DNA from: Hyaloscypha bicolor E
Taxonomy: Eukaryota; Ascomycota; Leotiomycetes; Helotiales; Hyaloscyphaceae
Reading direction: 5' to 3'
Assembly: GCF_002865645.1 (NCBI RefSeq)
Contig: NW_020194675.1
Coordinates: forward strand, 1 to 64,000
DNA: 64,000 bases
In this document: piece after piece, positions 1-64,000 of the stretch
Numbering within the stretch: the first letter of the stretch is position 1
Layout: each line of letters starts with the position of its first letter
Notes under the pieces: model-generated
The model's input: the letters and a program-made list of their open reading frames with translations, nothing else
What the model was told of the DNA's origin: nothing
Databases searched by the model: none
Program-made: the position numbers and the translations under genes

Positions 1-95
1 CCTAACCCTAACCCTAACCCTAACCCTAACCCTAACCCTAACCCTAACCCTAACCCTAACCCTAACCCTAACCCTAACCCTAACCCTAACCCTAA
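1..95. repeat. Telomere repeat array (CCCTAA)n
   Basis: About sixteen uninterrupted copies of CCCTAA run from the first base to position 95, then stop at GTATAATATT. Read on the other strand this is TTAGGG, the usual telomere repeat of filamentous fungi. The C-rich strand is 5' at the window edge, so this is a left chromosome end and everything after it is subtelomeric. Confidence 0.98.
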
Positions 96-930
96 GTATA
101 ATATTATTAGTAAAATATAATATGAAAGTTTTTATTAAATATTAAAATATATATAAGGCTAGTTTTAATAAAACCATTAATTTATTTTATATTCTATATA
201 CTAATTTATAATATTATGAATTTTGTTTTATAAAAAAACTCTTTTATTTAATTTAATATAATTAATTTAAATATGAATTCGATTTTAAAACTTAAAAATT
301 TGAAATATATTATAAATTCTTATAAAATTAAATACTTCTTTTAAATTCGTTTTTTATATTATAAAAATAAAAGTCTTTATTAAAAGTTTTAAAATTAGCC
401 TCTATTATTACGAACCTGTAAAGAGAGCTTATAAATAAATTACTTATAAGAGGAATTATTTATTAAGAATTCTAAGATAAGGAAAGAAAAAGAGGTTTCT
501 TAAGAAAAGAACTAAGCTTAAGTATAAAGTATACGCGTGTAGCTTAGCGAGCTGTTCTAGTCCCAATTAGGTATAGAGCATGTAATATAACGGGAACTAT
601 TATATTTATAATATAAGTATTAATTATATTTTTAAAAAAGTTTGTATTTTAAATCTATTTTATTATTATAAGGATATATTAATAAAACCAGTTAATGAAA
701 GCCTTTACTAAATTATATTATTACTATAAAATTATGTAGTTTTTAGTTTTTAATTTTATTTATAATTCTATTTAAATAATATTAAATTCTAGTAATTTAT
801 AAACTTTAAGCTTAATATTAAATACGCAATATACAATATTACGTAAACTTTATACTATAATCTTACTTAGCATATATAAAACTAATGATATACAAATTTT
901 AAAGTTAATCTAATTATTAGTCACTTAATT
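96..930. other. AT-rich subtelomeric DNA without genes
   Basis: This stretch is strongly AT-rich with many TTATA, AATTA and TTTAAA words and no open frame of any length. The composition is that of repeat DNA decayed by C-to-T mutation (RIP) in ascomycetes. No telomere-linked helicase frame is visible. A small island of normal composition sits around 520-590. Confidence 0.8.
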
Positions 931-1239
931 ATTAAGGTCTAAAAATGGGGGGTTTTGGTGGGAAAAGGGTGTGCATTCGCTTGGGGTGTGCATTGACTAG
1001 GGATCTCGGTTACCGGATCATGTGTTTACGCGCGATTACTTATGTTCAATTTCACCGGGATAAACACAGGTGCATGGTTGATCACAATCCTCGCAGAACA
1101 CCTTCAAATGGGTTTCAGAATCTCCGAATTTGAGTTGCACATTTACCTTCAATTGATCTACCGAGCGAGAGTCACGCCTCAACGACTGGGTCAATCGAGC
1201 AGACAGTATATTCTCTCTAAGCAGCCAAATTGCCCCCAG

Positions 1240-2501
1240 TCAACCTGGAACAACGAACACATCGCCCTCGGAGCTGATATCAACTTTCTCAATTTGAAGT
1301 CCCTCACACTTCAGAGCATCTGCGATCTCTTGACCTTCATCTTCACCGGTATCTACCCCGAAAATGGACCCCGTGGAGAAGGTCTCGTAAGACCACCGTC
1401 GATCGAGGAGTCCTTTTGAGATTTTGGCAAGCCGAATTGCCCAAACTATCCAAATCATCAACATGTCTTTCTTGCCTTCAATGCCTCGGTCATGACAAAA
1501 GAACGAGCGGGCTGACTCTTCAGAATGTGCATGATGAAAGTGCACATTATGAACAGGATAAACTCAGTCTTGCTTGGCAATTGGGACCAAGGGATGGTAC
1601 GAGATCTCCACCCGTAAATTGCCGACGAAGGAGCACAGCTTGCCAGAATGTGCGAGACGAAGTAGTACATTATGGCCAGTATAACTTTATCCATCTTCCG
1701 TCGCTTGAGGTGAATGGACATTGCAAGCATCGCCCAGAATATACATGCAGAATGAGCACGTTATACTTACTGAAGTCAGTCGTGATTTGAGCATTAGTCT
1801 TGACTTCTGTCTCGTTCAAGATTTTCGCATCAAGTCCTGCGCTGGCAACTCCAAGGAAATCACTACAGTAATAGTCAGCTGTGTGCTCCTCCTCCGGACT
1901 GTTGGCAACGTGCACTCCGGGTCCGCTATGCACATCCCGCGTTCTCACTTCTGACGTTTTGGACTTGGCACCACGAGCAACAATAATACCCGTGATCATG
2001 AATATAGAGGAAGACTGAAATAGTCCCAGCTTGGCTAGGTAAGCTCTGGTCTCATTGTCTTCAATACTATCTTCCACATATGCACCCGTAGGTTGGAAGA
2101 TGAACGTGTCGAGGGAGGTGAATTCCCAGAAATTTCGGACTAATGGACAATATTAACATAAGGTACAGTCCAAGAAGGCGTTTTGAATGTGCAACTCAAT
2201 GTCACACATTAAAAACACCCCTGGGAAGACTCCTGGCGGCTAAATACAAAACCTCGTACGGATCCGGTTGTATTCAGCATCTGTGGAGAGTCGTACCTGT
2301 TTGTTTGAAAGCCAAGCCAGCATCCAACTTTCAATGTCAGAGCTCGGATCATGATTCTGGACCACAACAGTCATGCAATACCTTGATGGTCAGTCCTGCC
2401 GCAGCGGCAATGGGCACGCCTGTGTTTGCGGAAAATTCAACACCCTGCGTCTTGTTGATCTCGAAAGTAAGCTCCCGAGCCTTAGTTGGGTATATAGGCA
2501 T
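1240..2501 (-). CDS. Gasdermin-like pore-forming cell death protein (RCD-1/HET-Q1 type)
   Basis: Four exons can be joined in frame: 2501-2382, 2327-2297, 2139-1771 and 1445-1240, giving about 241 residues, close to the 230-280 of fungal gasdermins. The first intron has a CTGAC branch site and an AG end. Visible landmarks are an N-terminal beta-rich stretch (KARELTFEINK), a second strand ending LAFKQT, a WEFTSLDTFIFQPTGAYVED block, FMITGIIVARGA, and DFIWAIRLAKI followed by a short acidic tail ending VVPG. This order recalls fungal gasdermin-like proteins, which oligomerise in membranes after a protease removes the C-terminal tail. The start is uncertain: the frame is open to about 2570 but the first ATG is at 2501. 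Intron 3 is unusually long (325 bp). The gene diverges from the protease gene on the plus strand, as in het-Q1/het-Q2. The call rests on motifs and context; a profile search has not been done. Confidence 0.62.
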
Positions 2502-3127
2502 GTCTGGCGGAACGTCTAGCGGGCCGTGCCGATTTATGACATTGTCCAGATGCTGCAAATCTGGTATGAGGTGCCCTAGGCAAATAGGACCTGGAGCATG
2601 TCAGCCTTTTAAATCTTAAATGGTCATGATCGGATGGTTAGAGCACTCTAGAATTTATGCGTCCTTGCCAGGTTGGATTCTACATAAAATTACCACTCAA
2701 AGTGTACAAGACTGACTTGCACACTGAAGAAAGAAACTATTTCACGGACGAAGCGGGGCTGCACTGATGAGTTAGAGAATACAACGGGCTTACCGCTGCC
2801 ACTCACATGCCCGATGCCGTTTTTCGGAATCGCTGGAGGGGGGTAATGTGTCTGCTTAAGGACGAACCAACACTTTGAAGCCATTCCTTGATGCTGAAGC
2901 TCGATCAAAGCGAGACAGGTTGATCTTGAGCATGTCGTTGTTGATTTCAGCCGCACCTCTGTCAGCCCCACCAACATCAACTGGCAACTTTAACCGAGCG
3001 CAATGTCTCCAACGACATCCACTACCAAGATGACGAGCAGACGAGCAAACCAACGGCGAAGCAAACGAACCTCTGAGACCTCGAGCCGCCGCCGATGCAA
3101 GGACACAACAAAGCATCCGATCTCTAA
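2502..3127. promoter_or_regulatory. Divergent intergenic region between gasdermin-like and protease genes
   Basis: About 0.6 kb separates the two divergently read genes and should carry both promoters. The upstream non-ATG part of the gasdermin frame (2502-2570) lies here. A perfect branch site and acceptor on the minus strand near 2590-2600 suggest a possible extra 5' exon for the gasdermin gene. A short plus-strand frame from an ATG at 3003 ends at 3128 and could be a 5' leader of the protease gene. No core promoter motif stands out. Confidence 0.4.
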
Positions 3128-6100
3128 ATGAGCACGTCGGTATTGCACACTCATGCGGGCTCCCGTATCCAGGCTCGCAGGATGCCAGCGGTGGCATTGA
3201 AAAAGGCTACAGATGAGCCTACAATATCTTTTGCATGCGATGTGATTATTGAGCTGCAAGGAATCGCACGAGAACTTTCAAAGGAGTCAGGAACAAAGGC
3301 CTTCTGCAGTCTGTTCTCGGCTGCACTGGAGAATGTGCAAGACTATCTCACACTTGATGACAGTCCAAGAAATGTTTCCAAGTTGCTGGATAATCTGGAA
3401 AGACTATGCCAAGTAAGGAAATCAAGATTTAACACTTCGCGCATACTGACATATCATAGTGGCCGACCTCTGCTAAGCCTAGGACCAGCTATATAACCAG
3501 AACCGACCATGCACGATATCCTGCCCTAAAACGATTGATGGAGAAGAGGCCAATGGTGAAGAGGGGCATTAAAGATTTCGCATCAGATCCTCGTTCGAAG
3601 AAAGACCGGCAGTCTATACTCAAGTTCTTGAATGGGTTCGGAAGGTCCAAGAAGGATTTACTCGTGGACGTTGCCGACCTGGAACCAACGGATACATCGC
3701 GAGAGCAGCAGGACTACCAGGCGTATATTCGAGAGCTGTACAATACCCTCGCTACGCGCTGCTTGTGTACACGGGGTGGTGGCCGCAAGGAGATATCTGC
3801 CAACCTGCGCTTGAACGGATGCTGTTCTCCCGGAGAGCTGGCTGATAGCGTCAATTTTAGACTGTTCTTTCTGGACCATCCTCACCATCATGGATTGGGA
3901 GATACATGCCAATGGCAAGATACGCAAATATGCGTCTCGCGAAAGAAACACATCAAGATGGTGGGCGATGTCGAGGATCACATTGAACTTTCCAGCACCT
4001 TGGTATCGGTGGATACATTTTGCAAAATCATCACCAACCGCAACAGATCACAATTGGCACGTAAAATCTTTCCCTTCATTCTTCTATCCCTGCAGAGAGT
4101 TTGGAAATCTCGGCAATCCCGCCCTCGTCGATAGGGGAGATGAAGAGACGGGAGTCAAGCTCCGTTAAGAATCTGCGAGCTGGCACTATACCTAAGTGCG
4201 CAGCTTGATCTGGGAGATTCTAATGCTGGCTGTTTGCCCGACCTGCTTCAATATCTTCTCACCTTCGACGAAAACGGACTCCGACTCGGACGCCATTTGC
4301 TGGAAGAAACCCCCAATCACGGCCTCGAAGTGAAGTTCTAGATACATTTGCTAACATTGCTGATTAGAGACTGATGATTTCAGAGGTTGGCCTCGTGCTA
4401 GAGGGACCTGGCAGTCTTTCACAGGGGTTTATCCTAGGCGCGTCGAGCGTCTCACTTGCTGAGCTTGTCATGATGACAAGACTCTCGCTAAAGATGAGAT
4501 TGCTCTTGTCTTATTTCCTCGCCAAAGCTGTGTGGCAGTTTTACGATTCCGAGTGGATGCAAAGAGAGTGGACCAAGAATACTGTCCATTTCATGTTTGA
4601 ACGAAGACCCAAAATGCCGAAAGGAATCTTTATCAACGAGCCTTTCCTTTCCGCCTGTTTCGACGGTCGAAACCAATCTTTCAATCCAGATACTGAGTTC
4701 AGATCACACGGTGAGTGAATTTGCTATATTCTAGCGAGATTTCGTCTTCTAGGATCTGTCGCTGCTTTATTTGCGTCCAATATTGGGTAGCCCGTGCTGA
4801 TGTAATGTCCAGTTCTTCCGAAGATATTGGCTTTGGGTATCATGCTGCTCGAGATTGAGCTCAGAATCAAAATCGAAGACTACCGAATGCCAGAGGATGT
4901 CGATTACAATGGAGAGCCAAACGTCAATGCTGATCATATTGCTGTAAGCACAGCTCCCTTCTCCTGCTGTATTGATACAGGCTCATATTTTTCACAAGGC
5001 CATGGAAGTCTTCAACAATCCCGATCTGTGGGCAGGCAAGGACACTTTTGGCGCTCTCCGAGATGTGATCGAGGCTTGTTTGACCCCGGTCAAGTTCCAG
5101 CCTTTTAAGAATGATATTCCAGGGCTTCGTGACGCGTTTGAAAAGTTTATTGTGAACCCGCTCCACGACCGATACAAGTCTGCATGGGAAGATCCAGACG
5201 TGTCTATCCCCCGGGCAGTCAAGCTCGACCAAACCGGCTCGCCTGCCATGGAAGTTGTCAGTGAAAACACTCCTCCCGTATCGCCGTCTCCCGTGCACAG
5301 TCTACTACATGCTCCGGTAGCAACTCCATCGCATCAAATACCATACCATCCATATCCCTCGTACCTGGGTGGCCAAGGATACCCGCAGTTTCCCTATCAG
5401 CCCATGCAGTAAGTATGCACGTCTGTTACATCCAGTCACATAGCTTACATTCGTTTCAGGTATCCCGTATCACCCTCCGTTACTCCACTGTCAGACGGTA
5501 TCATGTCCAGCAGGTGAGATTCTTGATTACGATGTGTTGTTAAACTAAGCTGATAAAGAAATTAGCTCAAACTTCACGTCCGATGGATGGTTTGGGGAGC
5601 TTGATAAACTAAATTCAGTCCTCCGCCCTAAGCCCAAGGAGAAGGACAATGCGTATAAGCCTATCAAGATAGCAATACTTGATACAGGGGTCAACGAAGC
5701 CTATGCCGACAATGTGAAGGATTACAAGGATTTTGTGAACGAAGACGAAGAAGATTGGGACGATAGTACAACCCATGGGACTGGGGCATTTCTGCTTGTA
5801 CAGCAGATCTACAATATGGCCGAGATCTACGTCGGCAAGGTCTTCGAAAAGGCCCACGCAACGGACGATACAGTCGCCCTCATGACGAAAGCAATACAAC
5901 ATGCCCAGAACAGCTGGAATGTCGACATCATTATAATGCCTTCTGGGTTCAGCTCAGATGACATAGATCTGGAGAATGCTATTGACCAAGCAAGGCAAGC
6001 TGGAATACTCATCTTCGCAGCAGCATCTAACTACGGTAATATGAGCTACATTGCCTTTCCCGGCCGCCTTTACATCGACTTGAAGCTTTTCTGCATGTTC

Positions 6101-6526
6101 TCTACCAATGCTAGTAATCGGGCACTTGCTGCATTCAACCCGTCCGTACTCGGAAAAGCTAGGTACAGCTTCGCCATCCTCGGCGAAGACGTCAAAATTC
6201 CGAGGCAGGAAAAGCCTGTCTCGGGGACGTCTTACGCCGCTATAATCGGGGGTGCTGTCGCGGCTCGCATCTTGGACTTTGCGCAGCATAAAGACAACCG
6301 GGGACGAATCCGGAGGATTGAGAAGCTTAAAACAGTCGAGGGCATGTCGGCGGTATTTGACACAATGGTGGGGAGTGCCGTCGACAATGGATATCGCTGC
6401 ATGGCGCCGTGGAAGATTCTTCCTTCTTATATTAGGGGGGAGGAGATGGGACCGAAAAGATTACGAGAAAGAGCGCATATTTGCGAGACGATATCGCGCG
6501 CACTGGAAGAAATGCACAAGAGATGA
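3128..6526 (+). CDS. Subtilisin-like (S8) protease with N-terminal DUF7580-type domain (HET-Q2-like)
   Basis: Nine exons join in one frame: 3128-3412, 3460-4060, 4096-4163, 4204-4329, 4368-4710, 4813-4943, 4981-5408, 5460-5513 and 5566-6526, giving about 998 residues. Most introns have CTGAC/CTAAC branch sites. The N-terminal half looks like the DUF7580 family of fungal proteins (KDLLVDVADLEP, ELYNTLATRC, SLAEL, RLLLSYFLAKAVWQFYDSEW, ILALGIMLLEIEL). A Pro-rich linker follows, then the peptidase: Asp about 718 in IAILDTGVN, His about 749 in THGTG, Asn about 834 in AASNYG, Ser about 901 in SGTSYA. The full catalytic set is present. There is no signal peptide, so it should act inside the cell. 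Its divergent neighbour looks like a gasdermin, so the likely role is to cleave and activate it. The exon 3-4 region is the least certain part, and an upstream first exon is possible. Confidence 0.78.
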
Positions 6527-6728
6527 CAAGGCCAGCCTCGATTACTGCAAGTCGATTGTCAACATCTCTATCGAAGAAGCCACCGGACTCATGGCGTCTC
6601 GGTGTGCAACAAGTATCGAAAGTTCTCAAATCAAGCTCTGCATTCATCCTTCTCAAAGACAGCGGCACGTCTTGGTATTGATGGAATTCACACACTTGTA
6701 TAGCTCTCTCCTCGAAGAATTTCAAGTG

Positions 6729-8035
6729 TTACCTTCCACATGACCGCAATACACGCACTATGCATAATGGGTGCACCACTACCAACACCACCAGTTCCTC
6801 CCCCTCAGCTGCTTCACATATGACAACCCTTTTGTCGAACGAATCTGCCTCAGGCGTGCCGCACTTCACTAGAGCCGGCGCACAAAACAATGTTACGGGC
6901 GCCCTTCTCTGGACCAAGAAGTCTTCCTTTGCTTCTAGATCATCGGCTTCCATCCAAGCAGGATCAAATGGCAGAGGTCTGGAGAGCGAAATGGCGTCTA
7001 CCTCGAATTTGAAAAACGCCTTCTGCTTCCAAAAGAGAAGGTCGAGATCTATGGCTCGTCGAACGATGTTCAATAACGTGGACTTCCGTGGATCTTGATT
7101 GCGAATGCCGAATACATCTCTTTGGTCCGTGTAGGGCTTTAATTGTGGCTTCGTCATACTCGTCAAGGTACTGATTCTTTTCTCGACGCATGCTTTGTGA
7201 ATAGCAGAGATTTCCCAATGATTCGGGCTATCTGGGACCTCCAAAGGTGATAATCTCTGCTCCGAGATGGGTCCTTGTTGGATTCTGGTCCGGGCTCTAA
7301 GCTGGGTCAACTGAAATACTGGATCACTCACTCACTATACGTCATGTCGTCGAGGCACTTGTAAGATTTTTATAGGTCGCATAAGTTGATTCCCTTTTGT
7401 TAATCCGCGATGCAATACCCTCCCATCCAAACAGGTCTTTGGAAAACCTTATCTAACAGCTTCATCCAGACAAATCCTTGGACGAGGAGCGAAGTTCACC
7501 TTGGGTGCCTGGTGAGGTAGTGATCATACTCGCTCGACACCTTCTCAAAAGGTCTCCCCGGTTCATCACCTGCAATCAGTGTTCTCAATACTCCTCTGGA
7601 AGAACGATTGAAATTTCTGCTCCATTGTCGTACATCGGCTACCACAAGATCTCTATCTCTTGCAATCTTGTCGTCGCCGACTCTGTAAGGATCATTCGAG
7701 TGCATTGAGGCAGATCTCGTAACAAATTCGTCCAACTGCATATGTGCTACCATAAGCTCGTTTTGGAGTTCCGCAATTGTCGATTGCGTGGTTGGCTTTC
7801 GTGCAGGTACATCTCCAAGATGCGGCGCTTGTATGCCACTTTCAGACCTGTTTCTCTCTGGGAGTGAGGGACGAGATTGTGGTTGAGATGTTCGTTGGCC
7901 ACTCGTCTGCAGAGTCGACCCATTGTTGCTCTTCGGTTTGTCGTGAACTGGTGCACTTGCGCTAGAACCAAAAGAATCAATACGATCCGATTGAGATCTT
8001 GTTGGAGGTTGGCTGTACTCGTCGTAATGCCCCAT
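6729..8035 (-). pseudogene. Decayed fungal-specific gene of unknown function
   Basis: The minus strand carries an N-terminal part (8035-7496: Ser/Gln-rich start, then coiled-coil TIAELQNEL, YRVGDDKIARD and DVRQWSRNF) and a C-terminal part (7331-6729: LLNIVRRAIDLDLLFWKQK to the end). These resemble a fungal family with the order YRVGDDKI, DVRQW, LVQAFVW, then a helical C-terminus. I do not know its function. Between the parts the same frame continues with LLVQGFVWMKLLDKVF but has stops at 7496-7498, near 7400 and near 7372. Each can be read as an Arg or Gln codon changed by C to T. I call it a pseudogene that keeps most of its length. It could be live only if an odd intron removed these stops, and I see no good splice sites. 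Confidence 0.6.
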
Positions 8036-8361
8036 CTTTCAGAATTTCAGATGATTTCGAGAGATCGTGTCTTTCTCCTCTTAAGGATGTCAGAGAGGCA
8101 GGCGGGGAAGCAAACTTGGAGGAAATGTTCCTCCCACTTGAGAAGGCTGAGAGCTCCACATGCAAGTCCATGTCCGAAAACACCTGCATTGTCGTGGAGC
8201 CTTACTTGTGCGACATTGTTTCGCCAAATCAGTGGTTCTGCATGATGGCTGCATACAATCCCTTGCCATCCTTAAAGATCGTCGGAGGCCTTTACACACA
8301 CTTATTTGTAAGTGTGCAATTTCGGGATTCCTTCAAATGACAACTTGATACCTACAGAACG

Positions 8362-9455
8362 ATGTCTCGCAGCACTATGAATCCAGATAACAGGGAGTGG
8401 GAGCGTGTTGATGAGAAGATGATACTTGTCATGCGCTTGACCGGAGCTGGGAAGTCATACTTTATTCAACAGCTTACGGGCATGAATGTCAGTGCTGGCC
8501 ATGAACTCAAAGTGTGTATGTCGTTTCCCTCGATATCCAGGATTTTCCCCCTCCTTCGGTGTGATCGGAAAGGATATATGCTTGGAGCCATATCTTATAT
8601 TTGGCTAACTTTGTCGCGGGGACAGAAAAATGTCAAGTCATTCAGACCAGTATTGGCAACACAGATTTTGCAATCATGGATACGCCGGGATTTGATGGTA
8701 CAACTCGCAGTGACGCCGAAATTCTCAAAGTCATCACCGAACAACTCTCCATCATCCGTCTCGGCTACAACTTGAAGGGCATCGTCTATCTCCACAGGAT
8801 CACGGACAATCGGATGGGAGGATCGGCAATGCGAAGCCTGGATATCTTCGAGAAGCTCGTCGGAGAAGACGCATTGTCTAACGTCGTACTTGCGACAACA
8901 ATGTGGGGCAATGTTGTAGACATTGCAGCAGCCAATCGCAGGGACAGTGAGCTTCGTGAAGAGTACTGGGGGAGCATGAGGAGACGGGGTTCCACTGCGA
9001 CAAGATTCGACGGCACACGAGAATCCGCTCGGGCCATCGTGGAACAATTACTTGGGAAGAAGGCCGTTGTCCTCAAGGTGCAAGAAGAACTTGTCGATCG
9101 AGAGATGTCGCTAAATCAGACTGCAGCAGGGGTATTACTAGAGCTGGAAGTCTACGCCGAGGCGGAACAGATTCGGAAGCGCCTTGAGCAACTGGAATCG
9201 GAACTGAAGTACGAGAAGGACAGCAACAAGCGATTGGAAGTGAAACGCTCACAGCGACGCAACGCAAAAGCATTCTCGCAGTGCGCCGAAGACAAGAAGA
9301 CGATGAAATCAAAGCCTGGCGTAGAAGTGAAGGGGAAACTCAAGAAGTGGGCGGAAAGCGGCGGGAAAATTGGGTTGCAAGCTCTTCAGGGACTGGCAGC
9401 CATTGTCTCGATCAGTTTCGGTATCGCAGGATTTATCTTGGGGGCTGGGTTTTGA
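8362..9455 (+). CDS. AIG1/IMAP-like GTPase with C-terminal hydrophobic tail
   Basis: Exon 1 starts at 8362 and holds a P-loop (RLTGAGKS) at about residue 27. After an intron of roughly 8515-8626 (branch GGCTAAC, acceptor GGACAG) the protein goes on with IMDTPGFDG (G3), GIVYLHRITDNRM and VVLATTMW, the pattern of fungal AIG1-type GTPases. A charged coiled coil (about 9150-9300) and a hydrophobic tail of about 27 residues ending GFILGAGF follow, suggesting membrane attachment. Related proteins in plants and animals act in immunity. Two oddities: the first P-loop Gly (GxTGAGKS in relatives) is Arg here, and I could not find a donor/acceptor pair that joins the exons in frame without making a stop. 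The gene may therefore be weakened or broken. It lies 1.8 kb after the protease gene on the same strand. Confidence 0.65.
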
Positions 9456-10042
9456 GGTTTCTAATTTCGTTGGGGTCTTCAGGACGAGACCAACGCTCTC
9501 GGGGCAGACAGATCCGAAAGACTGTCTGCCCCGTACGATTGTCGGATAATTCGATTCTGCCGCTCCGCACTGCTTGCTATCTTAATTAGTATAGTAAGCC
9601 CGCAATCTCAAGATCAGCCCACATATATTATTTATTTACTCCATCCACCACCGGTATGAATCTTTGTCGTTGAGTTTTGCTCCCAGGGGCTGATATCTAG
9701 ATTCAGGGACGACAGCGAAGACAAGAGAGAGATATAAAGGTCAATCCAGAGATATTTTGACCATTCCGTCTGCTTTCTCAAATGAAGTCAATAGCATAGA
9801 CTCAGATTTGTCGTCGGACTTCCCAGACAGTACATATATCAAATCTCTTTCTGACGGGAGCGAAATTACCGGGAGAGATGGCGATAGGCGTTTGCCCGTT
9901 ATGAGAATCGTAAGAACCGACGGGGTGGTTTCGGAAGATCGCAGCCCACGGCGCCTTCTATACGCGCCAGAAGAGATAGATATCGAGGATTTTCCAAACG
10001 TTTCTGAGATCTGTATTTGATCCCTTAGTACATTGGACGAGC
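9456..10042. other. Intergenic; no supported gene
   Basis: This holds the 3' flank of the GTPase gene and the 5' flank of the split HET gene. An 87-codon plus frame (9757-10020) overlaps a 104-codon minus frame; both are Ser/Asp-rich and match no family I know. A 22-bp inverted repeat (GGGGCAGACAG...CTGTCTGCCCC) near 9499-9532 could form a hairpin, possibly a transcript end. Confidence 0.4.
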
Positions 10043-10566
10043 TGATCCATCCCATCTGTCAATACGAGCGGTTTGGGAATCGGGCGCTATTTGGGCTAAG
10101 CGAGGGGCCCGATTCGCTAATAAAAAGGCCTAATTTTAAAATAATATATAACTTTCTAATAAAAAGCAAAGGCTAAATTTTAATTAAATAAAAAACATTA
10201 ATGCTTATAAGAAACTTAGAGGAGTATTACCTAGATTAAATTCTATTAAAGATAAAAAGATTTATATAATTATATATTTTAAAAACTATTTTATAATTAA
10301 AATTATATATAGTTCTAATAAAAGGCTTTAGCTAAAATTACTTAAATAGTATTATTAACCAAATTATTTTTAATAGATCCTACTAATAGAATTTTATTAA
10401 TTTATTAATTTGAAAATATTATAATATTTTCAAAATTCGCTCGTATCCGACCTCGGATTTATGAACCGGAGCTCGCTTAAGTAGACGATTAAGCAATCGG
10501 GCCCCTCGCTTAGCCCAAATAGCGCCCGATTCCCAAACCGCTCGTATTGACAGATGGGATGGATCA
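10043..10566. mobile_element. Non-coding element with about 75-bp near-perfect terminal inverted repeats
   Basis: The left end reads TGATCCATCCCATCTGTC, then AATACGAGCGG and TTTGGGAATCGGGCGCTA. The right end is its exact reverse complement, finishing at GGATCA. The arms run inward for about 75 bases, to AGGGGCCCGATT on the left. The 370-bp core is AT-rich and has no frame. This is a foldback or MITE-type element. The true ends and target duplication are unclear because the symmetry runs to the last base; a palindromic GATC lies at both ends. It sits in the 5' flank of the HET gene. Confidence 0.8.
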
Positions 10567-10824
10567 GATCTGCAGGCAACTTTGCCCACATATCATTTTG
10601 AGATAGTTGTTACGGCCGGAAATAAAACCTCGTCTTTTATTTCCACATCAGCACAGTTAGAGAGGGTGAGCTTTTCAGTCATTATTCCTCGTCCAATGTT
10701 TCCGAGCGTCAGCTATTTCGCCGCCATAAATGAAGACACGCCATCAGATTCCGGCAAAAGCCCTAGGTGGGAGATCCTGTTGGCGTCTTTATTAGAGCTT
10801 CCTATAATTTCAGGTAGCTCTCAA

Positions 10825-11333
10825 ATGGAGCCTCTCATAACGGCGAACAGTTTTTCGGCTTTGGATGGGGTTAAGCTACTTCCCGATTATCTTCACCAAC
10901 GACTGGACAAGCAAACCATACGACTAATCAGTATATTCCCGGGCGATGCAAAAGACCGGCTCCAGGGAATAATTTTCCACACACCTTTCGATTCTGCCGG
11001 AACTTACAGGGCACTTTCCTACGTATGGGGTACGGATGAACGAACCCACTCGTTGAGTACACCAGATGGGACCTTTTGGATTACCTCCTCTTTGGATACG
11101 GCGCTTCGCCGCTTACGGCACAAAAATGATGCGGTAGTGTTATGGGTAGATGCTATTTGCATTAACCAACAGGATAACGCTGAAAAGTCTCGCCAGATAC
11201 GCCTTCTACCGAAAATATTTCAACAAGCTTCTTCCACTTACGCTTTCATAGGAGAATGTGAGAAGTATGACAGTGCCATGGAGACCCTGCTGCAGATAAG
11301 AGCGAAGCAGACGTATGATAAAAGACCCAAAGA
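10825..11333 (+). pseudogene. HET-domain protein, 5' part (split by transposon)
   Basis: From the ATG at 10825 the frame reads a typical HET protein start (LLPDYLHQRL, IRLISIFPG), then the domain motifs YRALSYVWG and VLWVDAICINQQDNAEKSRQ. HET proteins trigger programmed cell death on non-self recognition between fungal strains. The frame is cut at 11333 by the transposon at 11334-18488. The downstream part resumes in the same frame at 18497 once one copy of the 8-bp duplication is counted. An upstream start is possible, since the frame is open from 10582. Confidence 0.85.
11326..11333. repeat. Target site duplication, left copy (CCCAAAGA)
   Basis: CCCAAAGA stands directly before the left transposon end CAGTGTGTCAAA. 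The same eight bases follow the right end at 18489-18496. Eight-base duplications are typical of hAT transposons. Confidence 0.9.
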
Positions 11334-12745
11334 CAGTGTGTCAAATGAATAGAGTAAAATAGAATAATGGCCACTACTCTTATTTTAGTCAAGTATAAAA
11401 CCCGTTACTCTTATTTTATTCATATATTATTCAAGTTATTCATGAATATTCTTCCTGAAGAAAGACGGTCCCAAAACACGCTAAAATCGCGGCTCGCTTA
11501 ATCCAGCCAATGAGAGAAAATCACGTGTAACCCGAGTAATATTAAAATATTGACTTACTATACACAACTCTATAAATTACAACTACGATAACACCACGAT
11601 TTACGAACCAAAAGAGCCCTTTAAGACTATTAAAATGCAGTGGCGCTTTATATTCCCCTCTGGACTAGTCATATAAGGCTGGAGCTGGCTTGTCTTATAG
11701 TATTAGAGCAATATATAAGGCCAAAATACCCCCCCCTCATCTTTAATTTTCTTCGAAAATTACGAGAATCTGACCTTATATCTCTTTATAATAATAGAAT
11801 TAATACTTGGAAAGCTTAATAAAATAGCCAAGTACCTGGTATAATGCCTTTACTTACTAATTCTGATCCTACTAAGTATTTGCGGTAAGCTAAATTCCCC
11901 CCACTTCCTCCTCTCTATTTCCTTTAGTTCCTGAATAAGAAACTAATATAATATATAGGGCAGATATATTCCTAAAGAGAAATAATAGTATTACCTAGTA
12001 TTTGGGTACTATAAAGTATTATTCGTGCCGTAAAAGTAGTACTTCTATTAATATAAGTTTCCTAAATTTAGCCCTAATATTTCTCGAAAATTTCAAGAAT
12101 TTCTTATTAATATATTATACTTTAGGTCCCTCAATTACCCTTCCGTAAGAATCGTCTTTATTATAGCTGCCGCTATAAAGAGGCCTTTCTTAAAGCCTAT
12201 CTTATTTGCTATAGATAATTAGGCCCTAATTCTATTACTAATACGCTAAATACTTTACCTAAAGATATTTGCAATATAATTCTTCTTCTTTTACAAGATT
12301 AACTCGGCCCTAATTTCGATATATACTAACTTTTAAGCGCCTAAGATCGCCTAGCTAATATTTAAAATAGTGTAGTTAATAGTATAATTATTAATCTTTA
12401 GGTCTAAGGGAGTTTAGGGCTAAAACTAGAGTTTGAAGTTTGCTTTTAAGATATCCCTAAGCTAGTATTACTTTTTATAATACCCAAATTCTTTGTAATT
12501 ATCGAGAAATTATAATAAATACTAAATTTAGGCTAAAAACTGCCTTCTTTTAAGTGCCTTCTTTATATAATATTAATTTTTCGAAATTCTTCGAAATTTT
12601 CAAAGCAAATTATTATTACTTATAAATATTAATTTAAAATATAAATTATATAGGTCTTTAAACTAAGCTTATATATAGTATTTAATAATAAGAACTTGAT
12701 TAAGAAATTTAATAAAAGTTTTTTTTAAAAAAAGAAAACTAAAAA

Positions 12746-12845
12746 TTTCTAAAATAATAATTTCTAAAATAATAATTTCTAAAATAATAATTTCTAAAAT
12801 AATAATTTCTAAAATAATAATTTATAAAGTAATAATTTATAAATA
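12746..12845. repeat. Tandem 15-bp AT repeat inside the transposon
   Basis: TTTCTAAAATAATAA is repeated about six times, the last copies drifting to TTTATAAAGTAATAA. It is a minisatellite in the decayed body of the element. Confidence 0.9.
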
Positions 12846-14266
12846 ATTATAATATAATATAAGCTTATATATAAAACTTAATAATAAAGACTTAAATAAA
12901 ATCATTTCTTTAAAATTAGAATTTTATTATAATATAAAAAAAGAATTATTTAAATTTCTTTCTTATTATTATTAATTTTATTATAAAATTTTATTATAAT
13001 ATAAGGAGAAAACTCCCTTAAACCCCTCTTTTATTATTATTTATTTTATTTTAAGATTTATTTATTTTAGGATTTATTTATTTTAAGATTTATTTATTTA
13101 TTTAACTATATAAGTCTTTTAATAGAGTTTTTTTTAATTAAAATAAAATTCTTAATTTAAATCTTTTACTTTTAGAATTCTTAAATAAAATATTAAAATT
13201 AGATTTAGTAATTTCTATATTAGGCTTAATCTTAGCTTAATAAAATTAAATAGCTAATTAAGCTATATTAGCTCTTTATTAATTTAATTAAATAAATTAT
13301 ATTACTAGAAACCCTCGAAATTTTCGAAGAAAATAAATTATATTACAAGAAATCCTCGAAATTTTCGAAAAAAATAAAGTATATTATAACTAAATTACTT
13401 ATAAGCTCTTAGCTAATTCTCTCTCTATATAGCTTATATCTTTTTCTCTTAAATTTCTCAGGCTTTAGAAAGTTCTCCCAAGGATTTATAGGATTATTAT
13501 TAATCTCTATTAAATAGTAAATAATTATTAAGTTATTAAAATTAGTTAATTACCCTCCCTAATTATAAAGCTTCCTTATTACTTACCCTAGAATAGAAGA
13601 GAAATACTAATAGCCTTTATAGCAGAAAGAATACATACTATAGAGCCTAGAATCTAGGTCTATTTTAACTAAGTAATAGTAAAAGAGCTTAAGAAAAACC
13701 TTAGCTATCTAGTACTAATTAGTTAAAATCCTTAAAAATTCCGAGGAAATCTATTATACTCTTTCTAGTTAGGCCCGGATTAATTACTTAATTAAACTTA
13801 TTAATTTTTCGAAAGAGAAACCCTTTTTTAATTCTTGCTATATACTACTAGTAAAGAAGAGTATAAACTAGATCTAGCTATAATTTTTCCCGGTTATAAT
13901 ATAAATAGAAGAGCTTAATTTCTAAATATTATATTAGTTATAGTAATTCCTCGAAAATTCCGAAATATTTAGAGCTAGTAACTTATTACTAGTTTAGTAA
14001 GTCTTGCGAAAGAGTAGACTAAGCTTAATTTTACCTGTTTTCCTAGTTATATTAATAACCTTAATATAATATATCTTAATTCTAAGAACCTTATTAAAGT
14101 AAAGTATATAAAGAAATATAAGAGTATATACTATATAAAGCATTACCTGCTACCGGTAACCTCCCTAGTTTATTAAGTTATTATTATTAAGGCTAATAAT
14201 AAAGCCTTAATTCTTCTTTAGTATAGGGAACCTTATATTCGATTTATAAAGGCATTTAATAATATC

Positions 14267-14538
14267 TTTAGAAACTGCCTTAATACTTAAGGAAATCTCC
14301 CCTATATGAACCTATTTCTAGTTAATTAAATTGGCTCGAAAATTTCGAGAGAAATTACTTACTTTTTTCCTTTATAAGCTTACTATATATCTATTTACTT
14401 TATTTAGAAACTGCCTTAATACTTAAGGAGATCTCCCCTATATAAACCTATTTCTAGTTAATTAAATTGGCTCGAAAATTTCGAGAGAAATTACTTACTT
14501 TTTTCCTTTATAAGCTTATTATATATCTATTTACTTTA
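14267..14538. repeat. Tandem duplication of a 136-bp unit inside the transposon
   Basis: The unit starting TTTAGAAACTGCCTTAATAC occurs twice, the second copy beginning 136 bp after the first. The copies differ at only a few places, all seen as A/G or T/C changes (AAGGAAATC/AAGGAGATC, ATATGAACC/ATATAAACC, CTTACTA/CTTATTA). Each copy contains GGCTCGAAAATTTCGAGAG. Confidence 0.9.
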
Positions 14539-15639
14539 TATACTAATAAAGGGTTTCTATTTCATTTATTCTTTCCCCGGTTCTTATACTTCTAGTACCC
14601 GCACCGAAAATCACGAGTAAAGCCCTAACTAAAAGCCGCTTTTATCTTTAAGGTATGAAAGTAAGAAGTATCTTTAGTATTTTCCTTAATCTCTTTATTA
14701 TACTTCTCCCTAGTAGCTCGATTCTCGCACGCATTTATAATTCAATAAATAATATAATGCGGTATATAAGCCCTAATTTCAAAGTATTAATTATAGTACC
14801 GGCTACCTAGTACCTTAATATAGGCCTTAAAGCATTTCTAAAGCCTAAAGAAAATTCTTATTAATTTCGAAAATTTCAAGGAGTTATACTTATTAATTTA
14901 CCTTTTATAGTTCTGAACTATTAATTTCACAAGCGCATCTTTAGTTAGTATTATAGCCGCCTTCTTATTTTACTTAAATAGCCTATTATTCTTATTCTCT
15001 TCTTTCTCCTTCTTTAATATTAAGAGTATATTAAGCTTTAGCTATTTCTGGGCCTCGTTAAGCTTATCCTATATATCCCTCTTTAAGTTAAAGTTATCCG
15101 GCTCTTACTTCTTTACTGCCTTTTATTTTTGGTTCCAGGCCTTAAAGATATTAACTTTATAATTAGTTATTGGAATCTTGAGACTAGTAAGCTACTTCCG
15201 CTTTATATTATTTCAGGATTACTTAATATAATAATTATTTACTATAAGCAGATTACGGTAATTTGCAGGAAGAGGAAGTGCCTAATTAGGCTAGTAGAAG
15301 TCTTATAAATTAGGCTATATAGAGAGAGAGCGGAACTGCTTTATATCTGCTATATTATAATTGCTTCGAAAATTTCGAGGGAAAAGGGGCTATTTATAAG
15401 GCGTGGTTTAGCTCGAAAATTTCGAAGAAAATAATAAAGTATAAATATCTATAAGTGAAATAATAAGAAGCGAGGGGTTATTATTTATTTATATACTAAT
15501 TTAGTATAAAATAATAATCTAATTTCCTACTGCATTACTATATTAATAGTACTATCTTCTATACTTTATATTTCTCTGTCTCTATTTACTACTATTACTA
15601 CTTATTATATCCTTAGTATCTTTTAATATATCTTCGCCC

Positions 15640-17330
15640 GCCTTTTTCTCTGCCTTTATTACCCTAAGCAAGTTGCCCTTAAAGCGGAAGGTCTCTACTT
15701 ATATAAAGAAAAGCATTATATTATTCAAGAGGCAAAAGCTTAAAGGCAGGATTCCTGTATAAGGGGCCATATTTACAGAGACTAGTAAGGGCAAGAACCG
15801 GTATACTTCTGAGAGAAGTAAGATTACTTGCTAGGCTAATAAGTATATAGCCCTGGGCAAGTAAATACCTTTAGAATATGCCGCTTTCTAGAGAAGTAAA
15901 GATATAGAAATTTTCGAAATTTTCGAAAATTTCCTGCCCTTATATGCTTTGCAAATAGTATTGGCCCCTTGCACTTCTAGTAAAAGTCAGTCTGCTAGCA
16001 GGATAATTACTATTAGGTACGAGAACTATATTATTTTCTCCTTAAGCCCAAACTTTAAAGAAATACCTCAGGAGATTATTTAGTAAGCGGCACTTATAGC
16101 TAGAAATAAGATATTAGAGTCACTTATCTCTATTATAGAGGAGTATATAGCAAAAGCACCCTTTAATAGCCTATCTAGCCTACCGCAAAAGTTCAAAATT
16201 AATGACTTAAACCTGAAGTATACTATAGATAATATTCCTAAAGTTCCTACTATTACCTATACTATATAGAACTACTACCTGATTTCTTAAGACTAGAAGG
16301 CTTTAGTATACCTAGTAATTAGGGAAGTACCTATTTCCCTAAAATACTAGGCAGAGATCTATTAAAAGAAGCCTATAGCAGAGTACGAATACCGGCGGAA
16401 TAAGTAGAGGCTCTAGAAAATAGGCTCTCTTAAATTTGCGAAATTTTCGAAATTTTCGAAGAATTTACTAACTTCTTTTTAGAATATTCTTATTACCTTC
16501 CGCCTAGCGGGCTCTAATTAGGATACTTTCTATAAGTAATATACGACTATTAGACTGCCTAATAGAAGCTCCCGTCCCAAAAGCAACTTTAATAAGATCT
16601 ATATTAGTATTGCGGCTATACGGAAAGTAGAGGATATAGAGTATATTAGGCTTGCGAGGCAGAAGTATATTTAATAGAAGTTTAAGAAGCACTTTAGCTT
16701 CCGCAAGAATAGAAAGATAACTATAATAAAGGAAGTATAAGAGATTACTTGCCGGTATAGAAAATATAAGAGAATTGCTTCTATATAGAATAAGTACTTT
16801 AATTAGTATATATATACTTTTTTCCTCAAAAATTTCGAAAATCCCAATATAATATACTATAACTTTATAAACTATAAAGTAATTAAGAATTATATAAGAA
16901 TAGCGGACTAATAGGAATTAAAGGAGCTAGAAGTGCCCTTAATAGAGGCAAAATCTTCGGGGATAAGGCCAGAATATAGCGTGGGGAATAGGAGAAAAGA
17001 TGCGGTCCCAAGTGAGACCGCACCTTGGGACTATATTTTTTTCGATTTCCTACCCGTTTACGCCCTTTCCACCGCAATTTTGTATAGGCCCCACTACCGC
17101 AGAAAGGATATTTACAACAGGAAAATTACGGTCCCAAAATACGCTAAGGGAGCGGAGATAAGGTGGTTATTTACCTGGCCAAGGGGGGGGTTAATGGGCG
17201 CGTCTCGCTTAAAGTACTATATATGTAAATCCGATTTTTTTCTCGGCCGCCTACGGCGGCCAATCTTTAATAATATTAAGTATAAGCCGCGGGTCAAAAT
17301 CACTATTGGCTTCTGCTCTTTCAGAATCTA
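15640..17330 (+). pseudogene. Unrecognised decayed coding trace inside the transposon
   Basis: The plus strand gives broken but protein-like runs such as FKINDLNLKYTIDNIPKVPT near 16190-16250 and EVPISLKY near 16325, split by TAG/TAA codons that could have been CAG/CAA. A 132-codon open frame lies at 16933-17331. I do not recognise the family. It may be the remains of a transposase or accessory gene; it could also be chance frames in a skewed sequence. Confidence 0.3.
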
Positions 17331-18008
17331 AAGTTCTTTTATTTTTACGATTACTCCTGCTAAAGTTATGGCTGCGCAATAAGGGGGTAAGTTAGAGGGG
17401 TGCAGCGCCCGCTCCAGGGCTCGCTTAGCACCCTGAAGCCCCCGCCCTCGGGCTACTGTCCGCCAGTGCAATACGCGCGCGAAAGAACAGCACTTTTTGG
17501 CCGCCCCCACAGGCCGTTTTGACTAATTTTTGGTTCTAGAATCGTGAAACCGCATACGCGCTTTCAGAATCTCAAATTTTTAGGCCCGTACGATAATTTT
17601 TGGGGTGGGTGCGGGGCGCGGGGCGGGAGGAGTGATTGCGCGGGCGGCCGGTTTGGTGAGGGCGCAGGGGGTAGGGGGCTAGGGCGGGAAGGGGCTAGCG
17701 CGTGTAGGGGTGGGACCGTATTTTTTTGGGGGTTCAGGCTTAATTCATGAATAACTTGAATAACGCACGTGATCTATATACGTGATAGAGCTAGCCTAGT
17801 CAGGTAAGGCTCCGGGAGGGTACGCACCTAGCGCCACCTCGCTACCCAATCAGGTAGTAATGGCGTATGGTAAGCGAATCGAACCTTAGTAATTGTCGGT
17901 TCACCAGTAACGCATGGCACCGTCACGTAGGCGTGGAAGTGCTATTTGCGTAAGGTTGGTGAAGTTGTTATTGTTCAGAAGTAAGGATCGCAGTATCGTG
18001 GTGTTGAT
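17331..18008. other. GC-rich block near the right end of the transposon
   Basis: About 17.38-17.76 kb is GC-rich (runs such as GGGGCGCGGGGCGGGAGG) inside an otherwise AT-rich element. The 60- and 68-codon frames here look like chance frames of G-rich DNA. A possible explanation is a nested insertion or a part that escaped mutation. Confidence 0.4.
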
Positions 18009-18088
18009 ATGCGATCCCTAAATCTGCTAAGCCTAATGGGGACTAGCTACCGGTCGAGTCACCAATGGGACGCGAGGTCACATGATCA

Positions 18089-18150
18089 TGTCCCGTATCC
18101 CATGTCCCATTGCCCATGTCCCGTGTCCCGTGTCCCGTGTCCCGTGACTA
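18089..18150. repeat. Short minisatellite of 7-bp units (TGTCCCG/TGTCCCA)
   Basis: ATGTCCCGTATCCCATGTCC continues as a run of about eight heptamers of the form TGTCCCG or TGCCCAT, ending in four TGTCCCG copies. It lies near the right end of the transposon. Confidence 0.8.
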
Positions 18151-18488
18151 CGCACGTGACTCCCAAAGGAACAGCTGTACCAACAGTAATACTTCTAGTT
18201 TATTATTATAGAAAATTAGTATTTAAGTACCCTTATATAAGTACTAGCTTAGCTTATATAAGGCTGCTTAATAGGTATCTTAGTTCCTTTTTAAAAAATT
18301 AAATATATATTAATTTATTGCAACCACGTGACTTATACGTGATTATTCATAGTTATTCATGGTTATTCATAAATAATTATTCTATTTTACTCAACTTATT
18401 TAAGCTACTCGTTACTCATATTTTATTCAAGTTATTCATGAATATTCATGAATAACTTGAATAACTTGAATAATCCTTTGATACACTG

Positions 18489-18496
18489 CCCAAAGA
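18489..18496. repeat. Target site duplication, right copy (CCCAAAGA)
   Basis: This copy follows the right transposon end ATACACTG and continues into the resumed HET coding frame (TTGGCCCAAGGACATGG). Confidence 0.9.
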
Positions 18497-19060
18497 TTGG
18501 CCCAAGGACATGGCACCAATCCCTTTATCATGGGAAGAGAGATGTATGCCACCCTTGACAGGTGATGTCTGAGCTTCTGTGGGAGAATTATTCGACTTTC
18601 TATGATTTCGAAGGATATGGATCATCTAGGAAGTTGTAGCAGCCTCATCTGTGAAAGTAGTGTGTGGCAAATAGACGATTGAGTGGAACGATCTCTACGG
18701 CGCCATAGAAACGGTAGACCGAGAGTTTCAGCTCTCCGACACGGAATTTTCGCTGCTTAAATCAAAATGGCAGCCCTTCCTTACTCTCGCAGGGCATCGG
18801 GAATGAGAAGCGAAACATATTCGTTGGTCACTCATATTGCTTCGTGAGACCTTCCGACATGTTGAGTCAACCCTTACACGAGACCGCTTCTTCGCACTAT
18901 TGGGGTTTGCTTCAGAGGGAAACGATAAAGCTTTCGATCCTGGCTTGATTCCCACCGCTTGGTTGGTGAGTGTTATGTACACGGGATTATGGATGGTGAA
19001 GGGCTACACTTGAAAGACGTGGTGAAAAAGGATATCATACTTCATTGATGATCAAATTGT
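18497..19060 (+). pseudogene. HET-domain protein, 3' part (split by transposon, several stops)
   Basis: The frame left at 11333 resumes here and reads WPKDMAPIPLSWEERCMP, then conserved HET-protein blocks FRRIWII(stop)EVVAAS, TIEWNDLYGAIE, LTRDRFFALLGFASEGN. In this one frame there are at least five stops: TGA near 18569, TGA near 18605, TAG near 18629, TAG near 18674 and TGA near 18802. At most of them the conserved residue is Trp or Gln (for example RIWIIQE and REWEA), so TGG-to-TGA and CAG-to-TAG transitions explain them. The coding trace fades after about 19000. Confidence 0.85.
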
Positions 19061-19277
19061 TATGTTTTCTGATGTACGGACTACTTGTCATACACAATCT
19101 GGTATAACCCAAGGGGATAAATACATGCTGAACTGACTGAATACGATTCTATATTTTACACTTGAGCTCTCCTGCTCCCGCAGTTCCGCTTCCGCTTTGT
19201 CTAATTCTTCGCACTCCAGCCTCTACCACCCGGACTGCTCAATTTCATCCATTTCTGCTGCAGTTTATTAAGGCCGG

Positions 19278-19731
19278 TGTGACGGAGACAGACAGAGATT
19301 GGAATTACTATCTTATTGCTTAATATTTTTATTTAAAAACTTATATTAATTTTTTTTTAATTATATTAAGATTATTATAAATAAAAACTAAACCTAAATT
19401 TATAAAGGAAATGAAAATAAATATTATAATATAATATAACTAGCTTAAAATAAAATAATTAAATAATTATAAATAACTATTATTACAGGCCAGGCCTTTA
19501 TATAAAGAAGACTAGTAGTTCGATTAACTGAATACAATTCTCTAAGGAGAAAAGAAGGAGAAAAACGGGAGAAGCAGAACTGTGTTCTTTAAGGTGTCCG
19601 AGCTCTCTGAGTAACGCGTGGTTGCTCCGTTAACCCAAGGAGGCGCATCACATACAAAGGCCCTGGCCTTTGTTATGTGACCTGGCGCAGGCTTCCAGCC
19701 AAGCATATAAATCGGGTCTCGACCCGTTACA
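19278..19731. mobile_element. LTR-like repeat, 454 bp (probable solo LTR)
   Basis: The segment starts TGTGACGGAG and ends CCCGTTACA, so the ends are the short inverted repeat TGTRACGG...CCGTYACA and fit the TG...CA rule of LTRs. It has an AT-rich middle and a TATAAA-type word near 19703. Flanking 5-mers (GCCGG and ACTAT) do not match, so there is no target duplication. No second copy is in the window. Confidence 0.5.
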
Positions 19732-20272
19732 ACTATTATTATAAAAAGAACTTTATAGGAAGTAAATTTAAATATAATAAATATTAAACTTACTTTTAAT
19801 TATTTATAAAAAGCGCAAATATAATATTATTTAATTTATTATAATTTATTATAGATTCAAGAAATAATTTAAAGAATTTCTTTTCTAAAATTAAAGACTC
19901 TTTTTACTTTCTTTTACTTTTTTTTTCCTTAAGGAGAAAGAGATTTAAAAGGTCTCTTTTTAGAACTAAATATTTTTCCTATTTTCTTTTATTTTCTTTA
20001 TTTTTAAAAAGGCTTTAAAAGCCTTTTTTTTAAGAATAAAAACTTTATTCTTTAAATTAAGCCTTTTTTTTTAATAAAATACTTTTTCTTGCACAGCTTT
20101 ATTACTAGGAAGAGACTTCTAAGATTATAATATAATTTCTTAAAGTAAGAAAATCTGGCTTTGTATTTGCATCTGCCTATGCGGCCCCTTGTATTATTTT
20201 GAAGTGCTCCCAAGCCCATCCGTCCAGTCCGCCACCACGTGACCGGCTCACCCACTAGCCAAACTCGAGGCC
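19732..20272. other. AT-rich decayed DNA, no gene
   Basis: AT-rich with poly-T runs up to about 20140, then normal composition up to the end of the permease gene. The 67-codon minus frame here shows no domain. Confidence 0.6.
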
Positions 20273-22265
20273 CTAAACTTGCTCCCTTCCTAGGACGACG
20301 GCTTTATCATGCCTATTACGGTTTTCCACATAATGTCCATTAACAGGTCGTGTTCTATGTAGTTCCATTACGAATGGACTTGCACCAGTCTGCTTCGGGG
20401 CTGGGAATGCCGTATGCAATAACCAATGGATAGTTCCTGAGACAAGGAAGCCAAAAAAGTAGCTAAGATCATAGATATGGTCCCAACCGTTGCCGCCACT
20501 TACGCCTCGGACTCTGCGGATGAACCCAGCTATCGTCATATCAGTAAATGGAAAAGCGGGAGGCTGGTTAAAGGCGGAGAGTGGAGTCGCAGGATCACAT
20601 ACGTAGTAGCGGCCACACGCCCATCATCCATGCAACTATTGCTCGAAAATTAAACCCAAAAGTATACCAGTAAGCTGAAGTGCTGTTGCTGGTGTACATG
20701 TCTGCTTTGTGTAGCTGGCATTTTCGAACGAGGAAGTAATCGAAGATCAAGATTCCCGTCATTCCGGACAAAAAGATCGACCAGCCGGAGAGAACCGTGA
20801 TGAACGTTGTGACGTTATTGACATAGTTCCAAGGACAGATTGCCACAGCAATAATGGTGAGGATGAAGCATCCACGACGAATGTTTATCCATCTCGGGCA
20901 GAGGGCCGCCATATCCATTCCCGTGGAAATGGCGTTCAGGACAATACATAGTGCCATCTGAGATGCAAGAAAGCAGAGACCTGAAAAGAAGGTCCCGGCT
21001 CGAGCTGCTGGAGTCATGGAAACAGATTGAATGTGTAAGAGGAGCTCAAATGGGTTCCAGAAGTATTGGCCATAGATTTGAGCAGTGGCGGAGGTGATGA
21101 TGAGGCCACAGAGTGCTGTAACAATGATGGTCAAGGGGCAGGTAACTCCTTGACCGAAGAGAGACGCGTTCGGTGTCTTTGCGTAACGAGTCCAATCTAC
21201 GTTCTGTGGTCAGCACGTAGATGGGGATCTCCAGAAACGGGAAGTACCTGATTGGCCGACAATACCTCCACTCCAGAGACCAAGGACTGCCTGGATGCCA
21301 TATGAGACGTTCCAACTAAGTGTGCTTCCCGCCTCAGTTGAAGGCGAGTTGATGAGAGTTCCAGCGCCGTGGGCGGTATCTACTGACCAAATTAACATGC
21401 CGAAAATGTTGAAGACAATCATGACGAAAGCGATCTTCAGCGGCAGTTGAAGCTTCTCAGGCGGGATGAGCAACATTGGGCAGAAGAGCGCCAGAAATAT
21501 GAAGAAGCTGACCAGACTGCAGGTATCGATATTCGCAGAAGTTGGGAGGGTGTTGCTCATGAACGCATACTTCGGTCCAATGATTGCTCCAAGGATGATT
21601 TTCACGGCTTGACCACCCCAATATGTTTGAATGCCCATCCTAACACTTATGTTAGCATTATAGCGACAGCTTTTCGCAGCTCATAATATCTCACCAGATA
21701 CATGCAGTGACTATACGGTTCAGGACTGGCCAGTATCCACCGATCATGCCCCATGATCTAGAACCTGATCAGCACTTTTGAAAGCGTCACTCCGGCGGCA
21801 ACCTACGCTCGTGACATGACAGTAAAGCCAAGGTAATCATGAGAGCCCACCCAACCGGCTACTACAGCGATCATAGATACAATCAATGAAGCTCCAACAA
21901 TGACTCCCATCGACTGTCCTACACTGAGGCCGAGTGCCAGGAGTGTGGATCCAGCCGTCCATGCGGAATTATTCGCCCCTTTTCAAGAGAGTTAAAAATA
22001 CGGTCATCAAAGCCCTACAAATCGAGTCCATACCCGTTATGATCCAATACCCAGCAAAACCTTGCCAAGTCCATGTTCTGCGGTCTTTCGGTATAGGAAT
22101 CAAGTCTCGGTTACACCACTAGAGAAGAATTCGTCAGCTTGGGATTGTGCATAAGAGTCATCTTCGACCAACGTAAGTATTCTCATAGTCCGCATTCTCA
22201 TCAACCGGGCATTCGAGTTTCGTTGCCCAGTATGCAACTCTCTCTTTTGTAGCTCGTAACGCCAT
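20273..22265 (-). CDS. NCS1-family nucleobase/allantoin-type permease
   Basis: Exons can be joined from an ATG at 22265 to a stop at 20273. The N-terminus has NRDLIPIPKDRRTW, the NCS1 signature before the first membrane segment. Then come WTAGSTLLALGLSVGQSMGV, VAGWVGSHDYLGFTVMSR, a MGIQTYWGGQAV block (typically near TM3), SYGIQAVLGLWSGGIVGQ, DWTRYAKTPNAS, and C-terminal membrane segments ending near 20610. The last exon joins via an intron of about 20531-20613 (branch CTGAT) to PGFIRRVRG. The order and about twelve hydrophobic segments fit plasma-membrane uptake of uracil, allantoin, uridine or thiamine; the substrate cannot be told. All exons read without stops, so it looks intact. Confidence 0.85.
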
Positions 22266-22944
22266 TTTGAGTTCGTACGCCGCAGCCAGTACTTATTTCC
22301 GAGCGTCGACTTCAGGGAGTATCACTTCAAAAGTTTGGAACCTTCCTACCCCTCTTACTGATATCGGTCTCAAGAAACAAAAATAAACGGGTTGAGATAG
22401 TAAGGAACAAAGATAACAGCTCTACAGTCCGAGAACTCAGATGTGGAGCCCATTGTGGAAGCGGTCGTAGCCAGGATGAGCGGCCAAGGTCGACTCACCG
22501 CCATGTAAGTAAGCAAGAGATCGGCAATGTCAGACATAGATCGCGCTACTCAACGCTTAATCTCCCATTCGAACACTCCCACGAAAATTGATGCAATGCG
22601 ACTCACATTAAATTCCGCCGAAACTTGAAACAGAGGGGGCTAGTTGGGGTAACACAGGGAGGCGGTATCTAGACGATAAAGTGGGGCCCGCATGGTCATC
22701 CTTGCCACCGAGCGACGATCGCCCAACTTCTTCGCAAATGAATAGCCAGTACGTATAACAAAGTCGGCCGATCTTGAGCTCGAGGATTTATCAGCTAACT
22801 GCTGGTCGAGAATAGTAAGATTGTGATATCAAATCCCGTCGAACGCGTGGTTCGTATATGACAAGCAGCACACCGCCTCAAGATTTCCGGTCATTGAAAA
22901 ATCGTCATGAGTTGGATAGAGCAGGAGTAGGCACCTACCAGACT
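22266..22944. other. Intergenic; probable promoter of the permease gene
   Basis: About 0.7 kb between the permease start (minus) and the decayed oxygenase (plus). I see no frame or clear regulatory motif. Confidence 0.4.
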
Positions 22945-24095
22945 GCCTACCATCGACTTCGCGAGATGGGGTTCAGAAAGCATGGTTGAGCACCGCCTTG
23001 CTGTTGCGAAAGAGCTTGGCTTGTCACAACGTCGGATTCGCGTTCATCATCAATCACGGCGTCAGTCAGGAACTGCTGGAAGAAGCATTCGGATAGTCGA
23101 AACGAGTCTTTGATTTGAAGACGGAAGAGAAGATGCTAGTCCCTGACCCGGACGGACCTATTGTGCACCGTGGATATTCGTGGCCCTCGTTAGAGAAAGT
23201 ATCTCAAGTGATTAGTGAGAATCTCGAGGTTGGAGAACAGTCGAGGTCGGTGACGGATTGCAAGGTACGACTCTTGCTAAGAATTATCGCACTTAAATGT
23301 GTACAGGAAAGCTACGAAATTGGCAGCCAAGAGAACGACGAGCAACCTAACATCTGACTCCCCGAAGAAGCCCTCCCCGGATTCCGCAAATTTATGACTG
23401 ATTTCTACTGGCAGTGTTCGAGAACTTCTCACGAGATCCTGAAGGCAATTGGCAGAAGGACCGGGCCTCAAAGATCCTGAATTCTTACTGAAATTCCACT
23501 TAGGTCACAATAATCAACTTCGACTTCTATACTACCCTCCTATTCCAGCAGCTCAACTCGAGAATGAATCAAGCGCGAGGATGCCAGCACACTCGGATTT
23601 GTGATCCATCACTATGTTGTTCCAGGATGATTGTGGTGGGCTCGAGGTTGAGAATCAGCACGCTCCAGGACAGTTCATCAAGGTTATTCCGTTGAAGAAT
23701 GCCATTGTGATGAACATTGGAGATCTTTTAATGAGATGAAGCAATGGTGAGTTGATTCCACTTGCCGCTTTCCTTCTGATGCTAAACTGCTGGCAGATTA
23801 TCTGAAGTCCACACTTCGTCGCGTTACTCTGCTACCGGCTCCAGATTGGTACACTGGTGCTGATCGTATGACTCAAACAAAATACTCGATTCCATATTTC
23901 GTAAGCCCGGAGATCGATTCGAGAATTGAGTGCATATTGGAGTGTGCAAGTGAGAGCAATCCGGTTAAATACGAGCCGGTCGTGCAACCAGAGTACAGAC
24001 TCATGCGAGCAAAGTTACAGTACCCAGAGAGGGTATCGCAGCCTATCACGGCATGCGTGTGGTCTGTTGAAAGGTGTCAAGCTTATAGGGCCTAA
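22945..24095 (+). pseudogene. 2-oxoglutarate/Fe(II) oxygenase (isopenicillin-N-synthase type), decayed
   Basis: Protein-like blocks follow the family order: LPTIDFARWG, then in another frame NVGFAFIINHGVSQELLEEAF, LKTEEKMLVPDPDG, RGYSWPSLEKVSQ, LPEEALPGFRKFMTDFYWQC, NNQLRLLYYPPIP, MPAHSDL (the HxD iron ligands), FQDDCGGLEV, GQFIKVIPLKNAIVMNIGDL, then DYLKSTLRRVTLLP and KYSIPYFVSPE. A frameshift near 23020 and stops near 23094, 23355 and 23602 break the frame. The second His ligand (usually STxHRV) is Arg here. NI(stop)LPEE fits a TGG-to-TGA change. The family makes or alters secondary metabolites or degrades small molecules. Confidence 0.8.
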
Positions 24096-25692
24096 GGCAG
24101 CTAAGAGACTTGGGAGACTAGTAGATTTTGTACCTCTATTAGCGGGCTTCCCAGCCCCTGGTTAGAATCGAGTATCAAGGCTTTCAACCACCCCATTTGA
24201 CATGACCATTCCTCCAAACTGTCTTGCGCCATTGCTTTCACGTATACAGCTTCAAGCATCTTTTATTCTAGCCGGCTGAGAGAGAGTCTGGATAAAGACC
24301 TGAGATCACGTGAACCCTTTAAGCGAGGAAAAAGGGGTGGAGTTGAGATATCAGATGTTTGAAATAACTTTCATCCGAAGGCTGATTCATACCCACATGC
24401 TAAGGGTTCATTTCACTTGCCCAAGAGTTGCCCTGCCCTTCTCGCTATCTGATCCCAAGATTCAATTGCTTGAAACGCTTCCGAGGGAAGGTGGCTGAGT
24501 AGTGTCTCAGGTGTCTGGGCTCGTCACGACTAAAATTATTCGCATCAACTTAGCGCTGAGCTTGAAAATGCGCCTAGTCAATTCTCTGTCAGTAGATTGA
24601 TGACTTTTGCCTGTAGATGTATAGCAGTGTGATCTTTTGAGAGGTTTAGGGGATTTCTGGTGCGTTTTTCATCACGGCCCTCGGAATATTTCTTTCATAT
24701 TTCCCATCGGGTGAAAAGGATTCTCCAATGACGAAGAGCGGGTGTCTATCGCTAGTTCAAACTTCTTTCGAAGTGCGGAATGTTCTGGGCTCGATTTCTT
24801 GCCCAGCAATTGCCCAGCCCATGAGCTTGCCCCGTGTTTCTTAGTGTTCTTGGCTGCAGCTGTCAAAAAAAGTGGACAACGGATCGAACAGCCTGAAAGA
24901 TGGACACCGTAGCATTTTCGAAATTACCAGATATTGAACCAAAAGATACTTTACTTTAATCGTTCCCAAGTGTCGAGAGGAGGTTCATAGGTATTATAAA
25001 ACTTTTCTTTGGCGATACTCGAGAAACGACAAGGTGGCGTTCATCGTTGGTGCAAGAGCGTGGCTTTCAATTTCCGCAAGTCCCTGCACTGTCTTGGCTT
25101 CTCAAATTGTGGCGTGTTTACAAGTTGGCTTCCTCTTGGCTTTGAGCCGATTGAGATTGAAGCTGACGACGCTGCGCATCGTGTGGCTGGAGCTTCTGCT
25201 TTGTGTTCGTACCCCAACTCCAACCGCAGCTCCGGCGACAGATGGCACACTTCGGAGCTGCTAAGAGCGTCCTTTCTCAGCATTTACCGGGGTCCAGACC
25301 CTAAAGGATCAGGAATCGTTTCCCCTGGACCTTCTTCCAAGGAATCCGGAGTTAGAGCAAGGGGTTTAGAAACTAAATGGCGGAGTCCCCAAGAGCTTTT
25401 TCACTTGGTATTGCTTCGAGTTTCAAGCGCACCGTCGGGAAGATGAACAAGAGAAGCGGTCTAAATGGGAGTCCATTTGTGGGTTTATCTAGTTGACCTT
25501 TCCTCCATCTTTATCTTCTGCCCTCATTCTGCAGTACTCTCTCTTTTGCACCTTCAATTTGTCCCTTCCTATTTGTTTCTCGGCGCCGGCGCTCCCTGAA
25601 TTTTTATTAATATTTTCACTGATCCTCTCAATCCGCATTTCCCTTTTCCTCGTCATCTTTACTCTCTCAAGAGGGAAGCCGTTTTATAAAAT
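24096..25692. other. Intergenic; no supported gene
   Basis: Several short frames overlap on both strands. The longest is 145 codons at 25009-25446 (plus) and shows no domain or intron pattern. A pyrimidine-rich stretch (25490-25660) before the carbonic anhydrase ATG is typical of fungal promoters. Confidence 0.5.
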
Positions 25693-27003
25693 ATGAGGAC
25701 CTCGACATCATTAGCTGTTCTGCTTCTCCTCAACCCTTTCACTGACATTGCTTCTGCTTCATGCGGCCACGGTACCAGCCTCCTCAAACGCACAGTCACA
25801 GTCAGCAAGCGGGCTGAGGGTGGTGAAGTTGTCAAGAAGGTGGAAGTGGGGAAATTTGGGTATATCGCGACCCAGGGCCCGTATATCGCACTTTTGCAGC
25901 TAGCAGTTCGTCGCTAACAATCGCAAGAACAAATTGGGCTGCACTCACTCCCGAAAATATACAATGCGCTACTAGCAAGAAACAATCTCCAATCGATATT
26001 ACCAATGTCACAACTACACTCGTTCAGCCCGGTGCTTTGGCATTGACATTCCCTCCGATCCAAGCTACCGAATTCGAAAACATTGGGACAACAATCGAGG
26101 TAGTGATGGAAGGAAAGGGAGCAAGCACCGTTGTAGATGGCAAAACGTAACGCCGCTGAGATCGCTGTGTCGAATATTACTTACTACCAGCAGCTTTGAC
26201 CTCAAACAGTTTCATTTCCACTCTCCAAGCGAGCATACAGTCGATGGAGAATACTTTCCCTTGGAGATGCACTTGGTTCATGAAGCAACAGGTGAATCAT
26301 TCATCCTTCCCTCCCTAGCACACGGTGAAATACTCACAGCATCAGATGGACAAATAGCCGTCATCGCCGCACAATTCCAACTGACCGAGAACGGCGAGAC
26401 GACATCCCTCCTCACCTCGGTCACTGAAAAGATCGCCGCCATCTCTTCCCCTGGCTCAGTAACCGAGACCGGGGCTCTCGACTTCGCACCTCTCGTGGAT
26501 GTAATCTCTAAGCAGGCCCTTCACACCTACGAAGGCTCACTCACCACACCTCCATGTGCTGAAGGTCTCAAGTTCTTCGTCACATCCCAACAACTACCCC
26601 TCGATGTCGCAACTTTCAACAAAATCAAAGCAGTCGTCGGTTTCAACGCACGCTTTACACAAAACAACGTTGGGGCGGAGAACCTTCTTGCACTCTCATC
26701 GCAGACCACGATTGCAAACGTCGCAGCTGAACCTGTCAAGGAAGTTGAGGGCAGCGCGGGAAGGAATGACAGCGGAGTCATTCGAGTTCCCGTGCCTGGT
26801 GCAACCTCATCAGCTACAGTTGTCACTGCTCCAAATGTTCGTCTTTCCATTTCAATCCGAGACGCAGTTACTGATGTGTTTCTCCTCTTTAGAAAGCTTC
26901 CGATGGCAACGCCATTGTTCCCGGCTCCGCTGAACAAGCACACGAGATTATCAAGAGCTTGACGGGCATTGATTTAGGGGCTCTGGGTACATTGAGACTG
27001 TAG
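25693..27003 (+). CDS. Secreted alpha-class carbonic anhydrase
   Basis: Exons 25693-25880, 25928-26146, 26194-26836 and 26893-27003 join in frame (about 386 residues). The N-terminus has a signal peptide (TSLAVLLLLNPF...SASC). The enzyme core shows GPTNWAALTPEN, KKQSPIDI, QFHFHSPSEH and EMHLVH, which give the three zinc-binding His, and LTTPPCAEGLKFFV near the active-site wall. Introns carry branch sites such as CGCTAACAA. The last exon ends SAEQAHEIIKSLTGIDLG. The enzyme interconverts CO2 and bicarbonate outside the cell or at the wall, and may help pH or CO2 adaptation. Nothing looks damaged. Confidence 0.92.
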
Positions 27004-27170
27004 AAATTCTGGGTTCGAGAGATGTCAATGCAGCGAACCTGTGAGGGATCATCTTAAGAGCATAGAAAACGCAGAATGGCTCCCTTTGTCAAAGACCGCA
27101 ATCAAAACAGATAGTTCTCCTTCGCTTTATCACACGAATATTTTTGATAGTCGAAGCCAAGGCGTAATGG

Positions 27171-29404
27171 TCACTTTTCAGCTAACCTAATACCTTTAAC
27201 AGCCCCATGAAAGAATGATTCGGTTCTCAAAAGTGATGGCCGAACCAACCCAATAGTGGCCCAGTCTGAGATCTTCACCATTTCGCGCAGGGCGCCTTGA
27301 TGCTTCTGGAGTAGATCGTACGCCTTTGCAACTTGTTCTTCAGTAGATCCACAGAAGAATAAGTAAATGACGAAATTAGTTGAGATGATCAAGTTTGTCC
27401 GGCTGTCTGTCACTCTATCAGCATCAACTTCGAACCGTAGTATGATACTTACGGCGAGGCCAGAAATTGCGTAAGGTAGTAGAGCTGAGTTGAGCCATCA
27501 AGTTCACGAAGGACTCGCCTTCCACAAGAGCACTGGGATAATGATAGCAAAGACATGAAGTTGAATTTGACTTTAACTCAGGAGTTTCTGGGGCCATCAG
27601 AGCGCGGAGACTGAGGAGTTTGACAGCAAAGAACGCTAGTTGGAGTGGGCCTGGAGTTTGTCAGTAAGATCTTGGAGGAAGAGAAAAACGTTCATACCGT
27701 TCATATTGACAGTGTTCCCATCCGAGTGATGTGAAGTTGCCAGACTGTATGGCAATGACGAGTGAAGTTAATCTACGTCGAGTTTAGACTGCTACACCTT
27801 TGCTTCTCTTGTTGCTGTGTTTACTTTCTGGATCGTGTTACGGTAGCATTGAAGTGTACTATACAATATCTTGTGAGCAACTTGTCGCACTGAGGAGTAT
27901 GTATAACTTATTACCCATCTTCTAGTACTTTTCCTAGAATTTTTGCCAATTTGATAACCTCCAGAAATCTAAGTGAGCTATCGCCATCGAATTTTCTGTC
28001 GTGTTCTTCGAGGAGATTTTCGCTCGGTAGCCCAGCAGCATCTCCATCAGAAGCCAAGTCTCCCATGTCGGCAATGTCCACAGAGTGGGATCCTGAACAA
28101 GTCCTAAACTTGAAGCACAAGCCGTGGCTTGACATGCATAAACGCATATCCTTGGGCTTTCCGTTGTTAGGCTTCCATCGGGTTGCTCGTGGAGAACTAA
28201 TCGACAGGCTTGCAAGGTTGAAAGTTTAGGGAAATCGAGGTCTCGGTTCAGAGCGGCATGTGTATGTTCGAACAGTTTAGCTTGCCTCGGAGCTGGCAAA
28301 TCTTTCAGGGAAGGATCCTGAGACCAATATACACATGCAAGTCCATACATTGCGCCTCGGAGGGATGCTGGAATGCTGAGCTTATCCGTGACATAGCTCA
28401 TGAGTATCCCGGCCTTCGAGAGAATGGGGAATATAGATGCACGAATCGAAAGTATAGTCTGAGTAAAGCTTCACCATATTTCCCCACGAGAGCTTCAATG
28501 GTGCCGGATGCCAGTCTCTTTACTCTTTGGTCGCGTTCCGGGAATATATCGTGAAGGATAGAGAAGTGTATTGGAGGTGTTCCGGAAACTGGATCGCCAG
28601 CATACACTTGGCGGATGTTGAAGTCTATGAACTTGGTCTCGTTGAGTACGTTGTAGCGGATAGATGGCAAAAGGTTAGTGTCCTGCTCCCCAGAAGCCCT
28701 ACAAAATGGGCGGTGAGGTTCTTCCTATTCTCGAGAGAATTTTTGTTTCGAGCTTTAATTTGGATCGGCAGGCCAAGCTGCCGGTTTTCTTTAATGATGC
28801 CCGATTGAGTAGCTCTTGAATATACTAGCGACGGTTTCTCGGTTTCAGAAGTAAGCTGTTGAAGTGACAAGTACTGGCGAGTGGTTTGTGGGGATGTGAG
28901 ACTAGCTGTCGAAGCTGGTGATTCCGAGCTGGGGTCATCTGAATCCTGACCGAGCGGCCTCGGAGGAACAGGAAACCTGATGGCCTGTGGAGATACTTTA
29001 TCGAAGGGTTCATGCGACGCATTTCGGTTCAGAGAAGTTGAAGTATCTACCGGCTTCCCGGTCTCATTCAATGGGCGTGTATTTAGCCGATGTCGAGGCT
29101 TCGGGGCGGACGTGAAGGTGCATTCCACCCCTCTGATCTCACAAAACCTACCTGTAATACAAAGTCAGATTGTAGTTTCGACCAAGTGGGTGATACTTAT
29201 AAGGAGGTTTGACTGCAATCACGCATGGCGACTTTCGATTTTGGCATGCGTCACAAGGCCGGTCTTTCCGGCTTCCAGACTCCCTCGAGCTTCCATTGCG
29301 AGTTTCCAGCTTGATCTGGTGGCGGCCTTTTGCGTCAGATATTCTCTGGCCGATCGATCAAGACTTCGAAAATTAACAATGATGCTGTGAGAGGGGACGT
29401 TCAC
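27171..29404 (-). CDS. Zn2Cys6 transcription factor (Dal81/TamA-like)
   Basis: A binuclear zinc cluster can be read near 29270-29115: CDACQNRKSPC, an intron ending GGTAG, then FCEIRGVECTF. A Ser/Pro-rich linker follows, then LPSIRYNVLNETKF, LLRLYFRFVH, and IPASLRGAMYGLACVYWSQDPSL with LSTLQACRLVLHEQP, the start of the fungal transcription-factor domain, similar to Dal81/TamA-type regulators. The C-terminal end (27413-27171) reads LLQKHQGALREMVKIS and ATIGLVRPSLLRTESFF, also typical. Frames change several times; some changes fit introns, and around 27930-28000 part of the middle domain looks missing, so the gene may be damaged. The start shown uses an unusual GTCTTG donor and is uncertain. Confidence 0.65.
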
Positions 29405-29713
29405 GAGTTGGCAGATCAGACCGAAGATGGGATGTGGGGTTGGTCGTAGGGACTATCTGTCTCGGCGAGTTGAGTGGATCTCAGGCAAAGAATCGCCACT
29501 CCTTTTTTGCCTACTTTGACCTCCGATTAAGAACTGAAATGCCGCTCCTCAACCCAAGACCGAGTGCTCTTTTCTCAAGTTAGGGTTCATCCGAAAACAG
29601 CTGTCCAGCTTGGATTTCCCGTTCTCTATGAAGAGCCAAGCCAGGATAGACGCTGTATCGGTAAGGTTAAAAAAAAATGGGTGAGCTGCTAAGGTAGATT
29701 CTGAGTGCGCCCT

Positions 29714-30031
29714 TCACACCACAAACTCTACTACAAGGCTGAGACATAACATAATGCTAGCAACCAAGGTGATCAAGGTCCATAGTTCTGTCTGCATGTC
29801 ACAGGCGAGGCTGTGGTAGCTTTCATCAAAAGTTAGCAGGAGCGCAGAGTACAACGGCGGTTTGCTCACGTGGTTGACCAGCTCCCGGGGCCTCCATGAT
29901 CGATCAAGCCTCTCCTGATAGTAAGAGGCTTTGGTAAGGGAAATGGAGGTGTTGTTTTTGGGAGATGAGAGGGGAGGGTTGTGCTGCATGAAAAAGCAAC
30001 TCCATGTTTGTAGCTGCTCCGCCTCGTTCAT
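29714..30031 (-). CDS. Small hypothetical protein with C-terminal membrane segment
   Basis: A 105-codon frame from an ATG near 30031 (or 148 codons from 30160) ends in a hydrophobic run (LWTLITLVASIMLCLSLVVE). I recognise no family. An overlapping plus frame is shorter. It may be the anchor of a short membrane protein or chance. Confidence 0.22.
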   Translation of the reverse strand: MNEAEQLQTWSCFFMQHNPPLSSPKNNTSISLTKASYYQERLDRSWRPRELVNHVSKPPLYSALLLTFDESYHSLACDMQTELWTLITLVASIMLCLSLVVEFVV

Positions 30032-30359
30032 GGCGCGAACTAGCCTGCGTTTGGGATTTTGTTCGACCGGGCTGAGAGAAAGGAACAACTTTCTCTGGTC
30101 TCTTATTGTCAGCCCTTCCCTATCGCAAGGCAGTATTGATATTTTCCCACAGTATCTCAATCAGTCACCAGTCACTTAGTCAAACGAGAATCTGCAGGGT
30201 GTTAGAAGTGATCGACACTTCGAGGGCTGTCTTGAGATCACAACCTATTCTCAACGATTGGGCTAAAGCCTATAATCCAGTGCCTAGCTTATCAGAGTCG
30301 TCGAAATCTTCCCCAAATACACTGTCCAGAAGTCGGGGACCTGGTGGTTGGCCTTGAAA

Positions 30360-32391
30360 ATGTCCTCGATCCTCATGTCCACCCCCGGAGAAACGATTTG
30401 CGAGAACTGCTCGGACTTAGATTTGCGTGGTATCTTTGCAGGCAACTTCGAGATGGAAGACAGATTCATTTCCCGGAAGAGTGGTACTTCTGTGAGATGG
30501 GCTTGGAAGCAGACGAAAGATTGCCAATTTTGCAACTTCATCGAGAAATGCAGCGTTTATCGTACGGTTGTGTACGACCCTCCAGAGCTTGATGCCCAAC
30601 TCGAGCCGAGATGGTTGAAGCGCGAGCATTCTAGGTGGTTCGAACTCGGAAGGGAGGAGCGGATTTTTCGACTGGTCTTTGATACATCTCCATCAGAAGA
30701 ATCTTGGTTGGATCATTCGCGGCCCTCAACTTCTCCCCCACACTCACTCATTGGTTGCACGATGTCAGACTGGCATCATAGCGAAGTGGGTAGAAGTTGC
30801 CCAATTCGGTTGATTCCACGGCTGATAGAATCCTTCGATGTTCTTAGGAAGAGAATTGAAACCTGTCAAGAGAGCCATTCGTGCATGCAGCACGCTGGGG
30901 GCCAAGAGCCACCCAAATCGATTCCGAATCTGTTGCTCATTGACTGCATAACTTGTCGGGTAGTTGCTGCGCCAGACCACTGTTGGTATCTTGCACTGAG
31001 CTACGTGTGGGGAAATCAGAAGGCGAGGGCTGTACATACTGGAGAGAAATTGTCGTCTCTGCCTCAGACCATCGAGGATGCCATTACCGTCACTTTAAAA
31101 CTTGGCTTTCAGTATTTGTGGGTCGACATGTATTGCATCAAGCAAGACAATCAAAATCATGTCGGAGATCAAATCAGACATATGGATCTTGTCTACCGAA
31201 GAGCGCGAGCCACGATCATCGCAGCAGCCGGTGAAGAGCCCGACTTTGGACTTCCTGGTGTGAGCTCTGTGCGATAGACCCGACAAGCCTGTGCCACGGT
31301 TAACGGAGTCTCTGTGGCAAACTTCACACACGATCCTTGGGAACCTGTGGACTCCTCGGCCTGGAACTCTCGCGCCTGGACCTTTCAAGAAAGCCTGTTC
31401 TCTCTGCGCCGAATATTTTTCACTACAGAGCAAACGATTTACAGCTGCGCATCCGGATGGAACTGCGAGGGCATCGAGCCTACTCAAACATTAACTCTTC
31501 AGGGCGCAAATCGAAATCTAAATTCGATGGTACGACATGCGCCTCCTACCTTCAGCGACCATTATTCCAATAGTATGATTTATATTCTGATCAGACAGTA
31601 CAGTCGTCGTCAGCTTACCTTCTCCATGGATATCTTGAATGCTTTTTCTGGGGTTTTGCATGCTTACGAGAATCTTACTTCCCCTGTTAGACATTTTTGG
31701 GGCATTCCCATAATTCCACATGAGCGTTCTGTACTGGAGAGCTTCAACATGGGCTTGTCCTGGGAATTTTCCGACACTGCAACATTTTCCCATCAGACCA
31801 GTCTTCCCAGGCGAGAGACCTTCCCCAGTTGGTCTTGGACGGGATGGGAGCACCCAGTTTTATACAAGAATGAGCACATTACTCGCAAGGAATACTTGCC
31901 CCCACCTGAGCTTAAGATTGCTATCAGGATTACTGATGGGCCGCATATGCTGTGGCTAGAACTTGAGCATGCCACCATGAAGGGTCAACACCATCTTTCC
32001 GAGACAAAATATCTCCGGCTCGAAGCTTGGACTACCCAAGTCGCGCTTCATTGTCCTGCAGAAGAAACATCCACCCCTTTCAAACGGGCGCATTGGTCCA
32101 GAAGGAAATAGTTATAAGTTCCATGCACAAATTCCAATTTCCCAGAACAGCGCAGAACTGGAACCAATGGAGAAATACGATGATACATACTTGTGCACTG
32201 GTATCCTCTTAGGTGGGTTCCGGTTCAAAGAATGGTCCCTCGAGATTGAGAATCCGTTATTACTTGTCGCGAAGCGAGGTGATTTATGGGAGCGAATCGG
32301 TATAACATATCTCAGAGAGGTGGCTGAGGTCTATCCACTAGGTAGAGCCAGCGTCGAGATTCGTACCAATTCAGGACACGGGATACGTTAG
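30360..32391 (+). pseudogene. HET-domain protein with one in-frame stop and a frameshift
   Basis: From the ATG at 30360 it reads ETICENCSDLDLRGIF and DCQFCNFIEKC (the Cys-rich start usual in long HET proteins), then WYLALSYVWG, YLWVDMYCIKQDN, HMDLVYRRARATIIAAAG and, after a TAG at 31275-31277, ACATVNGVSVANFTHDPW, NSRAWTFQESLFSLRRIFFT, FPSWSWTGWE. The stop lies in the same frame as the coding on both sides, in a place where relatives carry ordinary residues; CAG-to-TAG would explain it. Near 32070-32110 the reading moves to another frame that continues to 32391 (GILLGGFRFKEWSLE, WERIGITYLREVAEVYPLG). HET proteins act in vegetative incompatibility. An unusual splice could rescue the gene, but none is convincing. 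Confidence 0.8.
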
Positions 32392-34488
32392 AGGAGTGGA
32401 TGAAAGAGCATCTTCAACTTAATAGACAAGTCATATATCTGGGATGAGAATTTACCATAGAGGAGAAATAATGACTCCACTTGAAAAGGACACTTGAGGG
32501 ATGCCTTCGGTGATAGAATGACATTACATATATTGAGCACCAAGGTAAGTGATACTTTGACCAGAACAACAACCACCAAAGGACATCGGTTACAGCAATA
32601 TCCAAGATCTCTTTCAGCAGAAGCGTTCGAAAGTACAACGGGGACATTTTCGGTTTGCGTTGCCTCCTTGTCCTGCTCGACCTACGCGGCTATCGGGATA
32701 TCATTCTGACTTGGAGCAGGCATTGGTTTTGGGGCTATGAGAGGAAAGAAATAACTGAGGCATGGCTGGTTCTCGTTTCCAGGAGGAAGTCAGGGTTGTC
32801 CAGGAGTGTTCGGGGGTGGTGACGGAGGCGTGGAATTTTGTGCTTGTTGGTTGCCAGTCGCTGGCGATAGGCCCAGTCTGAACTGAAAATTATTATCAAT
32901 ACGGGTTGGCCGTGATGGTGAAGCCAAGAGGACACGCTGTGTCGATATAGCTGCTGCGAAGGAGGCACAACTTGGTGGTATTCCATGGAGGCTTGAGGAG
33001 CGATTGCGGGATAGGGAGCGAGTTGTGATGGAGGTTTCGAAGGGGATTATGGTGCTTCCGGAACAGACATAGTAGTTGATTCGATGGCAGAAATGATTGC
33101 AGGTGGTACCTGTACCGATGGACGATGCCCGCGTTATTGAATGCCCTCCGCAGTATTGATGATTCAGGTGAATTGTCCTCGCTGCTTCCTCCTGTGCTTC
33201 AAGACTCCCGGATCTCTAAGGAAAATGTCAATGCCTCCGCCACGTTTCTTCGGATTCTCCAGGCTCGAGTTGTGTTTGATGGTTGCTTGGGTTTTCGTGG
33301 CACCACGAACTTGCATCGGCAAGAGGAGGGTCATCTCTTCGAATGGGGGGCACTACAAACAACAAACTCTTGTCAGCAAGGTTCCGGACACTCTAAGCTT
33401 CATCAACTTACTGCTGGCGGCAGTGCAGCTCTCGGTTGGAGCAAAATTTGAGTTGTCATTCTGTGTTTACAGAGCTTGGCGAGACACGTAACCTTACATC
33501 GCGTCAAGGGAAGCGGGGTTTCACCGAGTCATCTGCCAACCCTACTCGTAAACCGCTCTGGGCTCTCAACCTTCGTCCTTCTTTCAACGACAACTTTGTC
33601 GATATCCAGCGCTCAAGAGGCGAACAACGTCTGCTCGCTACTTCGATCAACTCGGCTGCTCGTAAAAGCCTTCTTCGATGCGCAACTTGTCTGCCAATTC
33701 TTGACGCAGCTCGCTGGTGGACGAGGACGACCATCTCTCGGGTCAAGATGCGTCCGGAGACCATGGACGGTCGCATGCCATGCACGCAAGAAGGACAATG
33801 GAGTTGTCGACTTGGAGATTCGCAGGGAGCTTCTAGATTTCAGGGCCAGTAACAAATGTGACGGGCCCTGGAACAAGTCTCGGACGATGATCGCGGTCTT
33901 GGCGATTGATCTATTTGCCCGAGAACAAGCCTCGAAATCAAGCCTCGAAATCAAGCCCGAAATCAAGCCCGAAATCAAGCCCGAAATCAAGCCCGAAATC
34001 AAGCCTCGAAATTGGTCTTCGAGTCGAATCAAGGCCAACATCGCCAAGTAGAATTGTACATTGATCAAGAAGCTGATACGTTTGATGTGCCGATCCGCTG
34101 ATGGACAAGTGCCGTCCTGTCCAAGGAGGCAGTCACGAGTTTCGTCACTCCTCTGATGGCTGAGTCCTCCAACTCCCACTCCGTGAGTGGACCATTTTCT
34201 GCAGATATGGTGTAGTGAATCATTCGAGTAATTTTTCCTCGTGGGTTCAAGGGAATGTCAACATATAGGATCGCCAGTTCACACTCTTGCACGCTCTCCC
34301 GAGCTCACAGCATAGACAAGCAGGAGCGGTGCACCATTCCTCTAGGCTGAATGGCAGGCGCTCCTAAGGCTCGTCCATACTGGGTGATGCCTTGCACAGT
34401 GTTGAGAAAATATTCATTCTCCCTCTCTTCCTCTTCACGCAGCACAAGTGTCCGTTCTAACCACAAAGCTTTCGACATCGAGGTGGAA
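32392..34488. other. Intergenic with overlapping frames, no supported gene
   Basis: Plus frames of 108-191 codons (33125-33451, 33476-34051) and a minus frame of 188 codons (33613-34179) overlap each other. None shows a domain. Part of the signal is a 12-bp tandem repeat. A stretch near 32930-33070 reads protein-like (RLEERLRDRERVVMEVSKG) and could be the end of a lost gene. Confidence 0.4.
33930..34012. repeat. 12-bp tandem repeat GAAATCAAGCCC
   Basis: About seven copies of GAAATCAAGCCC/GAAATCAAGCCTC lie in tandem. In the plus frame they spell Glu-Ile-Lys-Pro repeats; on the minus strand Gly-Leu-Ile-Ser repeats. Confidence 0.9.
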
Positions 34489-36937
34489 ATGGCTCGTTCT
34501 CTCATTACTTCTGATCCCGACGCTCGACCCGAACACTTCCGAAATCTATTTGAGGAATGTCTCTTTGTGTTTATGGTTATGATGGCCACAGCTTCCACAA
34601 CATTCCTTCAAGGCGTCGTCGTTATCAACACCGCTACGATTGCAAGGGACTTGATCATGACTCCAGCCCAGGTCACCTGGATATCTGCAGCCATTGGGTA
34701 TGGTTCAAAGCCGTGACTTCAATTCAATTCGAATTACTGACATGCTGCAGTCTTGCGAGTGGCTCTTTCATGCTATTCTTCGGCAAGACCGCCGACCTTA
34801 TTGGCCGCAAACTCCAACTTCTCGCTGGCATGGCATTCCTCAGTGTTACATCCCTCGCAACGGCTTTTGTTTCTAGTCCAATCGGTTTGAATGTACTCTG
34901 CGGCTTTCTCGGTCTTGGCACGGCAGTCATCTCACCCCCAGCCGTTGGAACCTTGTTCGCTACATACCCAGAAGGTCAAAGACGGAACAAGGCAACGGGA
35001 GCCCTTGGCTGCGGAAATCCTATCGGCTTCATATTAGGAAGTGTCTCGTCGGGGATTGTCACCAAATACTTCTCCTGGAGAGCTTCGTTCATCGTCGTCG
35101 CCATTTTCTTCGCGATCATAACTGTGTCTTCGTTCTGGACAATGCCTCCAACCCCGAGAGCTGGCTCGCTGTGTTCAGAGGCAAAGCAATTCGATTATCT
35201 AGGAACAGTCCTCACCATCCTTGGTTTTGCTCTCGTATCGGCGGCACTGACGTTCGTATCTCTTCTTTTTCCTTGTTCCTGCACTAACATCGTCCCAGAG
35301 AAGCCCCAGAACTCGGCTGGCAATCCCTCCAAGTTGTTATGATGTTCTTGTTTGGTTTCATCTGCCTGGTCGGCTTCGCGACCTGGGAGAATTACTATCC
35401 ATTTCCACTTCTGAATCCAGTGGTGTGGAAGAATAAAACATACACTCTTTGCGTGTTGTGTGTCTTCTTCGGATACATGTCGTTCATTACCAATCTATTT
35501 TGGATCTCGCTGTACATGCAAGATGTACAACACTTGTCTCCTCTTCATATTGCTGTGCAACTACTCCCACAGGCCTTCGTTGGTTTCATTTGGAGTTATA
35601 TTGGCCAAGCACTGGTATCGAAAATACCTGGAAAGATAATCATGGGAATTGGCGCCATGGCTTATTTAGTTGGAGCAGCTCTTCAGATCTTCGTGAGGCA
35701 GGACACGAGTTACTGGATGATTTTATTTCCATCGCTGTGCATCACCGTCATCGGGGCAGATTTCCAGTTCATCGTATCGAACGTATGTCTCCCTTCGCAT
35801 ACAATTCCCATCAACTGACGATCTTAGCTCTATATCTCAAAACAAATGCCTACGCAATCATCCCTCGCTGCTGGCGTTCTCCAGACGGTAATGCGCGTTT
35901 CTATATCAATTGGCCTGGCCATCTCGGCCGCAGTCTATGGAAGCGTCGCACAAACGCCGAAAGGGAGAGAAGACGTGAACCTGCCATTTGAACGCGCATA
36001 TCTCTGCTCGCTCATGTTCGCCGTCGTCGGACTACTGTTTGTCCCTTTCATGAAAATCGAAAGGCAAGGAACGAAGTATCAACCACCTTCATTTACGGGC
36101 ACAAAAATAGTTGATGAGGACCGCCCTCGAACTGGAGGAGAGTATTCTGATCGTCTAAGCACTGAATCGCATCGCCGCATCATCAGCAACAAACCCAGTC
36201 AAACCAGTCTGTGGAGTTCTGCAACGGCGGGAAGTGTGGATTCTTTCTTTCCGAGGTGGAGTTGGGAGCCCGAGATAGCGTGGCCGGACGACAGGTATCA
36301 ACACAGAAACGCGAACGTTGTGTACGAGGTCTGTATCAAGTGTTTGGATGAGAGAGTGGTTGTAGTACAACCTCATCCTGTTGATGCTGGACATCGACCT
36401 GAAACCCTGGATCTGAACCCGTATCGATGCATTGAGGAGAGTTCTTATCGTGATCCGAACGGTCCGGCAGTCGACGAAAACCCATGCAACTTGGAGGGGT
36501 ATTATGTCGGACGGGACGCCGGGATCAGCCGCTTCAGCAGCACCGAAACACTGCTCGCAAACACGTATGCCAATTCACGACCGTCTTCCAGCAGGCCCCC
36601 ATCACGAGCTCCATCACGAAGAGGGCTCTCAAGCGGAGATGCAACAACCATCAGATACGGAATCATGAGCAGCAACTTCAGCAGCGCCGAAACTCTGCAT
36701 CCACATACACATGAACCGATGCTCCACAGAACGCCTTCACGAAGGGAAACCACGCCTTTCAGCAGCAATCCACCACTCAGTTCTTTCCCTGCTCCTCCCC
36801 AGAGATCGAGTACGTCGCTCATTTTGAATGAGGACGTGAGGATGTCAGGTGCGAGATTGGACGGGTCGGAGACAGGGAGTGTTGATTCAAGGGACCCAAT
36901 GTATAGAGTTTCGAGAGGAGGCAGGGGGTGGGTCTGA
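34489..36937 (+). CDS. MFS transporter (DHA2-like) with about 300-residue cytoplasmic tail
   Basis: Exons 34489-34697, 34751-35251, 35299-35782 and 35828-36937 join in frame (767 residues). Introns have ACTGACAT, CACTAACAT and AACTGACG branch sites. The N-terminal half shows LQGVVVINTATIARDL, the inter-helix motif FFGKTADLIGRK and GNPIGFILGSVSSG; more membrane helices follow to about residue 460. This fits the DHA2/14-helix drug:H+ antiporter group, plasma membrane. After the last helix (LLFVPFMKIERQG) the protein goes on for about 300 residues of Ser/Arg/Pro-rich sequence with repeated SRF/SNFSS(T/A)ETL and RPPSRAPSRR words, not usual for the family. The ATG at 34351 is in frame but gives a leader without a function I can see. 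Confidence 0.85.
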
Positions 36938-37373
36938 GGTGCGTTTCATGGCGTTGGTTTCGTTCACATGTTGTCCTGCCGCTCCCTGGGGCTAGTATAT
37001 AGGGAAAAGCCGGATTCTCTAGATCGAGAAGTCAGGCGTGTTTGTATGGAAGAGGATGAAACGTGGCAGGTAGGCGCGGATTTTTGGGAACTTTTGGGAG
37101 TAGAATGCCTTTATTTATCCATCGAAGTGTGGATTTCACGGTACGCTACTAGGCAGACATTGGAGGGATTGGAAGGGAGCTTGGAACATTTCTCGGGCTT
37201 TAAATGGGGTGTGGCGTTGCTAGATTGAGGTTGATTCTGAGGAGAATTGCAAAAAATAGCTATAATTTGGTAATAATGGGTAACAGCGGTGAGTTCAATG
37301 TGGGGATTATGAACGAGATTGATGGCTTGTTGATGTCCTTCTTTGAGAGTCTGTGATTACCTCGAGTGAGTCT
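36938..37373. other. Intergenic between convergent genes
   Basis: This is the shared 3' region of the MFS gene (plus) and the methyltransferase gene (minus). An 86-codon plus frame (36968-37228) has no recognisable domain. Confidence 0.4.
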
Positions 37374-38352
37374 TCATTCTCTCCAAACAGAAAACTTAAT
37401 AGCTCTCCCATCTGGCCCATGAGTCTCATTTATGGATCTCCGCTCAACTTCAAACATCTCAACCTCAACCCTCCACTTCGACCCTGTCGCCTCCCCAATC
37501 TCCACCCACATCTTCCTAAAACTCTCCTCATTATGTCGAAACATACTCTGCGCTTCATTCGTCCTATGCACCTTCTCCCCAGCAATCACATTCCCCACCT
37601 GTCTCCCAAGCACCACACTCCCCTTCCTCGCCCTCAAAGTCTCTATAATTCTTTTACAAACCTTCACTTGCTGCTCATAATCAAACAGATGCAGAAAACT
37701 CCCAGCGTACAAGATATCAATCCTGCCTTCTAGATCCTTTAATGGAGACGAGGGGTCGAAGACGTCTGCTGCGATGAAGGTGGATTGTAGGGTGGAAGAG
37801 TCACGGAAGAGTTTGTAGCCTAGGGCGAAGAACTCTGGGCGCAGGTCGGCGCCGTAGAGATGAGAGGAGGGCGCGCCGTCGTAAACTAGACGCCGGATTT
37901 CTTGACCGAAACAACAGCCTAGGTCGAGGAAGTTCTCGTTTCCGGTCTTGAGGCGCTGGAGGATGGTGGGGTAGGAGCGGGAGAGGGAGATGGCTCTGCG
38001 TAATGTTAATTTGAGGTCTGGAAGTTGCAAAGTGGTATTTTATAATGGCTTTAGACGTACAAGTCGAGAAATCGAAAGCCGCCAATACAAGGGTAGGGAA
38101 AGGCTTTCCAGGCTTCGTCTCTCTATCACCACGTTAGCTGGCACATTTTTGAAGGTGATTTCGCTTAACGAATCTCACAATCTTGTACACATGATCCTCG
38201 ACCTCGGCGGCTGGAACCTTGCTATAGTTCTCCAGTAACTCTCGTGCTGATTCTCCCAGCTTCTTTCCAATTTCTGGATCGTACCAGGGTACATCTTTCT
38301 CTCGTGCCTCGATCTTTGCTAGTACATTGGGGATGTCGGTGAGAGCCATCAT
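37374..38352 (-). CDS. SAM-dependent methyltransferase, meroterpenoid-pathway type (Trt5/AusD-like)
   Basis: Exons 38352-38179, 38122-38061 and 37995-37374 join in frame (285 residues). The helical start (ELLENYSKVPAAEVEDHVYK, RDEAWKAFPYPCIGGFRFL) is typical of fungal methyltransferases from meroterpenoid clusters. The SAM-binding motif I is FLDLGCCFGQEIRRL at about residue 102, followed by VYDGAPSSHLYGADLRPEF, IAADVFDP and DILYAGSFLHLFD. The substrate is not known. No polyketide synthase, prenyltransferase or cyclase lies nearby, so it is outside an evident cluster. The frame is intact. Confidence 0.82.
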
Positions 38353-38867
38353 GTATCGAAATCGCCTAGACGTGGATTTTCTAAGATTGTGGTGAAGACG
38401 AGGTTATCCGGAGAGGGATTTGCATTTAAAAATTGCAGGGCATGTGCCCATATTTATAGACGGCATTGCGTGATATCTGCGGTGCCGAAAAGCCGTTTCC
38501 GCCCCGACATGTTTTGTTTTCGGCAGAGAGAAACAATCCAGAGACGGATGGATACTTCCTTTAGTCCATACCTTCTGCTATCAACGACACTCAACAGTGT
38601 TCTTAGCTATTACAGGAGCAAACATAAAAGTATTATAATTAGATACAAGCCCAGGCAATTATCTTTCTCCCGAGCTAGTAAGTGTACCCTTTTAGACAAT
38701 CTGCATCTAAAACCTCATCTACATTGACTTGAGCAGGAATAAATTCCAGCAGCTCTCACCACTCACTTGTATTTGAAATTCTAGTTCATTTCATTTAGGA
38801 TTTGTTCAAACCCACAGTACTAAAGTTAGAGAAGAAGTAGCTTAGCCGTTGTTAACAGAAAGCATAC

Positions 38868-39560
38868 CTACAGCTTCTGTTCATCGTAATCCCACAAAGA
38901 ATAAACCCTCTGCCGAAACTGCCGAGCGCAGAGTAAACGGCATTTGACCCTTGATAAGACCGATATCAAGTCTCTTTCATCCATGTTCTCTGGAACAAAA
39001 AATGCCCGCTTCATATCACAGAACGCCCTGGCTCCAGCACAATTCTAAATCCCGTTCCTCTGGCTACGAAGTATAGTGAGCCCAATCTCGAGAAGGTACG
39101 GAATGAATCAGGGTCAGCCCTATAGCCTCCGTTTGCAAAATTCTCTATATGTCTTCCGAGATCCCCACCATTTCGCAAAGGAATTGTCCAGTTGCTCTTG
39201 CAGCTCTCTCTAAATGGGCCCAGGATCGATAAGCAAGATTTCGGCAACTTTGACTTTAGGATGATAGTCTAGGCGTAAGACCGAGCCTATTCCTGTAACA
39301 TTTGCTGCTGAGAAAACACGACTCACCGAGTCAGGCATGCCGCAATATTTAGTCCCACCCTTGTCGACTTAAGGCGTTCACAAAAGGTGCGCAAATCCTC
39401 CTCTAGTTATAGCTTATCGGCCATGGCGAGGGCGAGCCTAAAGCAGCTAATGTGAAACGAGAACAATATATCGACTGTCCAAGACAGCATCAGCATGATT
39501 TGTGGGCGAGAGCTGATAATATTTGAATCCCACTCGGCAGCCTTGCGCTCAACCTACTCG
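38868..39560 (-). pseudogene. Decayed coding region of unknown family
   Basis: The minus strand gives protein-like pieces in changing frames: EEDLRTFCERLKSTRVGLN near 39400, YHPKVKVAEILLIDPGP near 39250, then RELQEQLDNSFAKWWGSRK after a TAG, FRTFSRLGSLYFVARGTG, and a last piece FCDMKRAFFVPENMDERDL running to a stop at 38868. I do not know the family. The TAG after DPGPI could be a former Gln codon. It may be a helical signalling domain of a fungal STAND-like protein, but that is a guess. Confidence 0.35.
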
Positions 39561-39944
39561 GAGTGATAATTTGCTACCCTGTTGCGCGGTGAGGTTATTT
39601 ATAATCTCCAATGGAAACCCCTGCAATTGCCAACTAATCACCCACACAAAAGATCAACAAAAACAAAAGCAGTAAGATGAATATATCCATTCAACACTTC
39701 GCTAGCTAGCTATCAATCCAAGCTGCGTACCCGAACCGATCAATCAAGTCCTGGATCCCATCTAATAAAACAAAAGAAATCCAACGGTATATAGATAGAT
39801 ATGTGCACATGGGTATCATACTCATACAGCACCATTATTCAAGATCCCAAACACCATCCATGCTATCTCTTCCTTGTTCTTTTCCCCATTTCCACCACCT
39901 TCTCACCGCACTCGCGTTGCTCGTCTTCCTCGTTTCCGGCTTCC

Positions 39945-42900
39945 TCATTGCGGCGACTCACTCCCCGACCCACTCGCACTCCCAAAATAACTCTGATCAA
40001 CCCTCCAAATCCACTCCACCTTCTCCCTCTCACTCCTCGCCTTAAAAAGCCACGTGTTATCCGTTCCATAAACAGCAAAGACCGTCTCCTCATCCCGTTC
40101 CCCTGCCCTGCCCCTTTGTCCCCCACCGCTTGGTGGTGTCCCATTCGCACTTCTTTGCAGAAGTCGTGCGATCTCCGGCCGGGAGTCGACTCGCGAGTTC
40201 CGCAGACTAACAACGCCAACTTCTTCCCCATCAGGCACAGAATGCACATACAGATACGGCCGTCGCAACTCCACGAACCGCCTCACCCATCGTGTTGAAT
40301 CCACAGATGGCGTTAATAGATATCCGCCTTTGAGGATAGTGGGGTTCTTTGGGATGAGCGAGAGGGACGCGAGGAGCGAGGGTCGAGAGGGGATGGGGGC
40401 GGAGGTGGATGGTGCAACGGAGGGGGGTTCCGTGTTTGAGGGCGTGAGGATGCGGTTTATGGGGTCAGGGAGGAGGGTCCACAACTGTAAATACTTCTCC
40501 AGCAATTGCTTATCGCGGTCTGGAATCGTTTTTTCGGAGGTTTCTTCTTCTGGGGGGGTAGAAGTTCCGTTCCTAACTGGAGCGGAAGCTCCGGAAGGTA
40601 TAGGGAATTGGATTCTGTTTAGGAGAGGTTGAGCTGCTTCAATCTCCGCGAGTCGATGTTTCCGCCGCTTCGCAGCAATATGATCTCGAATTAGGCTTAC
40701 ACCCCGCGGACTCCAATTTGTAAGACCCTCCTCGCCTTTCACATAGTCATTCTGCGTGTTCATTCGCCACAGATCACCTGCTCTTTTCACAGGCGTCGGT
40801 CTCACTGAGATCGAGAATACTCCGCTCGTAGAGTGCACGATTCTTAGGCTCTGCCACAGCGAAGCAAACATCGATGTAGAGCGGACGTACGAGCGAGACA
40901 GGATCTGGGAGAAGAGGTGGATAGAGAAGGTTACTGGCGAGGCAAGTTTAGGCGAGCTGACATCCCAGAGGAGTGACATCTGTATCTTGTACTTGTCGGC
41001 TGTGACACGGTCGAGGAGGAGGGAGGCGTGCGCTGAAGAGTCCCATTGCCCGACCACGGTTATGTTTGTTGTGCCGTTGGCGTTCTGCTTCACGGCGGGC
41101 TTAGAGACCAGCTTCATGGCGATCTCAGGGGTTGGGGACCCGAGATCAGGGGTCTTACCAACGTGGTCAACGAGTTGAATTCGCCCTACTCGAAGACCGG
41201 AGACGTCTTGCCAGGGAAGAGCTTCACCGGAGCTGTGAGTCATGTCGACAACGATTCGACGTTGCAGACCTTGATGAAGCTGGTATGATCCCTTGTCCAA
41301 ATCGGTGGTCTGGATGACTTCTACAGGAAGATAGTCTCCGTTCTCAGCGAGCTCGAGAATCTGTACCCTTGCAAAGACATCATGCTTCTCTTCCATATAG
41401 AACTGAGATTCCGAGATCCGCGCATTCTTGCGCTTTTGAGGTCGAGGCATGCTGTCTCGCATATCGTCCCAGCTGAGCAGCTTGTCTAGGTGCATCGAGG
41501 AGACTTTGGCGAAGATGGCAACTCGAAGTGAGACATCGGTAGGCCCGAACATTGGAACACTCATGCTGTGAACACTCTCAAATCGAATCGGTCCCTCATC
41601 GAAGTCTTTGATCATCTGCGTTGTCGTGATCCCGCCTTCTTCTGAGATGCCTGGAATGAAGAGCTGAGCGTGGACTTCAGTTCCCTCTCGCTCGGCAAAG
41701 CCAACCAACTCGTGCACGACGACGTTGAATTTCAGTGTACTCGAAGGCGCTCTTGCCGATGAAGGCTCCAAAGACAGTTTGATCATACCAATAGCGTGGG
41801 ATGTATACGGTGACAAGGCATCAAAGCTGAAGTCTTGGACTCTGCTTTCGAAAACAGCGGCCAAGGGCACATCAACGTCGCCGACATGAGTATACTGCGG
41901 CATGCAAGTCTCCATAAAAGGATTGTCGAGGCGGAAATGCTGCAAGTATTCCGGACGATCCATGTACTGATGCATCTGCCTCATAAGCCTGACACGATCT
42001 TGTAGCTTCTCCAAGCTCCACAGATGGACAACACTGTTCCGGTAATCGATAACTCGAACGCCGACACAGGGTTTCTTGGCATCCTCGAGGAAGAGATCGT
42101 CGCCTTCGCCTGAGATGCCATTCAAGACCATATCGTATGATGAGCATATATCATGCCCAATATCGACGATGGCAAATTGGAAGACGACGCTCTCATCCAT
42201 CTCTTGGCTCATGACCTGGGCTTCTTTCAGGGGTGCAGCGTATTGCAAGATAGCTTCTGCCATCCTGACATAATTTCGACCTCGCCAGTGCTCGACGACT
42301 TTCGATGCAATAGCAATCTCCTGCTCGGTAAGCGGTATTGGACCATCAGAAGAGCCCGTCCTCGGCGCCATCTGCTGCAGTTTTTCCTCAAATTCTTTTC
42401 TCTGCGCATCCAGTTGCCTCATCATCTCCGCCTTGACCTCCCTCAAGCTCTCCTCCATCCTCGCCTTCTCCTTCTTGATCTCCTCGACCTCAACATTGGC
42501 GGCTTCAGCAGACTTGAGTTGATCCTGATACTCCTCCTTCTGCTTGTCAAGCTGAACTTGCATCTCCTCCCTCACCTCCCTCATCTTGTCCTCCACCTCG
42601 CCCTGCTTCGGCGTACTTGGCATCGTTAGCGCCGTATCCAACGAAAAGTTATCCAAGGTCCCATTCGACATATACTTCTCTCGAACGGGATAACTCGTAT
42701 TTGAATCCAAATCATCATCGACATTCTGGCCCGCTCGCTCTGCTCTTGCTCGTTGCACATCCTCGAACAGGATATTGAGCTCCTCATCTGTAAGGCCGGC
42801 GATCTTCTGGTCTGTGCCGAGTATAGCGCCAGCTGCTTCTCGTCGCGCGAACGACCAGTCGGAGTCCCTGCCTCGCTGGAATGGCATCGGTGATTCGGGG

Positions 42901-44901
42901 CGGCTGCCTTCCCATTCTGCTTCTGATACTGCTTTGCTGAATGTTCGCTCGTGGCCGGGTCGGGGACTCGGCGAGGGTGAGACTTTTTCGAAATCTCCCA
43001 TTTGGCTGGCGATGATGGAGTGTCGGAGGGAACTTTGCTCGGCTCGTTCTGCTCGCGCTTCCATGGGGTGGTTGAAGCGGAAGATGTGGAAGTCTCCGAG
43101 GATTACTCGATAGCCACTTCGTAAGCGTTTTGGTTCCATAATTCGCTTTCCGTTGACCATTACTGCTGCACCTTCTTTCGGCACAAGAGTGACGATGTTG
43201 TCGACGTTTTCGAATGTGCAGTGCTCGTGAAGGATTCTGCTACCGTTTAGTCGGATCTCTGCCATGTGAGCGTGGTCACCGTCGACGTTGCCAACAGTCG
43301 TTGTCCCTGGCTTGAGGTTGTAGACCAAACATTCAGCCAGTAAAGGGTCATCTGATAAGTTCACCAAATGCGGCATCTTCTTCGGCGTATGCAAGCCCAC
43401 GAATCCCTTCTCAATGCTGATTCCGAGTTCCTCCAAAGCTGCTTCTCGCTCCTTGTGAATCTCTTCCGTCTTGGCCAATTTCTGCTCCCAGGTTTGGTTG
43501 AGGTCCGTGTACAGCTTTTCGCTCTGGCTAAGTTGCTCTGCAATTTCTGCCTTTGAAACTTTCTTGATCGTGCCGTCCGGCTGCACAATACTGACCATCT
43601 GTTGGGACAGTGGTGTGCCTTCAGCATACACCTCTTCAGTAGTACCACCACCTCCACTGAGCTTACTCCTCAGAGACGCCAGCTCTTCCTTCAGCTCCCT
43701 GATCATCCGAGCGTTCGCATCCTCGTTAACCACAGCATGATTCTTGATCCTCTTCGCACTGTCCGCATATCGCAGTGTACTAAGGGTCTCGTCAAAATTG
43801 ATATCCGCCGGGCTGATAGCAGCAATCATAGCCGTCATGCTGTTTCCACCCAACGAGTCCTTCAGCAGCCAAGTCAACACACTGTCTCGATACGGCACCT
43901 GACCTGCCCCTTTCCCAGTCTTCTTCTTCTTCCCATCCGACAGATCCGCCAACGCAGCAATGACTCTCCCCAGCGTCGACAGCGAGCGATTAATCTCCGC
44001 GCCTTCCTTCAACCTGGCCCCAGTGGCACCCGTGCTCGTCGCTCTTTCCGAGCCCGCAAGATCCACAAGTGAAATCTTGGCCACCTTCTCCATCGCCATG
44101 TTGGTTTCGACATCATGTCTTTTCTGGGTAAGGGTAAGAGTAAACACCGCATGACTCCTCGAACTCGTCTCATTCATATTCGTGGCCGCCACCGTCCTGG
44201 CCTTATTCCCCTCATCCATCAGGTGCTCAATCTCATTGAAGCTGCTCACCACCAATTTGGCCAGATCCTCGACATACGGCCCTGTCGAAGGATGTTCGCG
44301 CACTTTGAGATTCCCTTTCGTGCTCGGATTCAGCAGATCCCTAACTCGCTCGTTGTAAATTTCCAGATACGAGACTTCGACCGTACACCGCAAATGCTTA
44401 TCCTCCTGCAGCGCCGTAATCCTTTCGAACATATCCTGGCAAATCTTAGGGATGACACCCGCTTCGGATCCATACCCCATCATCGAGTACGATTTTCCGG
44501 ACCCCGTTTGCCCGTACGCAAAAATACAGTTATTGTACCCCTGGAATGCATTATCGAGCAAAGGCTTTCCCAGGTCATGGTGAAGGTTGTCTTGCCCCGC
44601 ATAATGAGGGTCGGAACGGTCGAACGACCAGTACGATTTGTCGAACGCGAAGACCTTCTGTCCTACATCTTTGGCGCCGCCTTTCCCGGAGCGCATGCGC
44701 TCTTCTGCTTCTGGAGGCGGGACCAAGATCGTCTGCGCATCTTTCATCTGCACGATACATTTTGCTCCGCGGTCAAGTTCTGCACTTATTTAGCAGGTGC
44801 CTTGAGGCTGGGAGGGATGGGGAGGGAGGAGACACACCTCTGCCATTGAAAGGCCGCACTCGCACCACCACCTTGATGTTCCCTCCACCTGCCGGTGCCA
44901 T
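39945..44901 (-). CDS. uncA: Kinesin-3 motor protein (UncA/Unc-104/KIF1A-like)
   Basis: Exon 1 (44901-44838) reads MAPAGGGNIKVVVRVRPF; a 58-bp intron follows; exon 2 (44779-39945) runs unbroken to the stop, for 1632 residues, the usual length of fungal Unc-104. The motor domain fills the first 380 residues: P-loop GQTGSGKSYSMMG at about 112, NETSSRSHAVF (switch I), LVDLAGSERA (switch II). An FHA domain lies at about 510-620 (TTTVGNVDGDHAHM), coiled coil at about 760-850, KIF1B/DUF3694-type middle regions follow, and a PH domain ends the protein (about 1500-1620: ILKGGYLLTPSVDS). These motors carry early endosomes and vesicles towards microtubule plus ends; the PH domain binds membrane lipid. 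It is a conserved core gene and marks the inner border of the subtelomere. No damage is seen. Confidence 0.95.
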
Positions 44902-47900
44902 CTTTGCGTGTATGTGATTCACGCTGCCCACCAGCAGTTATCCCCAGGCCAGGCTACACCCCTTCCTCAAGGCTCTCAATCCCAAACCAGTATTCCGTAT
45001 CCAAATATCGACTCGAGCGGTGTGCAGGGTCGCAATTTCGTAGCCGAATCATCGAGTCCCCACCCCCTTTCATTCAGTCATAAAGATCGTGCCAGGTGTC
45101 GTTCGTTGTACGTGCCCGGTCCAGGCGAGAAGAAAAATGCTGAGTGTACCGATCCTCCCAATTTACCTGATCGGGAGCCCTCCACTTCCCCCTGTCCGCA
45201 CTTTTCTATCAAAGATTCGTTGACGTCGTGAGCAAGATGTATGTGTAGAGCGGAATAGGGGGTGGAAAGTGGTCGTGAAGGAGGGGTGCTCGGTGGGTTG
45301 TTTGCTTCGTTGAAATTCCGTCGCGTCGCTCTTCGCGTCCAGGTCAACATTTCGAGATTCTTCCGAGTTGCTCATCAAAGTACACACCCCTGTAATCATG
45401 CGGCAGTAGCCCGGGCGGCGCCATTTGGGGTGGCTCATTTGGGTGGCTGCATCAAACGATGGGAGAGGTGCATCAGTGAGCCGAGGAGTGGAAATATCAT
45501 GTGATGTGATGTGGCTGAAGCCACTTTCAGAGTTGTGGTTACGCAATACTGTGCAGTCATCGAGCTGGGCAGCATCGCTCTCTAAGCAAGGGACAATATT
45601 CATGAACCGTGTGAGGTATTTGTTGTTTTTGTATATTTTAAAAGGGTGACATTTAGTAATCTCTAAGGACTTCGAACTTAAAAAGCTAAAAGGGGTACCG
45701 GTAGCCTCTGTTACCTAGGTGAAGGCCCATCGGCTCTAGATCCGGGAGAAAACACGCAGCATATCACAAGCAAGAGGAAGGAGAGAGAAGATCTACCAGC
45801 GTCTATGTGGAGACAAGGGAGATTTGAGGAGGCAATCCTAGTATCAGGTTGATTGAAACATGAAACCCCTTTCCACTAACAGTGAATGGCAGAACGAAGA
45901 GAAGGGAAAGGTTGCACTTGTAGAACTGCAATGTGCGAGAAAGAAATCTCTTTCACGTAAGCCTCAGCGTGGACAAGAAGAAAGGAGGAGACGAAGCTGT
46001 CATTGGTTGGTGTCGAATTGTAGCCAAAGACACAGTGTGGAACAAAGATCAAGGATGGCCGGAGGGTGATTCATTTAGATGTGAAATTCACCTCAACCCG
46101 GAAATCGGGAAAGCCTTGGTGTTCTGGGTCCGATTTCGGGCATTTTTGTGCGATCTGCAACAAAACCATTGCGGTAGGAGTGAACGAAAAGAACGAGGGC
46201 AACTTTTAGGCAATGATATGAAAGAGCGAAACTAGAGTAAGCTTGGCAGTAGCGTAGGATCCCTCGCTCTTTGGCCACATCACAAAACCGTATGGTTAAT
46301 AGCATGCTCGAAGAAATTGTCTGCCAATTCCTATAGTCTGGCAATGCCCCCCTTGTTGATCGTTCTTGGGTTAATGCCCACGGTAACCCAACCTTGTAAC
46401 AAATCGACAGCCGGGAAGTTTGAAGGCACTACACAGGGCTAATTGATATTGAAGAGCAGTCGTTATCATTCCGAGTCCACAACGTGGATAAACTAAGAGC
46501 CAAAATCCTCGGGCGCCAACTTGAGCGGATCTACTAGAGAAGCTCTGACATGTCTTTACCAAATGATCTGCTTGATGATACCTTGTGGAGAGCTGGCGAA
46601 ATCGAACGGAGTCGTGTTGTTCGAGACACATTGAGGAGTCCCTTGTCTAAAGATCTTTATGGGGAAGGGCATCTTCGCGCCATTGCGGAATTTTAAATTG
46701 AGCGAGGAGAGCTGCGGCTAGCTGCCGTGGGCTAGATCATCAGATGAACCGGCTGCCGATTGTAGCATGATCTTAGCATTGACCGTTGATTCGAGGCCTC
46801 CCCCTGCATCGATCTTAGAGGGAGTACTCGGTGTTTTTGTGGATCAGTAAAATCAGCGACTGACGCGGATGGGAAACTGTTTGTCGTCTTCCTGTTCTTG
46901 GATGTGTGGTACTCCAAATGGCGGAAGTGGTTGTCTGCAGTGACCGAATAGCTGCGGAACATGGTTGGAGCCATCGAGTTGTAGGGGTCTGGTGGTTCAT
47001 AGCTAAAGGTAGCAATGCCAAAAGTCGGCAGCGCAGAGGGCCTTCGTCCGAACAGTTCTGCAAGACGCGATCCAGTCCTGAATCATCACACTTGTATTGC
47101 GAAGTTGCTCAATCGTAGTTCCGCAGGGAATAATCTTCGGAGAAGGGACGTCTTCGAACGACTTGAGGGGTTGATTTGCACAATTTGACCGGAGGGCACA
47201 CTCTGCCGTCGGTGTGAGAAGAGTAAGGCTATGGGCTGAACAAAATAAGAGGGGCGCTTGAATTCGACGAAAATCACCATTCGATTGCTAGCACAGGTTT
47301 TCACGTTATGCTTGCTCGAAGAAAGACTATTCGCAGTCAAGCACTCTCTCTCGGCCATCACCGGGACGGGATCTTTGCTTCAATCTTGGTCTGAGCTGCA
47401 ATAGATTCGAGAAGTTTCGTTTATTTCGTGAAGGCACTGATGAACGACTTCAACGCAAAATCGGCAGGTGCAATGAGCCTGTTTATGTCTTCGGCAGAAA
47501 GATGTTTGGTGCAAGGACATGGCCCCAATGCGAAACTAATTCAGGCACAACAAATTAGCGTCAAGATGCAGTTTCAATGGTAAGATTAAAGGTTAGTCTC
47601 CTTTGTAGAGGGCGTGCTCCACCTCGTGAATTCTGCCTTGCTTCAGGCAATGTACAACTTGATCAAGTGTGCGGGCGAAGCTGGACCGCGTTGTTTGGTG
47701 CTCCAGGCTGGGGCGGGACGAGCCTTTCTGGCCGTGAAACGAGGATGGGTAGCTGTGTTGTCATTGCTGCGGAGAAGGATAGGAGAAGTGTCTCTAAGAT
47801 TCGAGGAAGCAGAAGCGATGGGCGAGGAAGTTGGAGAGCATATTTGATTGAAATGATGACATGTCGTAACTGCTACAATCGAGAATGCATTCTTCGGATC

Positions 47901-50333
47901 CAACACTTCACTCGACGAGGGTTGAAGAGCGTTCGGTGAAGAGGGGTGATATCGATCCTTTAACCGGCACGATCGGACTCGGAGTCGGCAGTTGCCTCGA
48001 TAGTAGAGGTATCAGGAATCTTGGTATCGATGACATGCCTTACTTTGTAATCTTGACAGCAAGATATTTATCGAAGTTCTGAGTTCGCGGTCGTCGATGC
48101 CGTACGATCGAAGAAGAGTGCAAACTGGGAAATAGAAGGAGTTGGACTCGGGCAAATGTCCAAAGGCACAATACCTTGGAAGACAAGATATATCGGTCCT
48201 TGGAGAAAGATGCGTGCCATCAGATAAAGGAAGTTCCGTATTTGCTTAGATCAGACAGAGGAGGGGAAACGGCCGGAAAAGTCCCGGACACGTGAGCCGA
48301 AATCTCCTGAAGCGGAGGCTAGGCGATGCTATCATATGAGCGCAACGATGACCGCCATTGCCATTCTAGCAGTTACTTCTAGTAGAAAACATGATATGCT
48401 AATAACCAGACATCCCCTTAATGGAAATTGGAACGATCTATTACCGTGTAACTGCGTGATATGTCCTCGACACATCTGATAGGCCCTGTTCGAACAACCA
48501 GTCCCTGGCCCCACACGCAGGTGAGTGCAGCGAATGGACGCTCGTTGGTCAACCACAGGAAGTTGTACATCTGGAAGTATCTCGTGAATGGCCCAGCGAA
48601 AGATTATCCTGCTATTCCCATAGAGGTGACAGGCGTTGGCCGGAGGCGGAAGGCTGCCGGACCGTCATGCTCCCAACATCGAATGTGTCCACCCCCACAG
48701 CCCATCTGCGGTCAGCCGCATCGAGTCCCAGTCCAAAATTTCGAGATATCGACCACGAAACCGTGGAATCCGACCGCGAGGCAATGATCAAGCCACGACA
48801 CAGGCCGGGTCGATCCTGAAGCAGCACCATGGTTCTGCTTATTGATCTCCAGCTTTGAAGCTCACTATCGAAAATTGAAGTGGTCCTTCACTGCCGTGTT
48901 ATGGTTGAATCTGGGCCCAAGCAACACTGGCGGGATGTAGGGGCGAGCTTTCAGCCTGCGAGAGACCGCGGTTGTGTTGACGGCGCTGCAAGATGAAGTT
49001 CCACAGGTATCAAACAAGATCCTCGTCGATACCGAACTCTCAGGGCGATGGAAATTGAGACTTGTATGCGGTGCTATGTGACACCTCCTACTGCCGGCGT
49101 GCCGTGCGCTGGCTGATGTTGACGCGGGATGGGAGGGCTGATCCGAGGGCTGCTGGAGGGCTGCTGGAGGCTCACGGGTGCAGGACGAACTATCAAAGGC
49201 CCGATATACTCCAAGCCTGAAAAGGGGCGTGAAAAGGGCCACGGGAGGCCATGGGGGCCACAAGGGCATGTCCAGCAGCCTGCAGTTACGCTGGCCTGGA
49301 CCTTCGGGCCTGCTGAAACGGCGTCCATCGAGCTTCTCGGGCTTCGACCATTCGATTTGGCACCTTTCCTGTTCCTATTCCTATTCCTCGCGACTGGCGA
49401 CTCGAACCGCCCGGAACACCCGTGGCAAAGGCAGCAGATCCAGCATGTCGAGGCCTGCGCCGGCCGGGGCGTTGGTGGCAGCTGGGGGCATCCAGTAGGA
49501 GCGCTGCCTTTTTGTGCCCCCTCGGCTCCTCAGTGGGCAGACACTGTACGAAGTACAGATATATTGCTGACCACTGACCAGCGTGCCAGCCTGCCCGTCA
49601 TTCGCACCGGCACCGTTAGCTGGCCGCCCCTGGTGCAGGCACTGCGATTCGTCTGGTGGTCGGTGGTCTCTGCCCTGCCGGACCGTGAAGTATTGAAGTG
49701 GCCCTCCAGGCTCCCGCACGTCAAGCAGGCTGGCAACAGGCTAGAACTACGTCCTCCGTACAGCACTTCAGAGTCCTTGCTCGTTGCGTTGCTGTCCATA
49801 CCCCACTGCGCCACGATGTTGACTGGACTGGCCCGCAGCCCCCTGTCCACCAGGTCCTCTCGACCGCTCCCCTTCCCACCCCCCCTCTGCCGCCCCTCCC
49901 ACCCAGCCAAGATCGGTATCGGTGACGGCCTGATGGGGTCGCTAAATCAATCGGCGCGCTAGCTTGGCCACACAAAGCAGACCCAGAGCCGAACTTTTTT
50001 ATGATCAAGAACTTTCTTCCCCTTCGATCCAAGATTCTGCACCCTCCTCTTCGCACCAACAACCCTCTTCCCAGAACCGCCGACTCGTGCCGGTTCAATC
50101 TTCTTATTCGATCTCTTTAGCAGTACGCCTGTGCAGTGCCTCTTTCGATCTCTACCCCAAGAAAAACGAGTACGTGGCGCGGCGCGGCACCTTCACCGTC
50201 CCTCTTTTGACCCCACCATCACCTCACCTTCACCAACAAAATCCTCCACACCCTCTTTCCCACTCGCATTTTGCATCTGCGAGTTCAAGCTAACATCCGC
50301 CCCCTCTGCAGAAACACTCCCTCAACCAAAAGC
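44902..50333. other. Gene-poor 5.4-kb region between kinesin and CNBP genes
   Basis: Base composition is normal, not AT-rich, yet no frame carries a known domain. Frames of 70-146 codons overlap on both strands from 45 to 49 kb. The longest is 277 codons at 49129-49962 (plus), in C- and G-rich DNA upstream of the CNBP gene; it has low-complexity PFLFLFLFL and PLPFPPPL runs and looks like a chance frame or a 5' leader. A CT-rich stretch (50000-50330) is the likely CNBP promoter and 5' UTR. Small RNAs could be here but I cannot see one. Confidence 0.5.
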
Positions 50334-51590
50334 ATGGATTCTTACGGTGCTGCTCCCCAAGGCCGCGGCTGCTACAACTGTGAGTGAGCTCGCGCTCTCG
50401 CCTTCGTTCCTCAACGCAATCCCTCACTTCGAAGCTCTTGCAAGGAGGGCATCCTCTCCGGTCGCGCTCTATTGAGCCTCACACGACAGTTTGCGGAATT
50501 TGGAAGTATTCCAAGGCAATCTACATGCTACCAAATTATCTGGCCAATGGCTGGCCTCCGTTGGCAAGCCTGAAGCAGAACTTGGCGAACCATGCAGAGT
50601 GGGCAGACGGGGACGATATCAATCCGCGACGCCAGTTATCCATATTGTCATCCATTAAGAGAGGGGGAAACCACGAGACCTGAACTGAGCTGACTGTTGG
50701 AACCTAGGTGGCGATGCTTCTCACCAAGTACGACCAATACCGAGCTCGATTCACTCAATCTTCTCATGCTGACTTGAACTGCAGGCTCGCGATTGCCCAA
50801 CTCGTGGCCCGTCCAAGTGGTAAGTTTTTCTAAGCCCTCTTTCCCATTTCTCTGCTAACTCATCTTAGCTATAACTGTGGTGGTGAGTCGTCAATCGTCC
50901 AATATAGCAAAGCGCACGAGACTGATATCAGTACCAAATTATAGGCGAAGGACACATGAGTATGTTTTGACCCCCACCCCCCTATCCTGCATTAGTGTTG
51001 ACAAATTCAAGGCCGTGAATGCCCCGAGGGTCCCAAGGACAAGACTTGCTACAAGTGCGGCCAACCCGGTCACATCTCGCGTGACTGCACCAACCCAGCT
51101 AGCGAGGGTGCGGGCCGTGGTGGTGGTGGTGGTGGTGGATTCTCTTCCGGTGGTGGCGGTGGAAGCCAAGAGTGCTACAAGGTCCGGCATTTTGCCTTGA
51201 AACTTCCTGGATACCTCTGACTTGCCCCTCAGTGCTCAAAGATCGGCCACATTGCTCGTAACTGCCCCGAGGCTGGTGGATACGGAGGCCAAGGCGGTGG
51301 ATTTGGCGGCGGTCAAGGATACGGTGGTGGCGGTGGTGGATACGGCGGACGTCAAGGTGGTCAGACTTGCTACTCCTGTGGAGGATACGGTCACATGTCT
51401 CGTAAGTCACGACTTCGGGTTCGCTTCAACGTTTCTGACAAAATCAGGTGACTGCACCCAGGGCCAGAAGTGCTACAACTGTGGTGAAGTTGGTCATCTC
51501 TCACGAGACTGCCCCTCCGAGACCAGCAGCGAGCGCACTTGCTACAAGTGCAAGCAACCCGGCCACGTTCAGGCTCAATGCCCGAACTAA
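50334..51590 (+). CDS. CCHC zinc-knuckle nucleic-acid-binding protein (CNBP/Gis2-like)
   Basis: Eight exons join in frame: 50334-50379, 50708-50727, 50785-50819, 50869-50882, 50945-50959, 51012-51178, 51230-51401 and 51448-51590 (203 residues). The protein has seven CX2CX4HX4C knuckles (first CYNCGDASHQARDC, last [14 protein letters not shown]), with two Gly-rich RGG-like stretches between knuckles 3-4 and 4-5. This is the layout of Gis2/CNBP/Byr3 proteins, which bind single-stranded nucleic acid and mRNA in the cytoplasm and help translation control. The first intron is long (328 bp) while exons 2, 4 and 5 are only 14-20 bases, so the 5' part is cut unusually finely. It is a conserved core gene. 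Confidence 0.93.
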
Positions 51591-52900
51591 GCTCTTGCTT
51601 TCACAATATTTACAATGAGGACCGACGGATTTTCGATACGAGCGCGAACGAATGATTCTACACTTCCGAGAAAGACGCCATGCATGCAATACGTTACGTT
51701 TCACGATTGAACGGTATACAAACATACCCCGGGCATTTGGAAAGGGTGGCTTGCAGACACAACTTCTGTTGATTTGAGGATTTGGGGATGGAAAAAAGCT
51801 TTCACCAGACAAAAAAGACATACGGCCGGCCTTCTTTGTATAATTGTACCTTGCCCTGCACTTTGTTCCCCCTTGATTTTCACCGCCCCACAAAAAAGCA
51901 TCCTGCTCCCCTGGAGTTTGGCTGCGTTGCGTTTGCGTTTCGTTTCCTTGTTTTCCTTTACTCTGGTGCGCTCCTGGCTATTCTAGACGGCTGGACTGGT
52001 TGGCTCTGGGCACCGTTTCTTCTCTCTTGAACAACATCACAAAAGCATCTTGTCATTCATCATTTTGCTTTTGATCTTTCTGCGAGAAAGAAACGGAGGA
52101 TTCTTTACACGAATTGACGGAGAAGTTACGAGGATGATTGCTGCCTTTCTCTCCACGGATAGAAAGGCATCAGATTCATGCGGCTACGACGGACGAATGA
52201 ATGGACACATCTTGATTCGATGGATGCGATGATCTCAGGCATAGCAGACAGAGTTCCAGGAGAATAAATGAATGACTTTGAACCTAGAATCCTCTGCTCT
52301 TAACCAAATCTTTTTTGCTGCTGATGCTGTGGAAATCTCCTCGACATTTTCGTGCCCGGGACAGGCGGGGCAGGCCAATCACCAGCCTCGATAGCGCCCT
52401 ATGGAAGCCCAGCATCTCAAGAATATGTTTCCTGCCACTCCATTTATCGACTTTGCTCGTGCTCGCTCCTGCTTGGACTCCCGGGTGATCTATGACCCCC
52501 ACATATGGGGCTTTGACTATTCGGGAAGGAGAGTGAAAGCAGGTATTTACACACACTCTCTGTTGCCTCTCCTCCCTGACTAACCTTTCTTGGAACAGAG
52601 GCTCGTTCAAGTCTACAACTTTTGCTCTTCTATCCGCAATCATCTAGCCGTAACAGGAAGTAATTAGCATAACGCTATTAGCCGAAAACAGCATTTTACA
52701 AGGCGCATCTATAGTCAATCACGTTTCAAAGAAAATAACATAATATTGTTTTCTATATATCTTGATTGCCTCTTCTAAAGTTGGATATGCGATTTCCTCC
52801 ACGGGCAGGGCGGGTTCGCGGGAACGGAAATATAGTAATTGCGTAGTCACTTGCCCCACCTTAGCAGGAACCAGACAACATTCTCCTTTCCTCGCTAAGG
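51591..52900. other. 3' flank of the CNBP gene and intergenic DNA
   Basis: This is probably 3' UTR followed by non-coding sequence. Short frames (52284-52643 minus, 52401-52583 plus) have no domain. A degenerate satellite begins at 52901. Confidence 0.5.
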
Positions 52901-53230
52901 CTAGTAGATTTCTACTGGTCTTACAGATACCCCTTTAAACTTGTAGACCTTTCGTAAAACTAGTAGAAATCTACTAGCATTGGAAGGTCGTACCGAAACC
53001 CTTTTCCTTTTTCTAAATATATCCAAGACTAGTAGAAATCTACTAGCCATACCGACCGCCTTTCCTTCTTTCTAAAATTATCCAAGACGGGTAGAAATCT
53101 ACAGTATTCGGTATCAGGTTGGACTTATAAAACTCAACCTAATGCCGAACACTGGAAATCTACTAGTCATACCAAAACCGCCTAAATTTTTAGAAGCGAT
53201 TGCAATAAATACCAGTAGAATTCTACTAGC
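52901..53230. repeat. Degenerate tandem repeat of about 60-bp units with a palindromic core
   Basis: The 18-bp palindrome CTAGTAGAAATCTACTAG or a close variant recurs six times, near 52901, 52960, 53030, 53090, 53154 and 53213, so the unit is about 60-70 bp. Spacers are related too: CCGAAACCCTTTTCCTTTTT and CCGACCGCCTTTCCTTCTTT both lead into CTAAA and ATCCAAGA before the next core. One core has AATT instead of AAAT. It is a small satellite next to the retroelement. Confidence 0.8.
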
Positions 53231-53283
53231 ATTATGCCATTATGTGCATTTGCGCATCACTACAAATAAAATTCTTAGGAACC

Positions 53284-53324
53284 AGGGGCCGCATAAGCAG
53301 GTGCAAATGCAAAGAGTAAAAGCC
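53284..53324 (+). repeat. 41-bp repeat flanking the copia element, left copy
   Basis: AGGGGCCGCATAAGCAGGTG and the following CAAATGCAAAGAGTAAAAGCC recur on the same strand at 58959-59001 with a two-base difference in length. The copies lie outside the LTRs on each side. Confidence 0.85.
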
Positions 53325-53420
53325 CTCGGGTAATAGAGCTATGTAAGAGAAAGTATTCTTTTAAAAGAGGACTTAATTTGAAGATCAAAGTGTTTATTCT
53401 TGGGAAAGTCCCCCAAAGGG

Positions 53421-53446
53421 CCCCCCCCCCCCCCCCCCCCCCCCCC
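53421..53446. repeat. Poly-C tract (26 C)
   Basis: A run of 26 C follows GGG and precedes AAAAATCCCCCC just outside the left LTR. It may be real or have an assembly-length error. Confidence 0.9.
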
Positions 53447-53479
53447 AAAAATCCCCCCTAGTCCACTAAGAGTTTTTAT

Positions 53480-53833
53480 TGAACTGGGATCGATTTATCG
53501 GTGGAAAATCGATATATTGGAGATTGACAATCTGTAGAATGACTAGTTTTGACTAGATACAGGAGAGTGATTCCATAAAAAACAGAGGGAATGGGTTCCC
53601 TAGCTATATTCCTGATTTCCACCCCACCATGTGATTTACCCCGCACTTACTTGGTGGTGGGAACGATTTACCAATCTGATTCCTGTACGTACGTTTAAGG
53701 AACGTAATCGAATGGCGATACTAATAAACGATTGGTGTGTTCGTACGTAAGTAATACCCAATAATCGGACGAACTGAATTAGTGGTTAAACCTGGAGTGG
53801 AAGGAAAGGATGCTAGCCAAGCTAGCTAGTTCA
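53480..53833 (-). repeat. Left (3') LTR of the copia element
   Basis: 354 bp, TGAACTGGGATCG to CTAGCTAGTTCA. It matches the right LTR except for two seen transitions (TTGGAG/TTAGAG and GGTTAAACC/GGTTGAACC). Confidence 0.95.
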
Positions 53834-53850
53834 ATACGCCTCCTCCTTAC
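53834..53850 (-). other. Polypurine tract of the copia element
   Basis: On the minus strand the sequence just before the 3' LTR is GTAAGGAGGAGGCGTAT, a purine-rich tract that should prime plus-strand DNA synthesis. Confidence 0.7.
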
Positions 53851-56800
53851 AGTCGAGGTTTGACGTCAGTGAGGCTAATAATACCTAGCTTTGAACGTAG
53901 CAGTTCAAAAGCAGGTCTAGCCAATGGTTTGGTGAGAATATCGGCCGTCATTTCCTGTATAGGAACATGCTTGAGCTCAATATCCTTGGTGTTAATGTGG
54001 TCCCTAATAAAATGATGTCTGATATCAATATGCTTGGTTTTCTGAGAAAATCGTGCGTTCGTAGCTAAATCAAGAGCTCCCTGAGCGTCCGTTTTTAGCT
54101 CGATTGGTCCCATAGGAATCGATATTTCTTCAAACAGTTGCTTTAGCCATAGGGCTTCTTTAACTACCGGAGTAAGGGCGATATACTCCGCTTCCACAGT
54201 AGCAGTTACTACAGTTTTCTATTTAGTACTGGCCTAGCTAATTGCTCCACCAAATAGGGTAAAAACCATACCGGAGGTTGATTTACGGTCCTGTAAATCG
54301 CCTCCATAATCGGCATCTGAGTACCTAATGAGTCCTTCTTCAGATAAAGCGTCATATAGAATGCCCATATCAAGCAATCCCTTGATATATCGCATTATAC
54401 GCTTCTGTACAGAGCTATGGGAGGCTTTAGGACAGGAATTGGAACGTCCCAAATACCCAGCGGCATAGCAAAAATCGGGTCTTGACGCTAGGGATGGCCA
54501 CATAAGTGATCCCGTGCGACTCTGATATTCTGTAATATTAATATCTTCCCCTTTTGGAACCGTAGCTTGAGCTATTAGTATGGAAATAGGGGTGGAACCT
54601 TCCATTTAATACCTTTGGAGCATATCCATAAGATATCGGTTTTGGTACAGGAACACAGAACCGTCCTGAAAACGAACGATTTCCATGCCTAGGAGCGTTT
54701 TGATTTCTCCCAAATCAGTCATATCGAATTTCTGATGGAGTTGCTCCTTGATTTTATTGATTTGAGCCATGCTTTTACTAACGATAATCATATCGTCTAC
54801 ATAAATAGCAATCAGAAGAGGTAGCTGATTAACCTCGTGCTCTTGGAATATATATAGGGCTGGATCACAAAGTAATCTCAGGAAACCAATGGTACGGAAA
54901 AAACCATCGATTACCTGATTCCAAACCCTAGGGGCTTGTTTTAACCCGTAAATGCTCTTTCGTAGGCGGCAAATCAGGTTGGTACCTTTAATAAAACCAG
55001 GAGGTTGTTCCATATAGCACTCCTCTTCCAATTCCCCATAGAGAAAGGCTGTTTGGACATCCATTTGCTGAATATAGAGCCCATATTTAGCCGCTAAGGC
55101 TAACATAATACGTATAGTAGAAAGCCTAGCTACTGGAGCAAAGGTTTCAAAGTAATCTATACCATATTATTAGGTATAGCCTTGTGCTACTAGCCTTGAT
55201 TTGTAGCACCCGTTGGCCTTGATTTTGAATAACCAGCGACACCCGATGGTTTTTTGGTGTTTTCTGATTACTAGATCCCACGTATGATTACGTATATGGG
55301 ATCATAGCTCCTTCCTAATAGAAGGTTTCCAAAGATGGGCGTCAGGACCGGTAAAAGCTTCATTAATTAACGTTGGAATTTTGGAAGCTTCGGTATTCTG
55401 GTTAATAACTAGCAAAGCACGAGGATCAGGCTGTTCTCCGGCAATTCTAGTCGATTTCGGACGTCTAGGGATCAATTTACCCCTGACTAGAACCATTTCG
55501 GGAGGTATAGGCGCCTCCTAAATCATAGAACCTGAATTAGAACCACTTGCAGGCGGTTCTGGTTCTTGGTTATTATTCCCCAATAGGGGTTCAGGAGCTT
55601 CGCTTGGACTAGAAGCACCCTCAATTTGGTTACGTAACGCGCTTTGAGCAGTATCCCCTTTAATATCGGAGTGATTTTCTCGATCGTCTTCTAATGGAAT
55701 ATCAAGCTATTGATTTCCAGTATCGACAATAATGGTATCTCCATAAATTATATCGGGGTCGTACGTATTATCGCTAGAAGTATCGTCATAATCTTCAGTA
55801 GTACTAACCAGTCTTCTGTATAGCTGGGACGCTGGATTCAGGAGACACACTCCCTTAACGTATTCTTTAATGGTACAATGGTTGGAAATGACGAATATCT
55901 GCTTGTACGGGTTCCAAATACGATATCCGGAACCACTATAGCCAGTGAAAATGCCCCTAAAGGCCTTGGCCATATGCTTGTGCCATGAGGCTATTTCCTT
56001 GGGGATATAGACGTACGCCAAGGAACCGAATATCCGTAGGTTAGAAACGTCCGGTTTAACTCCATAGAACGCTTCGTATGAAGTCATACCGATTTTGGGC
56101 AGGTAGCATTAATTATAGGCATAAATCCCATGTGTAGCTGCTTCCTCCCAAAACTCGTACGGTAAGCCTAATTATTCTAGCTCCGTACGCTCCGCTTCGA
56201 TAATCGTACGCATACTGCGTTCAGAAACACTATTCTGTTCAGGTATATAAGTGGTTATTGGTTCCAGACAAATGCCCTTTGATTTGCACCAGTTCTTGAC
56301 TTGACCTAATATAAATTCTGGAGCATTATCAAGGCGTAGGCGCTTGACTTTATTCCTAGTTTGGGTTTCAGAGAAGGTTACTTGATGCTAAAGATCTGTA
56401 AAGTAGCCCTTTCTGTCCGAATTATATACTGCCATACGATATTTGGTACCCTTGCAAGTGGTGGAAAGCATATAGGAGTTCTTGCTAAGGGATGGAACCC
56501 TTGATGGCCCCCACAAGTCGATTGTAATATACTCCCCTGGGAGCAGTTTTTCAGGGTATAGCTTAGTCATACTAGCCCTAGTAATCTTGCTCATATCGCA
56601 TGGATCGCAATCGAATGGGTTTTAGTTCTTGAATTAAAGCCCATAAACGTGGTTTACCGATTCCAGGATATACTTCGCATTCAGATGTCCATATTACTAG
56701 TGCCATGTTTCCAGGGAGGCTAAAGCTTCCGATTTTGACGCTTTCAGGGCATGCCCTGAACCAAATTAGTCAAGCTAATATAGCCCTATAGAGGGGCTAA

Positions 56801-58157
56801 AGGTACCAGTTGCGATGGTTATTCCTTTATTGACAATTCGGACATTCTCTTGGGAAAATATAACGTTACCTCTAGCTCGTGTGATTTTGGGAATCGATAA
56901 TAAGGAGGTATTCCGGAATTAGGGGCTGTAAAGTACGTTATTGAGCTATATTTTTAGCTCTGGTTAGGTGGCTAAAAGAATGGTTCCTTTGCCCCTAATG
57001 AGAATTGTCGATTCATTGCCAAGGATAATTGGAAATGGATCAATCTCTTCGTAAGTAATAAAGGAGCTTTTACTCCCCGTAAAATGGTCCGTAGTACCCG
57101 AATCGATATACCAGATATTCGTGGAATTGTCGTCATGTGACTGTCCACTGAGGAGAGCACTGATTATCGACTTTATGGCAGTATACGCTTTGGGGTATAC
57201 AGGTGCTTTGGGATCAGAAGACGCCTCCTTACTAGTGGAATTAGTGTCTTTTCCTTTGGAATCATAGAATTCCTGAGCTAATTTATAGCTCATACAGTCC
57301 TTAATATCGTGCCCTTTGTACTTATGGAACGTGCAGTAGGCATTTGGATCCTTGGGACGCTTCGGTTTTTTGTCCTTGTTTTTGGACTAATTTCCCGATT
57401 AATTTCCTTGAGCAGCTAGTGCCTTTGAAATGGAATCAGAAGTGGAATTAGGGGTTTTACCCCTAAGTTTGTCCTCCTTGGTAGAAGCGTCCGCTTTAAG
57501 TAATTCCAGCTTCAGTTTATTAACGTCAGCTCTAATGGAATTCAGGAGGGATTTGTAAAGGTCGTATTCCTTTAGAAGGCCACGAATCAGATATCCGGAT
57601 ATAGAAACGTCCGAAATCGACCCGTTTACGCCCTTGATTTCAGCTACTTTGCGGCTAATGCGGTTAATAAAGTCGTCCATTCCCTTGTTAGAATCAAACG
57701 TGATAGTTTCCAACTATTAAAGGTATAGAGCTTCTTTCTGAGCTTTTAGCTGGTTCGCTTTAGCTTGAATCTGGGTCCAGATCTGGTGTGCAAGCTTGAT
57801 TTCCTTGAATTATTGCCAGGTATCGTGGGTAATAAGTAGATTTAGTACCGCACGAGCGATTGCTACTTGACGAGCAGTCGTTTTATCGTCCTTTTGGGCC
57901 GATTTCACGAGAGCAGGAGCTTGATCTGGGTCGACATACTGCCATAGATCTTCGATAATAAAGATATTCATGGCATCGTCTATCCAGGAGTAGATATTGC
58001 TATCTGAGAGAGGTTCGATTTTTGTCCCCTTATAGGTGACATATACTGATTTTTTGCTGTCCGGCATGGCGGATTTTGCGGAGAACTTTTGCCCAAAAAT
58101 GGCTATGTTTTTGGTGAATTCTGCTGACGCAAGGCCAATGCGGTGGGTGCAATTCAA
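53847..58157 (-). pseudogene. copia gag-pol, interrupted by stop codons
   Basis: Reading the minus strand: gag-like region (58157-57400), a CCHC knuckle CTFHKYKGHDIKDC near 57310, an aspartic protease with WYIDSGTTDHF near 57110, integrase with LDNAPEF near 56325 and YIPEQNSVSERSMR near 56200, reverse transcriptase with YGLKQAPRVWNQ near 54930 and YVDDM near 54790, and RNase H starting MEAEYIALTP near 54190. Stops fall at places where Gln or Arg is expected: two together before LETITF (57714-57719), two in GN(stop)SGN(stop)SKNK (about 57385-57400), and others near 56150 and 56110. CAA/CAG/CGA changed to TAA/TAG/TGA explains them. There is also a possible frame change near 54600. Confidence 0.85.
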
Positions 58158-58257
58158 TAGAATTAACGATTTTGATGAAATCGGAAATGGACAGGTGAAT
58201 ACTAAGTGAGGTCACGTGACCTGAGGATCATGTGAAAGCACTTAGTGGGCGCTATCC

Positions 58258-58270
58258 GGGCTCATAACCT
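58258..58270 (-). other. Primer-binding site matching the tRNA-iMet anticodon arm
   Basis: GGGCTCATAACCT on the plus strand reads as the anticodon stem-loop of initiator tRNA-Met (anticodon CAT), two bases inside the 5' LTR. Copia of Drosophila and yeast Ty5 prime from a tRNA-iMet half in the same way. Confidence 0.7.
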
Positions 58271-58272
58271 AT

Positions 58273-58626
58273 TGAACTGGGATCGATTTATCGGTGGAAA
58301 ATCGATATATTAGAGATTGACAATCTGTAGAATGACTAGTTTTGACTAGATACAGGAGAGTGATTCCATAAAAAACAGAGGGAATGGGTTCCCTAGCTAT
58401 ATTCCTGATTTCCACCCCACCATGTGATTTACCCCGCACTTACTTGGTGGTGGGAACGATTTACCAATCTGATTCCTGTACGTACGTTTAAGGAACGTAA
58501 TCGAATGGCGATACTAATAAACGATTGGTGTGTTCGTACGTAAGTAATACCCAATAATCGGACGAACTGAATTAGTGGTTGAACCTGGAGTGGAAGGAAA
58601 GGATGCTAGCCAAGCTAGCTAGTTCA
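58273..58626 (-). repeat. Right (5') LTR of the copia element
   Basis: 354 bp, partner of 53480-53833. As the element is read on the minus strand, this LTR holds the promoter. Confidence 0.95.
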
Positions 58627-59128
58627 ACAGTTTTCCCTTTTTAATTTTACTGTCACGTAACCATGTGCTAAAGATCCTGAGGACAAAGAGGCAGAAGTGA
58701 ACCATGTACCAGGTCAGACGAACTACCTGATAAAACACACGTCACGTACGAACACAGAGATTTCTAGAACTATCGTAGATTCTACAAGAGAAGCGTGAAG
58801 CTCGTAGAAGCTTGGAGCGAGGCTAATACTCCTTAGCGCAATAATTAAGCGAAATTCATGCCTGAGGCTTAAGCGAATTTTCCCGCTCACATTGCCACAA
58901 CAGCCTACTCGCGTAACTAAAAACTTCGTTTTGACAAGTCAAAATCTTACTTTTACCTAGGGGCCGCAGAAAAGCAGGTGCAAATGCAAAGAGTAAAAGC
59001 CAGTTTCTCTCTCTTTAAGAGGGCGTATTGCGATCCCGCCTCGCTTTGCCTGCCCGCCCGCCGCACTGCAGACAACATTTGCTCTCGGCATTGCAATCTG
59101 GAGAGACTTTCTTAGAGTTCATACTACC
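58627..59128. other. Flank of the copia element and upstream region of the third HET gene
   Basis: No gene is visible. The second copy of the 41-bp flanking repeat lies at 58959-59001, about 130 bp before the HET start. Confidence 0.5.
58959..59001 (+). repeat. 41-bp repeat flanking the copia element, right copy
   Basis: AGGGGCCGCAGAAAAGCAGG then TGCAAATGCAAAGAGTAAAAGCC. Partner of 53284-53324, same orientation. Confidence 0.85.
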
Positions 59129-61282
59129 ATGGAACCACTGAGAAAATGCATCGAACGTCTCCAACTTCTTGGAGAAGTCTGTCCAGGTTGTGGAATTGGG
59201 TTGGGATTAGGAGGGGAGGAAATGTATCGCTCGTCCCTTGGCACATTGCAAACATCGCGGAGGGCCGGTTGTCCAATATGTTGCATCATTCTCGACGGCG
59301 TCAACGAGTTTGACAGCAAGTGGACCGCGAAGCATTCTATTCACACGCGAATTCAAATTTGCTGGAATCCTAGAAAGTATGAACGGGAAGGATTCTTGGT
59401 CTGGTTGGCTGATGATCAGGACGTAATGAGTCCAACCTTTCGGATACATGAGGCTGTTGGTTAGTTCATCCCTAAGCTGCAAGCTGCAGTCCGACTGACT
59501 GATATCCACAGATGAATCTCATCTTGGAGCTGATGCCTTGACACCCCTCCGTGATATTGTCGACGACACTAGGTCTGACCTGACTTGTAGACGTATCTCG
59601 CAATGGCTTGCAAGATGCGTAGAGCATCATGATACTTGCAAGGCTAAAGCTAACTTCACCCCTACTCGGGTAATAGCCGTGGGGTCTTCGGGTGATAATC
59701 AAGTAAGACTTATGAATGCCGTTCCCAAGCAGCCGTATGCTGCCTTGAGCTATTGCTGGGGCAGCGCTTAGACGGGGTCGTTATAACCAACACATGGAAC
59801 TTCCAGAGACACTGCATAAGCATCGTACTCAATTCCTTGGCTGCCACCATTCAGGACGCAATATTTGTCTGCCGTGGTCTAGGCATCCACTTTCTTTGGG
59901 TTGACGCACTCTGCATTATTCAAGATGACGGCAACGATTGGCTGCGGGAATCGGCGCGTATGCGGCTTGTGTATTCGAACGCGTATTTGACTATTGTCGC
60001 CCACAACGCCGCATCATCTAAGGAAGGGTTCTTGGGCAAGCAATTCTTTGGACAACCAAGTTGGCAGAGGCGATTTTGTAGCAATCGTGCGCGATTACAA
60101 CGGAAATACCACTTACGAGTTGGAATCGTGCCTTTCAGTCTCGAGATGTGGCAAGAGTTCTCCAAGGTCGAAGAACGGGGTTGGACTTTGCAAGAGTGCA
60201 TTCTCTCTCCACGCCTTGTACACTTCACAGGCTTAGAACTGGTATGGGAGTGTGAGCAAGGGCCATCTCTCTGCGAATGTGGGCATATGATGGCGTGCGG
60301 GGCGGCAGGCCAACCGACCAAAACTCAGTTCTCACAGTATGGGATAGATAACATTACAAATCAGAGTTGGATGAGGTTGGTTGGGGATTTCACAAGCCGC
60401 AATCTCTCACGCCAATCTGACAGGCTAATAGCATTGTCGGGGCTGGCGGAGATGGTTTACGCCAGGACCAACAAGACACGCACTTATTTGGCAGGCCTGT
60501 GGAGCTCGAATCTTCAAGAACAGCTTCTCTGGCATTCGTACAACACCCAGCGATCCCGCCCGTCACCACCGACTGCTCCGAGCTGGTCTTGGGCTTCACT
60601 TGGCACCCCCATCATGTGGGAGGGTCCCTGGATGGAACTTGGTCTCTCACAAGTCGAAGTTCACTACGACGAGTGCTTCTGCAATCTCCTCGTCCAGAGC
60701 AATGCTTTCGGAGCGGTCACTTCGGGGGAGCTCGCAATAGAAGGCTTCGTCCAGGCGGTTTGTGTAGTTACTGTCGAAGCACCAAACAGCGCAAGCTCAG
60801 ATGCGCAAGAAAGTGGTCTCACGTTCCTTGGAGCGCCGAATGGCGTGAGGATATTTGTCTTCTCTGATTTGAGTCACGCCATAGATATCCAGAGCGCAAA
60901 CCCTCGTGCGCAGTGCTGGCGAGGGCATTGTTCCTCGGATGGCGATGGATGGTGCGGCAAGTGCAGACTATCGCCAGAGAAATGGCAGGAGGGAAGATAT
61001 TATTGTCTCCAAGTCGTAGCGAACCCAATCGTGGGTATAACCGTGGGTACTAACTTTTCGGGAGGACCCCCCATTGAAGAGCTTCAATTCTACTTCTTGT
61101 TACTGGAACGGTTTTCAGGTTCTGAGGATATCTTTGAACGGGTTGGAATGGCGGGGTCTGAGTGTATCGATCCCCGCTCTTGGGGGCTTTCTCAGCGATC
61201 AAAGTCACGAAAGGATAAGAGCGGGGAAGATATTCTGCCCTTCTTCCCGGATGCAGAGTGGAAGAAAATCCGGATTGTCTAA
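59129..61282 (+). pseudogene. HET-domain protein with one frameshift
   Basis: Exon 1 (59129-59459) reads VCPGCGIGLGLGGEEMYRSS and CPICCIILDGVN. An intron (59460-59511, branch CTGACTGAT) joins it to DESHLGADALTPLRDI, ISQWLARCVEHHDTC and YAALSYCWGS, the start of the HET domain. There, at about 59758-59770, the frame must shift by one base to go on with DGVVITNTWNFQRH, TIQDAIFVCRGLGIHFLWVD, LCIIQDDGNDW, RMRLVYSNAYLTIVAHNAA, ERGWTLQECILSPRLVHF and the long C-terminal region to the stop at 61282. The C-terminus is open over 500 codons, so the damage looks recent or could be a sequencing slip. If the shift is an error, the gene is intact (about 700 residues). The role would be non-self recognition and cell death. 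Confidence 0.82.
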
Positions 61283-61770
61283 GAACAATATAGTTGAGGC
61301 TGATATTACTTGCTGCGACCAGTGTTCCCAATAGTATACTATAGTGTGCTGATATTGAAGCCCTAATACGTACGCCGTATAATATCACTAATGTTAATAC
61401 GTATTGAGTGCAGTACTGTGCCGTATTATAATACTACTCGTATACTGGTACACTATATATACCCTGTCCACGTGACTTTTATATCTTCTCTCTGCCTTAG
61501 GACTTGGATTATTTAAGTATCCAGGTGTAGAATAAAGTAGGGGGGGGGGGGGGCATTTACTAATAAGGAAGCTGATTAGTCTAAGTTTTAATGCGACTAT
61601 TTATGCGTTGGGTCGCGTAAACGCGTGAGAAATGCGTGTTTTCAGCCCTAAGTTAGGGGGGTCGGATCACGCGAAAGTCATGCACAGTGCAATCAGTGCA
61701 CTAGTCGTAGAACTAGTAATGGTAGATGGCTGAAGCTGTAGTGCCTGGCTCTCGGAGCTGGCCGTTGTTG
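61283..61770. other. Intergenic between HET gene and membrane-protein pseudogene
   Basis: No frame is supported. It holds many TACGTA-like and GTATAC words (61360-61450) and a run of 14 G at 61540-61553. Confidence 0.4.
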
Positions 61771-62569
61771 TTACAGTAGACTCTCGATTATCTCTCGGTG
61801 TTTGCGCCTTATTTCCTGCCCATGTGTCGCCTGCGCTTCCGCATCTAGTTCTGCGATCCGATCCTCAGCAATGGGATGGCTCTTCTTCGTGGTGTTTCCC
61901 GCTTCTAATTCTGACTTCCTGTACAGGCTCTTCTGCATGGTGCCTCCCGCTTCCAACTCTGGCTTCATGGATAGGCTGTGAGCGCCATTATCCATTTGGG
62001 TGGTTTCCATTGGAGCTGGTTCCCTTTGACGACGTCGGACATATACGAATGCGCTGAGAAGAAGCAGAGCAACTAGTACAGTGAAACCTCGCTACAAGGA
62101 TACTCAATATAAGGATATCCTCGATATAAGGATACATCTGCTGGCCCCGCAGGGATTAATTTTGCTGTGTGCCACACCTCGTTATAAGAATACCTCGGTA
62201 TATCCTTAGTTTTTGGGGACAGTTTCGGTATCCTTATATCGAGGCTTCACTGTACAAACGCTACTGTAACCCCGATTCCTTTCTTTACTCCTGTGGAAAG
62301 ACCCTGAGACTGAGGAATAGTAATGGTAGTGGGGGTTGCTGTTTGCCCCCTTGCCACAGACGGAGTTGATGCGGTCATACTGGCCTTTGGCGATGGCGGG
62401 ACAGTTTGTTGGTCCCGTACCAGCCAAGATGGGAGCTCCGTGATCGTTGGTGCGCCGTACACCGTCACGTTTTGACTGCCGAGAGGGTGAAGCTGCTCTC
62501 GCAAAAGTATTCACCGGAACAACCAAAAACGCCTTCAGCGACATCGATAACGGTCGCGCCTTGAGTCAT
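61771..62569 (-). pseudogene. Single-pass membrane protein gene disrupted by a MITE
   Basis: The upstream half (62504-62253) reads VTVYGAPTITELPSWLVRDQ, a Thr/Pro/Ser-rich stalk and LSTGVKKGIGVTVAFV. The MITE cuts in here. After it (62076-61771) the same frame continues with LVALLLLSAFVYVRRRQREP and a charged tail (METTQMDNG to REIIESLL). Together they make one membrane helix followed by a basic stop-transfer, a layout common in fungal wall sensors and glycoprotein-like surface proteins. The function is unknown. Further upstream (62569-62480) a Cys-containing piece (GVFGCSGEYFCESSF) lies in another frame, so a second frameshift or an intron is present. The MITE adds a stop (CAGTGA) two codons into the element. 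Confidence 0.7.
62079..62252. mobile_element. 174-bp MITE with CAGTGAAGCCTCG-type ends and TA duplication
   Basis: The left end is CAGTGAAACCTCGCTACAAG and the right end read inward is CAGTGAAGCCTCGATATAAG. TA flanks both sides (62077-62078, 62253-62254). CAGTG ends with TA duplication are typical of pogo/Fot-type Tc1-mariner elements. The core has further AAGGATA words and no frame. It is inserted in a membrane-helix codon run. Confidence 0.9.
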
Positions 62570-63736
62570 GATATATTACGGGCTAATAAAAGTGCCAGGT
62601 AGAAATTCACTCATGGTGTAGCCACTGTGGAATGAAGATTCTTCGGTTAGCGCAATGATCTTGCTTTTTCAATGGCGCAGCCGAACCCCACAATAGGGGG
62701 CCTAAGCGAGCCGCTTCAGCGATGTACTTACGTACTGTAACTGCCTCACGCCGCCATGCACTCCTCCCCTCAAAAATAGCACCATCAGGAAAATTATAAC
62801 CACTCAAGCTTCACCATTCAACCGTTGTGGCGGGGAAGCAGCAGCTAGTTCTTGGAGCACCACTCTAACAGTTTATAAAGGCTGTATCGCCAGGAATACT
62901 AGATTCTGTCGTGCATTTGTTATTAATTCAAGTATCCTCTTTATAATTGCATGAATAAGGCAGTATTTGGCATGTAATTAGGCTTCAAATATGAGGGTAA
63001 AGTTGATATAGATTGAGATGTCTAAAGTATAAGAAGTGCGGTTTAGCGGAGGGTTTATATGCCTCTGCAGCTGAGCTAACCAAAAGGGGAGAACCACGTG
63101 TATGGCAACTACACCTATTTTCAGCGAGGGAAGAAGCTTCAGACATGGCGTCCAAACGCCTTGCGCGCAGATATCCAGTCCGAAATTTGAATTCCAGAGA
63201 AGAGGAATCGGGTTCAGTAGAGCGGCTCGCAAGTATTCCCTGTTGGACAATGAGCCTTGACAAGTCCACCTGCGATCCGACAAAGATCCGGCAATACTGT
63301 CTCCGAAGAGCTGCTTATATTTAAACGGCGGTTCGAATCAGAGGCAGGGCGCCAAGAAAAGTTCTCTGACATACTTCAATGGCCCCTTTAACCTCTAGGT
63401 CTTGATCGATTATCTCGTGTTGGGTGCCGTCTGCAGAGGACCAGGACCGGCGATGCGAAAAGCTGATGTTGACAAAGAACTGATGCATTTCGTTGCGAGA
63501 TGCTGACTGTAGATCTCCGCAAAGATTAGATGAGAGAAATGCCAACAAACTATTGTAAACAAGTTGGCCGCAGTATTTTTAGAAGTGATTGCTCTTTCCA
63601 GTTCGTTGCTGGACATGTTGACGATTTCGAGGCATCGCGGATTCTCAGTGAATCGACCGGCTTGATTCACTGAAGGTCTTCAAGGAACAGAGAGATTGAA
63701 ACCTGTTCTTGTTGGAATTTTCGACGAAGTCTCTTC
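62570..63736. other. Intergenic; no supported gene
   Basis: Short overlapping frames only (62978-63283 minus, 63013-63324 plus, 63410-63670 minus), without domains. Part may be a promoter. Confidence 0.4.
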
Positions 63737-64000
63737 TCACCAAATGATAGTTCTCGTCCTCGTCACGACTTCGTCAGATGAACTGGATACCCGCTGCTTA
63801 CAGATCAACGTCGCTGCACGCTTTTCCAAATCAGCATCCCATCTGATGGCGGATATCCTTGCCCATCCAGGGACATAATCATTCTCAAGGTACTGTTCTT
63901 CGAGATCCATGACGAATTTCATAATCTTTGCACTGAACAGTCCATCCCATACGCCTTCTCTCCTCGGATATTTCAACAATAGCTCAATTGCTTTGCGACC
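63737..64000 (-). CDS. C-terminal end of a probable Zn2Cys6 transcription factor (cut by window edge)
   Basis: The minus frame is open from the window edge to a stop at 63737 (about 87 codons). It reads KAIELLLKYPRREGVWDG, then FVMDLEEQYL, YVPGWARISAIRWDADLEKR and a short charged end, which resembles the C-terminal end of fungal Zn2Cys6 factors (a conserved RREG(V/L)WD block near the end). The zinc cluster would lie beyond the window, so the assignment is tentative. No stop or frameshift is seen in this part. Confidence 0.55.
   Translation of the reverse strand, partial: GRKAIELLLKYPRREGVWDGLFSAKIMKFVMDLEEQYLENDYVPGWARISAIRWDADLEKRAATLICKQRVSSSSDEVVTRTRTIIW

Follow-up and report, generated by a model that had tools for sequence, protein, structure and literature searches.

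Among the described systems closest to the locus reported here are HET-Q1/HET-Q2 of Podospora anserina, the Q2L two-gene clusters of fungi and RCD-1 of Neurospora crassa. HET-Q1 (278 aa) is reported to lose 40 residues at P1 F238 (PMC10989679), and het-Q1 and het-Q2 are described as idiomorphs, that is, alternatives at one locus (PMC12881547). An S8 gene reportedly lies next to about 63% of fungal gasdermins (PMC10197012), and 18 architectures have been counted for the Q2L clusters (PMC10197012, PMC12881547).

The locus lies in Hyaloscypha bicolor E, within a window of 64,000 bases (C67:1-64000) that begins at contig base 1. A gasdermin gene and a gene for a DUF7580-subtilisin protease are divergent and head-to-head beside a telomere (Table 1), in agreement with the original prediction of a telomere-adjacent divergent pair. 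Judging from the coordinates, the interval between the two start codons is likely a promoter region common to both genes; a second in-frame ATG for the protease is found at 3128. HET-domain genes are also present within the window.

We interpret the locus as a two-gene unit of regulated cell death in which the gasdermin would be activated by the neighbouring protease, with a probability of roughly 0.78. The basis for this interpretation is the identity of both products, the catalytic residues of the protease, a gasdermin tail whose hydrophobic site is conserved, and the repeated occurrence of the two genes side by side.

Table 1 Coordinates of the features of the gasdermin/protease locus in the window
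Feature	Position	Strand	Basis
Telomere (CCCTAA)n, contig end	1..95	.	TRF: CCTAAC x15.8, 100% match
Gasdermin gene, six exons, 284 aa	1240..2884	-	Spliced product = P0001 K444DRAFT_619940
Gasdermin exon 6, C-terminal tail, predicted cut after F245	1240..1445	-	Alignment column F245
Gasdermin exon 5	1771..1862	-	Spliced model identical to P0001
Gasdermin exon 4	1914..2139	-	Spliced model identical to P0001
Gasdermin exon 3, 31-base micro-exon	2297..2327	-	Spliced model identical to P0001
Gasdermin exon 2	2382..2590	-	Spliced model identical to P0001
Gasdermin exon 1	2794..2884	-	Spliced model identical to P0001
Start codon 2884 to start codon 3182, 297 bases	2885..3181	.	Gene-model coordinates
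DUF7580 + subtilisin (S8) protease gene, 908 aa in GC-AG model	3182..6526	+	Homologue-guided splicing
311-base stretch without counterpart in relatives' proteins	4057..4367	+	GC-AG intron, alternatively 4061-4383 GT-AG
Part of DUF7580 domain, exons 4368-4710 and 4813-4943	4368..4943	+	DUF7580 profile matches
Subtilisin S8 domain, Asp/His/Asn/Ser	5566..6526	+	

The gasdermin and its C-terminal tail

The spliced gasdermin is letter-for-letter identical to K444DRAFT_619940 of H. bicolor E and is thus 284 residues long, not about 241 as first estimated. One of its five introns, at 1913-1863 and preceding exon 5, is of the GC-AG type, and this is the sole gasdermin intron position common to the window copy and the copy on C70. 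Using the first, 296-aa model as the phmmer query, Neurospora RCD-1 (8jyz_A) was matched with an E value of 7.3e-36 over residues 3-251, which corresponds to a match up to residue 239 of the annotated protein and ends 45 residues short of its C-terminus. The structural comparison proposed along with the original prediction gave the RCD-1 pore (8jyz_B) as the best Foldseek match to the predicted fold (E 2.9e-20), followed by bacterial, Trichoplax and mammalian gasdermins (GSDMD). The structure model has a pLDDT of 66.7, with most of the C-terminal tail below 50. Pfam profiles returned no gasdermin family for this protein, only unrelated matches below threshold. Based on sequence, fold and the exact annotated protein, the minus-strand product is a fungal gasdermin, as had been suggested from three sequence blocks, all of which are present.

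At the C-terminus, an acidic tail of 39 residues lies behind a conserved Phe (F245; 27 F, 5 L, 1 Y and 4 gaps in the corresponding column of 37 aligned rows). In sequence, the protein has what is expected of a HET-Q1-like, protease-controlled gasdermin, namely a short tail preceded by a large hydrophobic residue at the P1 position. Given this tail and the HET-Q1 precedent at F238, we predict that a cut after F245 is the switch.

The gasdermin would be made as a silent pore-former, restrained by its short acidic tail. The protease would consist of a sensor or regulator part, formed by the N-terminal helices and DUF7580, fused to the subtilisin. An internal danger signal would render the protease active, the active protease would cut the gasdermin after F245 and release 39 residues, and the N-terminal part of the gasdermin would then form membrane pores, leading to the death of the hyphal cell. 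The protease thus probably serves to switch the gasdermin on.

Splicing of the protease gene

The plus-strand product was proposed to be an S8 protease with a complete Asp/His/Asn/Ser set, and this set was recovered at D628, H659, N744 and S811 of the 908-aa model. On the first spliced protease model, the Peptidase_S8 profile matched with an E value of 2.6e-6 and the DUF7580 profile with 1.4e-15; the latter also matched 4368-4718 alone (4e-6). It was further proposed that both genes are intact and in frame. This is certain for the gasdermin, but the protease frame is open only when 4057-4367 (GC-AG) or 4061-4383 (GT-AG, 323 bases, with a product four residues shorter) is spliced out. A model with three mini-introns (35, 40 and 38 bases) inside 4061-4367, which has an open frame, served as the first query and was then dropped because the proteins of nine aligned relatives lack the residues it keeps. 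We also rejected the idea that the 311-base stretch carries a captured gene in reverse orientation, as the longest open stretch on that strand is 52 codons against 65 on the forward strand.

The locus could instead be a decaying subtelomeric copy, with a readable gasdermin, a protease interrupted by the 311-base stretch and a dead unit, while the pair on C70 works. In keeping with decay, the proteins of the nine aligned relatives have no residues corresponding to the stretch, the protease frame is lost when it is retained, and in the C70 copy, with which the DNA-level comparison was made, the DNA is continuous at this position and has no intron. An open protease frame would need either a 311-base intron with an unusual GC donor or the 323-base GT-AG alternative, which also speaks against an intact pair. 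Protease searches, whose scoring was confined to the 7996 candidates with the most words in common, gave no match named from H. bicolor, and the C70 pair stands at 80-84% to the Oidiodendron pair, with fewer introns. Weighing against decay, splicing could connect the two flanks of the stretch in frame in two ways, one of which yields the relatives' junction SQL|RLMISE, and the remaining introns splice in frame. In addition, a metagenome protein with 47 member sequences is identical at 314 of 320 positions over the S8 part and keeps Asp, His, Asn and Ser. We consider decay unlikely and favour a working two-gene unit. As the protease is seemingly missing among the named H. bicolor proteins returned, the pair might escape surveys that rely on annotation. 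In one further search the matches listed were subtilases, and other parts were barely probed.

We also considered whether gasdermin introns 1, 3 and 5 (203, 157 and 325 bases) and the 311-base stretch are multiplied elements of an introner or repeat family. The genome copy search covered the 311-base stretch and the 325-base intron 5, and both are single copy. A hairpin pattern taken from intron 5 was found at one place only, and eleven introns compared with each other had no long similarity. Thus, we rejected such a family. Based on RNA structure, gasdermin intron 3 alone stands out (z -4.0, 0 of 200 shuffles), in contrast to introns 1 and 5 and to the 311-base stretch. The search for a tRNA in gasdermin intron 1 found none, and Rfam gave one miRNA match, at chance level.

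Recurrent pairing and a candidate sensor

At each of the four gasdermin loci identified in the genome, a DUF7580-S8 gene lies no more than about 2.5 kb away, and in the window the protease is well inside the 10 kb from the gasdermin that is used for Q2L clusters. Elsewhere, the source contig of 14 of 91 gasdermin rows is equal in size to that of one of 89 protease rows. Two named pairs have the same domains as the window pair and consecutive locus tags: that of Endocarpon pusillum (GJ744_004803/004804; 62% and 56% identical to the window pair, with differing coverages) and that of Oidiodendron maius (OIDMADRAFT_170236/170237; 56% and 53% identical, with differing coverages). At the protein level, neither has anything for the 311-base stretch of the window. 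The expectation that fungal gasdermin genes neighbour protease genes is therefore borne out at other loci of this genome and in other fungi. Orientation of the pair varies among the loci of the genome, as might be expected if the two genes were unrelated neighbours by chance, but the recurrent linkage, together with published clustering near 80%, makes this very improbable.

In trees of 16 gasdermin/protease pairs, several rows of which are fragments, the C70 pair and the Oidiodendron pair are sisters for both proteins (100/100). The window gasdermin groups with Coniochaeta (85/81), whereas Endocarpon, Coniochaeta and Clonostachys branch together with the window protease in an open fork (81/91). 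As support is weak, we claim no transfer from these differing positions.

The DUF7580 part of the protease is a candidate sensor. The module occurs at about 20 places in the genome, four of them beside gasdermins. The P0092 model weakly matches structures of viral Ser/Thr kinases (E 8.6e-3 and prob 0.96 for the best of them), while the DUF7580 sequence profile, compared with PDB and Pfam, gave no protein kinase, the single PDB row being a pantothenate kinase (E 1.6). Tentatively, DUF7580 may be a kinase-fold sensor, probably catalytically dead, fused to an executioner-activating protease and representing a widespread family of fungal danger sensors. If so, one DUF7580-protease protein would be receptor, scaffold and caspase in function. 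The nature of the stimuli for fungal gasdermins is called a major open question in one review (PMC12881547), and the pair and three further loci in the same root-associated fungus provide concrete material for studies of gasdermin triggers.

Comparison with known systems

Literature searches on gasdermin in Hyaloscypha and on DUF7580 found no report of this locus; the Hyaloscypha match is a paper on het-B and unrelated to it. Like the Podospora system, the locus combines an S8 protease with a gasdermin of similar length in which a Phe is followed by a tail of about 40 residues, the likeness of the tail and of the Phe position being judged from published HET-Q1 numbers and not from an alignment. 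HET-Q2, however, has 388 residues (PMC12881547, PMC10989679), whereas the Hyaloscypha protease has 908 and carries DUF7580.

This likeness bears on the original proposal of a non-self-recognition locus, in which strains would carry different alleles of the gasdermin or the protease, with death of the cells after fusion. The use of a gasdermin and an S8 protease by Podospora het-Q (PMC10989679), the HET-domain genes of the same window and the subtelomeric position are consistent with vegetative incompatibility. In Podospora, which has the one gasdermin/protease het system described in the reviews cited, the two genes are idiomorphs (PMC12881547), whereas in the one assembly and strain studied here both genes are side by side in cis. 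Non-self recognition is therefore not supported, and we regard it as rather improbable compared with a two-gene unit of regulated cell death.

RCD-1 resembles the Hyaloscypha gasdermin in the pore-forming part, in both sequence and fold. Its match ends before the Hyaloscypha tail, and RCD-1 is reported to be activated on meeting the other allele, not by cleavage. The Q2L clusters share with this locus a multidomain protease, thought to be sensor and activator, beside a gasdermin. In their descriptions (PMC10197012, PMC12881547), ANK, TPR or WD40 repeats or an NLR core accompany the protease, where the Hyaloscypha protease has DUF7580. Thus, we conclude that the locus is a well-supported new example within the class of gasdermin/protease gene pairs, a class already known as common in fungi.

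Gasdermin identity and predicted cut site

In a genome of 82.0 Mb, the window covers the end of contig C67 that carries a telomere. The spliced product of its six-exon minus-strand gene is identical at every residue to K444DRAFT_619940 (P0001) of Hyaloscypha bicolor E, and has 284 residues rather than the ~241 of the original prediction. When the first 296-residue model was used as a single-sequence query against solved structures, the only confident matches were Neurospora RCD-1 chains (8jyz_A, 7.3e-36; 8jyz_B, 7.2e-35; 8jyx_A, 1.1e-33; 8jyy_A, 1.1e-29), the fifth and final row being at chance level (E 0.29). An AlphaFold model from 37 aligned sequences (pLDDT 66.7) gave RCD-1 as the top Foldseek match (2.9e-20). 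Next came a bacterial and a Trichoplax gasdermin, then GSDMD and GSDMA3; perforin-like proteins were interspersed at lower ranks. The proposed gasdermin identity is confirmed by sequence and fold, RCD-1 being best in both. No gasdermin family was among the Pfam matches. A protein search returned 91 proteins including the query, and we take the named ones to be ascomycete.

The RCD-1 match stops at residue 251 of the 296-residue model (residue 239 of P0001), 45 residues short of the C-terminus. Of the 37 aligned rows, 27 have Phe at the F245 position, five Leu and one Tyr, while four have a gap; the tail beyond F245 comprises 39 residues (4.05 kDa, pI 4.05). HET-Q1 of Podospora (278 residues) has F238 as P1 and loses 40 residues, according to a review (PMC10989679). 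Because the tail resembles that of HET-Q1 in place and chemistry, as compared through published numbers, cleavage of the window gasdermin is predicted after F245.

Pairing with DUF7580-S8 proteases

A genome search with the gasdermin gave nine matches in four places (more distant gasdermins may be missed), and a DUF7580-S8 gene lies close by at each of them. DUF7580 has 21 matches in this genome, in about 20 places; with 5 kb counted on either side, all three further loci would have such a neighbour by chance with a probability of 1.4e-8, of the order of one in a hundred million. The two pairs on contig C73 (L014, L015, L017) are distant, with gasdermins 29% and 23% identical to that of the window. 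For 14 of the 91 gasdermin rows the contig equals in size that of one of 89 protease rows, and two named pairs from other fungi have consecutive locus tags. About 80% of fungal gasdermin genes are reported to adjoin a protease gene, and about 63% to adjoin S8 genes (PMC10197012).

The pair on contig C70 is closest to Oidiodendron maius (gasdermin 80%, protease 80-84%) and is sister to the pair of that species in both the gasdermin and protease trees; the window pair is a second pair that diverged earlier. The window and C70 gasdermins are 67% identical over residues 1-187 and 49% over 188-282, and their sole common intron follows residue ~187. The four extra window introns apparently reflect gain in the window copy or loss in the C70 copy. 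Intron 3 forms a long hairpin (z -4.0; 0/200 shuffles equally good).

Coordinates of features (pair arrangements from tblastn; intron lengths from the splice model equal to P0001)
Feature	Coordinates	Strand	Remarks
Intron 1	2793-2591	minus	203 bases; missing in C70
Intron 2	2381-2328	minus	54 bases; missing in C70
Intron 3	2296-2140	minus	157 bases; missing in C70
Intron 4		minus	51 bases; GC-AG
Intron 5	1770-1446	minus	325 bases; missing in C70
Window pair	C67		divergent
C70 pair	C70:599809-600741 (gasdermin)		same strand; protease ~2.4 kb away
C73 pair, 96 kb	C73:96196-99129		convergent
C73 pair, 1134 kb	C73:1134365-1138018		same strand
HET-domain frame	10465-11352	plus	E 4.9e-23
HET-domain frame	30288-31274	plus	E 9e-27
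HET-domain frame	59699-61279	plus	E 2.7e-21
P-loop GTPase-like frames	8341-9455	plus	GAGKS, read by eye
AT-rich blocks	1-1000; 12001-17000		GC 0.20-0.32; tandem repeats in the second
DNA with the gene pair	1001-10000		GC 0.47-0.51

Integrity of the protease gene and its surroundings

The stretch 4057-4367 is the weak spot of the window pair. The protease, originally described as readable in frame, is so only if 4057-4367 or 4061-4383 is removed; with the stretch kept, the frame is lost. Splicing 4057-4367 as a GC-AG intron gives the junction of relatives, and splicing 4061-4383 (GT-AG) gives a product four residues shorter. The stretch is single-copy in the genome. No matching residues occur in the proteins of nine aligned relatives, where introns are invisible, and no intron occupies this position in the C70 copy, the sole DNA compared. 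Protein searches with the protease (lengths ~261 to 1746 residues) returned no protein named Hyaloscypha bicolor among the 7996 candidates scored per search, those with most words in common. The S8 half exists in nature with its active site, because a metagenome protein (47 member sequences) is identical at 314/320 residues over this part and has the same catalytic residues.

Several incompatibility-type genes share the chromosome end, with three HET-domain frames within 64 kb. For the GTPase-like frames, Pfam gave a sub-threshold dynamin match alone. The AT-rich blocks resemble RIP-affected subtelomeric DNA.

Comparison with known gasdermin systems

Membership of the window pair in the known gasdermin/protease kind is strongly supported. 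The pair fits the known two-gene unit, in which the protease would act as sensor and the gasdermin as executioner. DUF7580 may be kinase-like, as a predicted-model comparison weakly suggests, with no support from profile searches; a review (PMC12881547) lists kinase-like domains among partners of gasdermin-linked proteases. The same review describes het-Q1/het-Q2 as idiomorphs. This arrangement, which defines the het-Q incompatibility system, is absent at the window pair, and the suggested non-self-recognition locus is not upheld. The pair does not make a new system; its interest is as a test case for the triggers of fungal gasdermins.
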